Assembly (NCBI GenBank): GCA_025057995.1
Contig: JANXEW010000007.1
Location: forward strand, 1 to 64,000
Reading direction: 5' to 3'
Source of the DNA: Thermofilaceae archaeon
GTDB lineage: Archaea > Thermoproteota > Thermoprotei > Thermofilales > Thermofilaceae
DNA length: 64,000 bases
Translations under genes and position numbers: made by a program
Shown here: piece after piece, positions 1-64,000 of the stretch
How the letters are laid out: each line of letters begins with the position of its first letter
How positions within the stretch are numbered: the stretch's first letter is position 1
The notes under the pieces: model-generated
Told to the model about the DNA's origin: nothing
What the model saw: only the letters and a program-made list of their open reading frames with translations
Database searches by the model: none

Positions 1-152
1 TTCCTGTTGAGGAGTTGGGGGAGGAGGATGAAACGGCTGCCCCGCAGGATAGGACCAAACAGGGTCGATGAGTCCCCGCAACAAGACCCGGGTGGGTCCT
101 TAGACGGATTCCGCCTAGAAACTGAAGGCGGGCTACAACCGGCTGACCGCCC
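1..152 (+). ncRNA. rnpB: RNase P RNA, 3' part (5' end outside window)
   Basis: The segment aligns by eye with the 3' half of RNase P RNA. It has the AAACGGCTGCCCCGCAGGA block, the GGACCAAACAGGG block with its returning GAGTCC strand, and CCCGGGTGGGTCC, which resembles the bacterial CCCGGGTAGGC element. The terminal CTGAAGGCGGGCTAC corresponds to the conserved CAGAA...GGCUUA region, and the last bases would form the 3' strand of helix P1. The RNA would be the catalytic subunit that matures tRNA 5' ends. The 5' half lies before the window, so the fold cannot be checked completely. Genes for three RNase P proteins occur further along. The 3' end is approximate. Confidence 0.82.
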
Positions 153-208
153 TTCATTAACAAGTAACGAATAAATATAAGTAAGAGAAGAAAACGTCAA
201 GCACCTAT

Positions 209-472
209 ATGCCCACAGCATATGTATTGATAAGTACCGATGTAGGCGCCGAGAGGGAAGTACTTGAAAGACTTAAGGAGTTTCCTGAGGTTGAAGAAGC
301 ATATGTAGTCTACGGGATTTATGATTTGGTAGTTAAGATTGACGTTGAAAGACAGGAAGACCTTCGAGAAGTGCTTACCAATAAGTTGAGAAAGCTTGAT
401 AAGGTACGTTCAACTTTGACGATGATAGCTGTTGAGGGCTTCGAAAGGTGGAAGAAACAAGAGTCCATGTAG
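209..472 (+). CDS. Stand-alone Lrp/AsnC ligand-binding (RAM) domain protein
   Basis: This 87-residue protein consists only of the RAM (Lrp/AsnC effector-binding) domain. It opens with AYVLISTDVGAE and contains the typical VEEAYVVYGIYDLVVKI core, and it has no helix-turn-helix. Stand-alone RAM proteins are common in archaea and form beta-alpha-beta-beta-alpha-beta oligomers that bind amino acids. They may regulate DNA-binding partners, but that role is inferred from the family. The 3' end overlaps the start of tiaS by 25 bases, so the two are probably co-transcribed. The ATG lies about 55 bases after the RNase P RNA. Confidence 0.85.
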   Translation: MPTAYVLISTDVGAEREVLERLKEFPEVEEAYVVYGIYDLVVKIDVERQEDLREVLTNKLRKLDKVRSTLTMIAVEGFERWKKQESM

Positions 473-1770
473 GGTTTGATGACACTGACAGCCCATTCGG
501 GTTGTGTACAACCTATTTGGCGACTCTCATACTGACTGAATTACATCGTGGAGGGTTTCACTTTGCAGATTTTCCTTATTTGATTAGGTTGAACCCTAAC
601 ATCCCCTTCAAGACGAGGGGAAACGGTGCAGTATCGATTCACTTAGAAAACGTAAATGACATCGAAGCCCTTAAGGATACGATACAACACTACTTGGAAA
701 AGTACGCGCTGAATCACCCAAAGACAGACCCTACTGCAGTCATTTACACCGGCCCGCTAGAACAGTTAAAAGTATTATACCATCGTGCCCTAAGCGACCT
801 CGTCTCCCCTTCGCTCGTCAAAAAACTCCTCGATAAGAATGGCGGTATAATACTGGGTGGAAACAAGGGGAGAGGAATTGTAGGAGCTGCAGCCAGTATA
901 GGTGCTTATAAACTTGAAAAATACACCTACGAACTACTTCTATATCGATCGCCCGATATTAAAAAGAGAAATCCCAGTATTGAAGAAATAATCCTAGAGA
1001 TCGACAAGATTTTAAGACCCTTAATCTTTTCGAATGTAGACTATCGATCCGGAAGAATCTTAGCAGTACCACATGGACCAGACCCGGTCGCAGCCGGGAT
1101 ACGCTCCCTTAACCCCCTCGTGCTCACATCAATATCCAATAGGCTTGCCAAACTCCTAGAGTGCAAGCAAGCTGTCATCTATAAAACAAATCAGGCTACA
1201 AACTGCCACCTTAACGTAGTTAAGTCCATAGCTGATTTAAGACCCTATGACGCGGCGATAGTGAGAGGAGTTGTGGCCGGTAAAGTACAAAAGCTTAAAG
1301 GCGGCCACGTGATCTTCAAGATTACACATAACAACAGTCAAGCGACCTGTGCCGTTTTCCGAGAAACTGGCATCTTATCGAGAGTAGCGTATTGTCTACG
1401 CGAAGGCGATGAGGTAGAAGTTGGTGGGGGTGTTCAACCTCGAACCAAGGGACTAACGATAAACGCTGAATACATCCGAGTTCTAAGTGTAAAGTCAGCC
1501 ACCATAATCGAGAACCCTACATGCCCAAAATGCGGTAAACGAATGGAATCCGCTGGTAGAGGTAAGGGATACAGATGTAAAAGGTGTAACTACACGGATA
1601 TACATACGACTAAAATAGTAAAAGAGGTCCCCCGACCGCTCGAACCGGGACTCTATCTACAGAGCCCTTCAGCCTATCGTCACCTTTCTCTACCTAAAGA
1701 AATCATCGGCTCTAAACCTATCCCAGCAAAACCTTTTCCCGAGTTTTTCCTTTGTTTAATGCAGCCATAA
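448..1770 (+). CDS. tiaS: tRNA(Ile2) 2-agmatinylcytidine synthetase TiaS
   Basis: TiaS attaches agmatine to C34 of the CAU-anticodon tRNA-Ile so that it reads AUA. The protein has the N-terminal GFDDTDSPFG kinase-like motif, the following TRGNGAVSIHL stretch, the GGNKGRGIVGAAASIGA segment and an OB-fold region. A C-terminal zinc ribbon (CPKCGKRM and CKRCN, around residues 358-378) follows. Its length of 440 residues is normal. It begins at a GTG inside the preceding gene, because no later in-frame start leaves the DDTDS motif with its usual short leader. The tRNA it modifies is not in this window; the tRNA-Ile here has anticodon GAT. Confidence 0.93.
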   Translation: MEETRVHVGFDDTDSPFGLCTTYLATLILTELHRGGFHFADFPYLIRLNPNIPFKTRGNGAVSIHLENVNDIEALKDTIQHYLEKYALNHPKTDPTAVIYTGPLEQLKVLYHRALSDLVSPSLVKKLLDKNGGIILGGNKGRGIVGAAASIGAYKLEKYTYELLLYRSPDIKKRNPSIEEIILEIDKILRPLIFSNVDYRSGRILAVPHGPDPVAAGIRSLNPLVLTSISNRLAKLLECKQAVIYKTNQATNCHLNVVKSIADLRPYDAAIVRGVVAGKVQKLKGGHVIFKITHNNSQATCAVFRETGILSRVAYCLREGDEVEVGGGVQPRTKGLTINAEYIRVLSVKSATIIENPTCPKCGKRMESAGRGKGYRCKRCNYTDIHTTKIVKEVPRPLEPGLYLQSPSAYRHLSLPKEIIGSKPIPAKPFPEFFLCLMQP

Positions 1771-1889
1771 ATAACTCTATTTATCCTTAATTTTGAATCC
1801 AGACAACCCGTCAGTACGTTATTTATAATGGAACTGAAATAACTACGTCAACACAACTTTAAATGGTGTACCTCTCACAGGTTTAATCT

Positions 1890-3158
1890 ATGTTAAGGCT
1901 GAAAGTACTTGGTGGCGGCAGACAGGTAGGGAAGAACGCATTGCTACTAGAGGGGAGAAGGACCCAATTCCTACTCGACTACGGCGTCGACATCAGTGGA
2001 CCAGAGCCGGAATTCCCACTTCACGTACGACCTAGAGACTTAACAGGATTGTTCATTACACATGCTCATCTCGACCACAGTGGCGCAGCACCGTTGCTTT
2101 ATGTGTCTGCTAAACCAAGGCTTTTTCTATCACGTTTAACCCTTGAATTGAGCGATTTACTCATCTCCGACTTTATGAAACTCTCGAAATACTATATCCC
2201 ATACGAATACGCTCAGGTTGAAGAGATGAAAAGTAACTCAACGTTTGTCAAAGATGGCTCCGAAATAGAGGAAAATGGGGTGTTAACCCGATTCAGAAAC
2301 GCTGGACACATCCCGGGTAGTCTTATGCTGGAGATTGAGATTGAGAGCATGCGAGTTCTTTACACAGGGGACTTTAACACTGTGGACACTTGTCTTTTAA
2401 ATGGCGCCAACATAGATCCATTCAAGGAGAACGATGTAGTTATAATGGAGGGGACCTACGCCGCATTTAATCACCCCAACCGCTCGGAAGTAGAGAAAGC
2501 GTTCATTAACGATTTATTAGAGGTTTTAGATTCAGGAGGCAACGTGCTTGTACCGACGTTTGCAGTTGGAAGGGCTCAGGAAATATTATGTGTCATCGCC
2601 AAACATGGGGTAAAATACCCAGTATACGTTGACGGCATGGCTAGGCGCGTTAACATGATACTTTCTGAAAACTCTGAATTCCTTCGAGAACCCGAGTTGT
2701 TCAGAAACGCTGTTAATAAAGCGATTCACGTTAGTGGATGGAGAGACAGGAGGAGAGCGCTCGAAAGTCCATCTATAATAGTTTCTCCAGCTGCCATGCT
2801 CAAAGGTGGTTCATCTGTCCACTACGCTAAAGAAATAGTCGAAGATAGTAGAAACGCTATATTTTTTGTGAGCTACCTCATGCGTGAAACTCCAGCCAGA
2901 AAACTTCTAGAAACGGGCAGTCTCCAACTTGAAACATTACAGAAGAAAGTTAACGCAAGAGTTGAATGGTACGATTTCTCCTCTCACTGCGGTAGGCTCG
3001 AACTCATGAATGTTTTAGAGAAACTCGATTCAGACACTAAAATAGTATTCGTACATGCTGAGGAAGAGGTAGGGAAAGAATTCAGTGAATATGTGGCGAG
3101 AACATACGATATAAAAGTCTTTTATCCTTCAGAAGGAGAGATACTTGAACTGACTTAA
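1890..3158 (+). CDS. Beta-CASP metallo-beta-lactamase ribonuclease (aCPSF2-like)
   Basis: This 422-residue protein belongs to the beta-CASP branch of metallo-beta-lactamase nucleases. Visible motifs are THAHLDHSG (motif 2, about residues 57-65), the histidine in NAGHIPGS, YTGDFNT (motif 4) and the beta-CASP stretch VPTFAVGRAQEIL. The C-terminal DFSSHCGR and VHAEEE supply the last metal-binding histidines. It lacks the N-terminal KH domains of aCPSF1, so it fits the shorter aCPSF2 group, which processes or degrades RNA. It appears to be a single gene with its own upstream AT-rich region, followed by tRNA-Pro. Confidence 0.88.
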   Translation: MLRLKVLGGGRQVGKNALLLEGRRTQFLLDYGVDISGPEPEFPLHVRPRDLTGLFITHAHLDHSGAAPLLYVSAKPRLFLSRLTLELSDLLISDFMKLSKYYIPYEYAQVEEMKSNSTFVKDGSEIEENGVLTRFRNAGHIPGSLMLEIEIESMRVLYTGDFNTVDTCLLNGANIDPFKENDVVIMEGTYAAFNHPNRSEVEKAFINDLLEVLDSGGNVLVPTFAVGRAQEILCVIAKHGVKYPVYVDGMARRVNMILSENSEFLREPELFRNAVNKAIHVSGWRDRRRALESPSIIVSPAAMLKGGSSVHYAKEIVEDSRNAIFFVSYLMRETPARKLLETGSLQLETLQKKVNARVEWYDFSSHCGRLELMNVLEKLDSDTKIVFVHAEEEVGKEFSEYVARTYDIKVFYPSEGEILELT

Positions 3159-3216
3159 GAGTCTTCCTCGATACACGAATATATCTTAATAAAACCCTTC
3201 ACGTAGAACCTCGTAC

Positions 3217-3326
<110 letters not shown>

Positions 3327-3508
3327 CTATTTACAACTTAAACCTTCTAAAAATTGGATAACAGATAACGAGTTTTGAATATGTACCCAATAGACTCTTC
3401 AGTTTAGTAAAAACGACAATTGAAATGACGCAATTATTTTTTAGACGTTAAGTAGCTTGATCAGGTTAAAGAAACAAACTCTTCCTCGACGGTCTAAGAT
3501 AAACACTA

Positions 3509-3519
3509 AAAACTTTTAT
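3509..3519 (+). promoter_or_regulatory. Probable TATA box for the XRE-CBS gene
   Basis: An AAAACTTTTAT box lies about 26 bases before the ATG at 3535. This is the archaeal spacing for a leaderless transcript starting at or next to that codon. It helps reject the longer upstream TTG start at 3457. Confidence 0.45.
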
Positions 3520-3534
3520 TCAACTTCCAATGTA

Positions 3535-4119
3535 ATGGCTACTGTAATGGAGCTTATAACGCTTGACGAGCTTAGAACGCTGAGGAAAAAGGCTGGACTA
3601 ACTCAAGCTGAACTTGCTCGACGTGCTGGAGTAAGCCAATCATTGATAGCTAGAGTCGAGGCTGGGACTGTCAACCCACGTCTCTCCACCTTAACTCGTA
3701 TATATAACGCACTTCGCGAGTACATGGAAGAGGAAGTAACAGCTGAGAAAATAATGAACTCGCCAGTTATAACAGCACAAGTGGATGATAGGCTTGATCG
3801 AATAGCTGAAGTTATGTGGATGCAAGGCATTTCTCAAATTCCAGTCCTAGATCGTGACGGTAGCATCGTAGGCACTGTATACGAACGTGACATTGTTGAA
3901 GCGTTTCTGAAACACAAGGATAAAGCAAACCAAATGAAAGTTATAGACATCATGTCCGAACCATTACCACTAGTACAAAAAACAGCTAGACTAAACAGCA
4001 TAGTCAAGATTCTCCGTGGTGAAATACCAGCAGTACTCGTGGTTGACGGATGGAATCTTATAGGGATAATCACTAAAAGTGATTTAATGCGCTTCTTTGC
4101 TGGAATTTCTAAATCTTAG
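3535..4119 (+). CDS. XRE-type HTH protein with two CBS domains
   Basis: An N-terminal XRE helix-turn-helix (about residues 12-60, core LTQAELARRAGVSQSLIARV) is followed by a pair of CBS domains. They begin near MNSPVITAQVDDRLDRIAEV and MSEPLPLVQ, and each ends in a GTVYERDIV or GIITKSDLM type strand. CBS pairs generally bind adenosyl ligands, so a transcription factor responding to such a ligand is a fair inference. The start is set at ATG 3535 because a TATA box lies 26 bases upstream and the extra N-terminus of the longer reading has no resemblance to the family. The 3' end overlaps the convergent next gene by 11 bases. Confidence 0.86.
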   Translation: MATVMELITLDELRTLRKKAGLTQAELARRAGVSQSLIARVEAGTVNPRLSTLTRIYNALREYMEEEVTAEKIMNSPVITAQVDDRLDRIAEVMWMQGISQIPVLDRDGSIVGTVYERDIVEAFLKHKDKANQMKVIDIMSEPLPLVQKTARLNSIVKILRGEIPAVLVVDGWNLIGIITKSDLMRFFAGISKS

Positions 4120-4504
4120 CTCTAGCTACAGACGAACGAACCTTGTATAGGGTCATCGGTTTCTGACCTTTCTTAGCTAAGCACCCCTCCGAAACAAAAC
4201 GCGCAAGGTATGCTGCCACAGTCGTAATTTTAAGTTCCGGATCGATTGCTAATAGCACCCGGTGAAGTTCCTTAAGTGTAAACCAATTCCCTTCACCGTA
4301 ATGTTCAACGATAACCTCCCATATCTTATCCTTCAAACTACTGTGCTCACTACCCTCATCTGATCCCTCTTCAATGCCCCCCATAAGATTCAACATATCC
4401 AACACCTGTAGAACACGAGCTTTTGTCAACTGGCGTCCTTCCAACGTTATAGTGACCCTCTCGCCGGATGGCAACACTTCTTCGATTCTCACTTTGGGGG
4501 GCAT
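4109..4504 (-). CDS. Hypothetical protein, probably winged helix
   Basis: The protein has 131 residues. The N-terminal part (PPKVRIEEVLPSGERVTITLEG) looks like a beta-rich segment. After an acidic, serine-rich linker (about residues 44-55) the C-terminal half has helices and a wing-like end typical of a winged-helix fold. I do not recognise a named family. It is convergent with the XRE-CBS gene and followed upstream by a 500-base non-coding region. A DNA-binding role is only suggested by the fold. Confidence 0.68.
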   Translation of the reverse strand: MPPKVRIEEVLPSGERVTITLEGRQLTKARVLQVLDMLNLMGGIEEGSDEGSEHSSLKDKIWEVIVEHYGEGNWFTLKELHRVLLAIDPELKITTVAAYLARFVSEGCLAKKGQKPMTLYKVRSSVARAKI

Positions 4505-5005
4505 TGCAATTCAAGTCATTCAAACCCTGTATAAAAGAGAGGCGTTTATTCTAACTATTTGAATGAAACATGATAACGTCTATTTATCCTCTTTCCTAAA
4601 TAAAGATAGCAATTTGCATTTTATTTTTTGAAAAGAGTTGTATAATCTCATATATAACACCAAAACTTGATTCTAGAACTCTTTTTAAAGTTCCAGTGGA
4701 AATAAAGGGGTTAGATTTTTCTTAAATTCCACCCGGGTTATTCTGTTACACGTGAAGAACGTATACAGGTACTGTAGAACAAGCTCGGCCCCATTGTTTC
4801 CTTTGGAACTACTGGAAGATATATGATGGAAGATAATTAGAGCTCTAATATTTTATACTCGAAGAGAATTTTAATTTTATCGAGTTGTTCCACAGGAAAT
4901 TTAGGGGTGCTCTACTTCTTTAAAAGTAATAGTTTGGCAAAGAATTTTAAGTTCATTATCATAAACATCCTCACGACGTTTGACTAATTAAAAATCTTAA
5001 AGATT
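4505..5005. other. AT-rich intergenic region with no gene
   Basis: This 500-base stretch between two minus-strand genes is strongly AT-rich and I see no convincing gene. Bases 4768-4828 form a short open run ending at a TGA that resembles the tail of a coding sequence, but it has no start and no recognisable motif. It could be a decayed gene end. Confidence 0.5.
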
Positions 5006-6631
5006 TTAAACAATCATAAGGAATGGGATTATGAAGAGAAAACCATGTAAAATGAGCAGGAGAAGAGCTTTTGTAAACATCTCGGTAACCACCTCATTCA
5101 ATTTCTCTAACTTAGATGAATCAAGAAAACTGCTTTTAACAAGTATTCTCCTCAAACGGTAGTGTAGAAATTCCTTGCATGCATCTGCATCTCTCCGTAG
5201 AGTTTCCACATCAGTTAAAACAGCCTCTAATGTGTAACGAGTTCCTAAAGGGTTGTATGTGTCGCCCGCTCGTGCTCCTGTAAGTTCATGTGTATCCGTA
5301 GTAGCAGTTACAAAAGTTATATCCGGATACGCGAGTTGAGTGTAAATTTGGTCTCTAAACTGACGTATCATGTTATTCGAGTCATAAACTATAAGGTTTA
5401 GTGTCGATGTAGTCGATGACAGCGTTAGAAATGAGACTCCTGCTGTGCCTATTTCGTTGTGCCACCCTCCTAACTTCGTGGCTAACCCGACTTTCCATCC
5501 ATCTCTTAAGTCCAACGAGGCTTTAGTTATTGCCGATTTTACGCAGTTTAGCAATTGTTCAGTCAGTTGATCGTGTCCGGTGGGGCTAGGTCTCGGTTCA
5601 TCAAAACTGTTATGGTTATCGACTAGAATTACATTTTCACCGATCTTCTCAGCTAACGAAAGCGGAATATCTTCGAGACCGCCATCCACTCTTTCAGTTA
5701 AGACTATAGTTTGACCGCATTCTAGCGAGAGAGCTATGCATCGAAATCCCCACTCTTTGCAGACTCCTAACCCCAATTTCTCGCCGATGCAGAGAACTTC
5801 GCCACCCCCTTCTACAATCTGTCTAACGAGATTAGTTAACCCTATACGATCGATTAGGTCCTCACTATGCTTGGAAGCACCGTGTAAAACCATGGCTTTC
5901 AACCCGGCCTTTGATGCGTAAGAGACGAGCATCGAGGGAAGACGGCTGCTACCTAGGTCCCTGAAAGGTCCCGGGTGAATGTGTGGGATAGCGATAAAAC
6001 CCCAAACGCCTGAAGCGTTTGATAAGTCTAAAACGTACACGGGTACACTTTTCTGAACTGTAACTTTCTTCAAAGCGTTTTCCATGATATCAAGATCGTG
6101 AGCAAGGATATAGCTAAAGTAGGCAGAGAGCAATTCTAAACCGCCGTATGGTCCGAGTTTGTTTTTCAATATCCGAATAAACACTTCAGTTGATGCGAAA
6201 GAGATGCAAGAAAGAATGATTGTGATAGTAAGCTCAGTTATTGAACATCCGTTGATGATTACAGTTAACAAGCCAATGGCTAGTAATATCACAGCTTTCT
6301 GGCTTGAACCGGATAAGAATCGCACAGGGATATGTAGAAGTAGCGTTGGGGGTATTAGAATGAGACAAGTGTAACTGCGAATAGCGGATACAAGCATGCC
6401 CCAAATCAAGAAAAGTGGAGCTAAACCCCAGGCACGCTTCGCGGTTATAAATTTGCGGACTAGAATTTTAAGCGTTATAGGAAGTAACAACGTTACGTAA
6501 AGTACATAAACTAAGCTGCAACCAAAGCTCACTGATAAAATTGATAACGCCAATGTGGTAGGTACTATAACCTTTAAAGCGGGAAAGGAGAAAAGAGCCT
6601 TAGCCCCTCTCTCGAACCCCTTTAGGTCCAC
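5006..6631 (-). CDS. DUF2070 family membrane protein
   Basis: The first 170 residues contain about six hydrophobic segments, and a single hydrophobic helix (LLLLILHGFLFIIPFL) closes the protein. The soluble middle carries the DUF2070 signature HIHPGPFRDLGSSRLPS, followed by VLHGASKHSEDL, a DNHNSFDEPRP motif and a late TATTDTHELTGARAGDTYNP stretch. Its conserved His and Asp residues suggest a metal-dependent activity facing one side of the membrane. The function of this archaeal family is not known to me. The start is placed at GTG 6631, preceded by GAGGGGG; a TTG at 6655 would add eight residues. Confidence 0.84.
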   Translation of the reverse strand: MDLKGFERGAKALFSFPALKVIVPTTLALSILSVSFGCSLVYVLYVTLLLPITLKILVRKFITAKRAWGLAPLFLIWGMLVSAIRSYTCLILIPPTLLLHIPVRFLSGSSQKAVILLAIGLLTVIINGCSITELTITIILSCISFASTEVFIRILKNKLGPYGGLELLSAYFSYILAHDLDIMENALKKVTVQKSVPVYVLDLSNASGVWGFIAIPHIHPGPFRDLGSSRLPSMLVSYASKAGLKAMVLHGASKHSEDLIDRIGLTNLVRQIVEGGGEVLCIGEKLGLGVCKEWGFRCIALSLECGQTIVLTERVDGGLEDIPLSLAEKIGENVILVDNHNSFDEPRPSPTGHDQLTEQLLNCVKSAITKASLDLRDGWKVGLATKLGGWHNEIGTAGVSFLTLSSTTSTLNLIVYDSNNMIRQFRDQIYTQLAYPDITFVTATTDTHELTGARAGDTYNPLGTRYTLEAVLTDVETLRRDADACKEFLHYRLRRILVKSSFLDSSKLEKLNEVVTEMFTKALLLLILHGFLFIIPFLMIV

Positions 6632-6754
6632 GGGGTATGCACCCCCTCTATCCAAAATTTTCGTCTGTCAACTATCGTTGAAAATAAAAACCTTTGGCGT
6701 CGGGCTTGACAGAAAAGGTTTTTATTTGTTCCATATTACATACCCAGCTCTCAA

Positions 6755-6829
6755 GCCCCGGTGGTGTAGACTGGCTAACACGCCGGCCTGTGGAGCCGGT
6801 AAACCCGGGTTCAAGTCCCGGCCGGGGCC
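6755..6829 (+). tRNA. tRNA-His (GTG), no intron, no encoded G-1
   Basis: Acceptor GCCCCGG pairs with CCGGGGC and the discriminator is C at 6829. The D arm is GTGT...ACAC and the T arm is CCGGG-TTCAAGT-CCCGG. The anticodon arm is CCGGC-CTGTGGA-GCCGG, giving anticodon GTG. It is the only uninterrupted tRNA in the window. The base before position 1 is A (6754), so the G-1 that histidyl-tRNA synthetase recognises is not encoded opposite C73. CCA is not encoded. Confidence 0.95.
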
Positions 6830-7214
6830 CCTTCGAATTTTTAATGAACGTTTTCGTTATGTATTAATTTGTGGGCTTTGTCGTGTATTTAAGACGATAT
6901 TGTCTGCCTGAGTGTTTACTTCTGCTTTTTGGTTTTTTAGTTGTTCTTCGGTATATTTTTAGGGGTACAGGAGTTTGTCATCTCTCTATCACATTTGAAC
7001 TTGACGAGCTAAGTGGACAATTTAATGTGGTTTGATTTAAGGACTAAGAGTGGCAGTTTTTCATTCTACACAATTAATCAGTGTTCGTATAAGGGGCTGT
7101 CCTTGAACCAGGTAGCACGTCAAATAGGTGAAGTTGTAGCACGCGTGTGATTCCGTCAATATTTTGACCTTTGTAGGCAAGCTTTTATTGATTGTCGTGA
7201 TTCCCTTTTGGCAT
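6830..7214. other. Intergenic region without recognisable gene
   Basis: These 385 bases between tRNA-His and the KH-domain gene are T-rich at first. I see no open frame of believable composition and no convincing RNA fold. The T runs at 6923-6960 may terminate the tRNA transcript. Confidence 0.5.
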
Positions 7215-7784
7215 ATGAGGAGGTACTCAGGTGTTCCAGTTGCTGTGAGTCCGGAGCGTTTAGGGTTTATTATAGGTAAAGGTGGTCAGGGGATAACGGC
7301 TTTAGAGGAGACATTTAATGTTAAGATTGAAGTGGATTCTAAGACTTCAACCGTATACGTATCTCCGGGAGAGAACGCTACACCGTTTGAGGTTATGCGC
7401 GCTAAACAGGCTATAGAGGCTTTATCGCTCGGGTTTAGGCTTGAAGATGTCCTATCTTTAAGTGAAGATGAGTGGTGTTTAGAGATTGTCGATTTGAACG
7501 AGTTAGCTCGAAACCTCGATGATTTGAGGAGGATCAAGGCGAGGATAATTGGTGAAGAGGGTAAGGCGCGTAAAAACTTAGAACAGATGTCTGGAGTCAA
7601 GATTGTAGTAGGCGATAAAATGGTAGGTTTGCTTGGAGAGTGTGGAAACGTCAACGTAGCGCGGAAAGCTGTGTTAATGCTCGCTAGAGGTCGAACACAT
7701 GGTAGCGTATACGGTTACCTACGTGCTGCAGGTCGTGAACTGAAAAGGAAGAAGCTTCAACTGTGGAAGGGAGACCATGAGTAG
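7215..7784 (+). CDS. KH-domain protein, archaeal Dim2/Pno1 (Krr1-like)
   Basis: After trimming to ATG 7215 the protein has 189 residues and two KH domains. The first has the clear GFIIGKGGQGITALEE loop near its N-terminus. The second is degenerate, with RIIGEEGKARKNLEQMSG around residues 110-130. This is the architecture of archaeal Dim2/Pno1, which binds 16S rRNA near its 3' end and works with the Nob1 and Rio kinases in late small-subunit maturation. The start at 7215 is preferred because the residues encoded upstream are hydrophobic and unlike the family. Neither Rio1 nor Nob1 is adjacent here. Confidence 0.85.
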   Translation: MRRYSGVPVAVSPERLGFIIGKGGQGITALEETFNVKIEVDSKTSTVYVSPGENATPFEVMRAKQAIEALSLGFRLEDVLSLSEDEWCLEIVDLNELARNLDDLRRIKARIIGEEGKARKNLEQMSGVKIVVGDKMVGLLGECGNVNVARKAVLMLARGRTHGSVYGYLRAAGRELKRKKLQLWKGDHE

Positions 7785-7863
7785 AAATACACCTTAGCCC
7801 CCTCTAACACCTTAGGTAAAACAGCCAGAAGAGTTTTAAAGCCCTTTTTCGCTTAAGTGGACG

Positions 7864-7993
7864 GCGGGGGTGCCCGAGCTAGGTAAAGGGGGCGGACCAG
7901 CTCTACAGGCTGGGCTTAAACTCAAGTCTATATATAGATGGTTGGGTCATCCGCTGGCGAAGGCCTGCCCGGGTTCGAATCCCGGCCCCCGCA
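7864..7993 (+). tRNA. tRNA-Leu (CAA) with two introns
   Basis: Acceptor GCGGGGG/CCCCCGC, discriminator A (7993), and a long variable arm (TGGCGAAGGCCTGC) mark a class II tRNA-Leu. The anticodon stem is GCGGA/TCCGC. Intron 1 (7896-7919, 24 nt) lies between positions 30 and 31, inside the stem; its inner hairpin is CCAGC/GCTGG, its helix is GGGC/GCTT, and its bulges are GGA and AAA. Intron 2 (7927-7948, 22 nt) is at the canonical 37/38 site, with helix CTCA/TGGG and 3' bulge TCA. Splicing both gives GCGGA-CTCAAGA-TCCGC with anticodon CAA. The second intron's inner helix is weak. Confidence 0.92.
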
Positions 7994-8052
7994 TCATTTA
8001 TGAACTTTGAGTATTTTAGAACTGACTAAAGAATAAATAATTGTGAAAATAT

Positions 8053-9108
8053 TTACTTCAGATTTTTTATTCCGAAGTATAGAAGGGCAGCTATTCCGTT
8101 TGTTTTCTTCAGAATTTCTGCACCTTCAAGGTCTGGGGGGATGACTATAACGTCTTCAGCCGTTTCAGAAGCTTTTTCTAAGAGTGAGAGAATCTGCATA
8201 CGATCGTCGCTTAACAGTGCCTCATCTAGGATCAATAACTTCTTTACCGCCTTAGCGGCGAGAGCGAAGGATACTTCCTCTAACCCGATAGCAATTTTGT
8301 CGGAATTTTTAAAAAAATGTTCTAAAAACTCAGTTAATGCATTTTTTGGGGTAGTAAGTGCAGCTTCTTCGAATACAGTCTTTAGTTCATCTCTTCTTAA
8401 AAGTTCGTAGAAGCCCGCTAGTCCCCCCTCGGGGACCTCTACGCGTTTAACAGATACTTTAAAATTCTTTAAGCATTCTAATGCGATGTCCTGTAGTAGT
8501 TGAGGGGATAGGAGGATTAAACTTTCTACTCCTCTCGACTTTAACATCTCAATAGTTGAAGGTAGAGCTTTTTCGAGAGCTGTCTTTACCTGTGATTTTA
8601 GGCTTCCCTCTTTGTTAGGTCTAGGAAGGCTGATGCATGAAAGGACTTCTAGGCCCTGAGGACGAATTAATCCGACGGCAATTTCATCCACGTCTACGCT
8701 TATGAGTCCGACGGCTCTAGCCTTAGCTGATGCTATCCTCAATACCCTTTCGTGGTGTTTCATTAAGTGGTTCTTTGTGATTTCTATCTCGTCGCCGGGC
8801 TTTAACCCCAGTGTATGGTGCGACCCTTTAGCCTCTAGCCATTCAGGAGCCTCGACTATTAGGCCGAGGATGCGTAGAGAATCCGAGAACCTTTGAAACT
8901 CAACCTTTTTTACTTTAACGGTAACTTTTACGCGAACTCTTTCACCTCTTTCGGTTCCATCAATTCTTTCAAGTTTTATTTGGCGCGTTGTCCAAGCCGT
9001 GACAAGGTCCCCGATATCCACTAGAAGGGAAGCAAAGTAAAGGTCTTCAACAGTTTCAAGCTGTAGTTTTAACTTATTTAAATGAATGTTCTCTTCAAGT
9101 ATTTTCAA
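8053..9108 (-). CDS. pelA: Pelota (Dom34) ribosome-rescue protein
   Basis: Pelota pairs with an aEF1A- or Hbs1-like GTPase to split stalled ribosomes. The 351-residue length matches archaeal pelota. The N-terminal Sm-like domain includes DLYFASLLVDIGDLV and the basic loop TRQIKLER, followed by the long strand VRVKVTVKVKKVEF. The middle and C-terminal eRF1-type domains follow, with the C-terminal IAALLYF strand. It starts at a TTG that overlaps the stop of the upstream FKBP gene by four bases (TTGA), so the two are translationally coupled. Confidence 0.94.
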   Translation of the reverse strand: MKILEENIHLNKLKLQLETVEDLYFASLLVDIGDLVTAWTTRQIKLERIDGTERGERVRVKVTVKVKKVEFQRFSDSLRILGLIVEAPEWLEAKGSHHTLGLKPGDEIEITKNHLMKHHERVLRIASAKARAVGLISVDVDEIAVGLIRPQGLEVLSCISLPRPNKEGSLKSQVKTALEKALPSTIEMLKSRGVESLILLSPQLLQDIALECLKNFKVSVKRVEVPEGGLAGFYELLRRDELKTVFEEAALTTPKNALTEFLEHFFKNSDKIAIGLEEVSFALAAKAVKKLLILDEALLSDDRMQILSLLEKASETAEDVIVIPPDLEGAEILKKTNGIAALLYFGIKNLK

Positions 9109-9824
9109 GGCGTTGGAGCCCCCGTTTCACCCTCCTTTCTCTCAAAAAGTCTAACAGACAAAGTGATGGTTTTGATTTCGTTAACGAATTTTTCGATATC
9201 TCGTGCAAAACTTTGTAATGACTGGATGTTTTCGCTTGAGTAAAACATTTGGAATGGAACTTTGAGAGTAAGATCGCCATTACTTATCGATAATTCAACG
9301 TTTTCTGTTAATTTAAGATGTTTTTCAAGAAAAGCCTTTACCTTCTCTTCAGGGTTTTTGAGAATCTTTAATGTTTTCAATTTATAGATTACCTCTTTTC
9401 CAGCTAACGGATGGTTAAAATCGACTATAGTTCTTCCGCTTCCAACGCTGATGATTATACCTCTCTCACCTTTAAGCTCGACCTCTAATCCCACTCTGGG
9501 TATAATACCACGTGAAGATAGTTCTCTGGCCGGGATCACTCGAACCTTTCCAGGGTCCCTCCTGCCAAATGCTTTCTCTGGTGAGAGTATTACCTCCTTA
9601 TCTTCCCCCTCTCGCATTCCTTCAAGTGATTCCTCGACACCCGGGGGGAGCTCTCCGGAGCCTATCACAGTGAGGCGGGGACCGTACCTTATTGATTCGT
9701 CGTAAATGCCGGCTTCTTTAGCCACACTGTCGAGTGTGGTTTCTATGATTGTACCACTATCTTTGTCTATCAATGTGTATTCAAGTAACACTACATCTCC
9801 TCTCTTTACGTCAATCTCAGCCAT
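9105..9824 (-). CDS. FKBP-type peptidyl-prolyl isomerase (SlyD-like)
   Basis: The 239-residue protein has an FKBP domain, with KRGDVVLLEYTLIDKD at the start, then GSGELPPGVEESLEGM and SPEKAFGRRDP. The IF (insert-in-flap) chaperone domain is inserted in the middle, and VDFNHPLAGKEVIYKLK closes the FKBP fold. A C-terminal extension of about 85 residues is typical of the longer archaeal FKBPs. It is predicted to speed prolyl isomerisation and act as a folding helper. It is the first gene of a two-gene operon with pelA, with a TATA-like box about 29 bases before its ATG. Confidence 0.91.
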   Translation of the reverse strand: MAEIDVKRGDVVLLEYTLIDKDSGTIIETTLDSVAKEAGIYDESIRYGPRLTVIGSGELPPGVEESLEGMREGEDKEVILSPEKAFGRRDPGKVRVIPARELSSRGIIPRVGLEVELKGERGIIISVGSGRTIVDFNHPLAGKEVIYKLKTLKILKNPEEKVKAFLEKHLKLTENVELSISNGDLTLKVPFQMFYSSENIQSLQSFARDIEKFVNEIKTITLSVRLFERKEGETGAPTP

Positions 9825-9852
9825 AACGCGTCGATCTGCCCTTTCTTGAGCC

Positions 9853-9861
9853 CTTTTAAAA
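9853..9861 (-). promoter_or_regulatory. Symmetric TATA-like box between FKBP and the reductase gene
   Basis: The palindromic CTTTTAAAA lies 29 bases before the minus-strand FKBP ATG, the normal spacing for a leaderless archaeal transcript. Because it is symmetric it could also serve the plus strand, with a start site near 9885. That would favour GTG 9916 as the start of the neighbouring reductase. Confidence 0.4.
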
Positions 9862-9915
9862 TTGTGGTTGGAGGACCCGCAAAGGATTTTTCTGGCTGGG
9901 TCCCAAGCCCATCAC

Positions 9916-11271
9916 GTGAAAGAGGTATTTAACGTAGTCGTGGTCGGCGGAGGAGTGGCTGGCTTTTACACTGCTTACAACGTTGCGAAAGCCGGCTACT
10001 CCGTAGCAATTATTGAAATGAAAAATGAGGAGCAAATTGGGGAGAAGGTTTGTGGTGACGCAGTTGGCGAACACCATTTCAAAGAAGTCGGTTTAGAGCC
10101 TCCTCGAGTAGGTGTAGACGCCACTGGAGTTATAGATGGGGTTAGAGTCTTCTCGCCCAGTAGGGAACATTTCGTTACCGCATGGGGGAAAGGTTACGCG
10201 CTCGATAGGAAGGCTTTTGGAAGACGCTTACTCAAGATGGCTCTTGATTCCGGTGTTGTAGTTTTTTCCGGGCGGTCGGTAATAAAGCCCATTGTTGAGG
10301 GCAGTTGGGTTAAGGGCGTTATTACATCAGGCAACGGGGGGGAGTTGAGGGCTAAAGTGGTGGTAGACGCTACAGGAGCTGCTGCATCTCTGAGGACTAA
10401 GTTGCCCGCCGAGTGGTGGGTTTCCTACAAGGCACCTTTAGACGATTTTAACGCGGCTTATAGGGTCATCGCGACGGTCGAAGAGGATCAGGACACGCGT
10501 TTTGCTGACATTTACCTGGATGTCAATGTGGCACCGGGTGGTTACTGGTGGTGGTTCCCTAAGGGGAAACGTGCAGTCAATGTTGGATTGGGCGTTAAAG
10601 CAGGATCTGGCTCGCCAAATCCTAGGCACATGTTCGAACGACGTATAGCCCCACTTCTTGAGAAAGCTTCCGGAAAAATTCAGCATGCTGGAGGAGGCCT
10701 AGTACCCACTCGCCGACCCGTTCCCTGCGCAGTTTGGAACGGTTTTATCGCGGTTGGTGACGCTGCATACACGGCTAACCCATTGCATGGTGGCGGAATA
10801 GGTCCCGCCCTTGTTAGCAGTTATCATGCAGCTAGTCAAATAGTAAAAGCTTTAGAATCTGGTGAGGCCTCAATGGAAAGACTTTGGGCGTATCAAACAG
10901 CTTACCTCAAAGCATATGGCATAAAGCAGGCTTTGCTTGACGTAGCACGCATATATCTCCAAGGTCTCTCAAATGACGACATTGAGTTGATAATCAAAAG
11001 TGGAGTGGTTGCTGATGAGGAGTTATCGGCTATAGGTTATAGAGGTGAGCTTTTAACAAGTGTACTTTCAAAAGCCGCTTCTGTGGTTAGGATCCTAAAA
11101 CGTCCTAGTTTACTTGCAGAGCTTGCGCGCCTTAAGGGTTACTTGGATGATGCTGCCAGGCATTATGCAGCATTTCCTAAGACACCTGAAGGTTTCGAGC
11201 GTTGGAGTACAGATGTTGAAAGGTTCTACCACGCACTTAAGGAGAGATACTGGAGGAGACCCTCAGAATGA
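9916..11271 (+). CDS. Geranylgeranyl reductase family flavoprotein
   Basis: The protein begins with an FAD-binding Rossmann fold (VVVGGGVAGFYTAYNVAKAG, ending in the acidic IIEM). It has the family's CGDAVGEHHF segment and a late FAD motif, GDAAYTANPLHGGGIGPAL. Members reduce the geranylgeranyl chains of archaeal ether lipids or related isoprenoids at the membrane. The start is set at GTG 9916 because the Rossmann strand begins 8 codons later and a TATA-like box sits at 9853. An earlier GTG at 9862 would add 18 residues. The 3' end overlaps the next gene by four bases. Which lipid it reduces cannot be told. Confidence 0.88.
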   Translation: MKEVFNVVVVGGGVAGFYTAYNVAKAGYSVAIIEMKNEEQIGEKVCGDAVGEHHFKEVGLEPPRVGVDATGVIDGVRVFSPSREHFVTAWGKGYALDRKAFGRRLLKMALDSGVVVFSGRSVIKPIVEGSWVKGVITSGNGGELRAKVVVDATGAAASLRTKLPAEWWVSYKAPLDDFNAAYRVIATVEEDQDTRFADIYLDVNVAPGGYWWWFPKGKRAVNVGLGVKAGSGSPNPRHMFERRIAPLLEKASGKIQHAGGGLVPTRRPVPCAVWNGFIAVGDAAYTANPLHGGGIGPALVSSYHAASQIVKALESGEASMERLWAYQTAYLKAYGIKQALLDVARIYLQGLSNDDIELIIKSGVVADEELSAIGYRGELLTSVLSKAASVVRILKRPSLLAELARLKGYLDDAARHYAAFPKTPEGFERWSTDVERFYHALKERYWRRPSE

Positions 11272-13076
11272 GGGGCTCTCCTTTTATAGATAAGGAAGCA
11301 TACGTTGCTAAAGTATTCAGGAGTATTGGTCAAGAGCATAGGCTCAGGATAATCCTACATTTGGCTTCAAGAGGCTCGGCCTCGTTCTCGGATTTAGTTG
11401 AGGAGTTAAATATTAGCGGAGGGAAGTTAAATTTTCATTTGAGGAAATTAGTTAATTCCGGTTTGATAAAAGTTAGCCGTAAAGGGGCTTATGAATTAAC
11501 AGAGCTTGGAAAGTGGATAGTGGCTAAATTACAGGAGATGGATCGCGTAAGTGCAAGCAGTGGCGCTTTAATCGTCGATTATCGTTCTTTACCCTGCGAC
11601 GTGAACCTTGGTGATTTAGCGCGTAGTATAGAGTGTAACCGGAACGTTGCTGATATTGAAGAATTTCTAAACAGGTTGTATTTGAGGCTTTCAAAACGGT
11701 TTACAAGTATAAGCAAAGAGCTTTTGCTTATGATAACAGAAATAGAAATGTGCGAAAATGAGCCAAAACATATATGTTTACCTCTCTCGATAAAAGCACT
11801 GTTGTACAAATCGTATATTAGCAAAGAATATACGAGTTTGAAAGATATAGTTACAAGAGATCTGGCTAACTCATATGCTTTAAGCCGGCTTTCACCGCTC
11901 CTCTACGAGTATCAACTTAAGGGTTTAGTTTACGTAAAAGATCCTGTTTTCTCTATAACAGGGTCTCAACTCGTAGCTCTCTATGCGTCAAAAGGGACCG
12001 ATATTGTGAAGCTGGTTGCCCGGCTACAAGACGAATCAGCTGAAATAATGATAGTAGCCGAAGAAATAGAAAGTGATAGGTTAGAGCTATTGGATAAACT
12101 AGTTCCACCAGGAAAAGTCACTGTTGTTGTAATTGGTGGAAAGGAACCTTTACCAAGCGTTAATAGAATCGGTTTGGTGTTTCAAACTACGGGATCTTGG
12201 AGAAGCTTGCCTGCTTTTTGGCTGAAATCGGTTAATAGTTTTTCCCCTGTTTTATTAAGCAGAGGAGATAAGGTCCCAAGCATATCCTTAGCTGAAGTTC
12301 CTATGCCAGAGCCTGACGAATGTTACATTGTGCCGCTACGACTGGCGGTGTCTCTCCCTTCTCTGAAGCTTGAAGCTGAGAGAAGTGGAATGGGCAGCCA
12401 GCATATCCAAGAAAGGATAGCTAATGAGAGCGTGAAACTCTACGAGCGTTCTCCTGCCCATAAAGTAAAAGCAATCCTCAAGGATACGGTAAGGTCGATG
12501 GAAATCTTAAGACCTCAACTGGCTTTGACGGGTTTTGAAGCTGTCATGAGGATGAGCTACGGTATAATGGCTCAACCGGAGATGGTTAACAAGACAAAAA
12601 GCATTTGGAGTAAACTGTCAAAAGAGTTAGAACCAGTTGAAATTACCGGAGCCATGGCTGACGAGCGCCTTTACGCGATCGCAAAGTCTGAGTTATATAA
12701 CCCTATAAGTGTATTTGCCCTTTCATTGAAGAGGACATACGCTGAGCAAGCTCTCTTGGAGGGAACGGTTCACAATATCTTAAAAGGTGGTTCAGTTCTA
12801 GCTATAAAAGTAGGAAAATACCTTATGCCGGAAAAAGCTAACGAATTAATTACAGTAGCTGAAAGTTACGGAGTTATGCGCTTAAGTTTTCACTTAGAGC
12901 TCACTCGCTGCGAGGTATGTTCAACCGCAAGCGTGGAATGGAAAAGAATCTGTAGCATGTGTCTATCTACTAACGTAGTGCCATTAGCACGACCTCTAGA
13001 CTTATACAAACCTTGTGATACGATACCTCATGAAGTTCTTGAGGAATACAAAAAGCGACCCTATCTAGTTCCCTGA
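11268..13076 (+). CDS. ArsR-like HTH fused to a degenerate anaerobic RNR (NrdD-like) domain
   Basis: Residues 10-85 form a winged HTH (LRIILHLASRGSASFSDLVE, LNFHLRKLVNSGLIKVS). The rest resembles class III anaerobic ribonucleotide reductase. LAVSLPSLKLEAE near residue 358 matches the NrdD INLPRLAYEA strand, and LALTGFEAVMRMSYG near 417 matches the GLNEAV...TG segment. NILKGGSVLAIKVG near 502 matches the GGT..H element, and CEVC plus CSMC near 547-565 match the zinc site. The RxxGY glycyl-radical motif that should follow is missing; PLARPLDLYKP stands there. The protein is therefore probably not an active reductase. A regulator built on a nucleotide-binding pseudoenzyme is my inference. It overlaps the upstream reductase gene by four bases. 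Confidence 0.75.
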   Translation: MRGSPFIDKEAYVAKVFRSIGQEHRLRIILHLASRGSASFSDLVEELNISGGKLNFHLRKLVNSGLIKVSRKGAYELTELGKWIVAKLQEMDRVSASSGALIVDYRSLPCDVNLGDLARSIECNRNVADIEEFLNRLYLRLSKRFTSISKELLLMITEIEMCENEPKHICLPLSIKALLYKSYISKEYTSLKDIVTRDLANSYALSRLSPLLYEYQLKGLVYVKDPVFSITGSQLVALYASKGTDIVKLVARLQDESAEIMIVAEEIESDRLELLDKLVPPGKVTVVVIGGKEPLPSVNRIGLVFQTTGSWRSLPAFWLKSVNSFSPVLLSRGDKVPSISLAEVPMPEPDECYIVPLRLAVSLPSLKLEAERSGMGSQHIQERIANESVKLYERSPAHKVKAILKDTVRSMEILRPQLALTGFEAVMRMSYGIMAQPEMVNKTKSIWSKLSKELEPVEITGAMADERLYAIAKSELYNPISVFALSLKRTYAEQALLEGTVHNILKGGSVLAIKVGKYLMPEKANELITVAESYGVMRLSFHLELTRCEVCSTASVEWKRICSMCLSTNVVPLARPLDLYKPCDTIPHEVLEEYKKRPYLVP

Positions 13077-13081
13077 CTTTG

Positions 13082-13756
13082 TTAGAAAAGGGTTGCTTGG
13101 ATTCGAACTAGTTCAATACCTGTAGTTTCAAAACCTACTAAGGCTCCCTTACTATTAGCTACAATCCCACTCTTGATGAAAATATTTCCTCTGTTCACTG
13201 TGCCTATGCCACTCTTCGATACTTTCAATATTCTAGCAGCAAAGTTTACCTCGTCGTCATTAACAACCGGGCTTAGCAGTAATCCTCTGTCGTTCGCCAC
13301 ACCTAGAGCGCCGACAAGAGTTGAATGGCCAAGATTTGCTTGGACTACTTCAACGTCGAGAGCGTCTACGATCTTTTGGAGGGCATGTCTCGGTATTAGA
13401 GGACTTACGATAGCTCCCTTGTTGTTTGCCAGAATAAGGTTACCTAAAGCGTTCTCTCTCACATCCTCTAATACTTCTACCACCATTCTATCTCCAACTG
13501 ATTTCCTCGTGTGTGATACTTCCTCTTCTCTGCTCAGATTACCTAAGAGGATCCCCTTACTATTCATAACGCAGAGGATTCCGAGAAGAGGGGAATTGTT
13601 AATGGATGTTCTCACGATCTCAACATTTAAGTTACGCTTAAGAGTTTGTTCAAGCTTATCAGGGGCCTCCCACGGTATTAAAGCTATGCTATCGCTAACA
13701 GCAAGGTAAACTCCGAGATTAGGATTTCCAAACGCGTACGTTATCTCGACGCTCAA
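13082..13756 (-). CDS. eif6: Translation initiation factor aIF6
   Basis: aIF6 binds the large ribosomal subunit and prevents premature joining. The 224-residue protein shows the five-fold pseudo-repeat of the pentein fold, each unit ending in phrases such as VMNSKGILLG, ILANNKGAIVSP, VANDRGLLLSP and VANSKGALVG. The N-terminus (VEITYAFGNPNLGVYLA) is typical. It overlaps rpl31e by four bases and follows it in the L39e-L31e-aIF6 order conserved across archaea. Confidence 0.96.
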   Translation of the reverse strand: MSVEITYAFGNPNLGVYLAVSDSIALIPWEAPDKLEQTLKRNLNVEIVRTSINNSPLLGILCVMNSKGILLGNLSREEEVSHTRKSVGDRMVVEVLEDVRENALGNLILANNKGAIVSPLIPRHALQKIVDALDVEVVQANLGHSTLVGALGVANDRGLLLSPVVNDDEVNFAARILKVSKSGIGTVNRGNIFIKSGIVANSKGALVGFETTGIELVRIQATLF

Positions 13757-14031
13757 GTCTCTTCCTTCCCCTTTTCGAGTGACTTAACCTCGGCTACTTT
13801 CACCCCCTCCTCCTCAATGATGTTAACTCTAACACTGATTCTACGAGGAGGTCTCTTAATTCCACTCGACCAGATTTCCTCATTTAATTCAGGGGAAATT
13901 TTAACGTTATCGACTTTCAGATGTCTTTTAATAAATTCCCTGATTATTCTAACGGCTACCTTCGATCGCTTTTTTAAAGGAGCTCTATAAGCATCGCGTA
14001 AGGGGATTGTGATAGTTTTACTCTCGCTCAT
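13753..14031 (-). CDS. rpl31e: 50S ribosomal protein L31e
   Basis: The 92-residue protein matches L31e, with TITIPLRDAYRAPLKKRS, KVAVRIIREFIKRHL and the final ISVRVNIIEEEGVKVAEVKS strand. ATG 14031 is used because GGTGG lies about six bases upstream. An in-frame GTG three codons earlier would almost touch the L39e stop. It lies between L39e and aIF6 and overlaps the latter by four bases. Confidence 0.95.
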   Translation of the reverse strand: MSESKTITIPLRDAYRAPLKKRSKVAVRIIREFIKRHLKVDNVKISPELNEEIWSSGIKRPPRRISVRVNIIEEEGVKVAEVKSLEKGKEET

Positions 14032-14041
14032 GAGAGCCACC

Positions 14042-14194
14042 CTATAGCTGCATTCTGCTTCTTCTCCAGTTTCTTAGAGGCTTCCTGGTAACCCTTCTCC
14101 GTGTCTTTACGATTACCCATATAGGGACTTGTGAATTTGTTTTAAGAGCTCTCGCTAGCCTTAGTTTCTTGGCAAGCGGTTTGTTTCGTGCCAT
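14042..14194 (-). CDS. rpl39e: 50S ribosomal protein L39e
   Basis: This 50-residue gene reads [20 protein letters not shown], then [14 protein letters not shown] and a final [10 protein letters not shown]. That is the complete L39e, a small basic protein lining the peptide exit tunnel. It fills the gap between PDCD5 and L31e, ending 11 bases before the L31e ATG and starting 6 bases after the PDCD5 stop. Its size and position are as expected in archaea. Confidence 0.97.
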
Positions 14195-14199
14195 TAATT

Positions 14200-14550
14200 T
14201 CACCTTAACGACCCCCTTGGGTACTTGACCTTTATTTGCTTTTGTTGCTGAAATAGACGCGTGAGTATCTCTTTTAGAATCTCATCAGTTACAGGAACGG
14301 ATACGCGCCCCATCTGAGCTAATTGGATCAGTTGAATTTCAAGTTGTTCAACGAGCTCTGGTCTAACCATTCTTAGGTTGGTCAATCGTTCTCGAGCTTC
14401 TGGGGTTAAGATCTTCCTTAAGATTTCCTGCCTCCTAGCGTCCTCAAGTTGTTTCTGTTCTTCTTCTGCCTGCATAGCTTCCAACTTGCGTTGATACTCG
14501 AGCATCTTCCTTCTCTTAAGTTCTTCAAGCTCCGCGTCGTACTCAGCCAT
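14200..14550 (-). CDS. PDCD5 (TFAR19) family DNA-binding protein
   Basis: The protein (116 residues from ATG 14550) starts with a long charged helix ([20 protein letters not shown]). It then has the family core [29 protein letters not shown] and a lysine-rich tail. PDCD5 homologues in archaea are small helical bundle proteins that bind DNA; their exact role is unsettled. ATG 14550 is chosen because GGTG lies seven bases upstream, while the earlier start adds three residues. It sits between S19e and L39e in a translation operon. Confidence 0.92.
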
Positions 14551-14579
14551 TTTAGACACCTGATTTTGTTACTGCAGGA

Positions 14580-15041
14580 TTAGGTTAAGTATTTTACGAG
14601 CTCCGGCCTCTCGATCGCCATGGTCTTGAATATTTTAGTTGCCAGTTTCTCCAGTAACGCTCTACCCGCAGGCGTTAAAGTTCTACCTTCGTGCTCAGTG
14701 TGCATCACGTATCCTGCAGCCTCCAATTGTTGCAGGGCCTTCCTAACAGCGGAACCTCCTGCCTTTCTAGCGTGTTCCCTATGCAATCCCAGGTCTTTTC
14801 GCCCGCCGTATGAGGTCCTTAGGTGTTCGACTCCGGAGGGACCGTGAATATATAGTTTCCTAAGCAGAGAGGCGCAGCGCTTGTACCACCAGTCAGGGTC
14901 CTCGGCAATCCTTTCTTTATGGCTACCTGTCTTTGCATACAGAGACCACTCTGGCGGCTTTATCTCCTTCACGTTCTCCTTTAGGTATCTTGCGAGTTCC
15001 TCAATGAAGATGCGCGGAGGTATGTACCTTACATCCACCAT
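14580..15041 (-). CDS. rps19e: 30S ribosomal protein S19e
   Basis: The 153-residue protein matches S19e, with KPPEWSLYAKTGSHKERI, DPDWWYKRCASLLRKLYIHG, GVEHLRTSYGGRK and the winged-helix end GRTLTPAGRALLEKLA. It is needed for small-subunit assembly. Starting at ATG 15041 restores the usual MVDVRYIPP N-terminus and puts GGGGG about ten bases upstream. The longer frame adds 18 residues not typical of the family. It is followed by PDCD5 with 29 bases between them. Confidence 0.95.
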   Translation of the reverse strand: MVDVRYIPPRIFIEELARYLKENVKEIKPPEWSLYAKTGSHKERIAEDPDWWYKRCASLLRKLYIHGPSGVEHLRTSYGGRKDLGLHREHARKAGGSAVRKALQQLEAAGYVMHTEHEGRTLTPAGRALLEKLATKIFKTMAIERPELVKYLT

Positions 15042-15114
15042 ACGTTGCGTCCCCCGATCTATGTATAAAAACTTCACTGTGCGATTGGTTAACAATAGAC
15101 TCCTGGGACCTGTG

Positions 15115-16140
15115 TTATTTTTTAAAGAGGTAAATATAGGTCACTAATCCGCCTATTTCTGTTCTCCTAGTGTATGTAGAGCGCCACTGGTAACGGAATG
15201 CGATGCGTTCAACTAGTTTCTTCAATGGGCTGAGAATAATTAGCCTTCCTTCATCTGTTAGTATGCGGTATGCCCCCTCAATTAGGGATTCATAGAGCCT
15301 TATTTTGCCACTGACGGCCTTCTCACGAATGCCGTACGGCGGGTTCGTAACTATCAAGTCTACCCCCCGACGGAACATCCTTTGAAGGTTGACGGCGTTT
15401 GCTACACCGAATTCTGCGTTTACTCCCGCTGCGGCCGCGTTGAGCCTGGCCCCTCTCACATGTATGGGATTGACATCAAATCCTATACAGTAAGCTGACG
15501 CATTCTCCAGAAGAGCTTCAATTACAATCGTTCCGCCACCACACATGGGATCCAGAAGAATCTCACCATTCCTTATGCCAGCAATTTTAACCATGGCCCT
15601 GGCTACAACGGGATTTAGAGAGGAAGGATGAACGTATACCCTGTATCCCCTATCGCGTAAGCTTATGAAGGGTGTTAAATCGATCGCTAACCTAAACTCG
15701 CTTCCTATGAGTTCAGTATGAAAAACCAAATCTGGATCATCCAATGATACCGGTGGACGTGGTTCAAGTTCTTGAATGGCTGCGCCAACCTCTCGCGCTA
15801 CATCCACGGATGTAAAAGCATGAGCCCCCTCTCTGACGGCTTCTACTGCGAAGCAAGTTGAAGACTTCAGTAACCCCTCTATTATGTATAGATTATCCCT
15901 GACCAACCCTTTAACGTCGTCCAGACTATGGGCTTTCCCCTCTATCAAAACCAGGTGGACTTTCTCGGCGAGCGTTAGGCTGGTTATTAGCTGCGATAGA
16001 ACCTCTGTAGTTAACGAGCTCGGAGTCGAGTATATAACTCTACCACTCCTGATTTCCCCTTGCCCAGGTAGAATGGTTTCTATCTCCTTCAGCAATAAGT
16101 CTTCAAGTCCTGGTACTGTAGTAACTAGAACCTTTTTCAT
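15115..16140 (-). CDS. THUMP-domain tRNA guanine-N2 methyltransferase (Trm-G10/Trm14 type)
   Basis: The protein (341 residues) has an N-terminal THUMP RNA-binding region, then a Rossmann methyltransferase domain. The SAM-binding motif is DPMCGGGTIVIEALL near residue 195 and the catalytic motif is TNPPYGIR near 265. NPPY is the amino-methyltransferase signature seen in enzymes making m2G or m2,2G at tRNA position 10 (archaeal Trm11) or m2G at position 6 (Trm14). I cannot separate those two from sequence alone. It lies just upstream of S19e and 11 bases downstream of the DHH gene. Confidence 0.86.
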   Translation of the reverse strand: MKKVLVTTVPGLEDLLLKEIETILPGQGEIRSGRVIYSTPSSLTTEVLSQLITSLTLAEKVHLVLIEGKAHSLDDVKGLVRDNLYIIEGLLKSSTCFAVEAVREGAHAFTSVDVAREVGAAIQELEPRPPVSLDDPDLVFHTELIGSEFRLAIDLTPFISLRDRGYRVYVHPSSLNPVVARAMVKIAGIRNGEILLDPMCGGGTIVIEALLENASAYCIGFDVNPIHVRGARLNAAAAGVNAEFGVANAVNLQRMFRRGVDLIVTNPPYGIREKAVSGKIRLYESLIEGAYRILTDEGRLIILSPLKKLVERIAFRYQWRSTYTRRTEIGGLVTYIYLFKK

Positions 16141-16151
16141 TCAAGATACGG

Positions 16152-17228
16152 TCAAAGGGGTCTTGGTTTAGCTAATAACTTATTCGACACGACCTTTAGT
16201 GCTTCTCTCAGCGCTTCGCTTGCTCTACACTTGCCTGTAAAACTACCTGCCATATCGTGCCCTCCCCCCTCACCCTCTAACTGTTGAGCGAGAGCGGCTC
16301 CTAGATCCTTGCTTGCGCTTAGCCTAGTTTTCTCATAGAACGAACGGGAGATTCTGATACTCAACTTACATCCTTCTTCTTTCTCCGATGCGACTAAGGA
16401 TACATCAGCTCCGAGGGAAATTAAAGCTCTAGCTACAGAGGCTTCGAATGAACCAACTTCACTTAGAGCTATTAAGTAGTCCCCAACTCGCAAGACTTGA
16501 CATCTCATAGCCCCTTTAAGTTTGGCGACTCTCTCAGAGAACGTTTCTTCCTCCTCAAGTAATGATAGAGCCATTTCATAGTCACCCCCCTCTTCAATTA
16601 ATGATGCAGTAGCCTTAAACGTCTCTAGTGTTGCGTGGAAAAATCGTCTTGAGTCGAAAAGTATGCCAGTTAAAGCCAGAGTCGCAAGCTTAGGATTTAG
16701 CTTGAGGGATAGATCTCGCACCGCTTGATAGACTAACACTGTAGTGGCTGGTTCTGTTTTGACTACACTGTAGTGCGAGCTGGAAACAAGGTCTCCAGGG
16801 GGTGTGTGATGATCGAAGACCATTAACACCTTCGCCTGTTTCACGTCTAAGCAGAAGCTCCCTAACTGGAGACAGTTGGTAGCATCTACGACGACTACAG
16901 AGTCGTATTTTTCGTTTTGGGGCTCCTGTAAGTAAGGAAGCTTGATCCCTATCTTAGACATGATCTTTCGAGAGAGCTTGCTAGCCCCCTCTGGGAACGC
17001 CACAGACGCTTTGAGTCCAAGTCTCTCTAGGAGTTCAGAGAGTATGATTGCCGAAGCTACGCCGTCTGGGTCTGCGTTCGCATGGGTAATTATTAAGGCT
17101 CGATCACCCGCCTCCGCGACAAAAGCTCGTAAGAGATCTCCAACTCTATCCTGCGGGCTTAAACCCTTCTTCCTCGATCTTCTTCTGAAATTCGCTAAAA
17201 GTTTTATCGAGGACTTTGTCCAAAACAT
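16152..17228 (-). CDS. DHH/DHHA1 family phosphoesterase (RecJ-like)
   Basis: The protein has the DHH motifs THANADPDG (metal site), VVVDAT and FDHHTPPG. The DHHA1 substrate-binding end is GGGHDMAGSF, around residues 320-330. Related archaeal proteins are RecJ-like nucleases or nano-RNases; the substrate cannot be told here. The only clear ATG (17228) overlaps the upstream DUF3194 gene by 83 bases. No ATG, GTG or TTG closer to the conserved region is in frame, so either the long overlap is real or an unusual start is used. The neighbours are the conserved DUF3194-prefoldin-Pcc1 set. Confidence 0.85.
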   Translation of the reverse strand: MFWTKSSIKLLANFRRRSRKKGLSPQDRVGDLLRAFVAEAGDRALIITHANADPDGVASAIILSELLERLGLKASVAFPEGASKLSRKIMSKIGIKLPYLQEPQNEKYDSVVVVDATNCLQLGSFCLDVKQAKVLMVFDHHTPPGDLVSSSHYSVVKTEPATTVLVYQAVRDLSLKLNPKLATLALTGILFDSRRFFHATLETFKATASLIEEGGDYEMALSLLEEEETFSERVAKLKGAMRCQVLRVGDYLIALSEVGSFEASVARALISLGADVSLVASEKEEGCKLSIRISRSFYEKTRLSASKDLGAALAQQLEGEGGGHDMAGSFTGKCRASEALREALKVVSNKLLAKPRPL

Positions 17229-17451
17229 AGTTTAACCCTTCGTGCCTTGTCTTTGTTTTTACATAAACCTCGACTTGGAGAGTGTAAGGCCATTCTTCAT
17301 TTAAATCTACATTAATCGAGAGTTCGTCGACTTCGTCATCTAAAGCATCATAAATGTATTCCACTAATTTATCTGATACCCATTCGGAAAGATGCTCTAG
17401 TTTCTCTAATGGAAGTCTTTTAACCCGCACCTGTTTGCGTAGCTCCTCCAA
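17146..17451 (-). CDS. DUF3194 family protein
   Basis: This 101-residue acidic protein matches archaeal DUF3194, a family of unknown function normally encoded between prefoldin beta and the DHH phosphoesterase. Its order here is exactly that. It contains an amphipathic helix (HLSEWVSDKLVEYIYDAL) and a strand pair (ELSINVDLNE and TLQVEVYVKTK). It overlaps prefoldin beta by 32 bases and the DHH gene by 83, so it is part of a tightly packed operon. Confidence 0.85.
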   Translation of the reverse strand: MEELRKQVRVKRLPLEKLEHLSEWVSDKLVEYIYDALDDEVDELSINVDLNEEWPYTLQVEVYVKTKTRHEGLNYVLDKVLDKTFSEFQKKIEEEGFKPAG

Positions 17452-17782
17452 GCTTCTTCGCCAGCTTCTTTTCTAGTTCGTCTAGCTGTTTCTTAAGTAA
17501 ATCTTCTTGTTTTTCAAGAGTTTTAACCCTAACTTCTAATGCCTCCTTCAGGCTATTAAGTTCATTTATCACAACTGATTTGTTTTTTAAAACTATTATT
17601 GAACCAGAAATCTTGTACACTGGTTGCGTGTCTTCAACTGAACCCAGCTCACGAAGTGCCTCGTCTACCTCCGACAGTTGAGCCTGGAGTTGCTGTTTGT
17701 TAAGCGCTATAAGTCTCAGCCTCTCAACCAAATCCTGGTATCGCTTAATCTCCGCCCTAAGGGTTTCAGATACTTCTGCCAC
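17420..17782 (-). CDS. pfdB: Prefoldin beta subunit
   Basis: The 120-residue protein has the two long coiled-coil helices of prefoldin beta (residues 1-50 and 75-112). They flank a short beta hairpin containing TQPVYKISGSIIVLKNK. Prefoldin hands unfolded proteins to the thermosome. It overlaps DUF3194 downstream and is 31 bases after Pcc1, as in many archaea. Confidence 0.93.
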   Translation of the reverse strand: MAEVSETLRAEIKRYQDLVERLRLIALNKQQLQAQLSEVDEALRELGSVEDTQPVYKISGSIIVLKNKSVVINELNSLKEALEVRVKTLEKQEDLLKKQLDELEKKLAKKLGGATQTGAG

Positions 17783-17813
17783 GCTAAGCTACAACGTATA
17801 AGTGAAATAAGGT

Positions 17814-18071
17814 TTATGCTCTAGCCTCGAGGGATCTGCTAACGTTATCTAGAGTGGCTATAAGCCTAAAGAAGCTGTTTAAGGAGGCTCTTAACAATGT
17901 TCTCCTTGTCGAGAAGAGACCTATGATGATTTCAGAATCCTTCAATTGAACATCAATTTTTACGTGAGGAGTGGGTTGGCTGAATGCTTCAACTACTAAA
18001 GATCGATAAATGGCTTCGGCATCTCTAATGTTAGAAACCTTTATTGACAATCGAGCCTCGAAATGTGCCAT
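17814..18071 (-). CDS. pcc1: KEOPS complex subunit Pcc1
   Basis: Pcc1 is the dimerisation subunit of KEOPS, which makes the t6A modification at tRNA position 37. The 85-residue protein has the beta-alpha-beta-beta-alpha form, with [20 protein letters not shown], then strands around KIDVQLKDSEIIIGLFS and the last helix LLRASLNSFFRLIATL. It overlaps the upstream Brix gene by 41 bases in another frame. The KEOPS kinase and Kae1 genes are not in this window. Confidence 0.88.
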   Translation of the reverse strand: MAHFEARLSIKVSNIRDAEAIYRSLVVEAFSQPTPHVKIDVQLKDSEIIIGLFSTRRTLLRASLNSFFRLIATLDNVSRSLEARA

Positions 18072-18633
18072 ACTTGATCACTTTGTATTTTTCTACGAGT
18101 AAACGAGGTCCGCTGTATGAACTGTCACTTGTTTTCAGAAACTTAAGAACGAATTTAGCCTTAAGATGGCTTAAAGGCTCAACGACCAAAACTGAATCGC
18201 AAACATGCTCCAGGGACCTTACATTTAGTGTTTCGATCAATGGTAAGTCCAGGGCAACTGCAAGCTCTTGTCCAAAACAAAGGGCATCAGATGAAGCAGC
18301 AACTAAGATCATTCCCGGCGGGTGGGGGGTTACTCCGAGCTCCCTAGCCAACTTTACTCCACAAAGTTTTATGACAAATGCCTGAGGATGGTAGTTCGAG
18401 ATAGCGGAATCTATGAACATTAAACTACCCGGGTTCCCACTTAAACCTCGCCCTACACACAAAACTCTCTTTGCTCCAAGAGAGCGAGCATAGGCTATAA
18501 GAGCTGGTAAACTCATTTTGCCTCTGTTAACCTTTAGAGCTTTAGGAAGAGATAATGCCAGCTCCCTAGCTAATGAGCGAACACGAGGGTTAGACCTACG
18601 CGTTGTGGAAACAACGTAGTAGAACGTTTTCAC
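18031..18633 (-). CDS. Brix-domain ribosome biogenesis protein
   Basis: The 200-residue protein is a stand-alone archaeal Brix domain related to Imp4. It has [20 protein letters not shown] at the start, a [19 protein letters not shown] segment and [20 protein letters not shown] later. Brix proteins bind pre-rRNA during subunit assembly. It overlaps L37Ae by four bases and Pcc1 by 41. In many archaea rpoP lies between L37Ae and this gene; here there is no room for it. Confidence 0.88.
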
Positions 18634-18911
18634 CGTCGCTTAGCCTGCTTGATACCAGCTAAATCCTCTGGAGTAAAAGTTTTTCCAAGTTCAGTTCGCG
18701 GGATCCAAGCACCTCCTGCGAACGTATAACCGCATTTTCTACAGGTCCATATCCCCACACTAATTCTTTTAACACGCCCTCTTGTAAAACATCGTGGACA
18801 TCTATGCGCACTTTTCATTTTAGCCTCGATTGTAGCTACTTTATGTCTCAGTGTAGAACCATACCTAGCCCCGAAACGTCCAGCACTGCCTACGACCTTC
18901 GTTCTACCCAT
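18630..18911 (-). CDS. rpl37ae: 50S ribosomal protein L37Ae
   Basis: The 93-residue protein starts [20 protein letters not shown] and has the zinc ribbon [20 protein letters not shown] ending in [12 protein letters not shown]. All four zinc cysteines are present. ATG 18911 is chosen because the family starts with GRTK; the upstream extension (from 18941) is not typical. It heads the operon L37Ae-Brix-Pcc1-prefoldin-DUF3194-DHH. Confidence 0.95.
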
Positions 18912-19094
18912 TTTTATACACCGTAAGCCCCTGTTGTCCACTGAATATTTAAACTCTCTTACTCATATAATCTTGGGGACCTTGACTTCGGGTAACGGTT
19001 AGCGTAATCTTAAGGCGTATGTTTCTGTTAAGAATCGCATATTATGGAAAACTCGAGTGTTATAGTGCAATAACTGAGCGCTACAATATCAAAC

Positions 19095-20561
19095 GTGGAT
19101 CTTAAGCTTAGAAAAGTTTTAGCAGAGCGAGTAATTAGTTTTTTAGCCGTCCTAGCGTTATCGGGGCTTCTTGAAATTAGAGGGGTCGCTGCCTTTGAAG
19201 CCGTTACTTACTCTCGATTGTTGATAGCGTCTCTCTCGCTGGGGCACCCTGGGTTAGGACCAGCTACGTTACTCGCCTATTTAGCGTACTTCTCCGCAAC
19301 AAGTAATGGACTAGGTCCTCTTCAATCGATACTGATTATACCAGTCGCGGCTCTCTCGATTCGATATTGGGTGCAAGCTATCCTTTGGATCGCATCACTC
19401 GGGCTCCTGAGCATGTCCCCGTTGAATTACGCGGCCTTAGGTGCCTTGATATTCTCACTTCGACACGTTACACCGAGTTTCGCTGCAACACTCGTGGCCT
19501 TTTACGCGTTAACGGCTAACGTCATACTCTACTCAACTCTACCTCCTGGATCTATCGCCTGCGAAGGTTTCGTAGTGGTCATGAAACCCCATTCTCCGAA
19601 TCAAAGCGTGGCTGGAGCCGTTGGGAATTGGCTTTTTTCGAACCTTTTAGGACCACCTAATCTACTACTCTTAGTTTTAGTCTACGCAGCAAGTGGCGCA
19701 TCGGTACCCAGACTCAATAAATTAGAAGCGGGTGAGAGAGTAGCGCCACTTGTTTCAATTCTCACGATGTTGATATCATATAACTTTGCAGCTGGTAAGC
19801 TCGGTTTAACTGTTTCTCCTTTTATAATTGTAGCACCGACAACCAGTTTCATCCTTGCGATAATCACCAATCCCCCCTCACTTAAAAGTCCCGCTCGACC
19901 ACTGCCTGAGCCCCCCATATTACTAGCTCATTTAAACCGAGCGTGGGTTTCGCTATACCATTTCTTAAAAAAAGGAGAAAAAATTATTCTAGTTTTTGGC
20001 CCTAGAAACTGCGGAAAAACACTGCTTATAACAGAAGTATGTGCGGCTCTTGGATTAAAAACTACAGATGGGAGAGATAACAGAAACCAGGTTATCCATG
20101 TAGCGGTCACGGATGGAATCTCAGACTTAAACGTGCACTTAAAGGAGCTAGTAGATAGGGGTGTCAGGAGCATTGTAATTGAAACCAATCGTCCAACAGA
20201 AGTAGTTTCTTATCTTGGAATTCCTATAAATAGGGCTGTATACGTACATCCTCCTCATAAAGAGGCTCGAATAAACCTCTTAAGAATAATCTTAGGGGGC
20301 GTACTGTCACGCGAACAAATTATTGAGCTGGGGGAAAAAACTGAGGCATATGGGTTAATAACTTTAATTAAGTTAAGTGAAAAAATAAAAGATTATATTT
20401 CAAAAGGAATAGACGGTAAAAGAGCTGTAAAGCAAGCATTAGATGAAATAAAACCAGATATAAACATAGAGGACTTACTTGAATGTGAAAAATTTATAGT
20501 ATCCTACAAAGGGTTATTGGCAGGTTTTGCCGAGCCGTTATCATCAATAATAAATCATTAA
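19095..20561 (+). CDS. Membrane protein fused to a P-loop ATPase-like domain (unknown)
   Basis: The first 260 residues contain roughly seven to eight hydrophobic segments rich in Leu, Ala and Ser (for example SLLNYAALGALIF-like stretches). After a proline-rich linker (PARPLPEPP near 275) comes a cytoplasmic P-loop domain with Walker A VFGPRNCGKTLLI near residue 300. A possible Walker B region is VRSIVIETN. No ABC signature is visible, and an AAA-type or STAND-type fold is possible. The last 90 residues are helical and lysine-rich. It is a single gene flanked by tRNA-Phe. I do not recognise the family. Confidence 0.75.
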   Translation: MDLKLRKVLAERVISFLAVLALSGLLEIRGVAAFEAVTYSRLLIASLSLGHPGLGPATLLAYLAYFSATSNGLGPLQSILIIPVAALSIRYWVQAILWIASLGLLSMSPLNYAALGALIFSLRHVTPSFAATLVAFYALTANVILYSTLPPGSIACEGFVVVMKPHSPNQSVAGAVGNWLFSNLLGPPNLLLLVLVYAASGASVPRLNKLEAGERVAPLVSILTMLISYNFAAGKLGLTVSPFIIVAPTTSFILAIITNPPSLKSPARPLPEPPILLAHLNRAWVSLYHFLKKGEKIILVFGPRNCGKTLLITEVCAALGLKTTDGRDNRNQVIHVAVTDGISDLNVHLKELVDRGVRSIVIETNRPTEVVSYLGIPINRAVYVHPPHKEARINLLRIILGGVLSREQIIELGEKTEAYGLITLIKLSEKIKDYISKGIDGKRAVKQALDEIKPDINIEDLLECEKFIVSYKGLLAGFAEPLSSIINH

Positions 20562-20735
20562 CAGTATATTACAGGTCGCTTTAAACTTCCTTTGTAACCA
20601 ATTCTTTCAGCTCTTGATTTAAGCGTAAAATAAAGTTGAAACTAATTTAGCGGCTAAATGGAGGAAACACTGTGGGAGATAGAAAGCCTTAAAGGTACAG
20701 TCATTACTCCCCATTTTGAGATTGAAGGATAAGGA

Positions 20736-20821
20736 GCCGCGGTAGCTCAGCCTGGGAGAGCGTCCGGCTGAAGATGAAAATAGAAACCGGAAGGTTCCGG
20801 GTTCAAATCCCGGCCGCGGCA
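20736..20821 (+). tRNA. tRNA-Phe (GAA) with intron
   Basis: Acceptor GCCGCGG/CCGCGGC with discriminator A, D arm GCTC/GAGC, and T arm CCGGG-TTCAAAT-CCCGG. The anticodon stem is TCCGG/CCGGA. A 12-nt intron (20774-20785) at the canonical 37/38 site separates CTGAAG from the final loop A, giving loop CTGAAGA and anticodon GAA. The bulge-helix-bulge is relaxed: CTGA faces ATAG with only three pairs. Confidence 0.93.
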
Positions 20822-20889
20822 TCATGAAACAATTAATCACTTTTGATTCATTAATCTAAAAAGGCATCAATAGGTAGAAAGATACGTGA

Positions 20890-20899
20890 ACTTTTAAAA
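20890..20899 (+). promoter_or_regulatory. TATA-like box upstream of a hairpin-bounded element
   Basis: The box CTTTTAAAAT lies about 25-30 bases before the inverted repeat that opens at 20923. That is the spacing expected if transcription starts at the foot of the hairpin. Confidence 0.35.
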
Positions 20900-20922
20900 T
20901 ACACTTAATCCCTTTGTGTATT

Positions 20923-20988
20923 ATTGTATCAAAATTTTTCGGGTTTCTTAAGCCGTTTACGGCGTTAGGCCTGAGTCAATGATACAAT
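20923..20988 (+). ncRNA. Candidate structured small RNA between tRNA-Phe and the ZPR1-like gene
   Basis: ATTGTATCA at 20923-20931 is exactly complementary to TGATACAAT at 20980-20988, giving a 9-bp closing stem around 48 bases. Inside is a further hairpin, GCCG-TTTA-CGGC. A TATA-like box lies about 25 bases upstream and a T run (ATTTTTG) follows at about 20992. No protein frame covers it. I do not recognise the RNA and give no function. Confidence 0.35.
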
Positions 20989-21010
20989 TAGATTTTTGCA
21001 TGCTATCTAC

Positions 21011-21021
21011 ATATTTTATAA
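21011..21021 (+). promoter_or_regulatory. TATA box for the ZPR1-Sec61beta-SRP54 cluster
   Basis: ATATTTTATAA lies about 30 bases before the GTG at 21046, consistent with a leaderless or nearly leaderless transcript. Confidence 0.5.
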
Positions 21022-21045
21022 GTACGCGCTTCTTAACTCTCTACC

Positions 21046-21624
21046 GTGTGTTCATCTCTAGGGGACGGTGAAGTTTCCTTGTATGCTAGCGAGTGCAACA
21101 ACTTCTCTATACGGTGCGCCTTCTGTGGTTCAGAAGCCGTAGTGCAGGAGACTGTCTATGAGCTTCCGAAGATTGGGAAGGCGTTGCTAGTCTCTGTTCA
21201 CTGTGCGGGATGTGGATACCGAAGAAGGGAGGTAGTTCCAATAGAAGTTCGCAAGCGCAAACGCACCTATTATCTTGTAGAAAGTGGAGAAGATCTTAAC
21301 GCGAAAGTTATTCGTGGTAACGCGGCTTCTATTGAAATCCCCGAACTGGGGATTTCGGTAACCCCCGGTGCAGCTGCCACATTGACTGTGACGAATATAG
21401 AGGGGCTACTCCGGATGTTTCAAGATGCAGCCAAATCTATAGAAGTGCTTGAAAAGAAGGAGACTCCCTTTGTGAACCAGCTTGAGGACATAATCAAAAA
21501 TGGTGGGCGTTTTACACTTATAATAGATGATCCTTTGGGCATTAGCTCGATAGAGCCTCCAAGTGATCGATGTAAGCTAAAACTTTTGATAGAAGAAGTC
21601 GAAGGTGAGCTTTCCCTATCTTGA
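21046..21624 (+). CDS. ZPR1-type zinc-finger protein
   Basis: The 192-residue protein has one ZPR1 zinc finger, made of CAFCGSEAVVQET and HCAGCGYRRREV (residues 25-65). The characteristic ZPR1 beta domain follows (SIEIPELGISVTPGA, TNIEGLLRMF, GGRFTLIIDDPLGISSIEP). Eukaryotic ZPR1 helps fold translation factor eEF1A; the archaeal single-domain form is less studied. The start is a GTG with a TATA box about 30 bases upstream. It is followed 39 bases later by Sec61beta. Confidence 0.88.
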   Translation: MCSSLGDGEVSLYASECNNFSIRCAFCGSEAVVQETVYELPKIGKALLVSVHCAGCGYRRREVVPIEVRKRKRTYYLVESGEDLNAKVIRGNAASIEIPELGISVTPGAAATLTVTNIEGLLRMFQDAAKSIEVLEKKETPFVNQLEDIIKNGGRFTLIIDDPLGISSIEPPSDRCKLKLLIEEVEGELSLS

Positions 21625-21663
21625 GACAATATTTATACGTCACAAAGTCGAAAGGTCATCGAT

Positions 21664-21843
21664 ATGTCGAGGAGAGGAGGTAAAAAAAGATCAGTAACAC
21701 CCACTACGGCCGCGGGTTTGGTAACATACTTTGAAGAAGAGCTTGGAGGGTTGAAGATAAGACCGGAAGTAGTAATAGTCCTAGCTGTCAGCCTTATGAT
21801 AGTGGTTATCCTAGCTCATATTAGCTTCCCGGTGCCACCCTAA
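21664..21843 (+). CDS. secG: Preprotein translocase Sec61beta subunit
   Basis: The 59-residue protein reads MSRRGGKKRSVTPTTAAGLV, then an acidic helix (YFEEELGGLKIRPE) and one membrane segment (VVIVLAVSLMIVVILAHI). This is the archaeal Sec61beta layout, with a positively charged cytoplasmic tail and a single C-terminal helix. It is the small partner of SecY and SecE in the membrane. The SRP54 gene begins two bases after its stop, a sensible pairing for protein targeting. Confidence 0.94.
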   Translation: MSRRGGKKRSVTPTTAAGLVTYFEEELGGLKIRPEVVIVLAVSLMIVVILAHISFPVPP

Positions 21844-21845
21844 AA

Positions 21846-23141
21846 ATGGAGGAGCTAAAGAAGGGTCTGCTAAAAATTGTATCTCTCGTCAGGCGAGAAG
21901 CTGTAATCGATAGGACGACTGTAAAAAGGATCCTTAGGGAGCTGGAAAGGGAGTTATTGAAAGCTGATGTAAGCCCGCAAATTGTATTGGAGTTGTCTAA
22001 AAAAGTTGAGGAAAGGACGCTTGACGAGGACGTGCCACCCGGCTTTTCGCGGAGGGAACTCCTTCTGAAAAACCTTTACGAAGAACTTGTTAGAATCTTG
22101 GGAGGCGAATCAAGGTACATACCCAACGTGAAGAAAGGTGACGTAATCCTTCTCGTTGGTCTGCAGGGCTCGGGTAAAACCACTACGGCTGCAAAACTTG
22201 CCAACTATTACAAAAAACACGGGTTTAAGGTTGGTTTGATATGCGCTGACAACTACAGACCGGGCGCTCTGGAGCAGTTGATGCAACTTGCAGCAGCTGT
22301 CGGCGCCGAATTCTATGGTCGTAAGGATGTGCCTCCGGTAAAGGTGGTAGAGGAAGGGTTGACTGTACTCAGAAACAAGGGGGTAAACTTGGTGATAGTT
22401 GATACAGCAGGACGCCACAAGGATGAGAAGGCGCTTCTAGATGAGGTAAGGGAGCTTGTAAAGATTTTAAATCCCAATGAAGTCATGCTGGTGCTCGACG
22501 CTACCGTAGGTAAAGCGGCAGGCGTTCAGGCAGAAGCCTTTCACAAGGTGGTACCGATAGGATCAATCATTTTGACGAAAATGGACGGAGCAGCTCGGGG
22601 AGGTGGGGCGCTTGCCGCCGTAACGAGGACAAGGGCTAAAATAGCTTTCGTCGGAGTAGGGGAAAAACTCGACGAATTAGAGTACTTTGATCCATCCGCC
22701 TTTGTTAGCAGGCTATTGGGCATGGGGGACCTGAAAACACTCGTTGAAAGGATGCGTGAAGCACAACTGGTGGCGCAGCCTGACGCATTATTGAGAGGAA
22801 AGTTTACTTTACTGGAGTTCAGACAACAATTGGAGGAGTTGAGAAAGTTAGGACCTCTTAAGAAAGTCTTAGAGCTTTTACCTTCTTCTTACCAGATTAC
22901 GCCCGAGTTAGAAAAGATTGGTTCTGAAAATATAAAGAAGTGGATTTCAATAATGAACTCTATGACGAGGGAAGAGTTATTGAAGCCGGAGATAATAGAC
23001 AGGTCACGAATGCTTAGGATAGCTAAGGGTTCTGGTACTACCGTCAAGGACGTAAGAGACCTTTTAACTAGTTATAGAAAGGCGCAGAAGCTGTTAAAGC
23101 AGATGAGTAGGTCACGTCGAATGCGGTTTGGTCTAACATGA
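21846..23141 (+). CDS. srp54: Signal recognition particle 54 kDa protein (SRP54/Ffh)
   Basis: SRP54 binds 7S RNA and signal peptides and delivers ribosomes to SecY. The 431-residue protein has the N domain, then the G domain with GLQGSGKTTTAAKLA, DNYRPGALEQL, DTAGRHKDE and TKMDGAARGG. The helical M domain follows and ends in the RNA-binding QMSRSRRMRFG. It directly follows Sec61beta and overlaps trmY by four bases. Confidence 0.96.
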   Translation: MEELKKGLLKIVSLVRREAVIDRTTVKRILRELERELLKADVSPQIVLELSKKVEERTLDEDVPPGFSRRELLLKNLYEELVRILGGESRYIPNVKKGDVILLVGLQGSGKTTTAAKLANYYKKHGFKVGLICADNYRPGALEQLMQLAAAVGAEFYGRKDVPPVKVVEEGLTVLRNKGVNLVIVDTAGRHKDEKALLDEVRELVKILNPNEVMLVLDATVGKAAGVQAEAFHKVVPIGSIILTKMDGAARGGGALAAVTRTRAKIAFVGVGEKLDELEYFDPSAFVSRLLGMGDLKTLVERMREAQLVAQPDALLRGKFTLLEFRQQLEELRKLGPLKKVLELLPSSYQITPELEKIGSENIKKWISIMNSMTREELLKPEIIDRSRMLRIAKGSGTTVKDVRDLLTSYRKAQKLLKQMSRSRRMRFGLT

Positions 23142-23674
23142 AACGACGCTTTATCGTTGTCTGCAATACTAGTGAAGAAATAGTAGAGTTTAAGCAGCTG
23201 ATAGCTCGCTGTATATCTTCCTCTTTAATGCTCTCCCACGGTCTACGCGAGGAAGCTGACCTAGTTATTACCACTACTTCAGACAACTTTAGTATACATT
23301 TCATCACCCATCGTATAAGAGGGATAAGACCTGATGAGGCCTCGCTTTGTGGTATCCTTCATAAAATACTACTTGCAAAGCGTGCGGCAAGTGAGCGATC
23401 CCGTGTCGTGCAATCTGGCGTCATTGTGTCTACACGCCCTCTGAAGTTTTTTCTGATACCTTTTTCAAAAAGGTATATCTGTCACACGTCTGGACTTGAA
23501 CTAAGAAATGCCTTTACCAAATGCGAGCCAGTAGTCTTTGTTGTTCCACTACACCCTGATGTGGCGATCAACGAAACAGATGGAGTTAGGCTGAGAACCC
23601 CTGTTGAGAAACTGTGGCCCGATCAAGTAATAACAATTCTTAACATAAGCCTGGATAGGGTGTGTGGACGATGA
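23138..23674 (+). CDS. trmY: tRNA (pseudouridine54-N1)-methyltransferase TrmY
   Basis: TrmY methylates N1 of pseudouridine 54 in the tRNA T loop. The 178-residue SPOUT-like protein aligns with the family at ARCISSSLMLSHGLREEADL (the xLSHGxR element), IRGIRPDEASLCGILHKIL and SGVIVSTRPL. Its C-terminal part holds LDRVCGR, in place of the longer end of haloarchaeal members. It overlaps srp54 by four bases and the next gene, pus10, by four (ATGA). Pus10 makes the pseudouridine that TrmY uses, so this is a functional pair. Confidence 0.85.
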   Translation: MKRRFIVVCNTSEEIVEFKQLIARCISSSLMLSHGLREEADLVITTTSDNFSIHFITHRIRGIRPDEASLCGILHKILLAKRAASERSRVVQSGVIVSTRPLKFFLIPFSKRYICHTSGLELRNAFTKCEPVVFVVPLHPDVAINETDGVRLRTPVEKLWPDQVITILNISLDRVCGR

Positions 23675-24990
23675 GGATTGAAGATACAATCAAAATAGCT
23701 AAGCGAGCAGTACTAGAATATAAACTATGCGATTCCTGTCTTGGTAGATTGTTCGGCATGCTGGGTTATAATTTAAGCAATGCGGAAAGGGGTTGGACTT
23801 TGAAGGCTCTACTGCTCATGGAAGCTTATAACAATCTTCGGGTGGAGACTGACACCATCATGCTAACCGCTTTAGCCGCTTCCGGCTTTAAACCAGCAGA
23901 AGCCGCTCTTAAGAAATTAGGAGTAGCGAAAACCGAAGAGGCGTCTTGCTACCTCTGTGAAGGGTTAGTAAGTAGGTTGAATGAGTTATCAATGATGTGT
24001 GTTAAAGCTGGCGAAGAATATGAGTACGAGACGTTCCAGGTAGGGTGCAACATTCCTAAAAGTCTTCTTGAACGTGAGGAAAAACTATGGTTAAACCTAG
24101 GGCTTACTAGTTCAGAATCGATAAAAAGTGAGATAACTCGTGAGATCGGAAAGCGTATAGAAGGACTAGCTGGGAAAAAGTATTCACTAAAGGACCCAGA
24201 CATCATACTTCTTGTTGACGTAGAGAAGTGGCGGGTTACTGTCATCCCAAGACCGGTCTACATATACGGTCGCTACCGAAAACTTGTTAGAGGGCTTCCG
24301 CAAAGCCCTTGGTTGTATCAGCCCGACTCTAGAGTTCTTTACCCTACCTCCATAGAAGAATTGATTACGAAACCTTTAGTAAGAATAGCAGACGCTAAAG
24401 AGGCTAAGCTTCACGCGGCAGGTAGAGAAGATTTAGATGTTAGAACCCTAGGTAGCGGACGACCCTTCGTCGTAGAAATTCGCAACCCTAAGATAAGGCG
24501 AATTAACCTAGAGGAGGTCCGGAGAGTGGTGAATGAGGAGGCCAAGGGTCTCGTGGAAATTGAAGACCTTAAGTACGTTGACCGAAGGGTTGTCCCCAAG
24601 CTTAAGGCTTATGCAGAAATAGCGCGGAAAACCTACGTAGCTAGGGTAAAGCTAGGAAGAGAAGTCAGTGAAAACGATTTGAGGGGATTGGAGAAGGCCT
24701 TCCGTGGAGCTATTATACAGCAGAGGACGCCTTCTAGGGTTCTAGGTAGGAGAATAGACAAAGTTAGAAGAAAAGTCGTACACGAGGTCAAGGTTAAAGC
24801 CCTGGAACCAAGGTTGCTGGAATTGGAGATAACATGTCAGGGAGGATTATATGTCAAAGAGTTTATCCACGGGGATAATGGTAGAACTCGACCAAGTGTA
24901 GCCGAGATCTTGGATACGTCTGTTGAAGTTGAAAGTTTAGACGTAGTTTGGATCGAAGAGCCTGCTATCGTTCGGTCTTTCATTCGGTAG
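23671..24990 (+). CDS. pus10: tRNA pseudouridine synthase Pus10
   Basis: Pus10 forms pseudouridine at tRNA positions 54 and 55 in archaea. The 439-residue protein has an N-terminal zinc module (CDSCLGRLFG, then CYLCEG) and a THUMP-like region. The catalytic pseudouridine synthase fold contains AAGREDLDVRTLGSGRPFVVE, whose aspartate is the expected nucleophile. The late TCQGGLYVKEFIHGDNGRTRPS motif is diagnostic. ATG 23671 overlaps the trmY stop by four bases. Its 3' end overlaps the convergent L21e gene by 11 bases. Confidence 0.95.
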   Translation: MRIEDTIKIAKRAVLEYKLCDSCLGRLFGMLGYNLSNAERGWTLKALLLMEAYNNLRVETDTIMLTALAASGFKPAEAALKKLGVAKTEEASCYLCEGLVSRLNELSMMCVKAGEEYEYETFQVGCNIPKSLLEREEKLWLNLGLTSSESIKSEITREIGKRIEGLAGKKYSLKDPDIILLVDVEKWRVTVIPRPVYIYGRYRKLVRGLPQSPWLYQPDSRVLYPTSIEELITKPLVRIADAKEAKLHAAGREDLDVRTLGSGRPFVVEIRNPKIRRINLEEVRRVVNEEAKGLVEIEDLKYVDRRVVPKLKAYAEIARKTYVARVKLGREVSENDLRGLEKAFRGAIIQQRTPSRVLGRRIDKVRRKVVHEVKVKALEPRLLELEITCQGGLYVKEFIHGDNGRTRPSVAEILDTSVEVESLDVVWIEEPAIVRSFIR

Positions 24991-25288
24991 CTAATTGCTG
25001 CATGAAGGGTTTGATGTGATCTTTCGTAGTAATTATCGTTTTCTCTTTCCCACCTTCTTTAACCTTTATTATATAAGCCCTCCCTCGTTTTCCAACTATC
25101 TTTCCAACTCTACCCTGATACCTTCTGTGCGGCGCCGTGCTCACGTAGTTGGGGCAGATGTCAATACATACGAGGTCCCCCTCTTTGTACTCGTAGAGGA
25201 TTCTACTTAGACCAGGCCGACCCCTCTCTCGCGGTGTTTTGCTGAGTAGTTTCCTCCCTCTATTTCTGTATCCTTTAGAGTGCCTCAT
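24980..25288 (-). CDS. rpl21e: 50S ribosomal protein L21e
   Basis: The 102-residue protein matches L21e, with MRHSKGYRNRGRKLL, GDLVCIDICPNYVSTAPHRR, YQGRVGKIVGKRGRAYIIKV and a lysine-rich end. In many archaea L21e is first in an operon with Rpo4 and DUF655. Here it is on the opposite strand, divergent from those two genes with 153 bases between, so the operon has been rearranged. Confidence 0.95.
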   Translation of the reverse strand: MRHSKGYRNRGRKLLSKTPRERGRPGLSRILYEYKEGDLVCIDICPNYVSTAPHRRYQGRVGKIVGKRGRAYIIKVKEGGKEKTIITTKDHIKPFMQQLATE

Positions 25289-25441
25289 AACGCCGCCAAA
25301 GAAGCATTGTTTAAAAAACTTGCCGATTGTCGTAGAGCTTCGCTGAGCTAGTCAGCAAGTGTTCGTTCTTCTTAATGAAAGCGTTGATAGTAAGCTAGCC
25401 TTTATATATTCCCGAATGTTCCATGTCCAGAGGTGTAAGTA

Positions 25442-25768
25442 ATGAAGATAATAAGTGAAAAGATGATACCTTTACCTAAGGTCGCTAAGCTACTAGAGGA
25501 AGAGTCAAAGGTAAGGGAATTGAGCAGTGTAGAGATAATTACTCTAGAATATGCCAAAAAGTTTAGCAAGATGTCTCTTGAGGACGCTGAGAAGCTTTTA
25601 GAAGAGCTTACTGCGATGAGTATACCTATTGAGGTGGCAATCCAGATAACAAACGTTGTTCCTGAGACAGAAGGTGAGTTAAGAGCTATTTTAGCTCCTT
25701 TATCTAAAATATTTTCCTCCGATGATATAAAATCTATTTTAGCTAAAATTAAAGAATATAAAAAATAA
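25442..25768 (+). CDS. rpo4: RNA polymerase subunit Rpo4 (RpoF)
   Basis: Rpo4 pairs with Rpo7 to form the stalk of archaeal RNA polymerase. The 108-residue protein shows VAKLLEEESKVRELSSVEII, the YAKKFSKMSLEDAEKLLEEL helix and a C-terminal HRDC-like part with IQITNVVPETEGELRAIL. It is followed 19 bases later by DUF655, the conserved order. Confidence 0.93.
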   Translation: MKIISEKMIPLPKVAKLLEEESKVRELSSVEIITLEYAKKFSKMSLEDAEKLLEELTAMSIPIEVAIQITNVVPETEGELRAILAPLSKIFSSDDIKSILAKIKEYKK

Positions 25769-25787
25769 AGATAAACAGGAGATAAAT

Positions 25788-26396
25788 ATGAAATTTTCTG
25801 ATAGAAAACAAAAGGTTTATGAGGAATATGTGTATATTTTGGATTTTTTACCTTATGGATACGGCTACACCCGCAGTAGAAGGGAGACTACGAAGGGACC
25901 TATTGCACAAGCTATAGGAGACAGGTATTTCATGCTTCTTGAACTGGCGCCAATACCCGGCTTTGAGCTTAAATCTGGAGATAGGATACCTCTCTTCAGA
26001 GATTTAGATAGCCAATTGATCAGAGTTACGAGAAGATTGACCTACGACGAGCTAACGACCAACGCTAAAGCCGAGCTCCCTGAGATAGTCCGGCAGATAG
26101 TAATGAACAGGGAGCAGGAGTTCGTTTCATTCTTTAATAGGGCGGAACCATTGACCACGCGTATGCACTCGCTTGAGTTGTTGCCTGGCATAGGTAAAAG
26201 GCTTCTATGGAAGATTCTTGACGAAAGAAAGAGGAAACCCTTTGAGTCATACAAGGATATATACGATAGAATTAAGATTGATCCTGTAAAAACTGTATGT
26301 GAACGAATTTTAGAAGAGCTTCAAACTGAACAGCGACATTACGTATTTGTTAAGCCCTTCATCAAAACTAAAACAGAACTTGAAGACGTTTATTAG
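25788..26396 (+). CDS. DUF655 family RNA/DNA-binding protein
   Basis: The 202-residue protein matches archaeal DUF655. An N-terminal OB-like half includes EEYVYILDFLPYGY and IAQAIGDRYFMLLELAP. A C-terminal helix-hairpin-helix (LLPGIGKRLLWKILDERK, residues 137-154) follows. It probably binds nucleic acid; the exact role is unknown. It follows rpo4 closely. The usual downstream partner, the KsgA methyltransferase, is not present here; a tyrosyl-tRNA synthetase follows instead. Confidence 0.9.
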   Translation: MKFSDRKQKVYEEYVYILDFLPYGYGYTRSRRETTKGPIAQAIGDRYFMLLELAPIPGFELKSGDRIPLFRDLDSQLIRVTRRLTYDELTTNAKAELPEIVRQIVMNREQEFVSFFNRAEPLTTRMHSLELLPGIGKRLLWKILDERKRKPFESYKDIYDRIKIDPVKTVCERILEELQTEQRHYVFVKPFIKTKTELEDVY

Positions 26397-26487
26397 CCCT
26401 CGGGGTGACAACCGTTATGGGTTTCCTGGTATCATTAACAGGGGGATGGTAGGTTTGAAACGACATTGTTAGGGGGTGTCGGTTGTA

Positions 26488-27621
26488 GTGGATGTAGAGA
26501 CACTGATTAAGTGGGTTACTAAGGAGCCGACGGAAGAGGTGTTGACAGTAGAGCGGTTGAGGGAATACGTAGAAAACGGTATAGATCTCAGGCACTACAT
26601 AGGTTTTGAGATCTCCGGTCTCGTGCATTTAGGCACGGGACTTCTTTGCATGCAGAAAGTAGCTGATTTACAAAAGGCTGGAATAAAGACGTCGATCCTT
26701 TTGGCAGATTATCACTCATGGATAAATAAAAAGCTTGGCAGCGATCTTTCAACAATAAAACGCGTAGCTGGAGGCTACTTCAAGGATGCATTGAAAGTTT
26801 CGCTGAGAATTGTCGGAGGAGATCCCGATAACGTTGAGTTCGTAATCGGCTCAGAACTCTACGATAAAATCGGAATAGAATATTTGACTAAGGTAGTGAG
26901 AGTCTCGATGGAGACATCTCTATCTAGGATAAGGCGCTCAGTGACTATAATGGGTAGGCGAATGGGAGAATCCCTTAGCTTCGCACAGCTGCTCTACGTT
27001 CCGATGCAGGTTGCCGACATCTTCAGTTTAAACGTGAACATAGCTCACGGCGGCATGGATCAAAGGAAAGCCCATGTAATAGCAATCGAAAGCGGTTTAA
27101 AGGTCGGAGGATACATTCCCATAGCCCTGCATCACCACCTGTTAACTAGTATGAATATTAACGAGAAGCTTAGAGAATCTCTACTTGACGCCAGACTATC
27201 AAGATCACGGGAAAAGCTTGAAGAAGCTGTGCTTGAAGCTAAAATGTCTAAGTCAAGGCCTCAAGGGGCGATCTTCATTCACGATTCACCAGATGAGGTA
27301 AGAGCAAAGATTAAAGAAGCGTACTGTCCTCCGAAACAGGTTGAACTTAATCCGGTGTTAGAATTGGTTAAATACATACTCTTCAGGGATAGGAAAGAGC
27401 CATTAGAGGTTTTAAACAGGAAGAGTGGAGTTAAATCGGTTTACAACACGTTTGATGAACTCGCTTTGGACTACGCTAAGGGTAACCTGCATCCTCTCGA
27501 CCTTAAGCTTACTGTTGCTGATGAACTCTCACAAATGCTTGAACCAGCCTACAGGCACTTTAGGGAAGGACCAGGTCGGAAGTATCTCGAGGAGCTTAAG
27601 GAGATACAAATAACTAGATGA
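26488..27621 (+). CDS. tyrS: Tyrosyl-tRNA synthetase
   Basis: This class I enzyme charges tRNA-Tyr. It has YIGFEISGLVHLGTG (HIGH-like motif, HLG), LLADYHSWINKKLG, the tyrosine-site YVPMQVADIF, GGMDQRKAHVIA and the KMSKSRPQG motif (KMSKS). The archaeal insertion-free length of about 377 residues fits. GTG 26488 is preferred because it gives a normal N-terminus and has GGGGG about 11 bases upstream; a GTG four codons earlier is possible. ISGLVH stands where most archaeal relatives have PSGKIH. Confidence 0.91.
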   Translation: MDVETLIKWVTKEPTEEVLTVERLREYVENGIDLRHYIGFEISGLVHLGTGLLCMQKVADLQKAGIKTSILLADYHSWINKKLGSDLSTIKRVAGGYFKDALKVSLRIVGGDPDNVEFVIGSELYDKIGIEYLTKVVRVSMETSLSRIRRSVTIMGRRMGESLSFAQLLYVPMQVADIFSLNVNIAHGGMDQRKAHVIAIESGLKVGGYIPIALHHHLLTSMNINEKLRESLLDARLSRSREKLEEAVLEAKMSKSRPQGAIFIHDSPDEVRAKIKEAYCPPKQVELNPVLELVKYILFRDRKEPLEVLNRKSGVKSVYNTFDELALDYAKGNLHPLDLKLTVADELSQMLEPAYRHFREGPGRKYLEELKEIQITR

Positions 27622-27659
27622 CCGATGTTTATTTTAAGTGTAACTAGAACAGTTAAGTG

Positions 27660-28739
27660 ATGTTACTCTATAAGAACGATTGGTTAGAAGCAAAGGGTCT
27701 TTTCGAAGCATTTTGGGAAGGTGAAATTAACGAACCCCTGCTTCAAGTTTATGCTCCGCATGACGAATGGCCTCCTTACGATGGTTGGGATTTCTGCAGG
27801 CATCCAGACCAGCCAGAAATAGCCATCAAGAGTTTTGAAAATTGGTGTTCAAAAACAATCTTCGGAGGATTGGCTTATCCTAATCTCTGGATAAATTTTG
27901 GTCCAGGAATCTTGGCGGCCTTCCTTGGCTCAGCACCTATTTTTACTGAACAGACGATGTGGTTCGGGAGCCAATCTCAAAGGGGTACTTTAACTCTCCG
28001 CGAGATTACAGAGCTAGAAATTGGAACAGCTAACGTTTGGTGGAACAGAGTGGTGAAGGCTACGCGAGTTGCTGTCGAAACACATGCAGGTAAGTTTGTG
28101 GTAGGTATGACGGACATAGGCGGAGTCCTAGATATTATAGCCTCTCTACGTGGTACAACAGAAGTGCTTAAAGACATGTACAGGGATTCTTCTCTCTTGA
28201 AAGCTGCCATATCGCACGTAACTGAGATCTGGCATGAGTGCTACGAGACTTTTCACAAAATAATGCGAGATGGGGGGCATGAAGGAACCTCAGCATGGAT
28301 GGGTTTGTGGTCACCGAGAACCTGGTATCCCTTGCAATGCGATATCTCGTATATGCTATCACCGGCAAAGTTTGATGAGTTTGTAAAGCCTCATCTTGAA
28401 GAACAGTGTGCGCGTTTAGATCACCCTGTTTACCATTGGGATGGCCCAGGACAGTTGGTTCATGCGAGATCCCTTCTTGAGCTCGAGTTTTCAGCTATTC
28501 AATGGGTTCCAGGCGCTCGAGAGGAGCTTTCCGGTAACGATTGTGGATCCCCCAAGTGGTTTGACGTTTACAAACGCGTGCTTTCAGCTGGAAAAGCTTT
28601 AGTTTTATCCTTACCACCGTGGCGCGTCAAAGGTTTCATTAAAGCTTTTCCTAATGCCAGGGTAATGATTCAAACATGGGTATCATCATCTGATCAAGCT
28701 CGAGAACTCTTAGCGATTCAAAAGAAGACTATAAGTTAA
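27660..28739 (+). CDS. Uroporphyrinogen decarboxylase-like protein
   Basis: The 359-residue protein looks like the UroD/MtaA superfamily (a TIM barrel that handles porphyrins, corrinoids or methyl groups). Indications are SLRGTTEVLKDMYRDSSLLK, SYMLSPAKFDEFVKPHLEE and a C-terminal ALVLSLPPW/VMIQTW end. It also has YHWDGPGQLVHARSLLEL, where authentic enzymes carry their active-site His/Asp region. It is not canonical HemE, because the N-terminal RQAGR arginine motif is absent. No corrinoid or haem genes are near, so the substrate is unknown. It stands alone between tyrS and psmB. Confidence 0.7.
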   Translation: MLLYKNDWLEAKGLFEAFWEGEINEPLLQVYAPHDEWPPYDGWDFCRHPDQPEIAIKSFENWCSKTIFGGLAYPNLWINFGPGILAAFLGSAPIFTEQTMWFGSQSQRGTLTLREITELEIGTANVWWNRVVKATRVAVETHAGKFVVGMTDIGGVLDIIASLRGTTEVLKDMYRDSSLLKAAISHVTEIWHECYETFHKIMRDGGHEGTSAWMGLWSPRTWYPLQCDISYMLSPAKFDEFVKPHLEEQCARLDHPVYHWDGPGQLVHARSLLELEFSAIQWVPGAREELSGNDCGSPKWFDVYKRVLSAGKALVLSLPPWRVKGFIKAFPNARVMIQTWVSSSDQARELLAIQKKTIS

Positions 28740-28785
28740 GCGACTTTAAAGCTTACGAGCTAACTTTACAATTTCTATCCGAACA

Positions 28786-29397
28786 TTAAAGTACAGGTAT
28801 GAACTCTTCGTTAACGCCGTAATTATTGATAGTGAGTATGTCTACCCCGTCTCCGCTTGTAGCGTCTCTGCTGAACGCTGCTTTCACGGCTTTTAAAGCT
28901 AGGTTACGAGCATCGCTAATTGAAAGGTTACGTTTGTACTCAGATTCGACTATGCTTATGGCTAGCTGTGCCCCCGTACCCACTGCAGCGTAATCATCTT
29001 CGATAGTAGCTCCTAGGGGGTCTAGAACGTATATATGTGAACCTTCATCATCTACTCCCCCTACTATTGTTTCTACAATGTAAGGGGAAAACCTACTGCT
29101 CCTAAAAAGTATGAGTGAAAGCATTTTAGCTGCGTTATAAACTCTGGGTCTAAGTCCACTTTCAAGCTCGAAAATCTTCATCTCGGCTTCTAGAGTCCTA
29201 GCAAGTGTTTGCATGTCCGCTATGAGTCCTGCACTAGCAATTCCAACGCGGTCAAGCACCTTAAAGACTTTCTTCCCAGCCTTGCTCATTAATGTATATC
29301 TATAAGTTACCCTTTTATCAGCTGCAAGAACAACGCCATCTGATACTTTAATCCCTACAGCCGTTGCACCCGGGTAGTAATACTCAGCCATATCCAT
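28786..29397 (-). CDS. psmB: Proteasome beta subunit, Thr1 replaced by Ala
   Basis: The 203-residue protein aligns with archaeal 20S beta subunits. If Asp17 is placed on AADKRVT and Lys33 on SKAGKKVF, the catalytic position 1 falls on Ala in PGATAVGIKVSDG, and Thr appears at position 2. It closely resembles the Sulfolobus type with PATAIGLKVNDG. The propeptide is only about 11 residues. It should fill the beta ring without cleaving peptides, so a second, active beta gene is expected elsewhere. It is divergent from NOG1 and 32 kb away from psmA. Confidence 0.9.
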   Translation of the reverse strand: MDMAEYYYPGATAVGIKVSDGVVLAADKRVTYRYTLMSKAGKKVFKVLDRVGIASAGLIADMQTLARTLEAEMKIFELESGLRPRVYNAAKMLSLILFRSSRFSPYIVETIVGGVDDEGSHIYVLDPLGATIEDDYAAVGTGAQLAISIVESEYKRNLSISDARNLALKAVKAAFSRDATSGDGVDILTINNYGVNEEFIPVL

Positions 29398-29455
29398 TCA
29401 GTATGTAGAGGAGGGCAAGAATAAAAGCATTGCTTGACATGTGGCGAGGAGTTTC

Positions 29456-30463
29456 ATGGCATTTCGTGAAATTGAGATAACCCCATCAAGCTGGGATGAG
29501 CTGTATGAAATAGCGAAGAGAAGGGCGGCTAGAGCAAGTGCAAGTAAATCTAGGAATAGGCTGACATCTATTAAGAGACTTGAGTCAGTTAGAGTTAAGA
29601 CTGCTTGTAAGTACGTGAGCGGAAGGCTAAAAAGGATAGCCGTCACAAGCCCGTTTATCGATTCTCTGCATCCATTTCACCAAGAACTCATTAGAACAAT
29701 GGTTGACGAAGCTAAATACAGGTCCTGTCTCTCTAGATTTAACTCTGTATCTAACATTTTGGAAAAAATAGCGGAAGAATATCTTCGAGAAATCGTAAGA
29801 AGCAACGATCCGATATCTGTGAAAAAGTACCGTAGAGCCTTCTTCGGCAGGCTCAGGTCGCTGCTTAGAGGTTTAGACGATTGTTTCGAGTCTCTCAGAG
29901 CTTGGCAAGTAGAGTTAGCTAAGCTCCCTAGTATCGATCCGAGTGCATTCTCACTGATTATCGCAGGCGCGCCGAATGTGGGAAAATCGTCACTGCTAAG
30001 AGTCATTTCGAGGGCGAAGCCAGAAGTAAAGCCGTACCCATTCACGACAAAAAACGTTGTTGTGGGTCATCTGGAGCTGGTTGGTCACAGAATACAGGCA
30101 ATTGACACTCCCGGTCTTCTAGATAGGCCTATCTCTGATAAGAATCCCATCGAAAGAAGGGCGTTATCAGCTTTGAAATACTTAAAGGGTCTCGTGGTCT
30201 TCGTATTCGACCCTACTGGAACGTGTGGCTTCCCTCTAGACTTCCAAGCAGCTGTTTACAAAAGCGTTGAGGAGATCTTAAATGGAACATTAATGATTCC
30301 TGTAGCAAACAAAGTCGACATTACCACACCGGAGCAGGCTTCTGAGCTAATCCGAATCCTGGAAAATAAGCGTCGTGACCTAATTTTTATTTCAGCCATC
30401 AGGGCTTTAGGAGTAGATTACCTTCTACATCGCGTCGAGGAAATCGTACTACGGCAGTTGTGA
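29456..30463 (+). CDS. NOG1-family GTPase (ribosome assembly)
   Basis: The 335-residue protein has a helical N-terminal half typical of NOG1 (SPFIDSLHPFHQELIRTMVD). A GTPase domain follows: G1 GAPNVGKSSLL, G2 YPFTTKNVVVGH, G3 DTPGLLDRPI and G4 NKVD. NOG1 acts in large-subunit maturation. ATG 29456 has GGCGAGGAG four bases upstream, so it is preferred to the GTG at 29441. It is divergent from psmB with about 60 bases between. Confidence 0.91.
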   Translation: MAFREIEITPSSWDELYEIAKRRAARASASKSRNRLTSIKRLESVRVKTACKYVSGRLKRIAVTSPFIDSLHPFHQELIRTMVDEAKYRSCLSRFNSVSNILEKIAEEYLREIVRSNDPISVKKYRRAFFGRLRSLLRGLDDCFESLRAWQVELAKLPSIDPSAFSLIIAGAPNVGKSSLLRVISRAKPEVKPYPFTTKNVVVGHLELVGHRIQAIDTPGLLDRPISDKNPIERRALSALKYLKGLVVFVFDPTGTCGFPLDFQAAVYKSVEEILNGTLMIPVANKVDITTPEQASELIRILENKRRDLIFISAIRALGVDYLLHRVEEIVLRQL

Positions 30464-30497
30464 CAAAGGTTAAAGCCCCCTACCCTCTTTACACCCT

Positions 30498-31010
30498 GTG
30501 GGCAGAATAGGGCTTGTTTCAGACAGCCATGATAACCTTGAAGCTGTTGATAAAGCTCTAATAGAACTTGAGAAGCGGGGAATAAAGCTCATAATTCATG
30601 CTGGTGACATTATAGCCCCCTTTACGTTGAGGAGAATACTCAAACGTGGTTTTGAACTCCGAGGCGTTTTTGGTAATAACGATGGTGAACTTCTGTTATT
30701 GACAAGAGTTGCTCGAGAGGCAAGCGCTACGCTATCGCCACAACCCTTAATCACTGAAATCGAAGGTTTGAGAATTCTTGTAATGCACGGTACATCCGAT
30801 CTATCTGAAACCAAATTTTTCGCAACTAAAGTTGCTGAAAGTGGGGCTTTCGACGTTGTTGTATATGGTCACACACATGAAGTTGATGTAAGAAGTGTAA
30901 ATAGAGTCCTAATCATTAATCCAGGAGAGCTGTGCGGTTACCTCACGGGTAGAAGAACATTTGCGATACTAGATACAGAGAAACGTGAATTAGAAATAAT
31001 AGAAGTATAA
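30498..31010 (+). CDS. YfcE/MJ0936-type metallophosphodiesterase
   Basis: The 170-residue protein has all the calcineurin-like motifs in order: SDSHDN, HAGDII, FGNNDG, MHGT and YGHTHEV. Relatives are two-metal phosphodiesterases active on model substrates; the physiological substrate is not known. It starts at GTG 30498, 34 bases after NOG1, and may be in the same transcript. Confidence 0.92.
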   Translation: MGRIGLVSDSHDNLEAVDKALIELEKRGIKLIIHAGDIIAPFTLRRILKRGFELRGVFGNNDGELLLLTRVAREASATLSPQPLITEIEGLRILVMHGTSDLSETKFFATKVAESGAFDVVVYGHTHEVDVRSVNRVLIINPGELCGYLTGRRTFAILDTEKRELEIIEV

Positions 31011-31074
31011 CTATGCATTTATTCTTTAAAGACTTCTTGACTAAAATCAAAAACTTTAAGGAATCTCAGTAACC

Positions 31075-31162
31075 CATCTCCTAGGGTCGAAGCGTACTGG
31101 GGCTAGGACAGGTCTCAAGGCACTCTAAGTTCACGTAGGTACGCCGTTGGCTATTTTTTTCC
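31075..31162 (+). ncRNA. Candidate small RNA with T-run terminator
   Basis: This stretch lies in a 250-base gap. A TATA-like AAAAACTTTAAG at about 31049-31060 is roughly 25 bases upstream. Two exact 6-bp helices cross: TCCTAG (31079-31084) with CTAGGA (31103-31108), and GCGTAC (31092-31097) with GTACGC (31139-31144). They would form a pseudoknot or alternate structures. Seven T bases end it (31154-31160). It codes for nothing visible and I do not recognise it. Confidence 0.3.
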
Positions 31163-31266
31163 TTCTAACATTTTTAAATTTCTTAAAGGTAAAGGAGGAG
31201 CATAACAAGACAAAACAGTTTTTTCCACCTAATTTCATACTTGGAACGTAGGGTTAGGGGTTGAAA

Positions 31267-32331
31267 ATGATGGAAGAAAAGCCTGTGCATACGATAGAAC
31301 TACCGGCGAAAGTAGTGGTGGGTAGCGGAGCTCTTCAACAATTGCCGCTGTTACTTGATATCTTCAAACGTAAAAGAATAGTGATGCTGACTGGTCCCCA
31401 TGTCGGCGTCATTATTGGTTTCGATGTAGCTAGAATGTTGGCTCGAGAGGGCTTCGAGGTTCAAACAGGTATAGTTAAAGGGATTGCAAGTGAGGATGTA
31501 GAAGAAACTAGGAGGTTGGTCATTGACGTCGAACCGGATATCATTGTAGCGGTAGGCGGGGGCAGAGTCATAGATGTAGCAAAGTACGTGGCTTACATTT
31601 CGAACATAAATTTCATCAGCGTGCCTACGGCCGTTTCTCATGATGGCATAGCTAGCCCAGCAGTGTCGTTGAGAGATGTTAGCGGGTATCCTGTGAGTAA
31701 GTTTGTGAAACCGCCTTTAGCTGTAGTAGCTGACACAGAAGTAATAGCTCGAGCTCCACACAAGCTGTTGACAAGCGGGTTCGGAGATATCATAGGAAAG
31801 CTTACAAGTGTAAGAGATGCTCTGCTCGCTAGAAAAATTAAAGGAGAGTATGTTGGAGACTACAGTTTAGCTCTGGCGAAGATGAGTGCTTCAATGGTGG
31901 CGGAGTACGCAGAGGCTATAGCTAAGCATGAGCCTGAAGGTGTCAGCGTGCTTGTCGAAGCTGCAATAAGTTGTGGTGTTGCGATGGCCATAGCTGGGAG
32001 TTCTAGACCATGCTCAGGTAGCGAACACGCTTTCAGTCATGCACTCGACATTATTTATCCGGAGAAACAATGTCTTCACGGGGAACAGGTAGGTATAGGT
32101 ACAATAATGATGGCTTATCTTCATGGACTAAACTGGAAAAGGATAAGGCGTCTATTGCAGACCGTGGGAGCGCCTACCAATTGCGAAGAGCTTGGGGTAC
32201 CTTCAAAAGCTATCGTGGAAGCCTTAAAACTTGCTCATAAAGTTAGAGATAGGTACACAATACTTGGAGAGGGTGGCTTATCGGAAGCAGCTGCCTGGAA
32301 ACTGGCTAAGGTTACACAGGTGACTCCATGA
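31267..32331 (+). CDS. egsA: sn-glycerol-1-phosphate dehydrogenase
   Basis: This NAD(P)-dependent enzyme reduces dihydroxyacetone phosphate to glycerol-1-phosphate, the archaeal lipid backbone. It has the iron-ADH-like fold, with AVGGGRVIDVAKY, the family signature ISVPTAVSHDGIASPAVSL and the zinc-site residues in SGSEHAFSHALD and CLHGEQVGIGT. ATG 31267 is used because AGGGG lies about six bases upstream; a TTG at 31261 adds two residues. It overlaps the tatD gene by four bases. Confidence 0.95.
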   Translation: MMEEKPVHTIELPAKVVVGSGALQQLPLLLDIFKRKRIVMLTGPHVGVIIGFDVARMLAREGFEVQTGIVKGIASEDVEETRRLVIDVEPDIIVAVGGGRVIDVAKYVAYISNINFISVPTAVSHDGIASPAVSLRDVSGYPVSKFVKPPLAVVADTEVIARAPHKLLTSGFGDIIGKLTSVRDALLARKIKGEYVGDYSLALAKMSASMVAEYAEAIAKHEPEGVSVLVEAAISCGVAMAIAGSSRPCSGSEHAFSHALDIIYPEKQCLHGEQVGIGTIMMAYLHGLNWKRIRRLLQTVGAPTNCEELGVPSKAIVEALKLAHKVRDRYTILGEGGLSEAAAWKLAKVTQVTP

Positions 32332-33071
32332 CAGCCTTAAAATACACTGACGCACATTGTCACACTTACGAGATCGACTTAGTCAAACTTGACGGACTCG
32401 GCAAACTGTTCGAGTTAATTGTATCAGTATCAGACGACGCTGAGTCTTCTCTGAAAACGTTAAAACTCGGTGAAAGATACAAGTATATAGTTCCCTGTGT
32501 AGGAATACATCCTTGGTCCACTAATAAAGAAAATTTAGATGATGAACTCAAGTTAATCGAAAAGCTGGCTTCTACCACAGATCTTCGTTGCTTGGGTGAA
32601 ATTGGCTTAGACAAGGCTTTCGTTCCGGAAACTTTTAACACTCAACTTAAAGTTTTTAGGCGCCTTTTAGAGATAGCTAGAGACTATGATTTAGCTGTGA
32701 ACTTACACGCGGCGAATGCGTGGAAACAGACTTTTGAGGAAGTCCTCCGTTATGGGATCAGGCGAGCTCTCTTCCACTGGTACTCAGGTCCCTTAGACGT
32801 CTTACATGAGCTAGTAGCAAGAGGGTACTTCATCTCCATAAACCCTGCTGTAAAGATTAGTACGAGGCACTTGAGTGTGGCTAAAAAGGTGCCTACTAGA
32901 GCTCTACTATTTGAAAGCGATGGACCCTACCTTTATAGAGGGTTGAACCTCAATCCGGAAATGATCCCAGAGACCGTTGAACTCCTAGCGGTAGAGAGGA
33001 ATATAGAACCAAGTGAGTTGGTTAAAATAACAGAAAATAATCTTATGAGGTTTCTAGGTTTGGATCGATAA
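32328..33071 (+). CDS. TatD-family metal-dependent hydrolase
   Basis: The 247-residue TIM-barrel protein has the TatD metal motifs: YTDAHCHTYE at the start, GIHPW, GEIGLDK, VNLHAANAW, FHWYSG and FESDGPY. TatD enzymes are DNA exonucleases or other phosphoesterases; the substrate here is open. It overlaps egsA by four bases. Confidence 0.92.
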   Translation: MTALKYTDAHCHTYEIDLVKLDGLGKLFELIVSVSDDAESSLKTLKLGERYKYIVPCVGIHPWSTNKENLDDELKLIEKLASTTDLRCLGEIGLDKAFVPETFNTQLKVFRRLLEIARDYDLAVNLHAANAWKQTFEEVLRYGIRRALFHWYSGPLDVLHELVARGYFISINPAVKISTRHLSVAKKVPTRALLFESDGPYLYRGLNLNPEMIPETVELLAVERNIEPSELVKITENNLMRFLGLDR

Positions 33072-33136
33072 TCTACACAAAAGTTTTAAAGGGGGTTAAC
33101 GAAGCGGGAAGCGCGCGGAAGCGCGAGAGAATAGAG

Positions 33137-33550
33137 TTGAGAAGAAATGAACAGGCTGTATTAAGGATTGAGGATCTGAGACCGAATTCAAAATGGTTTA
33201 CGATAAAGGTTAAGGTTCTTGAAATGGGTGATGAAAAGGTCGTTTTTTCTCGAAAGGATGGGAGCCAACATCGTGTAGCGGAAGCTCTTGTAGGTGATGA
33301 AACAGGAACCGTCTTATTCTCATTATGGGACAACGATATAGACAAAGTAAAAGAATTGATCGGGTCTACGATAACAGTACGCAATGGTTTCGTAACACTG
33401 TATAAGGGCTCTATGCGTCTAGCTCTGGGACGTTTCGGAAGCATAGAAGAGAGCGATGAAGAGATTGAGGAGGTCGAGAAATCAGTAAACGTCTCAGAGA
33501 GGCGGTTTGAAATCAATAGACCTACAAGATCTTACTCCAGACGTAGCTAA
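33137..33550 (+). CDS. Single-stranded DNA-binding protein, single OB fold
   Basis: The 137-residue protein has one OB fold of the crenarchaeal SSB/RPA type: RIEDLRPNSKWFTIKVKVLE, VAEALVGDETGTVLFSLWDN and TITVRNGFVTLYKGSMRLAL. An acidic linker (EESDEEIEEVEKS) and a basic RSYSRRS tail follow, a pattern used for partner binding. It is predicted to coat ssDNA during replication and repair. It starts at TTG; no in-frame ATG is nearby. Confidence 0.88.
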   Translation: MRRNEQAVLRIEDLRPNSKWFTIKVKVLEMGDEKVVFSRKDGSQHRVAEALVGDETGTVLFSLWDNDIDKVKELIGSTITVRNGFVTLYKGSMRLALGRFGSIEESDEEIEEVEKSVNVSERRFEINRPTRSYSRRS

Positions 33551-33579
33551 TCCGTAATAGTTTTACTTTTACCCTTTTT

Positions 33580-34938
33580 TCATATCAAGACGTCTTCGGT
33601 GACAACTACGGCTATATAGAAGTCATTCACATTGGTACCTGTCGGACCAGTCCTAATATGACCTCCGACAGCCTTGAAAAACTCGTAGCTGTTGTTCTCA
33701 TTCAAGAATCTCAAAGGATCTAGTCCAGCTTTCCTAGCCTTTGTGATCGTTGAACCGTCGACCACCGCACCAGCTACATCCGTAATACCATCAATCCCGT
33801 CGCTACCCATAGCTGCGATAGATACTCCATCTGTACCTTCTATCATTAGAGCTGCAGAAAGCGCAAACTCTTGGTTTCTTCCTCCCCGTCCCTTTCCACG
33901 GACTGTAACCGTGGTTTCTCCTCCACAAATTAAGGCTGCGGGAGGTTTTAGAGGAAGAGAGTTTAGTCTAACTTCTAACGCTATAGACGCTAAAACTTTA
34001 GCTACCTCTCTAGCCTCTCCCTGTAACCTGCTTGTTAGAATTGTTGCGTTAAGGCCAAGTTCTCTGGCATATGATTCCATTACCTTTAATGCGACAAGGT
34101 TGTTTCCGAGCAAGGTTGTAAAAGTGTTGCTGAGTCGAACGTCTCCTTGTTTCGGTGTCTCCGGCTCCTCCCCCTTTAGACCTCTTGTGAGAAACTGAAC
34201 TAAAGCATTCGGTACTTTATCGAGAAGATTGTAACGCTCTAAAACCTCGAGAGCGTCGCTATAGGTTGTGGGATCAGGTACAGTGGGTCCAGAAGCAATA
34301 GTATCCAGTCTATCATCAATGACGTCTGAAAGTACTAAAGCTATAACGGGCGCGGGATATGCCGTAGCGGCAAGCCGTCCCCCCTTCAGCAGGGAGATGT
34401 GTTTCCTGATAGTGTTGATCTCGTTTATGGTGGCACCAGATTTTAAAAGGAGCGTCGTGACGCTTTGAATCTCATCAAGGCTTATCCCATGTACGGGAAC
34501 TTCGGCAAGGGATGATCCCCCGCCTGAGATTAGGACGATGAGAGGACACCCCTCCTGTTTCGCCCGTTCAGCTAGCTCAAGCGCGAGTTTACCGGCTTTT
34601 AGGCTCCCCCCATCGGGGTAGGGATGACCAGCTTCAACAGCCTTAAAGATCTTAAAGCTTGGTGTAAAGCCGCCCCGAGGTATGGTCGCCACGCCACCCT
34701 TAATAGTAGTGCCTAGGATGTTTTCAAGTTCTTCAGCCATGTAAGGGGCTGCCTTACCGAGCGCCACCACATATACTCCTCGGCTTAAGTCAAATTCTTC
34801 CCCATTTACCTCTAGCTTTGTACCACGTACGAACAGTTTGTTGCGCAGTAAGTTCCTGGGATCCGCCGCTCTCAATCCTTCCAATAACAATGTTAGAGCT
34901 ATCTTCCTTGAGTATTCGGTCAATTCCTCGACGGTCAC
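33580..34938 (-). CDS. Glycerate 2-kinase (GckA/MOFRL family)
   Basis: The 452-residue protein has the DUF4147 N-terminal half (VVALGKAAPYMAEELE, EAGHPYPDGGSLKAG, LISGGGSSLAEVP). The C-terminal MOFRL domain has CGGETTVTVRGKGRGGRNQE, GSDGIDG and TGTNVNDFYI. These are marks of the kinase making 2-phosphoglycerate from glycerate, as in the non-phosphorylated Entner-Doudoroff route. It sits alone between SSB and a metallohydrolase. No other enzyme of the route is in view. Confidence 0.93.
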   Translation of the reverse strand: MTVEELTEYSRKIALTLLLEGLRAADPRNLLRNKLFVRGTKLEVNGEEFDLSRGVYVVALGKAAPYMAEELENILGTTIKGGVATIPRGGFTPSFKIFKAVEAGHPYPDGGSLKAGKLALELAERAKQEGCPLIVLISGGGSSLAEVPVHGISLDEIQSVTTLLLKSGATINEINTIRKHISLLKGGRLAATAYPAPVIALVLSDVIDDRLDTIASGPTVPDPTTYSDALEVLERYNLLDKVPNALVQFLTRGLKGEEPETPKQGDVRLSNTFTTLLGNNLVALKVMESYARELGLNATILTSRLQGEAREVAKVLASIALEVRLNSLPLKPPAALICGGETTVTVRGKGRGGRNQEFALSAALMIEGTDGVSIAAMGSDGIDGITDVAGAVVDGSTITKARKAGLDPLRFLNENNSYEFFKAVGGHIRTGPTGTNVNDFYIAVVVTEDVLI

Positions 34939-34993
34939 GATAGTAACCTCACTACCGCAATCTTAAATTATATTAACCATTATACTTCTTCCT

Positions 34994-35638
34994 ATGGGTA
35001 AGCTACTGTTTAAAGGGGTCGAGATTGAACACCTTACACATGCTGCTTTCAGGGTGGAAGGATCTGGAACGGTGTTGTATATTGATCCCTTTAAGGTTGT
35101 TGAACCGCGAAGGGATGGTGACGTGATTATATGTACACATGATCATTATGATCATTGTAGTCCTGAAGACGTGAAAAAGGTGATAAAAACAGAAGGGATC
35201 ATTGTTGCAGCTGAGAACTGTGTTAAAAAGCTTAAAGGGTTCCGAAATGAGGTAAAACCCATAAAACCAGGGGATGAAGCAATAATCAAAGGTTGCAGAA
35301 TTCGTGCTGTACCAGCCTATAACGTGAATAAACCCTACCACCCGCGCGAATACGGTGGGATCGGGGTTGTGGTTGAGTTAGCTGGAGTTCGTTTATACCA
35401 TACGGGCGACTCGGATTTAATCTCTGAGATGCGTGACCTCAGAGGGCTCGTAGACGTTGTATTAATCCCCGTAAGTGGAGTTTACGTAATGTCTGTTGAA
35501 GAGGCAGTTGAGGCTGTCAAAATGATACAGCCTGCTTTAGCTATACCGATGCATTACGGAGCTATCGTGGGTTCGGCTTCTGATGCAGAGAAATTTAAGA
35601 AACTTCTCGAAGGAATCTGTGAAGTAGCCATACTGTAA
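34994..35638 (+). CDS. Metallo-beta-lactamase fold hydrolase, UPF0173 type
   Basis: The 214-residue protein has a short MBL fold: HLTHAAFRVEG at the start, THDHYDHCSPED (metal site), HTGDSDLI and PMHYGAIVGSASDAEKF. This is the UPF0173 family of predicted metal-dependent hydrolases, whose biological substrate is unknown. It is divergent from the glycerate kinase gene with about 55 bases between. Confidence 0.92.
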   Translation: MGKLLFKGVEIEHLTHAAFRVEGSGTVLYIDPFKVVEPRRDGDVIICTHDHYDHCSPEDVKKVIKTEGIIVAAENCVKKLKGFRNEVKPIKPGDEAIIKGCRIRAVPAYNVNKPYHPREYGGIGVVVELAGVRLYHTGDSDLISEMRDLRGLVDVVLIPVSGVYVMSVEEAVEAVKMIQPALAIPMHYGAIVGSASDAEKFKKLLEGICEVAIL

Positions 35639-35735
35639 TAATGTCCAAAAAACATTAATTAAAGTGTCTTGTTATACTAAGGCGAGCTGTGAAGAAGGTC
35701 TGGAGCACTGAAGACATGATGAAATAGGTGGCAAC

Positions 35736-35936
35736 ATGAAGAGAATCTCCATCCGGTTAACGCGGGAGCAGTACAAGCTCCTTAAAATACTCATAGACGA
35801 AGGTGTTTATCCATCGTTTTCGGATGCTTTAAGAGAAGCAGTAGTACGGTTGTTAAAAGAGCAGCATCTCGGTTACGAGGTTTCGTTTTCAAAGGTTACA
35901 CGTAGAATGGTGGGACACGCATTCGTTCGCTCTTAA
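35736..35936 (+). CDS. Small ribbon-helix-helix (CopG-like) protein
   Basis: The 66-residue protein begins with a DNA-binding strand (KRISIRLTREQYKLLKIL), a loop and a second helix (SFSDALREAVVRLLKEQ). This is the usual RHH domain. No toxin gene is beside it. Its last 41 bases overlap the 3' end of the convergent PAC2 gene. Confidence 0.78.
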   Translation: MKRISIRLTREQYKLLKILIDEGVYPSFSDALREAVVRLLKEQHLGYEVSFSKVTRRMVGHAFVRS

Positions 35937-36636
35937 CTCCTTCCTTAACCATTTCCGTTATCTCAACCTCCTTTCTTTTCAGTTCCTCGATTAAAGTATC
36001 CAGGTTTCGCGTATCCACGCTTATTTCAAGCAGCTTGCATAAGGCTTGTACGAGCTGCTTAGCTGCTACTGGATCCATTTCGAGTTGGGAGGTGTACCCC
36101 ATGAGCACAAAAGCTCTCATACCTCTGAGTGCAGCTAAGGCAGGCAATAAGCCGCAAGCTCCGGTAATTATCCCTCCAGGAGAAGGCTTGAAACCTAACG
36201 CAACTAGTTTTTCTCTTATTTCGGGATTGGTAACAGCGAAGTAAACTCCCTCTCCTTCACCCATCGTAGTGCCACATGCTCCTATTACCTCGACGCCACC
36301 GATCGACTGAAAATAATCTAGCGTGTGTTCCGCCACCTCGTACTGCATCCAAGGTACAGGTTGCGTGGGAGCTGTAAGAAACAAGATATCTCGTATCCCG
36401 CTGTAAAGGTAGAAGTCATATGTAGGTATTCTGAGAACAGCGTCGTTGTCGACCAACACCGCTACATTAGATTGAACAAGTAAGCCGTCTGTGTAAAGCT
36501 CCGCTACTTTCCGTAAACGAAGCTCCCTTACAACATAGTCAACCGCTATTTTTCCGACTAACCCCACGCCTGGGAGTCCTTGTACGAGAACTCCTTGACG
36601 TAGTGTCAGCTTCTCCATTTCTCTTAACCGTATCAT
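35896..36636 (-). CDS. PAC2-family protein (proteasome assembly chaperone-like)
   Basis: The 246-residue protein matches archaeal PbaB-type PAC2 proteins: VQGLPGVGLVGKIAVDYVVR, ILFLTAPTQP, GVEVIGACGTTMG and GIITGACGLLPALAALRGM. The C-terminal 50 residues are charged and helical. PbaB forms tetramers that bind proteasome parts or act as general chaperones. The link to the proteasome genes here is only by family. Confidence 0.88.
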   Translation of the reverse strand: MIRLREMEKLTLRQGVLVQGLPGVGLVGKIAVDYVVRELRLRKVAELYTDGLLVQSNVAVLVDNDAVLRIPTYDFYLYSGIRDILFLTAPTQPVPWMQYEVAEHTLDYFQSIGGVEVIGACGTTMGEGEGVYFAVTNPEIREKLVALGFKPSPGGIITGACGLLPALAALRGMRAFVLMGYTSQLEMDPVAAKQLVQALCKLLEISVDTRNLDTLIEELKRKEVEITEMVKEGVKSERMRVPPFYV

Positions 36637-36714
36637 AAGGGTATGGCATGCTAGGTACTATTTAAGTCCGGCGTTGCGTCATCGATTAATACCGACTACT
36701 TCACGTAACAACGT

Positions 36715-38235
36715 ATGGATCGGTCTCCTCTTATTCTCGGAATCGATATCGGGACAGGTGGTTGTAAGGTTGTAGCTTACAATTTACAAGGTGTTCAAGT
36801 GGCTTCCGCCTTCAGAGAGTACAAGGTCATTCATCCTCGCGTTGGTTGGGCTGAGCAGAACCCAGAAGACTGGTGGCGAGCCGCGGCGGAAGCTATTCGT
36901 GAAGTAACAAGTAGATTGGATCCATCTAGTGTGGAAGCTATAGGTGTGACGTCGCAGAGAGAAGCATTTGCCTCTCTCGGTAAAAACGAAGAGGTGTTGT
37001 ATAACGCTATTATATGGCTCGACTCTCGAGCAAGTAGGCAGGAAGATTGGGTTAAACAAAGGCTAGGTGCTCGGCGTGTACTGGAGATCACGGGGCTCCC
37101 CGTTGACCAGATGTTTTCTGCGGTTAAGCTACTCTGGCTTAAGGAAGAGGCCCCCTCAATTTTCTCTAGAATTAACAAAATTCTTTTCGCCAAGGATTAC
37201 ATTTCATTCAAACTAACGGGTAACATGTCCACAGATTATAGTATGGCATCGCGGACAATGTTGCTTGACATAAATAAGTTGGAATGGTCAAAGGAGATGT
37301 GTGAAGAACTTCAGATACCGTACGACATACTTCCCCCTCTTAGAGGTTCATGGGAAGTGGTGGGTGAAGTATCCAGCAGGGTTGCTGAGTTAACGGGGTT
37401 AAAGAAAGGTACTCAAGTGGTAGCTGGCGGTGGCGATAGACCTTGTGAAGCACTGGGGGCTGGAGCGATTGACGAAGGCGAGGTGAATGCGGGGACGGGG
37501 ACAGGAACATGTTTTGAAGCCCCCCTATCCGAGCCGCGACCCGATTACAAGTTAAGAGTTGATACATGTGTTCACGTTATCCCCCATAGATGGGAGTACG
37601 AGATAGTTATCAACGCCACAGGCGAATCCCTACGTTGGTTTAGGGATAACTTAGGCTGGTGGGAGGTTGAAGAAGCTAAGAAGCGTGGAGTTTCACCCTA
37701 TGACGTTTTCATGGAGGAGGCTAAAGACATCCCAGCTGGGAGCGAGGGTTTATTGTATTTCCCTTATCTCTGGGGTGTAAAAACCCCCTTCTTTAATCCG
37801 AAGGCTAAAGGAGTCTTCATCGGGTTTACACACGCTCACACGAGAAAGCACTTCGTGCGCGCAATACTCGAAGGCGTCGCTTACCATTATAAAGGTGCTA
37901 TCGAACTGTTAAGCGAGTTGGGCGTCAATGTAAGAAGGTTCACTATGACGGGTGGAGAGGTTAGAGGTGAGCTTTGGAACCAGATTAAGGCAGCGATGTT
38001 GGGGATTAACATCCTCATACCCAGAGAAACAGACGCAGCTAGTCTAGGCGCTGCAATACTGGCTGCACTAGGTACAAGACACTATGCTACGGTGCGAGAG
38101 GCGGTTCAAGCGATGGTACACGTAGCGAGGGTCGTAGAACCAGATTCTGAGCTATTTTCCTCCTATACGCGTCTGTACGAGATCTACCGGGCCACCTACT
38201 ACGCCCTCGAAAAAGCTTACGACTTAGCATCATGA
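36715..38235 (+). CDS. FGGY-family carbohydrate kinase (xylulokinase-like)
   Basis: The 506-residue protein has the two-domain FGGY fold: LGIDIGTGGCKVVAYNLQG (phosphate loop 1), WAEQNPEDWW, GVTSQREAFASLG and AIIWLDSRA. GGGDRPCEALGAGAI holds the catalytic aspartate, and TMTGGEVRGELWNQIKA and ASLGAAILAALG lie at the ADP site. It is closest in style to xylulose kinases, but a related sugar or polyol is possible. No sugar transporter or isomerase lies beside it. Confidence 0.87.
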   Translation: MDRSPLILGIDIGTGGCKVVAYNLQGVQVASAFREYKVIHPRVGWAEQNPEDWWRAAAEAIREVTSRLDPSSVEAIGVTSQREAFASLGKNEEVLYNAIIWLDSRASRQEDWVKQRLGARRVLEITGLPVDQMFSAVKLLWLKEEAPSIFSRINKILFAKDYISFKLTGNMSTDYSMASRTMLLDINKLEWSKEMCEELQIPYDILPPLRGSWEVVGEVSSRVAELTGLKKGTQVVAGGGDRPCEALGAGAIDEGEVNAGTGTGTCFEAPLSEPRPDYKLRVDTCVHVIPHRWEYEIVINATGESLRWFRDNLGWWEVEEAKKRGVSPYDVFMEEAKDIPAGSEGLLYFPYLWGVKTPFFNPKAKGVFIGFTHAHTRKHFVRAILEGVAYHYKGAIELLSELGVNVRRFTMTGGEVRGELWNQIKAAMLGINILIPRETDAASLGAAILAALGTRHYATVREAVQAMVHVARVVEPDSELFSSYTRLYEIYRATYYALEKAYDLAS

Positions 38236-38270
38236 AAAAAGTTAAAACGCCTTATATCGATGGAATGACG

Positions 38271-38368
38271 AGCCCGGTGGTGTAGCGGCAAGCATACGGG
38301 GCTTTGAGCCGATCCGAAAGATCGGCGGGCATGCCCCCGAGGCCGGGGTTCGAATCCCCGCCGGGCTA
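38271..38368 (+). tRNA. tRNA-Gln (TTG) with intron at 36/37
   Basis: Acceptor AGCCCGG/CCGGGCT with discriminator A; the next three bases are CCA (38369-38371), so CCA may be encoded. D arm GTGT/GCAT, T arm CGGGG-TTCGAAT-CCCCG. The anticodon stem is CGGGG/CCCCG. A 26-nt intron (38307-38332) has inner hairpin GCCGATC/GATCGGC, helix GCTT/GGGC and bulges TGA and ATG. Cutting after the second base of each bulge puts it between positions 36 and 37 and gives loop CTTTGGC. This is one base before the canonical site. Confidence 0.92.
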
Positions 38369-38457
38369 CCAAGAAACTTATTCATTTGACATTCTAACAG
38401 TCATAAATGTTGACAAAGAAATAAGCTTTAAGTAGTTTTAACTAATCAAACTAAGGC

Positions 38458-39522
38458 GTGAGTAGCAGAGCTGTAAGAGAAGCCAAATGGTATGAAAAAC
38501 TAAGCGATGGTAAAGTCAGGTGTAGGCTTTGTCCATGGAACTGTGTATTGGAACCCGGGCGCGTGGGTTTATGCGGTGTCAGGATGAATAGAGAAGGGTC
38601 TCTCTTCACGCTAGTCTACGGTCTCGTATCCTCGCTTGCGATTGATCCAATAGAGAAAAAACCGCTCTACCATTTTTACCCTGGCGCACCAATTCTGAGC
38701 ATAAGCACCGTAGGTTGTAACCTCAAGTGTCCTTGGTGTCAGAATTGGCACATATCCAGAGCCAAGCCAGAAGAGGCTTTGACGGAATACCTAGAACCGA
38801 GCATGATCGTGAAATTGGCTAGGCGCTACGACGTCCCTTTTGTCGCATACACTTACAATGAACCGCTAATATGGTACGAATATGTTGCGGACACGGCTAA
38901 ACTCGTGAAGCAAGAAGGCGGGTTTAACGTGTTAGTGACCAACGGGCATGCGAATCCAGAACCACTCGAAGAGCTTTTAAAGTACATTGATGCGGCCAAC
39001 GTGGACGTAAAAGCTTTCGAGCCGAAAACTTACCTTAAAATCATTGGTGGCAAGCTTGAAAACATACTAGAGTCTATAAAGATTATGAAAGAGAAGGATG
39101 TTCATGTTGAGACAACATATCTGGTTGTTCCAGGCATTAACGATAACGAGGAGGAATTCCGTAAAATGGTGCGATGGCACATCGACGAGCTGGGTCCGGA
39201 GACCCCCCTACATATATCCCGCTTCTTTCCGGCATACAAGTTCGCGGATAAAAATTCGACTCCAACTGAGTTGCTGACTAAGTTTTGGGCGTTGGCAAAA
39301 TCCGAAGGGGTCTACTACGTTTACTTAGGGAATGTACCAGGTCACAAGGGTGAGTACACATTTTGTTCACATTGTGAAAAGCCAGTAGTAAAGAGGATGG
39401 GGTTCGAGATTTTTGAATGGAACATAGAAGGCGGGAACAAGTGTAAATTTTGTGGGGCGACCATTCACATAAGGGGAGAAAGGTGGCGTCGAAGCAGCCG
39501 CGATTTTCCCCTCGTCTTTTAG
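38458..39522 (+). CDS. amrS: AmmeMemoRadiSam-system radical SAM enzyme (AmrS-like)
   Basis: The 354-residue protein has the radical SAM motif CNLKCPWCQN (CxxxCxxC, about residue 86). It has an N-terminal cysteine-rich part (CRLCPWNCVLEPGRVGLCGV) and the family's DPIEKKPLYHFYPG and YTYNEPLIWYEY. Two C-terminal zinc pairs are present, CSHCEK and CKFCG. AmrS is linked to the AMMECR1/MEMO1 proteins, with an unproven modification role. Neither partner gene is here. It converges on dcd with a four-base overlap. Confidence 0.92.
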   Translation: MSSRAVREAKWYEKLSDGKVRCRLCPWNCVLEPGRVGLCGVRMNREGSLFTLVYGLVSSLAIDPIEKKPLYHFYPGAPILSISTVGCNLKCPWCQNWHISRAKPEEALTEYLEPSMIVKLARRYDVPFVAYTYNEPLIWYEYVADTAKLVKQEGGFNVLVTNGHANPEPLEELLKYIDAANVDVKAFEPKTYLKIIGGKLENILESIKIMKEKDVHVETTYLVVPGINDNEEEFRKMVRWHIDELGPETPLHISRFFPAYKFADKNSTPTELLTKFWALAKSEGVYYVYLGNVPGHKGEYTFCSHCEKPVVKRMGFEIFEWNIEGGNKCKFCGATIHIRGERWRRSSRDFPLVF

Positions 39523-40037
39523 CGTGGCAAAGTCACACCGCGTTGTCCTTGATATCTACCTCTGTAGGGAACGGGCTCGCCCTCTACTTTGTAAAAAACT
39601 ATGTGAGCAAACCTTACCCCTCTTTTCAAAATCACGGGGAATGCTCCTCCGTGAACCTCTAATGTTATCTGTCCTTCAAAACCAGCGTCTACTACTGTTG
39701 GAGGTATACTGAGGCCTAAGCGTGCAAAAGTGCTTCTTAACTCTATGAGACCTGCGATGTCATCAGGCATTTTTATACTCTCAAGGGTTGAAACTAGGAT
39801 TTTCATATAAGGTTGCAAGACAAAGCTTGAATCTAGGCTCAGTACCTTATAGTATTCGTTTAGATCCACCTCGTTCAACCTATCTGGATCTAGCGGAATC
39901 GGGTTATTGAGCAGGACAGCAACTTCATTGCCTATCTTCAGGTCAATTCCATTCTCTCGAATCGAATCAGGTGAAAAGGGGTCTATCCTTAGTACATTCA
40001 TCTCGATCAAGCGCCTGATCTCACTACCTGAAAGCAT
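39519..40037 (-). CDS. dcd: dCTP deaminase
   Basis: The enzyme converts dCTP to dUTP in thymidylate synthesis, or directly to dUMP if bifunctional. From ATG 40037 it has 172 residues: MLSGSEIRRLIEMNVLRIDP, ENGIDLKIG, ELRSTFARLGLSIPPTVVDAG and FEGQITLEVHG with the catalytic glutamate. The upstream reading adds 27 residues that do not match the usual MxLSDxEI N-terminus, so the inner ATG is used. It converges on amrS. Confidence 0.9.
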   Translation of the reverse strand: MLSGSEIRRLIEMNVLRIDPFSPDSIRENGIDLKIGNEVAVLLNNPIPLDPDRLNEVDLNEYYKVLSLDSSFVLQPYMKILVSTLESIKMPDDIAGLIELRSTFARLGLSIPPTVVDAGFEGQITLEVHGGAFPVILKRGVRFAHIVFYKVEGEPVPYRGRYQGQRGVTLPR

Positions 40038-40129
40038 GAGACCTTGCTTTGGCGGCACCTTATACAGCTGACGTTTATTTTTCCAGGCTTCTGTTAACAT
40101 GGAAGGATATGAACCCATGGTAGCTATTT

Positions 40130-40999
40130 TTACTTTGTAGTTCTCGTATCTCTGATGGCAATTACACCTTCGTTAACTTGTACGTCTACTGAAGAAGCTA
40201 CTGGAAGACACTTCGCTCGCAGCGCATGAACTACAGTCGTAGGTGGTTGCCATTCTTCAAAGGACTCAAATACAGCCATGCCTTTTGCGATAATTACATC
40301 TACGTTATTTAAAACAGTTAATGCTTCGTTGCTTAGCTCTCCAGGTATCGGACCAGCGGCGTCGCTCCCGGTACCTACGACTCTAGCAAATTTATCAAAT
40401 CCTAATGCTAGCGTCTCGTTTACCGTAATATCGTTCTGGTATGGAAAAGTTTTGGCCATCACGTATACTTCGATCCCCATGCTACTAAGCAGCTTTACGA
40501 CCTCTAGATCTATAACGGCCTCGCCAGCATTGTCGAGTATATAAGCAACTTTGCGTGCTCTTGAGATAAGCTTGTAAGCCTTTAGACTTTCGTCTCTTCC
40601 GAGCTCTACACTCAAGTCTATTCTCAAATTTTCGTAACCGGGCACGCCGGGGTCGATGGCGTTAGCGGCGATGGTAGCTGTCAAAATTTCCTTAAACCGC
40701 TCGTAGTTCGAAAGCGATCGTATCCTCTTCTCGAGTAGAGGGATAAGATTGTTGACAACCCACTTGTTACTCTCGATTTTGTAGTTGAGGTATGGGTCCA
40801 CGTTGTGCATCGCTCGTTTAACAAATCTATAGGTTTCAGTAGCTAACCTTATAGTGGAAGAAAATGGATTAGAGACTGAAAGGTGTTTAGCCAATGCAGC
40901 TAAGTAGTATACTAACTCGTCATTCGGTAATTGCGAAGACAATAGCTCTCTAGCTCGCGCTGCATAGATGCAGGGGATGCATTGTGGCCAGATCCGCAT
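40130..40999 (-). CDS. DUF89 family protein (ARMT1-like phosphatase fold)
   Basis: The 289-residue protein has the archaeal DUF89 N-terminus (IWPQCIPCIYAARARELL) and the metal-site segment VAYILDNAGEAVIDLEVVKLL. It also has VVGTGSDAAGPIPGEL and VDVIIAKGMAVFESFEE. Members are metal-dependent phosphatases on damaged or sugar-phosphate metabolites. The substrate here is unknown. It lies between dcd and tRNA-Lys. Confidence 0.9.
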   Translation of the reverse strand: MRIWPQCIPCIYAARARELLSSQLPNDELVYYLAALAKHLSVSNPFSSTIRLATETYRFVKRAMHNVDPYLNYKIESNKWVVNNLIPLLEKRIRSLSNYERFKEILTATIAANAIDPGVPGYENLRIDLSVELGRDESLKAYKLISRARKVAYILDNAGEAVIDLEVVKLLSSMGIEVYVMAKTFPYQNDITVNETLALGFDKFARVVGTGSDAAGPIPGELSNEALTVLNNVDVIIAKGMAVFESFEEWQPPTTVVHALRAKCLPVASSVDVQVNEGVIAIRDTRTTK

Positions 41000-41082
41000 G
41001 CCTAGGTCTTGATAGACGCCTGAAAAACATCACGCAGACGGCGGCAAAGATTTAGCTAGGAATAAACCGTTTTAGCAACTAA

Positions 41083-41193
41083 CGGGCCGGCCGGGATTTG
41101 AACCCGGGTCCTACGGGTTAAAAGCATCAACCGGGCGTAATTACCAAAATAGTTACGCCCGTCCGTCGCTCTTCCAGGCTGAGCTACCGGCCC
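41083..41193 (-). tRNA. tRNA-Lys (TTT) with a 37-nt intron at 30/31
   Basis: On the minus strand the acceptor is GGGCCGG/CCGGCCC with discriminator G (41083), D arm GCTC/GAGC, and T arm CCGGG-TTCAAAT-CCCGG. The intron (41126-41162) splits the anticodon stem between positions 30 and 31. Its inner stem is CGGGCGTAA/TTACGCCCG (9 bp), its helix is CGAC/GTTG and its bulges are GGA and ATG. Splicing gives ACGGG-CTTTTAA-CCCGT with anticodon TTT. The intron copies ACGG of the exon, so it has a short direct repeat at its start. Confidence 0.93.
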
Positions 41194-42957
41194 TAGGGTC
41201 TCCCCATGTTTAGAGTTTAATAGTTTTCTCCCCGGAGAAGTATCTTACATAGTGTGAACAAGCTCGAGAAGAATAGTTAATGCGATTAACGTGTAGACTA
41301 GAAGCATTGTTGACTTGAAGGGGGCGTAGGTATCGGTTATCGTAATTTTCAGTTCATTTTTCTCATAATCATGAGTATAGTTCCTGTCCCGTTAGGATAT
41401 CGACGAAAATTCAGTGAAGCTATCGTAGCCCTCCCAGCCTCTTTTAATGAACGGGTGTAGGACTAAGGTTGCATCCGAGATTGAACTGGAAACACTGACA
41501 CGATTCCCTCAAACGTAGTAAGCGTTGATGGCTTGAGGATCTCAAGATAGTTTCATAAGCATAGCCAAGAGTTTCAGGTGTCGTAGCAAGCGGCTTTGTA
41601 GAGGAGTGTAAGGACGAGATGTGTTAGAAAAATGTTGCTGATATATCTCTGAAAGCAAGGATTGTTGAATAGTAACTCCTTTCTGTATTCCAAACTAGAA
41701 CACGAAGGTAGTTGGGCTTCCTCATCATACGAACGTTAGTCTATATTCTGTTCAATAATCTTTAGAACGCTTTCGCCTATTCCCTAGAACCTATCATTAA
41801 TCTGGTCATTTATACCCTACCGCTTTTTTAAGATTTTCTTGTGGGTAAGGAGATTTCGGTGTCTTCGGGCGTCAAGCCGTCTTTATGCGTTTTCCTTTCT
41901 AGCCTCTATTCCATTCTTGATGATTATATTTTATCATAGTTAACTTACAATTTTTTGGTTTTGTTAGGGATTCGTTAGTTACTAAAAACATCTTTGAAGC
42001 TATTATCAGATAAAGTGATGTTTACCCCAGTCTTGCTGCCATAACCGTTTGTCCCCACTGTTATCCTACATGCTTTAAAGAGCACAAAGCATGTATCTGA
42101 TGAAGTTAAGATTCCTCCTTGGCTAATCGTGTATATTAAAAAGGATACATTTTACCACAAATGAAGCGAGTATGATTGCGTGTATCATAGATCTCGGTAG
42201 GGTCGAACTCTAGCAAGCAAAACTTCGTATCTAAGTTCTCTAGCAGACGTAGTATTCATCAATCTGTGATCTTTGTCTAGGAGCAATGGTTTCACGCCTA
42301 AGGCAAAAGGCCTAGCTGATGTTGTACCTTGCTTACCTGAAATCTGTGAGGGAAACTCCCCGATAGGTAGGAGCTCGTGAGTTTTAAAGCATCGTCTACA
42401 CGTTTTCCAGTTAGCTTCGAGAAAAAATCTCCGTATATAGGGATCATGTGCTACATTGTCCTGCATTACTATAGGAGGATTAGGCATAACCTAAAGGCAT
42501 GTAGTCTATCCCTCTTTTCTTAGGGGGAGACAATCATGCTAACACCATCGAGCAACACATCACCGCTAGTTGGTTGTAAAAGTCCAGCTATGCATCCTAA
42601 CTAGCAATCTTACGAGTCTATAGAACCGAGAATTATGAAATTGTCTTCATTGTAAACATTTTGCTTAGCTCTGTACTAAGGCACGTAGTACTGGCGAATT
42701 TCAGTAATAAAACGAGCACCAAGAGTGTTAGGTTCTCAGAACTTTTAGAGATGTCATCCATTCCACCGGCAGGTTCATTCATCATCGATAAGAAGATGAT
42801 GTGAGAATCCCGATTTTAAGTGTATCTTGACAACGTTCACAAATTTACTTCACTAGTAAGCCGCTTTAATTGGCCGGGATATATTTAGCTCAGATAAGAG
42901 TTTAGACAACTATAGCTCACATTTTCCTAACTATAAGTCGTATTAAAATGAGATTGG
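41194..42957. other. Gene-poor region between tRNA-Lys and tRNA-Thr
   Basis: This 1.76-kb stretch is the longest without a recognisable gene. It has stop codons in all frames apart from a 100-codon minus-strand frame at 42185-42487 and an open run of about 60 codons on the plus strand (about 42600-42800, ending at TGA). Neither matches a family I know. Both flanking tRNA genes point leftwards and share an identical 26-bp T-arm sequence. The region may be the remains of an insertion or simply intergenic. Confidence 0.5.
42185..42487 (-). CDS. Doubtful orphan open frame, 100 residues
   Basis: This frame would code for a 100-residue protein with a WKTCRRCFKTHELLP segment that could be half of a zinc finger. 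No second cysteine pair is present, and no ribosome-binding site or promoter is obvious. The codon use is unlike the flanking genes, and it sits in a region otherwise full of stops. It may be a fragment of a decayed gene or a chance frame. I cannot assign a function. Confidence 0.25.
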   Translation of the reverse strand: MPNPPIVMQDNVAHDPYIRRFFLEANWKTCRRCFKTHELLPIGEFPSQISGKQGTTSARPFALGVKPLLLDKDHRLMNTTSARELRYEVLLARVRPYRDL

Positions 42958-43061
42958 AGCCCCGGCCGGGATTTGAACCCGGGTCCTCCGGCTCTCTTGA
43001 TCTGTGATCTTTGAACGTACCTTACAAGGCCGGCGCTCTAACCCGGCTAAGCTACCGGGGC
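42958..43061 (-). tRNA. tRNA-Thr (TGT) with intron
   Basis: Acceptor GCCCCGG/CCGGGGC with discriminator T, usual for archaeal tRNA-Thr. The D arm is GCTT/GAGC and the T arm is CCGGG-TTCAAAT-CCCGG. The anticodon stem is CCGGC/GCCGG. A 29-nt intron (42994-43022) lies at 37/38, with perfect helix CTTG/CAAG and bulges TAA and AGA. Splicing gives loop CTTGTAA with anticodon TGT. Confidence 0.94.
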
Positions 43062-43216
43062 CATAACACGTCTGGTTCGCTTCCTCTTATTAAGACGGCT
43101 TATATGCGTTTACCTTTTTAAACCTTCAAAGTTAACGGGGCGGGAATTATTTGGAACAAATCATTAGCTTGTATTACCGACAGTAGGTTTTAAAACGGAG
43201 TTTGTTAGCGCAGCTT

Positions 43217-43669
43217 ATGCCAAAGTGGGGGTATTCGGTGGAGTTAGATCCAGCTAGGACAGCTATGGCATCTGGGCGTGATCTTAAAGTATCCTATAAA
43301 GCCACAGTAGAGATACTCAATGTAATAAGAGGGAAGAAGCTAGAAGAAGCCAAAAGTTTTTTAAATGAAGTTATTCAACTCAGCAAACCGGTTCCCTATA
43401 AAGTGCATAATAAGAAAGTTGGACATAGACGTGGTATGGGGCCGGGTAGATATCCCGTGAAAGCGGCTAGGGCTGTGCTTAAAGTGCTCCAAAATGCAGA
43501 AGCGAATGCTGAGTATAAAGGCTTGGACACTAGTAGACTCTGGGTTGTGCACGCGGCGGCGCATAAAGGAATGAAGTTTAAGTCCTACATGCCCAGAGCT
43601 TTCGGTCGAGCAACTCCCTTGTTCCGAGAATTAGTTCATGTAGAGATAGGGCTTGAAGAACGCACGTGA
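43217..43669 (+). CDS. rpl22: 50S ribosomal protein L22
   Basis: From ATG 43217 the protein has 150 residues. It matches archaeal L22: MPKWGYSVELDPARTAMASG, the KLEEAKSFLNEVIQLSKPVP helix, HNKKVGHRRGMGPGRYPVKA and VVHAAAHKGMKFKSYMPRA. It begins a ribosomal operon; the S19 and L2 genes that normally precede it are absent, and tRNA-Thr lies upstream on the other strand. Confidence 0.95.
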   Translation: MPKWGYSVELDPARTAMASGRDLKVSYKATVEILNVIRGKKLEEAKSFLNEVIQLSKPVPYKVHNKKVGHRRGMGPGRYPVKAARAVLKVLQNAEANAEYKGLDTSRLWVVHAAAHKGMKFKSYMPRAFGRATPLFRELVHVEIGLEERT

Positions 43670-43734
43670 AACTTAAATACTATGCTCCCTGGGCGATGCG
43701 TGCTTGTGGAAGGAACTAAGTGTGTGTGGTGGAT

Positions 43735-44328
43735 ATGTCGACGGTAGCTGGGTCTTTCTTGCAGAAAGGTATACAGTATATGGAGTTGAACGCCTTCTTA
43801 GCGAGAAAACTTATCCATGCTGGATACATTGATGTTCAGCTTTTCAGGACGCCTATAGGTACGAGGGTTGTCATATTAGCCGAGAGACCAGCTATGGTTA
43901 TAGGTCGCAGAGGTTCGAGCGTTAAAGAGTTACAAGACCTTTTAGAGAAAAAATTCGGAGTGGAGAGGCCTCAGATAGATGTAGTTGAAGTAGCGAACCC
44001 CGATCTTAACGCTAAAGTCATAGCGTACGGCATAGCTAGAGCTATGGCTAGGGGCGTTAAATTCAGGAGGGCTGCATTCGTTGCTGTGAGAAGGGTTATG
44101 GAGGCTGGTGCTAAGGGTGTAGAAATCGTTATAAGTGGTAAACTCTCGTCTCAAAGATCTAGGTTTGAAAAGTATACAGCTGGATTAATTTACAAGTCTG
44201 GAAAGCCTAGCGAGTTCATTGATGAGGCTGTTGTTCAAACTTTACTAAAGCCTGGAACTTTCGGTGTAAGAGTAAGGATAATGCCTCCCGTTGAGATACC
44301 GGGTTTAATCTCTGCGCAGGGGAGTTAG
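43735..44328 (+). CDS. rps3: 30S ribosomal protein S3
   Basis: The 197-residue protein has the N-terminal KH domain (VILAERPAMVIGRRGSSVKE) and the C-terminal domain with GARGxE-like AGAKGVEIVISGKLSSQRSR. It closes with GTFGVRVRIMPPVEIPG. ATG 43735 has GGTGG just upstream, so the GTG at 43720 is not needed. It lies between L22 and L29, its usual place. Confidence 0.95.
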   Translation: MSTVAGSFLQKGIQYMELNAFLARKLIHAGYIDVQLFRTPIGTRVVILAERPAMVIGRRGSSVKELQDLLEKKFGVERPQIDVVEVANPDLNAKVIAYGIARAMARGVKFRRAAFVAVRRVMEAGAKGVEIVISGKLSSQRSRFEKYTAGLIYKSGKPSEFIDEAVVQTLLKPGTFGVRVRIMPPVEIPGLISAQGS

Positions 44329-44329
44329 T

Positions 44330-44539
44330 ATGCCGGTAATTTCAGTGCAAGAGATACGAGAGATGAAAAAAGAGGATAGGCTACGAAGACTCGAGGAGCT
44401 AAGATCCGAGTTAGCAAGGTTGAAGGCTCAAGCTGCTCGAGGGACTCTTGAAAACCCGGCTAGGATTAAGGAAATAAAAAGAGCTATTGCCCGCATATTG
44501 ACTGTAGAAAGAGAGGAGAAAATGCGTGCAAGTCGATGA
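44330..44539 (+). CDS. rpl29: 50S ribosomal protein L29
   Basis: The 69-residue helical protein has VQEIREMKKEDRLRRLEELR, SELARLKAQAARGTLENPAR and IKEIKRAIARILTVEREE. It starts one base after the S3 stop and overlaps the Rpp29 gene by four bases. Confidence 0.95.
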   Translation: MPVISVQEIREMKKEDRLRRLEELRSELARLKAQAARGTLENPARIKEIKRAIARILTVEREEKMRASR

Positions 44540-44817
44540 AGATTACACCGGCTAACATACTTAATCATGAGCTCATAGGATTAAAAGCTAAAGTCTTCAA
44601 AAGTAAAAATGCTAGTCAAGTAGGGATATGTGGAATAATTATTGATGAAACAATGAAAACGATACTTCTTGAAACCGTGAAGGGCAGAAAGCGCATATTC
44701 AAAAGAGATTCAACTTTTCTCTTGGAGCTCCCCAACGGCGCTAAAGTGCTAGTAGAAGGTAAAGAGTTGCTTTCCAGACCTGAAGATAGGTTGAAAAGAA
44801 AACTATACGATTGGTAA
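44536..44817 (+). CDS. rnp1: RNase P protein Rpp29 (component 1)
   Basis: The 93-residue protein has the Sm-like barrel of archaeal Rpp29/Pop4: ILNHELIGLKAKVFKSKNAS, IIDETMKTILLET and FLLELPNGAKVLVEGKELLS. It binds RNase P RNA with Rpp21. Its place between L29 and S17 is conserved in archaea. The RNA itself is at the start of this window. Confidence 0.93.
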   Translation: MKITPANILNHELIGLKAKVFKSKNASQVGICGIIIDETMKTILLETVKGRKRIFKRDSTFLLELPNGAKVLVEGKELLSRPEDRLKRKLYDW

Positions 44818-44911
44818 TCATTACTGTTAACTTCTGCTCTCAATTAAGTTTCTTCTCCTCTTTCCGCAACTATAGTACACGCAAAACTTAAGTTCAGTAG
44901 TTTGATGAGCT

Positions 44912-45253
44912 TTGTCTGTGAGTACTGTAATGCACAGGAACATAGGTATCCCCTGGATTAAGCCTCCGGAAAAGGTCTGCGACGATCCGCTATGTCCATG
45001 GCATGGTAGCTTACCGGTACGCGGAATGTTGATGGAAGTTACTGTTGAAAGGTTGAAAATGAATCGCACTGCTGTCGTTATACACGAGTATTTGCATGAG
45101 ACTGCTAAGTACTTAAGATTCATGCGAAGACGGAAGAGAAATCACGTAAGGGTACCCCCCTGTATAGAGGTTAAGCCAGGCGATAGGGTGATCATTGGTG
45201 AAACGAGACCGCTAGCCAAGTCGGTGTCGTTTGTTGTTCTAGGTAAAGTCTAG
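44912..45253 (+). CDS. rps17: 30S ribosomal protein S17
   Basis: The 113-residue OB-fold protein matches archaeal S17: MHRNIGIPWIKPPEKVCDDP, CPWHGSLPVRGMLMEVTV, KYLRFMRRRKRNHVRVPPC and GDRVIIGETRPLAKSVSFVV. ATG 44930 is an alternative start that removes six residues. It follows Rpp29 after about 95 bases and precedes L14. Confidence 0.94.
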   Translation: MSVSTVMHRNIGIPWIKPPEKVCDDPLCPWHGSLPVRGMLMEVTVERLKMNRTAVVIHEYLHETAKYLRFMRRRKRNHVRVPPCIEVKPGDRVIIGETRPLAKSVSFVVLGKV

Positions 45254-45311
45254 ATGCTTGAATCGCTCGGTTTATAAGTCATTAACAACTAACCCGCTTA
45301 GGTGAGTGAAT

Positions 45312-45737
45312 ATGGCCAAGCGTGGAGCTAAGGTTACCGGTGTCTCGTATAGGTTTCATAAAACACCTGGAGTGTTCATGGAAAGTTTGGTTAAGGTATC
45401 TGACAATTCGGGTGCTAGACTAGCTAAAGTTGTAGGAGTCCTAAATATTAAAACAACATGGAGGAAGATTTCAGGAGCAACTGTAGGAGACATAGTCGTG
45501 GTATCTATTCGTGAAGGTAAACCCGATCTCAGGAAGCAAATAATGCATGGTATAGTAATAAGGCAGCGCCGACCATATAGAAGACCGGATGGCACGTGGA
45601 TAGCATTCGAGGATAACGCGATTGCTCTCATAACTCCAGAGGGTGACCCTAAAGGTAGCGAGATACATGGACCTGTGGCTAGGGAGGCTATCGAACGGCA
45701 TCCGCGAATTGCGACGATGGTTACAATGGTTGTATAG
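45312..45737 (+). CDS. rpl14: 50S ribosomal protein L14
   Basis: The protein (141 residues from ATG 45312) has [60 protein letters not shown] and [20 protein letters not shown]. It is the last gene of the operon. L24, S4e and L5, which normally follow, are missing, and the next gene runs in the opposite direction. Confidence 0.96.
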
Positions 45738-45775
45738 TTTGTAAACAACAGAAGAAGCTTTAAAAAAGGCTAGCC

Positions 45776-45793
45776 CCTCTAAAGAGGATTTTT
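45776..45793 (+). terminator. Possible hairpin plus T run between convergent genes
   Basis: CCTCT-AA-AGAGG is followed by ATTTTT directly after the L14 operon and before the convergent nuclease gene. Archaeal termination mainly needs the T run, so the hairpin may be incidental. Confidence 0.35.
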
Positions 45794-45805
45794 AGACGTA
45801 TAGCC

Positions 45806-46486
45806 TTATAACAGTCGGGGGAATTTAACGGTGAAGGAACAGATATCCTCCTCATATGCATCAAGTTCATTTAAAAACTCAGATAATTTATTGATAGGTA
45901 CTATCGGTACCCCTTCGTGTAGCTTAAATGGACTTTCATGAATGTTGACGAGGACAGGAATTATACGAGCTTCGCTCCAACCTTTTACCTCAGATTGGAG
46001 AAGCCTTAATGTCCATAAGGCTCCTGAAAGAGCGACGCCTCGTTCTCTTTGCAGTAGAGCAGCTTTCCTTATGCCGCCCCCCCTCAATCGGGTCCAACGC
46101 TTACAGTCGATTATTAACACTCGTGGTTTACTGAAGGCTAAAACATCTACTTCATAACGTGCATCATGGTTTTTGAAACGAAAGTTTGTTAAAGTTCGAT
46201 ATCCATTTCTTTCTAAAATCCGAGCGCAAAGCTTCTCAAAGTCCTTCCATCCACTTCTAAAGGCTAGCTCGAGAATATTAAACCCCATTTCCCAGCTTTT
46301 CAAAATAAGTTCAGCTTTGTCTACTACTACCACCCTACCATCCTTCACTTCCAGGGGGAGATTACACATAATCTCTAAGAGAAGGTTTAGCTTGATCTTG
46401 GATTCAAGTTGTAAAGCATCTAGATCGACGTTTCCTTGTGCAAGTAGCCTTTCTATTACCGTTAACATTTTTTCCTCCACTGACAT
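45806..46486 (-). CDS. Restriction-endonuclease-like (PD-(D/E)XK) protein
   Basis: The 226-residue protein has an N-terminal winged-helix-like part, then a nuclease core. The core helix is WKDFEKLCARILERNGY with its glutamate, followed by YEVDVLAFSKPRVLIIDCKRW with the D...DxK catalytic pattern (about residues 110-130). It resembles archaeal Mrr-like or Holliday-junction-resolvase-type nucleases. No methyltransferase is adjacent, so a housekeeping DNA repair role is as likely as restriction. It converges on L14. Confidence 0.82.
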   Translation of the reverse strand: MSVEEKMLTVIERLLAQGNVDLDALQLESKIKLNLLLEIMCNLPLEVKDGRVVVVDKAELILKSWEMGFNILELAFRSGWKDFEKLCARILERNGYRTLTNFRFKNHDARYEVDVLAFSKPRVLIIDCKRWTRLRGGGIRKAALLQRERGVALSGALWTLRLLQSEVKGWSEARIIPVLVNIHESPFKLHEGVPIVPINKLSEFLNELDAYEEDICSFTVKFPRLL

Positions 46487-46589
46487 AGACAGGAACTCTC
46501 ACGTACTCAAACCTAAAACATTTCTATGCCTAAACAAGTGAGATATATAGCGTAATATTTAAACCCCCTTACGATACAGCATCAGAGCG

Positions 46590-46699
46590 TGGGCCCGTGG
46601 CGTAGTTCGGTGGCGCATCCGGCTGATAACTAACCATTTATAAAATAATGGTAAAAGTTAGAAACCGGAAGGTCCCGGGTTCAAATCCCGGCGGGCCCA
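46590..46699 (+). tRNA. tRNA-Ile (GAT) with intron and an extra G before the anticodon loop
   Basis: Acceptor GGGCCCG/CGGGCCC, discriminator A. The D arm is GCGT/GCGC and the T arm is CCGGG-TTCAAAT-CCCGG. A 35-nt intron (46629-46663) at 37/38 has helix CTGA/TTAG with bulges TAA and AAA, giving CTGATA plus A and anticodon GAT. The stem reads TCCGG, then one further G before CTGATA, against CCGGA on the 3' side, so one base is left over. It may be a real bulge or a sequencing slip. Confidence 0.88.
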
Positions 46700-46764
46700 T
46701 TAATCTTAACCGCTACTAATAGTTACTTTATGATAACAGCTTTAATATAAAATTTAAAATTAAT

Positions 46765-47757
46765 TTAATCAAGCTTACTTCTAAAAACCTCACATACTCT
46801 TTTTACGAATAAATCTCCAACAGCTGATGGTATGCGCAAAGCTGCGGCTTTAAATAATCCACCCCCGCTCCCACCCAGTTCTAAAACTATAGGCACAAGC
46901 TCGGAGAGGATGTTAAACTCAATTCTCGGCGGTACGCGACAGGTTGCAACAGCTTCTCTAGGATTAGGTGAAAAAACTACCAGAGTGACTTTTCCTTTTT
47001 TTCGCGCGATGTATGAGGCTATATGTCCTGCTAATCCGCTAAGTCTCATCCCTCGAGCATCTATGATGATTCCTCTTTCCACTTCGAGAATAATCCGCTC
47101 TTTTATTCCATCGAGTTTACTCAAAAGTTCTTTCTCGAATTCTTCAGCTTTGAGAGCTACCTCATCAGTTATTAACCTTTTATCTTCAATCCACATCTTA
47201 ACCAAACGTGTTTTAAAATCGTCTTTTGATGAAGGTGCACTAATCGCTGCTACAAGTCTATCAGTTAGAATGGACAATCCTTCATCATCTACATAAACAC
47301 TATCCGCTATCTCCCCCATCTTAGCCAGTCTAGTAAAAAATTTAGGATCTTCGGTAAGATGGGCGAACATCTCTCGTGCTATCGTAGACGAACACCCCTC
47401 ATTTGTATAAAGTAAAGAGACACCATTTCTAGCTAAATGGGAAGCTAATTTTATTGTATTTACATGGTGATCAATCCATAAGATTCTACAATTTTTAGAA
47501 GTCAGTGTTTTTACACTATCTGCGATCGTACTCCATATCGTTTCATCGATACCGAGATCAGTTATAACTAAGATACGTACTGATAAAGTGCTAAGCTTTA
47601 ACAGTACACGATTTAGCGTGTAAGGTTGTGACAATATAATTTCAGGATTATAGATGCCCATAACGTTACGGAGGGCAGCCATTATCACTGCTGCTGAAGC
47701 TAGACCATCTAAATCGCTGTGAGCAACGACAAAGCTCATCTCTTCAATCGAGGTCAC
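46765..47757 (-). CDS. DHH-family phosphoesterase-like protein
   Basis: The 330-residue protein has the DHH motifs VVAHSDLDGLASAA, VITDLGID, WIDHHVNT and a C-terminal DHHA1-like end (LELGGSGGGLFKAAALRIP). Compared with the first DHH protein of the window (16152-17228), the DHHA1 loop reads GGSGGG instead of GGGHDMAG, so the substrate-site histidine is missing. Archaeal relatives include GAN and other RecJ-like nucleases. It is on the minus strand between tRNA-Ile and a topoisomerase gene. Confidence 0.84.
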   Translation of the reverse strand: MTSIEEMSFVVAHSDLDGLASAAVIMAALRNVMGIYNPEIILSQPYTLNRVLLKLSTLSVRILVITDLGIDETIWSTIADSVKTLTSKNCRILWIDHHVNTIKLASHLARNGVSLLYTNEGCSSTIAREMFAHLTEDPKFFTRLAKMGEIADSVYVDDEGLSILTDRLVAAISAPSSKDDFKTRLVKMWIEDKRLITDEVALKAEEFEKELLSKLDGIKERIILEVERGIIIDARGMRLSGLAGHIASYIARKKGKVTLVVFSPNPREAVATCRVPPRIEFNILSELVPIVLELGGSGGGLFKAAALRIPSAVGDLFVKRVCEVFRSKLD

Positions 47758-47958
47758 TCCTAGCGTATTTAAACATCCCCCACTATAAACCTTTCAAATA
47801 TTACTAAAAAATAGTTAATAAAAAATATTATACTTAAAAAGCATGATAAAGTCTCCTTTATATTATATTTATTTAATGATTTATTGATTTGATATTTTAT
47901 ATCGAGTTGAACTCGAGATTTTAAACTACAAGATTATCTAAAAATTGTAAGTACTAAG

Positions 47959-49806
47959 TTAAGAATGATTTTTCTCTCTTTGCCCATAAACAACCATTGT
48001 GGCCTCAAGAAGTATTGGGACTACTTGCTCCTCAGCCTCTTTGATTCTCTTTAAATATCCCATGAACTCTCTCTTTACTTCCTCCACCACATCGTCGGGA
48101 TCTCTTAAACCCTCAGCTATTGTTTTTAGTGAAGCTTCCATTCGACCCCGGACTTCCGGTGATATAGCTTCAGGAGCAACTTTTTCCAATGCTTTGATTA
48201 AAGCTCGTCCTAAGGGGGTAGGAATACACTGTCTTTTCGTTATTTCAAAATATCTACGGATCAAATTGGTATGAATGTGCTCTTGCATGGTAGCATCTGT
48301 GCCAATACCGTAACGTTTCATAAGCTTCAGTAGTTCAGCTTCACTTATGTAAGGCGGTGGTTTAGTCTCCAACTCTACAGCTTTTACATCGAGGATTTCA
48401 GCTTTTGCCCCCTTAGTTACATGGGGTAAAATTTCCTCGTGTGGTTTCTCAAAGGGGTAAAGGAGTGTGTATCCTGGATCTATTATTTTTAAACCATTAG
48501 CTACTAACTTTAGGCCAGCAACTTCTGCTTCAATCTTCTGCATCTCTAGCTTCATAGGAGGGCTTAGAGTGGCGAGAAAGTGTCTAACTATTAAATCATA
48601 AAGCTTCCATCCATCTATCCCAAAGCGCTTCACTATGGTCTCGCTACTTGCACACTTGAGTGGGTAAATAGGCGGGTGGGCCCCGTCATCTTCTCTCCCT
48701 TGTCTTACGCGTAGCTTAGGGGCTGATAATATCATGTCGCGAACGTGAGCTCCTATCTCCTCATGATCCTTGAACATAGCAGCTATCGAGCGTAAATTTA
48801 GCGTAGGGGGATAAATCGTCGTGTCGGTTCTCGGGTATGAAATCAAACCTTCCTGGTAAAGATCCTCGGCAAGATCCATAGCTCGTTTAGACCTTATGTT
48901 CAGAAACCTGCTGGCCCGTCTCTCCATTTCCACCGTAGCTAGTGGTTCCGGAGGTTCTACAAGACGTTCGGTATAGTCAGCTTCAATTATCGTAGCTGAG
49001 TGTAGTTTACGAATGATATCCGCGTAAGCTGCAGCCTCCTCCTTTTTCTCGAACTTTTTCTCACTTTTTACTCTGAAAGTACAGTTGTCATATTTTATAG
49101 TTGAAACTATTTGATAGTATTTTTTCTTTTGAAACGTCTCTCTTTCTATTGCTCTCTTCACCACAAGGTAAAGCACAGGTGTTTGACAGGGACCATAGCT
49201 TAGGAACCTTCCCCGAGGTAGCCCCCCGTCACCTTTCTCCACCATTAAGGTAAGGGTTCGTGTGAAAGCGGCTCCTATTGTTAGGTCAAGAATCATTCTC
49301 GCAAACACTTTATTGGCGAGATTTGTGTTGAGAGTCCTCAATTGTTGTAAAGCGTTCACGAGATCTCTCTTAGTCACTGCCGTGAACCAAGCCCTGTGGA
49401 ACACGAGTTTGGGATTAGCTTTCTTCATAACTTCCACAACTTCATGAGCTATGGCTTCGCCTTCAACATCAGCATCCAATGCTAAAATGACTGTAGTCGT
49501 TGACCGGGCAAGTTGTTGCAAGACTTTCACATACTTTAACATACCTTCTCTGAACACTTTTATTGGTTTCAGATTGAAAAGTTCTAAAGGGTCTATGCGA
49601 TGCCAGCTATTGTATTGTGGTGGAAAATCAAAGTCTATCAAGTGTCCTTGCACACCTACGGATGCCAATAAGCCGCCGTCCTGCTTAAACACGTACACAC
49701 GAACGCCTGACACAGTTAGTAGGCTGTAACGTCCTTCAGCTAAGTATGCGGCGAAGGCTTTCGCAACGCCGGGCTTCTCGGCTACAATGACCTTTGAGAA
49801 CCACAT
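47959..49806 (-). CDS. DNA topoisomerase type IA (topoisomerase III-like)
   Basis: The 615-residue protein has the TOPRIM domain (VAEKPGVAKAFAAYLAEG and the metal site ALDADVEGEAIAHEV). The strand-passage gate holds the catalytic tyrosine in EGLISYPRTDTTIYPP (about residue 325). RYGIGTDATMQEHIHTNLIR and TPLGRALIKAL are conserved later. No C-terminal zinc fingers are seen, as in short archaeal topoisomerase III. It relaxes negatively supercoiled DNA and resolves joined strands. Its start overlaps the PhoH-KH stop by one base. Confidence 0.93.
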   Translation of the reverse strand: MWFSKVIVAEKPGVAKAFAAYLAEGRYSLLTVSGVRVYVFKQDGGLLASVGVQGHLIDFDFPPQYNSWHRIDPLELFNLKPIKVFREGMLKYVKVLQQLARSTTTVILALDADVEGEAIAHEVVEVMKKANPKLVFHRAWFTAVTKRDLVNALQQLRTLNTNLANKVFARMILDLTIGAAFTRTLTLMVEKGDGGLPRGRFLSYGPCQTPVLYLVVKRAIERETFQKKKYYQIVSTIKYDNCTFRVKSEKKFEKKEEAAAYADIIRKLHSATIIEADYTERLVEPPEPLATVEMERRASRFLNIRSKRAMDLAEDLYQEGLISYPRTDTTIYPPTLNLRSIAAMFKDHEEIGAHVRDMILSAPKLRVRQGREDDGAHPPIYPLKCASSETIVKRFGIDGWKLYDLIVRHFLATLSPPMKLEMQKIEAEVAGLKLVANGLKIIDPGYTLLYPFEKPHEEILPHVTKGAKAEILDVKAVELETKPPPYISEAELLKLMKRYGIGTDATMQEHIHTNLIRRYFEITKRQCIPTPLGRALIKALEKVAPEAISPEVRGRMEASLKTIAEGLRDPDDVVEEVKREFMGYLKRIKEAEEQVVPILLEATMVVYGQREKNHS

Positions 49807-50942
49807 TATTTCTTTCTAACTCTTCTCTCCCTTTCTTTAGAAGATTCAATACCTTTTACTTTCACTCCTACGCCTAAAAGTCCTCGAAAGACTTCATCCA
49901 AGAATCGTACGAATATACCTCCTTGACCGACGAAAGCTCCGAAGTTCTCAGTGTCTACCTCTATTTCAAGGCTCGTTCCGATAACATCCACCTCACCTAT
50001 GTGGTGTTTTATCCAACCGATGGGGTGGATTGCTGCTATGAACTGCTTAAAGTCGAGAGAGAGCTCAATACCCCTAAGTGTAATTCCACTCTCTTTCTCT
50101 ATTTTATTTATACGTTCTCCCCCTTTACCTATCAATCGACCAAGGTAACCCTCTTTTGAAATTATTATAGCATCAGGGCTTGCTCTTATGTCGTATTTCC
50201 TCTTAAGTGATCTTAAGTCGAATACTGTGATGAGTTGCGCATCTGGGGCGTGAGCATAAATTAAATCATAGAGTTTCTTTTCTTCCTCACTCAAATCCCT
50301 CATTCGGACCTTAGCTTCAAGAGCTAACTTAAACGCACGCTTGGCACCTGGCCTGACTATATCGCGCGTTCCGAAGTCTACGATGAACGACCTCTCTTGA
50401 CCCCACAACACCTCTCGTGCAATAGTAGCTCCATTTTTGGGATGAGACGCCTGAAACACGGGATCGCCCGCTACTACTAGCTTGGAGCGATTACCGATAC
50501 GTAGGACTGCTTCAAGCACAACTTCAGGGGGAACATGCTGAGAATCGTCCAAAAATATCAGCGTGTTATCGAAGGTGCGACCGAAGAGAAAGCTGGGATC
50601 AGCGAATACTATCTTTCCTTGATCAATCATTTCTTTTACATTACTCTCGCTCATGATACTGGTTGTTAGATCGAAAAAATAGGAAGAGGATATATCGAAA
50701 AAGAGATTTCCAAGCTCGACCGAGCTATAACGTTTCCCGCTATTCACGTCAACCACGGGTCTTATAATAATGAAACGGGCATATTTACCGGATTCAATAG
50801 CGTTCAAGGCGTGTGCGCATGTTAGAAAACTTTTGCCCGTCCCGCTCGGACCAAATACGCCCACCACATCTATGTCTTCACTACTAAGTGCTGCTAACAA
50901 CTGTTTTTGCTTTTCGTTGAGGGGAGTTACCTCCTTGACCAC
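49806..50942 (-). CDS. PhoH-like ATPase fused to KH domain
   Basis: The first 235 residues form a PhoH-type P-loop ATPase: Walker A VFGPSGTGKSFLTCA, FIIIRPVVDVNSGKRYSSVE, Walker B TLIFLDDSQHVPPEVV and GDPVFQASHP. The C-terminal part has a KH domain with the loop LIGKGGERINKIEKESGI (near residue 270), and a second, weaker GXXG-like stretch (FVGQGGIFVRFL). The pairing suggests an RNA-dependent ATPase, possibly a helicase. It precedes the topoisomerase gene and is probably co-transcribed. Confidence 0.88.
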   Translation of the reverse strand: MVKEVTPLNEKQKQLLAALSSEDIDVVGVFGPSGTGKSFLTCAHALNAIESGKYARFIIIRPVVDVNSGKRYSSVELGNLFFDISSSYFFDLTTSIMSESNVKEMIDQGKIVFADPSFLFGRTFDNTLIFLDDSQHVPPEVVLEAVLRIGNRSKLVVAGDPVFQASHPKNGATIAREVLWGQERSFIVDFGTRDIVRPGAKRAFKLALEAKVRMRDLSEEEKKLYDLIYAHAPDAQLITVFDLRSLKRKYDIRASPDAIIISKEGYLGRLIGKGGERINKIEKESGITLRGIELSLDFKQFIAAIHPIGWIKHHIGEVDVIGTSLEIEVDTENFGAFVGQGGIFVRFLDEVFRGLLGVGVKVKGIESSKERERRVRKK

Positions 50943-51320
50943 GTTTCTGGTTTTAACAGAACTCTATTTAAGACCCGCGCCTCACTTACTAGTGTTTTAG
51001 TATAGTCGGTCTCCCAAGCAAGTCTCAGCGAGTAATCGTGAAGGCGTGCATCGGACTTAACATTTCATCGCCTAGAACTTATCGTAATTACTAGGGAACA
51101 TAGAAAGCTGGATTTAGTAGAATGCCCATCGGCTCTTAACTGTCGAGTTTTTTTGGGAATGCATTAGAAAGTTTTAAACATATAGGGCCAAGATATCAAC
51201 ATCCATGAGAACTCGTTAACATATAGTGTACGTTCTTTTTAGATTCATACCATTCAACGCGTAAGCGCTAACCTTATTAAGTAATAATTGAGTAAGTTTT
51301 GCAAGGTATAGGGATAGGCT
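50943..51320. other. Intergenic region with divergent promoters
   Basis: These 378 bases separate the PhoH-KH gene from the plus-strand hypothetical. An AT-rich CTATTTAAGAC at about 50962-50974 (minus-strand TATA) suits the PhoH gene, and CTTATTAAGTAATAA at about 51271-51285 suits the next gene. I see no coding frame or RNA fold in the middle. Confidence 0.45.
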
Positions 51321-51686
51321 GTGGCAAAGCCTCATACAATAAAGGTAAAAAGTATGTTGGATTTGGCAAATGTAGCTGTAGCTGCTCAGATATCGCTAGT
51401 ACACCGGTTGAACATCGACTCTAAAAGCATCTTTTACATTCCGTTCCCCAACTATGACTCTATAGCTATATACTACTACGAAACGGAAGGACAGCCGAAG
51501 GGAAGGTATCTACTCTTTAACCGATTTACAGGCGAGGTTCAGCTTAGCGAGAATTACGTGAATGATAGCAAGTATGTTCTGATCCCTATAGTTGAGGTAG
51601 AAGAGCAAGAGGTTTTACCAAAAGAAATTTTAGATAGCTATAGTAAATCTAAAAAGAATAAATCTAAAAAACAAAAGAATAAATAA
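51321..51686 (+). CDS. Hypothetical protein with lysine-rich tail
   Basis: The 121-residue protein has a compact N-terminal domain (KPHTIKVKSMLDLANVAVAA, SKSIFYIPFPNYDSIAIYYY, RYLLFNRFTGEVQLSENY). Its tail is almost entirely Ser, Lys and Asn (SYSKSKKNKSKKQKNK). The tail suggests nucleic acid binding. I do not recognise the family. It starts at GTG with an AT-rich box about 35 bases upstream, and the tail has no hydrophobic segment. Confidence 0.65.
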   Translation: MAKPHTIKVKSMLDLANVAVAAQISLVHRLNIDSKSIFYIPFPNYDSIAIYYYETEGQPKGRYLLFNRFTGEVQLSENYVNDSKYVLIPIVEVEEQEVLPKEILDSYSKSKKNKSKKQKNK

Positions 51687-51720
51687 TACAGTATGGATCA
51701 GTTGACCAATTGATCAGTTA

Positions 51721-52437
51721 TCATATGAAGTTTTCAAGACCTCTTTTTCCAACTCGGATTAAAGTCGCTTGCTTGGTTGCTGGAAGCGCGACGTTATACA
51801 CTTGCGTGGCCCCGAGATTCGTGTACGTTTTTATGCTTTTGTGTGCATGACCATGTACTACAATTTCAACGTGTTCACGTATGATCAACCGAGTAAGTTT
51901 CAGGGACCCCATTTGACTCCAAAGTTTAACATTCTCCCCCTCTAATGTTTGACAAATGGGTGTATAATGGGTAAGTAATACCGTATGGTCACTACGTCGC
52001 TTAGCCTCTCTAAGATATTTTAGTATAATCTGTAATCGTTTTTCATAGACCTCTCTTATGTTAGGTATATGCCTCTCCTGCCAAATAGTCGGCTTATCCA
52101 AGATACCACGTGTGCCTACTATTGCTAAGGTGGTTCCCTTAAGCTCCATGTAAGCCACTTCATCGTCCAACCAATTGACGTCACTGCAGCTTTGTATCAA
52201 CTCTTTTTTCCTATCATCGTACTCTTCGTTGCCGAATACTGAAACAACCTCTCCCTTGTACATGCTGCGTATTAGGTCAACAACCATTCTAGCATGCTTC
52301 ACCTCACCCCTATCTACGATATCACCAGCGAGTAACACTACATCAGCTTTCATGAAGATATCCAGTGAGCTCCTAACGTAAGCTAAGAAGCGGGGACCAT
52401 GTACATCACTTAGAGCAGCTATAGCAAAACTTCTCAT
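51721..52437 (-). CDS. Calcineurin-like metallophosphoesterase
   Basis: The 238-residue protein has the motif series ALSDVHGPR, LAGDIVDRG, VFGNEEYDD (GNHE-like), LLTHYTP and VHGHAHKS. It lacks a signal peptide and so acts in the cytoplasm on an unknown phosphoester. It converges on the lysine-rich hypothetical gene. A TATA-like box at 52460-52469 lies about 26 bases before its ATG. Confidence 0.9.
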   Translation of the reverse strand: MRSFAIAALSDVHGPRFLAYVRSSLDIFMKADVVLLAGDIVDRGEVKHARMVVDLIRSMYKGEVVSVFGNEEYDDRKKELIQSCSDVNWLDDEVAYMELKGTTLAIVGTRGILDKPTIWQERHIPNIREVYEKRLQIILKYLREAKRRSDHTVLLTHYTPICQTLEGENVKLWSQMGSLKLTRLIIREHVEIVVHGHAHKSIKTYTNLGATQVYNVALPATKQATLIRVGKRGLENFI

Positions 52438-52459
52438 CTACAATGCAAGTCACGATCGC

Positions 52460-52469
52460 AAATATAATC
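52460..52469 (-). promoter_or_regulatory. TATA box for the metallophosphoesterase gene
   Basis: On the minus strand GGATTATATT lies about 25 bases before the ATG at 52437, consistent with a leaderless transcript. Confidence 0.45.
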
Positions 52470-53053
52470 CTCTTGCTTGACATTGTCTACAAATCCTGAT
52501 GAGTTATCGCTTACTGAAGCTTTCCACCATTGAGGGCCGTGTACTAGTAAAAAGCCGAGCTAAAACTGAAAAGTTAGAATGGTAAAATAGTATGTAAAAA
52601 GGCGGGCAAGCTTGATTCGAAGTTTTAGGAAAGAATGGAAATTTAGTCTTCTCACTTTTAACAGATGCTAAAGTTTGTTTAGGTTAACTAAAAGAAGTGT
52701 TATGAACATAACCACGAAAAGCGCGAGTTTTTATGCAACGAAAAAATCGCTTACGGCGTTACCTAGGCTGGGTTACAGGAGAGGTTGATTTAGAGAATTC
52801 TAGTAACACAAGGTGACTTCCTCTCCGTTTTTAGAAACTAGAGGTAAGACCTTCCAAAAGTTAAGGTGTTCAGCGATAATAAAGCCTATCTCTATGTGCC
52901 ATGAGTCGTAGGGCTCTTCTAGTCTTCAACCCTATTTGCTCTTGACGTTTTGTTCCACTCATTTGCAGCCATACTCTAGACATTATACACTCTCGCGAAA
53001 AATAATTCTAAAGGGAGGTCAACGGTTATAAGCCCCCTCGGCGGAAAAAACCT
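52470..53053. other. Intergenic region without gene
   Basis: These 580 bases hold no credible open frame. A TGATGA...CTGA pair at 52497-52517 resembles half of a C/D box RNA but lacks a second half. The last 60 bases (GGGAGGTCAACGGTTATAAGCC) contain a TTATAAG TATA box for the gene at 53054. Confidence 0.45.
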
Positions 53054-53473
53054 ATGGATGGTTTAACTCAGACGGAACGTATAATAGTTGCCGAGTATGT
53101 TTCGCGTTTTCCTCCCCCCAAAGCTAAGGAATTAGCTGCTGAGCTCGGAGTATCTGTAAAAACTGTTTACAAGGCTCTCTACAAGTATAGGAAGATGAAA
53201 AGGGATGACCCCCGAGCAAACACGGATCTCAAAGGTTTCTATTCGAGAGAAGAAGAAAATATTCAAATGAAAGAGATTTTGCAAGCTCTTTATACGTTAA
53301 AATTATCTATAGATCAGTTGAATAACACATTAAAAAACCTAATAAATGTAATTTCTGATTTACAGCGAGAGAAAGAGACGCTAACATCCTCAAAAAGCAT
53401 TCTACCTAGTTTTGTAGAAGATAATCCATGGCTTGAGGTCGTTAGCAGGTTAAACGAATCTAGTAATGGATAA
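53054..53473 (+). CDS. HTH protein with C-terminal coiled coil
   Basis: The 139-residue protein has an N-terminal helix-turn-helix (AKELAAELGVSVKTVYKALY, residues 22-41) and a basic linker (KYRKMKRDD). A coiled-coil stretch (residues 70-115, leucine-rich: LYTLKLSIDQLNNTLKNLI) follows. It should be a small dimeric DNA-binding protein, possibly a chromatin or regulatory factor. It converges on the flavoprotein-like gene with 12 bases between. Confidence 0.75.
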   Translation: MDGLTQTERIIVAEYVSRFPPPKAKELAAELGVSVKTVYKALYKYRKMKRDDPRANTDLKGFYSREEENIQMKEILQALYTLKLSIDQLNNTLKNLINVISDLQREKETLTSSKSILPSFVEDNPWLEVVSRLNESSNG

Positions 53474-53485
53474 GTAAGAAGCTTA

Positions 53486-54694
53486 CTAAATGTGTTGAAC
53501 TCTTCTCCCAGCTTTTCCCATTACAATTTTTCTCAATAAAGCTTGGAATGTCCTACTAAGCGGGTCCCCTAGAGAAGGTGCTTGTGGGTCAAGCGGGCAG
53601 AAGGCTCTGGCTAGCTCGTCGATCTTTGCCCGGGAAACTACGGCATGGTAAAGCATGCCCAGAAGTATGGAACTCTCGGCGTCTACTTGTGCTTGCACTC
53701 CAAGTAGAAGTCCCTGCTTAGAGGCTATGGCCTTTATCACGGTATTGCTCCAGCGCCCCCATCCTCTGATCCGCGTTACTACAGGGTTCAGCTTCAGTTC
53801 TGCCGCCTCCTTTTGCGTAAAACCAAACGATGCGAATACAACGTCGTCAAGTCTAGCAGCATAGTACCGTCTTAAGCTTGGGGCTCGCATATCTACCAGT
53901 CCCATGGCAAAGTTAAAGGCTTGGAGTAGGACTTCTTCCTCACTTCTGACCGTGTGGAATATACCCTCTGGCTCCTTGACCATTGTGGCCAGACCTATTG
54001 CATAAAGGGCATCATTTACCAGGGCTTTGCCCAAGGCATCGACTTGAACAAATTCCGCCCGCCTCTTTAGAAAGGGATTTGAGGGTATCCATCCTCCTCC
54101 GAAATTAACAATTAGGGTATAGTGAGAAGGGATCTCAGGTACTAGTTTGACACCTTTAGTCTCTAATCGCTTAGTTAGTAGGCCGGTGAAATCTTCATCA
54201 AACTCGCCTGTGTGCCAGACAAGTTTGGGTTTCACCCCTACATTTAATAAGGCGTCTACAAGTGGAAGAGCTGCTATACCTCCCGTAACCACTATATCGT
54301 TTATGTACGCAAGCTTTTCGCTTAGTTCTTCAGCATCCTCTGGGTATAGTAGGTTAATAGTGCGATCATCTGAAGGCGCTAGCTCAGGCCAAACCGAAAT
54401 GAGAACTAAAGGATTTGTGTAAACCCTCCTTTTTACAGATATTTCATATTTTTCTTCAACCACGACGTCCGACGCTGAAACTATCCTAACTAAATCGGAT
54501 GTCTCGAGTAACCTTCCGCTGATCAAGAATGGCTCTTCAAGGAGACCCACCGCATAATAGGGTAGTAGACTTCTAGCGTAACCTGGTGTCTTACTTCTAC
54601 TTACAACAACTACCTCGCCCCTTCTAATAAGTTTCCTGTATGTATGGGCCGCAAAACAGGCTCCCAGGTCGTCGTCGAAAACGATCACGTTCAC
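53486..54694 (-). CDS. Degenerate pyridine nucleotide-disulfide oxidoreductase-like protein
   Basis: The 402-residue protein follows the CoA-disulfide reductase/NADH oxidase layout. The C-terminal dimerisation domain is clear (FGFTQKEAAELKLNPVVTRI, KQGLLLGVQAQVDAESSILL and the final proline-rich CPLDPQAPSLGDPLSRTFQA). The first Rossmann fold reads VIVFDDDLGACFAAHTYRKL and the second VVTGGIAALPLVDALLNVGV, and both lack the GxGxxG pattern. No active-site cysteine pair is visible. It may bind FAD weakly or not at all, or be a structural or regulatory relic. It is divergent from YchF. Confidence 0.7.
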   Translation of the reverse strand: MNVIVFDDDLGACFAAHTYRKLIRRGEVVVVSRSKTPGYARSLLPYYAVGLLEEPFLISGRLLETSDLVRIVSASDVVVEEKYEISVKRRVYTNPLVLISVWPELAPSDDRTINLLYPEDAEELSEKLAYINDIVVTGGIAALPLVDALLNVGVKPKLVWHTGEFDEDFTGLLTKRLETKGVKLVPEIPSHYTLIVNFGGGWIPSNPFLKRRAEFVQVDALGKALVNDALYAIGLATMVKEPEGIFHTVRSEEEVLLQAFNFAMGLVDMRAPSLRRYYAARLDDVVFASFGFTQKEAAELKLNPVVTRIRGWGRWSNTVIKAIASKQGLLLGVQAQVDAESSILLGMLYHAVVSRAKIDELARAFCPLDPQAPSLGDPLSRTFQALLRKIVMGKAGRRVQHI

Positions 54695-54747
54695 AAAGGT
54701 TTAGACCGCTAAGACTTTAAAACAAGTATCCTCCTTCGTTTCAGCTT

Positions 54748-55965
54748 ATGCCAAAGTCGTTCGGCGTGCAAGTAGGAATCGTAGGCAAACCAAACACAGG
54801 GAAAAGTACTTTCTTTGCAGCCGTTACGCTTCAGGACGTAAAAATAGCTCCGTATCCCTTTACAACAATTGAACCGAACGTGGGCATCGGATATGTAAAG
54901 GTAAAGTGTGTATGTGAAGAATTAGGCGTCAGAGACAACCCTGTAAACTCCTTCTGTGTCAAGGGCTGGAGGTTTGCTCCAATTGAACTGATAGACGTTG
55001 CGGGTCTTGTACCAGATGCTTGGCAGGGGCGGGGGCTAGGAAACAGATTTCTTGATCATTTGAGAAGAGCTGATGCCCTAATTCATGTAGTTGACGCTTC
55101 CGGGTCTACGGACGCCGAGGGGAGACCGGTTGAACCAGGTTCTTATGATCCGCTTAAGGATGTTGAGTTCTTAGAAAGGGAGCTAGACATGTGGATTTTT
55201 GAAATGCTCGAAAGAGAATGGAAGCGATTTGCAATGAGTGTTGAAGCTACGGGTGCCAAATTAGACGAGGAAATATACAGGAGACTGAGCGGGTTAGAAG
55301 TCAACCGAGATGCAATAAGCGAAGCTATTGAGGCAGCCGACCTCGTCGGAAAGAAACCCTCTCTCTGGTCTGCAGAAGATATACTTCGCTTCGTCAGAGA
55401 GACAAGGATTAGAGCTAAGCCCATGATCATAGCAGCTAATAAAGCCGATATGCCCTCATCTAAAGCGAATGTTGAGCGAATGCGAGAGAAACTTAAGAAT
55501 CGTTATTTTGTAATACCCACATCCGCGGAAGCTGAGTTAGCCCTCAGAAAAGCTTCCGCGGCAGGTCTGATAAAGTACGTGCCCGGCGATAAAGACTTCG
55601 AAGTTTTAGGCAAGTTGTCAGCTAAACAGGAAATGGCTTTAGAGTATATTCGAAAGAATGTGTTGGAAACCTGGGGTTCAACAGGAGTACAAGACGCAAT
55701 AAACTCCACCGTTTTGGAAGTCTTGGGGTACGTAGCCGTGTTTCCCGTAGCTGATGATCAAAAATTGACGGACAGCGAAGGCAGGGTATTACCTGAGATC
55801 TACCTCATGAAGCGGGGATCCACGGCTCGCGATCTAGCCTATGCGGTTCACAGCGATCTAGGTGATAAGTTCATAGCAGCTGTTGATGTTAAAACCAAGA
55901 AGCGTATAGGAGCTAGTTCACCTTTATATCATCGAATGGTACTTCGCGTGATAGCTGGACGTTGA
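54748..55965 (+). CDS. ychF: YchF-type GTP-binding protein (OLA1/YchF)
   Basis: The 405-residue protein has an Obg-like GTPase domain (GIVGKPNTGKSTFFAAVTLQ, PYPFTTIEPN, DVAGLVPDAWQGRGLGNRFL, NKAD) and a helical insert. The C-terminal TGS domain includes VFPVADDQKLTDSEGRVLPE and DLAYAVHSDLGDKFIAAVD. YchF proteins prefer ATP and bind ribosomes. The start at ATG 54748 directly precedes the G1 motif. It is divergent from the flavoprotein-like gene. Confidence 0.93.
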   Translation: MPKSFGVQVGIVGKPNTGKSTFFAAVTLQDVKIAPYPFTTIEPNVGIGYVKVKCVCEELGVRDNPVNSFCVKGWRFAPIELIDVAGLVPDAWQGRGLGNRFLDHLRRADALIHVVDASGSTDAEGRPVEPGSYDPLKDVEFLERELDMWIFEMLEREWKRFAMSVEATGAKLDEEIYRRLSGLEVNRDAISEAIEAADLVGKKPSLWSAEDILRFVRETRIRAKPMIIAANKADMPSSKANVERMREKLKNRYFVIPTSAEAELALRKASAAGLIKYVPGDKDFEVLGKLSAKQEMALEYIRKNVLETWGSTGVQDAINSTVLEVLGYVAVFPVADDQKLTDSEGRVLPEIYLMKRGSTARDLAYAVHSDLGDKFIAAVDVKTKKRIGASSPLYHRMVLRVIAGR

Positions 55966-56027
55966 ATAAAACAGTATGTTTAAAAAACGATGTTTGTCGC
56001 AGCTAAGGCGTTAAAGGGTGCTAGACA

Positions 56028-56870
56028 GTGTATTTAGTTGACCTCAGAGACATTTATTTCAAGTACCTAGGAGATGAGGACTACGCATTAAAAGGGGTCA
56101 CGCTGACTGCAAGGCCAGGAGAGTTCATACTTCTTGCAGGCCCCTCCGGCTGTGGCAAAAGCACTCTACTTAGGGTCCTTAATGGTCTCGTGCCTCACTT
56201 TTACGAAGGTGAATTTAAAGGCGAAGCGTACGTTGCAGGCCTGGACGTGAGGAGCACACCTACCTACGCTCTTGCTAAGCATGTGGGGATGGTTTTTCAA
56301 GATCCAGAAAATCAACTCTTTCTATCAAGTGTGGAAAGGGAGATAGCATTCAGCCTAGAAAACTTGGGTCTTTCTCGAAACGAAATAAAGAAAAGAGTTA
56401 ACGAAGTACTAGAGATTTTCGGTTTAGAGCATATTCGCCATAGAGCCCCATATGAGCTCAGTGGAGGGCAGCAGCAAAAAGTGGCTTTAGCTACAGTAAT
56501 GGCTCTTGAGCCCCAGATACTCGCTTTAGATGAACCCACAGCTAATCTGGACCCTTTAAGTGCATTGGAGGTTCTTACTCTCGTACATGGCCTAGTTAAG
56601 AAGAAGGGGATATTAGCGATAGTAGTTGAACATAGATTAGAGATCGCGCTTAGGTTTGCAACGAGAATGCTCGTGATGAACAAGGGCCATATAGTGGCTG
56701 ACGGCAAGCCCGAAGCAATTCTGCCACAAGTCCGGCATTTAATCGGGTATCCGCCTGTAGTCATAGCCCACCTGTTACTTTCACGAAAAGGGTTAGCAGG
56801 TGATGGCATACCTCTTACGCCTGAGGACTTGGCAGCAAAGATCATAGAGGTGGTAAAATGGAGGCGATAG
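56028..56870 (+). CDS. ECF transporter ATPase EcfA (first)
   Basis: The 280-residue ATPase has Walker A AGPSGCGKSTLL (near residue 40), the Q-loop FQDPENQLFLSSVEREIAF, signature ELSGGQQQK and Walker B ILALDEPTANLD. It belongs to the energy-coupling factor vitamin and metal transporters. The start is GTG 56028. It overlaps the second ATPase by 13 bases. No S component (substrate-binding membrane protein) is near. Confidence 0.92.
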   Translation: MYLVDLRDIYFKYLGDEDYALKGVTLTARPGEFILLAGPSGCGKSTLLRVLNGLVPHFYEGEFKGEAYVAGLDVRSTPTYALAKHVGMVFQDPENQLFLSSVEREIAFSLENLGLSRNEIKKRVNEVLEIFGLEHIRHRAPYELSGGQQQKVALATVMALEPQILALDEPTANLDPLSALEVLTLVHGLVKKKGILAIVVEHRLEIALRFATRMLVMNKGHIVADGKPEAILPQVRHLIGYPPVVIAHLLLSRKGLAGDGIPLTPEDLAAKIIEVVKWRR

Positions 56871-57688
56871 TAGTTGACGATATCCACTTTTCCTATAATG
56901 GTGTGCCTGTGCTTAAGGGCGTTTCTTTTACAATCAAAATGGGGCAAGTAGTAGCGATCATGGGTGAAAATGGTGCTGGCAAGACGACATTAATTAAACA
57001 TTTTATAGGATTATTAAAGCCAGATGTGGGAAGGGTACTTGTTTTTGGAACCGATACTCGTGAAGCTAGCGTAGCTCAGCTGGCAAAACGAGTCGGCATA
57101 GTTTTTCAAAATCCCGACCACCAGTTGTTTGCTGAAAGTGTTGAAGAGGAGATCTTTTTCACTCTCGAGAACATGGGTTATACGTTGAGTGAGGCTAAGG
57201 CTATTTGTGATACCATTCTCAAAACATTCGAACTGGACCGTTACAGAAATAGATCGCCCTATAGCTTAAGTATAGGTGAGAGAAAACGTTTAACGATAGC
57301 TGCTGTTCTATGCTACAACCCTGACGTAGTAGTTCTCGATGAACCTACAGCTGGCCAGGACTATTACAACAAGTCCAAGCTATCTCGTTTAATAACTCAG
57401 CTAAAAAGACAAGGGAGAGGTGTAGTGGTAGTAACTCACGACGTTGAATTTGCCGCCCAAACAGTTGAGCGTGTTATCCTAGTGGCTAATGGACAAGTGA
57501 TCCAAGATGGACCGGCTCAAGATATTCTGACGGATGCAGCTTTGTTACAGAAGGCGCGATTGCTCCCCCCTCAAATTCCAGTAGCTGCTTCAAAGCTTAT
57601 GGCCAATGGAATTAGATTATCTGCGAAGCCTTTGCTTGCCGGTGGTCTATACACGATGCTTGTAGAAATGTTCAACCATTCGGGGTGA
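56858..57688 (+). CDS. ECF transporter ATPase EcfA (second)
   Basis: The 276-residue ATPase has Walker A MGENGAGKTTLIKHF, Q-loop FQNPDHQLFAESVEEEIFF and Walker B VVVLDEPTAGQD. Its signature is YSLSIGERKRL, where the usual LSGGQ is changed to LSIGE. It forms the partner half of the heterodimer with the first ATPase. It overlaps the EcfT gene by four bases. Confidence 0.91.
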   Translation: MEAIVVDDIHFSYNGVPVLKGVSFTIKMGQVVAIMGENGAGKTTLIKHFIGLLKPDVGRVLVFGTDTREASVAQLAKRVGIVFQNPDHQLFAESVEEEIFFTLENMGYTLSEAKAICDTILKTFELDRYRNRSPYSLSIGERKRLTIAAVLCYNPDVVVLDEPTAGQDYYNKSKLSRLITQLKRQGRGVVVVTHDVEFAAQTVERVILVANGQVIQDGPAQDILTDAALLQKARLLPPQIPVAASKLMANGIRLSAKPLLAGGLYTMLVEMFNHSG

Positions 57689-58476
57689 CAGCTTTGGGTT
57701 CAGTACTAGATATTTTCAAATACAGAAGGAAAGAAACTTTCTTACATTCGCTTGATCCCAGGAGCAAATTCCTTCTATTAGTGGTGTTAAGTGTCGCATC
57801 TTTAGCTCTTAACGATGTTTTTTCTTTACTTTTATTGTTAACTATAGAGATAGTATTGTTAGCTATTTCCAAGTCGTTAAATGAATGGATAAGATCTTTA
57901 AGAGGATTAGCTATGTTGTTACTTATGATTTTTATACTTAATTTTTTAACTTTACCCAGTGGCAGGCTTTTTACATCCATAACAATGGTTTTACGTTTTG
58001 TATGTTTGACATCGGCTTTCTCAATATTCTTTCTAACAACAACTGCTGATGAGTTAGCAAATGCTTTGGAAGTTTCAGGGGTACCCCGTGAGTATAGTAT
58101 GATGTTCACGATGTCTCTTCGCTTCGTTCCATCTCTAGCTAAAGATCTGCAGACTGTAATAGATGCTTTGAGAAGCAGAGGTTTAGAACTGGAGGGAGGC
58201 AGAATAAAGGAGCGTATAAAAAACTACACGCATCTGTTAGTTCCACTAATTGTGTATGAGCTTAGAAGAAGTCTGATGGTTGCTGAAGCTCTGGAAGCGC
58301 GCGGCTTTGGCGCAGTGAAGAAAGTGAAGCCATACGTGGAACTCAGGCTACGGCGAAGGGATTACTCAATCATTTTTATTAGTTTGGCTGGTCTTTTTAT
58401 GTTGTTGTGGTTTATCCTAAGCGGGAGATATGCTATGTTTACGAGTGCGGTACGGTATCTCTTTCCAGAGTTTTAG
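57685..58476 (+). CDS. ECF transporter T component (EcfT)
   Basis: The 263-residue membrane protein has about five hydrophobic segments and the two Ala/Ser-Arg-Gly motifs, ALRSRGLE and ALEARGFG. These act as coupling helices to the ATPases. It starts at GTG 57685, overlapping the second ATPase. Together A-A-T form the shared energy module. The substrate specificity depends on S components encoded elsewhere. Confidence 0.92.
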   Translation: MTALGSVLDIFKYRRKETFLHSLDPRSKFLLLVVLSVASLALNDVFSLLLLLTIEIVLLAISKSLNEWIRSLRGLAMLLLMIFILNFLTLPSGRLFTSITMVLRFVCLTSAFSIFFLTTTADELANALEVSGVPREYSMMFTMSLRFVPSLAKDLQTVIDALRSRGLELEGGRIKERIKNYTHLLVPLIVYELRRSLMVAEALEARGFGAVKKVKPYVELRLRRRDYSIIFISLAGLFMLLWFILSGRYAMFTSAVRYLFPEF

Positions 58477-58516
58477 CACATACACACATTTAATAAGATA
58501 ATGTAATAGCCATCAT

Positions 58517-59455
58517 GTGAAAATACTAGTCTGTGACCCGATGCCCGAGGACTTTAAAAAAATCTTGGAAGACAAGGGCTATGAGGTATGTTATCTTCTC
58601 AAACAGTCATCAAGTACATTAAAGGAAGTCATAAGCGAGTACGATGCTGTAGTTGTCAGAAGCTCCACTAAAATCACGAGCGATATAATTGAAGCTGGGA
58701 GCAAGCTTAAGGTCATAGCCAGGGCCGGTGCGGGTTTGGACAATATAGACGTTGAAGCAGCCAATAAGAAAGGCATCCGAGTTATCAACGTCCCTGAAGC
58801 TGTTGCAAACGCTGTAGCTGAGCTTACATTAGGGTTGATACTATCCTTACTACGATCCTTGCCGAACGCTGTGGAGAGTCTACGCATGGCCAGGTGGGAA
58901 AAACATACTTTCATCGGACGGGAGCTAGCGGGGATGACTGTTGGCGTAGTAGGAATGGGCAACATAGGTTCACTTGTAGCTAAAAAGCTGTTAGCCCTCG
59001 GTGCAAACGTAATAACTTACAGACGTAATAAATTGCTACTTGAAAGCGACTCAGCAAAAATAGGAGCTAGATCAGCAAAGAGTCTGGAGGAACTACTAAA
59101 GGTCAGCGAGATCGTGACTTTGCATGTACCCTACACTAAGGAAACACATCATCTACTAAATTCAAAGAATATTACCTTAATGCAGAAAGGATCCTATCTA
59201 GTTAACACATCGCGCGCCTGGGTTGTTGAAGGGAAAGCTTTGATTAAAGCGTTAAGTGATGGGACGTTTGAAGGGGTCGCGATCGATGTACACTATAACG
59301 AGCCACCACAGGAGGATTGGGAATGGCAACTTATAAGGCATCCAAAAGTTATCGCCACTCCTCACATTGGGGCACAGACATGGGAAGCTAGAACTAGAAC
59401 CTCTATACTTCTTGCAGAGAAGCTAGCGTACGAGTTACAGAAAGCGAAGTCTTAA
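58517..59455 (+). CDS. D-2-hydroxyacid dehydrogenase (3-phosphoglycerate dehydrogenase-like)
   Basis: The 312-residue protein has the NAD-binding VGVVGMGNIGSLVAKKL motif, ARAGAGLDNID with the catalytic arginine, NEPPQEDWE with the glutamate and PHIGAQT with the histidine. It resembles the short SerA type without ACT domains. An unusual feature is NTSRAWVVEG, where most relatives have NTARGG. It probably oxidises 3-phosphoglycerate or a related 2-hydroxyacid. No other serine genes are adjacent. Confidence 0.89.
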   Translation: MKILVCDPMPEDFKKILEDKGYEVCYLLKQSSSTLKEVISEYDAVVVRSSTKITSDIIEAGSKLKVIARAGAGLDNIDVEAANKKGIRVINVPEAVANAVAELTLGLILSLLRSLPNAVESLRMARWEKHTFIGRELAGMTVGVVGMGNIGSLVAKKLLALGANVITYRRNKLLLESDSAKIGARSAKSLEELLKVSEIVTLHVPYTKETHHLLNSKNITLMQKGSYLVNTSRAWVVEGKALIKALSDGTFEGVAIDVHYNEPPQEDWEWQLIRHPKVIATPHIGAQTWEARTRTSILLAEKLAYELQKAKS

Positions 59456-59485
59456 ATAATGTTGATGACAGCAGGCGTGAACCGT

Positions 59486-60016
59486 ATGGGGTACTATAAG
59501 TACGTTGCAGAGCTCTGGAAGAAACCTAGGAGAGGTCCACTTGTAGAACTTTATAGGAAGAGAATGATAGAATGGAGAAACCAGCCAACGGTGGTTAGAG
59601 TCGAAAGACCAACTCGCATTAATAGGGCAAGAGCTTTAGGTTACAAAGCTAAACCGGGATTTATAATTGCGAGGGTGAGAGTTAGAAAGGGCGGTCTTAA
59701 CAGACAAAGACCACGCTCAGGTCGGAGACCGAAGAGGATGGGAGTATACGGCTATGCGCCGCACAAGGGCTCTCAGTTAATTGCTGAAGAACGCGCTGCT
59801 AGAAAGTTTCCCAACCTAGTGGTGATTGGCTCATACTGGGTCGGGGAGGATGGAATGTACGAGTGGTACGAGGTAGTGATGGTGGATCCAAACAACCCCT
59901 GCGTGAAAAGTGATCCTGAGAGAAACTGGGTAAGTGGTGTTGAAACAAGGCGCTACTACTCACGTGAGGTTCAAAAAGTATTAGAAAAAATCAAAAAACA
60001 AATGGGAAATGCCTGA
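59486..60016 (+). CDS. rpl15e: 50S ribosomal protein L15e
   Basis: From ATG 59486 the protein has 176 residues with [40 protein letters not shown] and [20 protein letters not shown]. It overlaps the DUF54 gene by eight bases. It heads the conserved set L15e-DUF54-Rpp30-Pop5-proteasome alpha. Confidence 0.96.
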
Positions 60017-60455
60017 TCCCGTTCTATCTGTTGAGATAAGTGTCTTTTGCCATGCAACCGAAGAGCTAGATAAGGTTAAACAGGCGATTCTGAGAATACT
60101 TCCTGAAGATTTGCGATCAATATATGAAGGAAAGCTTAACGTAAACATGCTTGAAGGATATTACGGTAACCCAGTGTTCTCGCTTAAATTACGAATTGAT
60201 GAAAGAACACATGCCAGTACTGTTGTCAAGTGGATGCTTGAACATTTGAACTTAGATGATATACAGATGCTAAGCAATGAGCTTGAAAAACGCTTAGATA
60301 GTTCAGGTAATCTTTATCTTAGGTTTGATAAACAATATGCATTCTTAGGGAAAATAAAAATTTATGAAGGTGACGATGTCATAAAAGTAAAAGTAAAGTT
60401 TTCTCAACAGGCCCGAAGAGGGATATTGGAAAAGGGTTTAAAGGCGATCAGATGA
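60009..60455 (+). CDS. DUF54 family RNA-binding protein
   Basis: The 148-residue protein matches DUF54, often annotated as an RNA-binding or exosome-associated protein. It has [38 protein letters not shown] and [14 protein letters not shown]. It overlaps L15e by eight bases and Rpp30 by four, in an order conserved in archaea. Confidence 0.88.
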
Positions 60456-61207
60456 CTAGATGTTTCTATGACCTAATGGTTTTCATTCATGTTTTATCAT
60501 CTCAAAATGCTTTTCGACAGATTCGCAAGTTGGGTTTTTCAGGCGTTGGAGCTGCCGTGAGCGCAAAAAATTTAATTGAACAACCCTCAGAAATACTAAA
60601 AAGACTCAATGAGTTAAGAGATTCGGGAAAGCTGGAAGATGTAGATGTTGTTACCCGCTTAGCAATTGATACGCATGTCGAGACGGGCTTTTTAAAACGT
60701 CTTCTGCAGAAGTGGAGAAGGCGAGTTGAAATAATATCGGTTCATGCTTTAAGTAGGGAACTAACAGCTCTGGCTTGTAGAGACACTCGAATAGATATAG
60801 TGACGTTAGTGCCTGGAGCTAGAGTCTTTAAAGGAGATATTTGGTACATGAAAGAGTATGGAAAACGGCTAGAATTATTGTTAAATCCTCTTCAAGAAGC
60901 AGACATAGTTTCCAGATCGAAGGCGCTAGCATACTACAGTACTATAATAAATCTAGTAGATAAAAAAAGTGAATTACAACAGTCCTTAATTTTCTCGTCA
61001 GGAGCGATGAATATTTGTCAATTAAGAGATCCAAGAGCTTTGGTTTCTCTTCTAAAATTTTTAGGTCTATCAACCAATGCTTCCCTTGATACAGTATCAA
61101 CAAATGTATTAAAATTAGTATCAGAGTGTCGCGATAAGCTTTCAGGAATCGTGCCGGTGAGAGGTGTACGAATAATTTCACGTGAGGATATGCCTGGCAG
61201 CGTTTAG
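60452..61207 (+). CDS. rnp3: RNase P protein Rpp30 (component 3)
   Basis: The 251-residue TIM-barrel-like protein matches archaeal Rpp30: FYDLMVFIHVLSSQNAFRQI, VVTRLAIDTHVETGFLK, RVEIISVHALSRELTALACR and LQQSLIFSSGAMNICQLRDP. It forms a pair with Pop5 in RNase P. The Pop5 gene starts 15 bases after its stop. Confidence 0.92.
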   Translation: MTRCFYDLMVFIHVLSSQNAFRQIRKLGFSGVGAAVSAKNLIEQPSEILKRLNELRDSGKLEDVDVVTRLAIDTHVETGFLKRLLQKWRRRVEIISVHALSRELTALACRDTRIDIVTLVPGARVFKGDIWYMKEYGKRLELLLNPLQEADIVSRSKALAYYSTIINLVDKKSELQQSLIFSSGAMNICQLRDPRALVSLLKFLGLSTNASLDTVSTNVLKLVSECRDKLSGIVPVRGVRIISREDMPGSV

Positions 61208-61222
61208 GGGGATTTTTAACCG

Positions 61223-61534
61223 ATGCGCTTAGCTACGAAGTTTCGTTATGTTGTGGCTCGAACATTTGTTGATGAAGATCAATTAAAGGTAAAGCTGATA
61301 GCAGCCGTTATGGAACTCGCTGGCATTAAAGGTTTAGCCGAAACAGGACCAGTGGTAGTGTACTCAGACCCTACCAAGAAAATTGTTGTAATAAGGGTGA
61401 GAAGGAATGGGTTAGTCCTTTTTAAAGCATCTCTTGCCATGTATAGAGATCCAATAGTCACTATCCTAAAGGTGACAGGTACCCTAAGGAAGGCTATCAG
61501 GTTAGCAAATTCATTAGAACCAGAGGGTAGTTAA
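61223..61534 (+). CDS. rnp2: RNase P protein Pop5 (component 2)
   Basis: The 103-residue protein has LATKFRYVVARTFVDEDQLK, the AAVMELAGIKGLAETGPVVV core and VVIRVRRNGLVLFKASLAMY. It is the Rpp30 partner that places the RNase P RNA catalytic core. It lies between Rpp30 and proteasome alpha. Confidence 0.92.
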   Translation: MRLATKFRYVVARTFVDEDQLKVKLIAAVMELAGIKGLAETGPVVVYSDPTKKIVVIRVRRNGLVLFKASLAMYRDPIVTILKVTGTLRKAIRLANSLEPEGS

Positions 61535-61599
61535 GCGTTTATTAGTTTCGGAGGCTAAAGCTTTAAAATGAGTGTATAGAGGTTTAAGTGGTGAGCTGA

Positions 61600-62313
61600 A
61601 TGTTCACGCCTCCCGGTGTGGGTTATGATAGAGCTGTAGCGCTTTTCTCTCCAGATGGAAGATTGTTTCAAGTGGAATATGCACATGAAGCAGTTAGAAA
61701 GGGGTCGATAACGCTCGGCATCAAAACTTTCGAGGGTATCTTGCTTGTAGCTGAGAGGAGGCAACCCTCAAACCTCGCAGAGAGTGCTGAAAAAATCAAA
61801 AAAGTCGATGATCATATGGGTCTGGCTTTCTCCGGTTTATTCGGAGATGCCAGAGTTCTAATAGATGACGCCAGAGTTTACGCTCAAGTATATAGGTTAA
61901 CCTATGGGGAGCGCATCCCCGTTGAGTTGCTTGCTAAAAGAATTTGCGACATTAAACAGGTTTACACGCAACATGGGGGAGTTAGACCTTTCGGCGTTTC
62001 TTTCCTGATAGGCGGTGTCGATAGGCGGGGACCTCATCTCATAATGACCGATCCAGGAGGTAGCTATATGAGCTACAAAGCTACAGCTGTTGGCGCCAAT
62101 TCTCAGATGGCGATGGAATTGCTTGAACAGATGTACAATGATAAAATAGGGTTAGAGGATGCCATATCACTCGCGCTAAGGATTCTCGATAAGGCTATTG
62201 AAGGAGGAGTAACCCCCTCTAAGGTTGAAATGGGCATCATCACGGTGAAGGACCAAACTTTCAGAGTTGCAACACAGGAGGAGATAGCTGGGTACCTGAG
62301 TGTACTTAAGTAG
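61600..62313 (+). CDS. psmA: Proteasome alpha subunit
   Basis: The 237-residue protein begins with GVGYDRAVALFSPDGRLFQV, the YSPEGRL-type alpha signature, then EYAHEAVRKGSITLGIKTFE. RPFGVSFLIGGVDRRGPHLI is also typical. It forms the outer rings of the 20S particle. It follows Pop5 after 65 bases; the SBDS and exosome genes that often follow are absent. Confidence 0.95.
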   Translation: MFTPPGVGYDRAVALFSPDGRLFQVEYAHEAVRKGSITLGIKTFEGILLVAERRQPSNLAESAEKIKKVDDHMGLAFSGLFGDARVLIDDARVYAQVYRLTYGERIPVELLAKRICDIKQVYTQHGGVRPFGVSFLIGGVDRRGPHLIMTDPGGSYMSYKATAVGANSQMAMELLEQMYNDKIGLEDAISLALRILDKAIEGGVTPSKVEMGIITVKDQTFRVATQEEIAGYLSVLK

Positions 62314-62393
62314 TTTGGCGTCACAGTTCCGTGGGGATGAAGAAGGTTTCGCGCCTTGAACTGTGATAAGAGGCTCTTGTGCAACCGACCCTG

Positions 62394-64000
62394 ATGCCGA
62401 TTCGCACTCAGAGGAAAAACGTATACAAGATTATTAAGAAAGTTGAAGCACGTATTTTTTGGTGCGATACATGTAACTTACCACTTTTAACCAGGATTTG
62501 TGGAAAATGTAACAAAGAAGGGAGGCTAGTTAAAGTAACTCCACCAGCTGATGCTAGACCAGCTCTGGGTAAAGAATACATACACCTCAGGCAGCTTATA
62601 GAAGAAGAAATTGGAGATAAACTACCGTACCCGTGGCGTCAAGTAATTCTTTTCAACAAAGTGCCGTATCCTGACTGTGCTGAAGAGGTTGTAATCGACG
62701 GATATGTGATTGGGCACAAGTACTTTGACTTAAAATTAAGAACTTGGAGATTTAAACCTCTCTACGTTGGCGTGTCAGAACTAGTTAAAAGTAAATGTGG
62801 TTTCTATGCTATAACAGATCTTCCACGATTAAGCAGAAACTACGAAATTCACGTTGATCAGCTAATAGATGCAAAAATACCGACTGATAAGAAAAATCGT
62901 TTTATAGCGTTAGCCACTCTATCAAGTTTTGAAGGTTTAGGAATATATACGGATAAAAAGAGAATCCGGGTGATTAAAAGTTGGAAAGCTAAAAACTATG
63001 CATGGAATAAAGTAGATCCCTCTTGGCTAGACGTTGTAAAGGCAAATGAGGCTAGATTGGAGTTGCTGGAACAAGAAGCTATACATTTTCTCAAAAAAAC
63101 TGCTGAAGAAGCGAAACTTGAACCGTTAGTTTCCTTCAGCGGGGGCAAAGATAGCTTAGTTAGTTACAGGTTATCTGAAAAAGCCTTCGGGAAAGTACCC
63201 ATATTTTTCAATAATACAGGACTAGAGCTACCGGAAACGTTAGACTATGTTAAACATTTTGCTCAAACTAAAGGCTTGGAGTTGGTGGTAGCTGACGCCG
63301 GGGGAATATTCTGGGAGTCCTTAGAGATCATGGGTCCTCCAGCGCGAGATTACAGGTGGTGCTGTAAAGTGGTTAAGCTTATACCAACAGCGAGAGTTTT
63401 GAAACAGAGGTTTGAGAAAGGAGTTTTAAGCATAGTAGGGCAACGGAAAATGGAATCAGCAGCCAGAGCGCTTAGTCCCCGAGTTTATCGTAACAAGTGG
63501 ATACCCAATGTAGTTGTTGCTGCACCTATTCACTCCTGGACAGCTCTTGAGGTTTGGCTCTATATATTCAAAGAAAAACTACCGGTAAACTCACTTTACT
63601 TCAGAGGGTTTGATAGACTGGGGTGTTGGCTCTGTCCGGCTATTGAGCTAGGGGAAGCTGAAGCTGTTAAAGTCCAGCATCCTGAATTGTGGTCGAAGTG
63701 GGAAGGCTTCTTGGAACATTTTGCAACAAAACATAATCTCGGAAAGGAATGGGTTGACTTCGGTTTATGGCGGTGGATACTTGTCCCAGGAGATATTAAA
63801 CGCTTGATAGCTAAGGATTCCATAATTAAACAAAGAGGTGTAACAGTCGCTGTAAACCAAGAGGGTAACTACTTTGTCATAAAGATTAAAAGATATAAAC
63901 GAGAAATAGATTTTGAGCGGCTTATTGAAGCTTTAGTAACGATTGGTAATGTAGAAGTTAACGGAAAGCTTTTAACTTTGAACAACCAAGATGTTGAAAT
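62394..64000 (+). CDS. PAPS reductase-like PP-loop protein with zinc ribbon (cut by window end)
   Basis: The frame is open to the last base (about 535 codons). The N-terminus has a zinc ribbon (FWCDTCNLPL, RICGKCNKEG). A region of unknown fold follows (residues 55-230). Then comes the PP-loop ATPase domain with PLVSFSGGKDSLVSYRLSE, FFNNTGLELPET, DYRWCCKVVKL and RGFDRLGCWLCPA. Archaeal relatives carry a PAPS-reductase-like name, but many probably thiolate tRNA or another target. ATG 62394 is used; a GTG at 62379 is also in frame. The true end lies outside. Confidence 0.85.
   Translation, partial: MPIRTQRKNVYKIIKKVEARIFWCDTCNLPLLTRICGKCNKEGRLVKVTPPADARPALGKEYIHLRQLIEEEIGDKLPYPWRQVILFNKVPYPDCAEEVVIDGYVIGHKYFDLKLRTWRFKPLYVGVSELVKSKCGFYAITDLPRLSRNYEIHVDQLIDAKIPTDKKNRFIALATLSSFEGLGIYTDKKRIRVIKSWKAKNYAWNKVDPSWLDVVKANEARLELLEQEAIHFLKKTAEEAKLEPLVSFSGGKDSLVSYRLSEKAFGKVPIFFNNTGLELPETLDYVKHFAQTKGLELVVADAGGIFWESLEIMGPPARDYRWCCKVVKLIPTARVLKQRFEKGVLSIVGQRKMESAARALSPRVYRNKWIPNVVVAAPIHSWTALEVWLYIFKEKLPVNSLYFRGFDRLGCWLCPAIELGEAEAVKVQHPELWSKWEGFLEHFATKHNLGKEWVDFGLWRWILVPGDIKRLIAKDSIIKQRGVTVAVNQEGNYFVIKIKRYKREIDFERLIEALVTIGNVEVNGKLLTLNNQDVE

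Follow-up and report, generated by a model that had tools for sequence, protein, structure and literature searches.

Several known regulators are derived from enzymes: BirA, PutA and NadR combine an enzyme fold with a DNA-binding domain and retain their catalysis. To our knowledge, none of the regulators of this type is built on a ribonucleotide reductase (RNR) or glycyl-radical fold, and we know of no earlier transcription factor built on the RNR fold, so that the family described here would be the first. We also know of no mechanism that controls RNR expression in most archaea. In bacteria, RNR is repressed by NrdR (TIGR00244; PMC9110341), which has an N-terminal Zn-ribbon for DNA binding and an ATP-cone, and which is linked to several RNR classes; NrdR has been reported for "some archaea" as well (PMC9110341). 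Two further described families are close to the protein considered here, namely, the class III (anaerobic) RNR, NrdD (PF13597, TIGR02487), and the ArsR/SmtB-type winged helix-turn-helix (HTH) regulators (PF01022).

This report concerns a gene in a stretch of 64,000 nucleotides from a Thermofilaceae archaeon (assembly GCA_025057995.1, contig JANXEW010000007.1, positions 1 to 64,000), hereafter the window. The original prediction, made from the sequence alone, was that the gene encodes an HTH fused to an NrdD-like domain without a glycyl radical.

Results

The gene (11268..13076, + strand, ATG start) encodes a protein of 602 aa. It overlaps by 4 nt, as predicted, the gene of a geranylgeranyl reductase (GGR)-type FAD oxidoreductase (9862..11271, + strand), and the two genes are likely co-transcribed. 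On the other side lies the convergent aIF6 gene (13082..13756, - strand), the first of the aIF6-L31e-PDCD5-S19e cluster, which serves as a marker of orthologous loci. Of 101 related genomes searched, the nearest contain orthologs with 39-47% identity, in the conserved order Pelota-FKBP-GGR-[regulator gene]-aIF6-L31e-PDCD5-S19e; the GGR-type gene is the same-strand neighbour in the near orthologs, too.

The protein begins with an ArsR-like winged HTH (11295..11552, + strand; residues ~10-95). For residues 21-69, both HTH_20 and HTH_5 (ArsR) score above their Pfam cut-offs (36.2 bits for PF01022 against a cut-off of 22), which bears out the predicted HTH in front of the NrdD-like body. The metalloregulator model NF033788 stays under its cut-off (46.1 bits against the 55 needed), and the HTH region contains no Cys. 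A degenerate ATP-cone follows (11568..11819, + strand; residues ~101-184); the order of its secondary structure elements is cone-like, but the nucleotide-binding motifs are lost, and our custom ATP-cone HMM gives -3.5 bits versus 97-145 in the canonical members of the family introduced below. The catalytically dead NrdD barrel (11823..12890, + strand; residues ~186-541) leads to the zinc site CEVC-x10-CSMC (12909..12962, + strand; residues 548-565), in which all four zinc cysteines of NrdD (C548, C551, C562 and C565) are kept, as expected from the CxxC...CxxC pattern noticed earlier. The next element is a remnant of the glycyl-radical loop, RPLDLY (12990..13007, + strand; residues 575-580). 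It aligns as R575-P-L-D578-L-Y580 with R643-I-V-G646-Y-Y648 of the true NrdD from the same genome, so that Asp578 occupies the position of the radical Gly and the reported lack of the RxxGY motif is real. The catalytic Cys of the finger loop is also absent; GDKVPSISLAEV stands there. The predicted NrdD-like order holds over the whole body, except that the counterpart of TGGxxxH was misread: it is L505-KGGSVLAI and not "EGTVH". Conservation among the orthologs is highest in the recognition-helix run GKLNFHL.KL and in the zinc/tail remnant; it is lowest in the cone region.

The homology to NrdD extends beyond the C-terminus. The Pfam NRDD model matches residues 462-569 with E 4.8e-6, 0.2 bits below the cut-off, and the NCBIfam NrdD models match the C-terminus with E 5.7e-9; hhalign against 12 true archaeal NrdDs covers almost the entire length (E = 2e-66). 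An AlphaFold2 model built from an alignment of 35 relatives (pLDDT 88.8) was compared with the PDB using Foldseek: ranks 1-24 are all class III RNRs, which come from Thermotoga maritima, Prevotella copri, Streptococcus thermophilus and phage T4 (best E 1e-12). For a family member from an ammonia oxidiser (model pLDDT 83.9), ranks 1-36 are class III RNRs (best E 6e-21). Foldseek and hhalign agree on the RNR/glycyl-radical-enzyme alpha/beta barrel; a fold unrelated to glycyl radical enzymes, which had been named as the outcome contradicting the prediction, was not obtained. This confirms that the window protein joins an ArsR-like winged HTH to a class III RNR body that is complete in length and catalytically dead.

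The search for an active nrdD/nrdG pair, proposed together with the prediction, succeeded. On contig C11, the genome (1.8 Mb, 83 contigs) has its single full-length true NrdD (481 bits, with intact RIVGYY), which is overlapped and followed by the radical-SAM gene nrdG; no large subunit of class I or II RNR was found in it. Since the full-length NrdD-NrdG is present and a class I/II large subunit is not, the product of 11268-13076 is not the working RNR of the cell. Its gene is not beside nrdD. The NrdR model TIGR00244 matches neither the window protein nor anything else in the genome. As a separate observation, positions 20736-20821 of the window hold a tRNA-like gene to which ARAGORN made no assignment (two-base anticodon "ga"); it possibly contains an intron.

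The same search of 101 genomes revealed many longer and more distant relatives across the phylum. In these, the HTH is followed by an ATP-cone and then by an NRDD domain of full length, with E values as low as 1e-76; the cone between the HTH and the body is intact at the sequence level, and we refer to such proteins as canonical members. A scan of genome contigs confirmed 233 encoding stretches, and almost all of the 80 best carry a Bathyarchaeia label; an earlier contig scan with the window protein alone as the query gave no match. Every full-length member that was aligned has an HTH. The family is wide in Thermoproteota, where lineage names are inferred by us except for Bathyarchaeia (contig titles) and ammonia oxidisers (amoA test). 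In the tree, a single branch (SH-aLRT 100) splits the family from true NrdDs, which is compatible with one origin; the deep placement is unsure because of long branches, and we make no finer claims. One IMG/VR (viral) contig (L266) encodes a distant relative with 23% identity.

Catalysis is lost throughout the family. The motif RxxGY is found in 32/32 true NrdDs and in 0/132 members, so that the proposed check of the glycine found no member with an intact motif; some Gly stands at the aligned radical position in 6/132. The finger-loop Cys-Cys is likewise present in 32/32 true NrdDs and 0/132 members, and the second Cys alone is kept in 26/132. At least 127 of the 132 members keep the four zinc cysteines. 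The remaining catalytic segments, whose roles were judged by the structure paper on the P. copri NrdD (PMC11226230), were scored in the cone-bearing members, 97 in number. In these, a deletion has removed the NxN flap, HxHD is altered, and nothing is kept of loop 2, PAES and the residues of the C-terminal tail. One could propose that the family is an enzyme with altered chemistry, and the finger-loop Cys kept in about a fifth of the members could be cited in favour of this; we consider it extremely improbable, as the radical Gly motif, the substrate flap, the triphosphate motif and the C-terminal tail are lost and the catalytic Cys is not conserved.

Canonical members are under purifying selection: dN/dS is ~0.08 between two ammonia-oxidiser copies, close to the 0.055 of their nrdJ, and ~0.14 in a Bathyarchaeia pair. 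The group of the window protein diverges fast (45% identity to the same-genus ortholog versus 81% for NrdD), and one ammonia-oxidiser copy (G310) is split. These two facts might suggest a decaying pseudogene or a chance fusion; this explanation is scarcely credible, considering that dN/dS is well below 1 in canonical members, that the frames are intact across many families and that the zinc site and the HTH are conserved.

The family is linked to two RNR classes. Among 23 genomes of three families, 22 have the gene directly upstream of the class II gene nrdJ, on the same strand; the exception (G148) is a fragmented assembly. All 22 carry archaeal amoA and are therefore ammonia oxidisers. None of them has the class I beta subunit or a true NrdD, and essentially the only NRDD match in them is the regulator itself, save a 22-bit fragment in G178. 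The dead class III body can have no class III partner or job there. This bears on the view that the protein pairs with NrdD as its regulatory partner and is not a DNA-binding regulator: NrdDs are dimeric and the bodies are homologous, but the 22 ammonia oxidisers possess the protein without any NrdD to pair with, and all full-length members aligned have an HTH, which makes the view highly improbable.

In 13 other genomes (Bathyarchaeia loci and families f35, f43, f47 and f57), a true class III nrdD follows downstream of the gene on the same strand, directly or with an intervening glutaredoxin gene. Two loci of one genus (L234 and L235) share 92% identity to either side of nrdD, but nrdD itself belongs to a different subfamily and the redoxin gene is cut off after 37 codons; the enzyme was exchanged in place and the regulator retained. 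In Bathyarchaeia, pyrB is at most 2 genes away in 53/80 loci. No RNR gene is found beside the regulator gene in the family of the window's genome, and the linkage is also missing in some other lineages (f23, f27 and f40).

Strict co-loss of the ATP-cone in the regulator and the enzyme was considered as a rule and rejected; it holds in the window's family but fails in G070, where a weak cone remains in the regulator (44.8 bits) and the NrdD scored has none. Separately, true NrdD genes in four genomes occupy very long frames of 1022-2826 aa (G081:C8, G115:C1, G094:C7 and G128:C4), and their interrupted NrdD matches suggest inteins.

NrdR is absent from 46/49 Thermoproteota genomes searched. The other three (G081:C8, G136:C48 and G305:C20) have a bacterial-type NrdR alongside the native regulator; it adjoins an nrdD other than the native regulator's partner, and this nrdR-nrdD unit looks imported.

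The search for operators established none. Inverted repeats upstream of RNR genes do not exceed dinucleotide shuffles. The element TACTTTC upstream of Thermofilaceae nrdD is real and conserved; however, it is also found ahead of repeated elements and of a gene resembling that of ribosomal protein LX, for which reason we rejected it as an operator and consider it a general promoter element. A candidate operator, GGTGTNAA-N4/5-TTGA, occurs between the regulator gene and nrdJ in several ammonia oxidisers, though not in all (loci L191, L196, L197, L198, L200, L230, L232 and L243). Besides, the promoter-like sequence TACTTTCGG...TTTATA is conserved at 21 places in G001, with similar downstream sequence in several copies; it is perhaps a mobile or repeat family.

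Discussion

We presume, with a probability of roughly 0.78, that these proteins are a one-component transcription factor family of Thermoproteota, in which an ArsR-like HTH is combined with a dead duplicate of NrdD, the cone senses ATP/dATP, and the adjacent RNR gene is controlled. The family would have originated when an ArsR-like winged HTH was joined to a duplicated anaerobic RNR and catalysis was lost. The ATP-cone kept by canonical members would distinguish ATP from dATP, as the cones of NrdD and NrdR do; the resulting change would pass through the dimer of the dead RNR to the HTH, and the HTH would bind DNA and act on the promoter of the adjacent nrdD or nrdJ. As to the direction of control, our guess is repression at high dATP. 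This reading is favoured by the domain architecture and the fold, the loss of catalytic residues, the linkage to RNR genes of two classes, the exchange of nrdD beside a retained regulator, the rarity of NrdR, purifying selection, the single branch in the tree and the proximity of pyrB. Against it stand the outcome of the operator search, the missing linkage in the window's family and in f23, f27 and f40, the degenerate cone in the window's family and the unsure deep placement in the tree.

The comparison with the described systems is as follows. Canonical members share with NrdR the ATP-cone, the linkage to several RNR classes and, by inference, the role; the nucleotide-binding motifs of the NrdR cone are present in the sequences of canonical members and lost in the window copy. 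The family differs in using an ArsR-like winged HTH instead of the Zn-ribbon and in having ~500 extra residues of dead RNR, and it is found mostly where NrdR is missing. With NrdD it has in common the barrel fold, the order of motifs, the C-terminal Cys4 zinc site and, in canonical members, the ATP-cone; unlike NrdD, it gained an HTH and lost the radical Gly, the catalytic Cys pair, the NxN flap, loop 2 and the C-terminal tail. It shares the DNA-binding domain with ArsR/SmtB-type regulators, but its sensor part is a dead RNR. The principle of an enzyme fold plus a DNA-binding domain is that of BirA, PutA and NadR, although here it is realised without catalysis. The family would act like NrdR while failing its defining architecture, and it has the NrdD fold without the catalytic features that define NrdD.

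The original suggestion that a dead RNR attached to an HTH could sense nucleotides and control transcription is strongly favoured for the family by the intact cones and by the linkage to two RNR classes; the window protein itself has a degenerate cone, and its effector may or may not be a nucleotide. This protein is a derived member that kept the HTH and the zinc region while its cone degenerated. It is probably still a transcriptional regulator, and its targets may be its own nrdD-nrdG or the GGR operon. A possible reading, to which we assign somewhat less than an even chance, is that this copy no longer controls RNR and acts on another process, e.g., on lipid saturation through the co-directional GGR gene, or on a wider set of genes. 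The tight GGR adjacency in close relatives, the degenerate cone, the fast divergence noted above and the lack of an adjacent nrdD agree with it; however, the zinc/tail remnant and the recognition-helix run both persist in close orthologs, and the adjacency may reflect merely a shared promoter or autoregulation.

No published description of the family was found in the openly accessible literature searched, RNR reviews and phylogenies included. With good confidence, though slightly less than for the reading given at the start of this section, we propose that it is an undescribed and widespread archaeal family in which a whole dead RNR serves as the (d)NTP sensor of an HTH regulator of RNR genes of two classes. 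It would be the archaeal equivalent of NrdR and would have arisen from the very enzyme whose genes it regulates.

The family is a specific and testable candidate for the control of RNR in archaea, ammonia-oxidising archaea included; because in many relatives its gene directly precedes that of a functional RNR, it probably provides the switch for DNA-precursor synthesis that had been missing in archaea. In ammonia oxidisers, which are aerobes, the gene of a dead anaerobic enzyme precedes that of the class II RNR, nrdJ. The family is also a caution that, in aerobic archaea, genes annotated as "anaerobic RNR" can be wrongly named.
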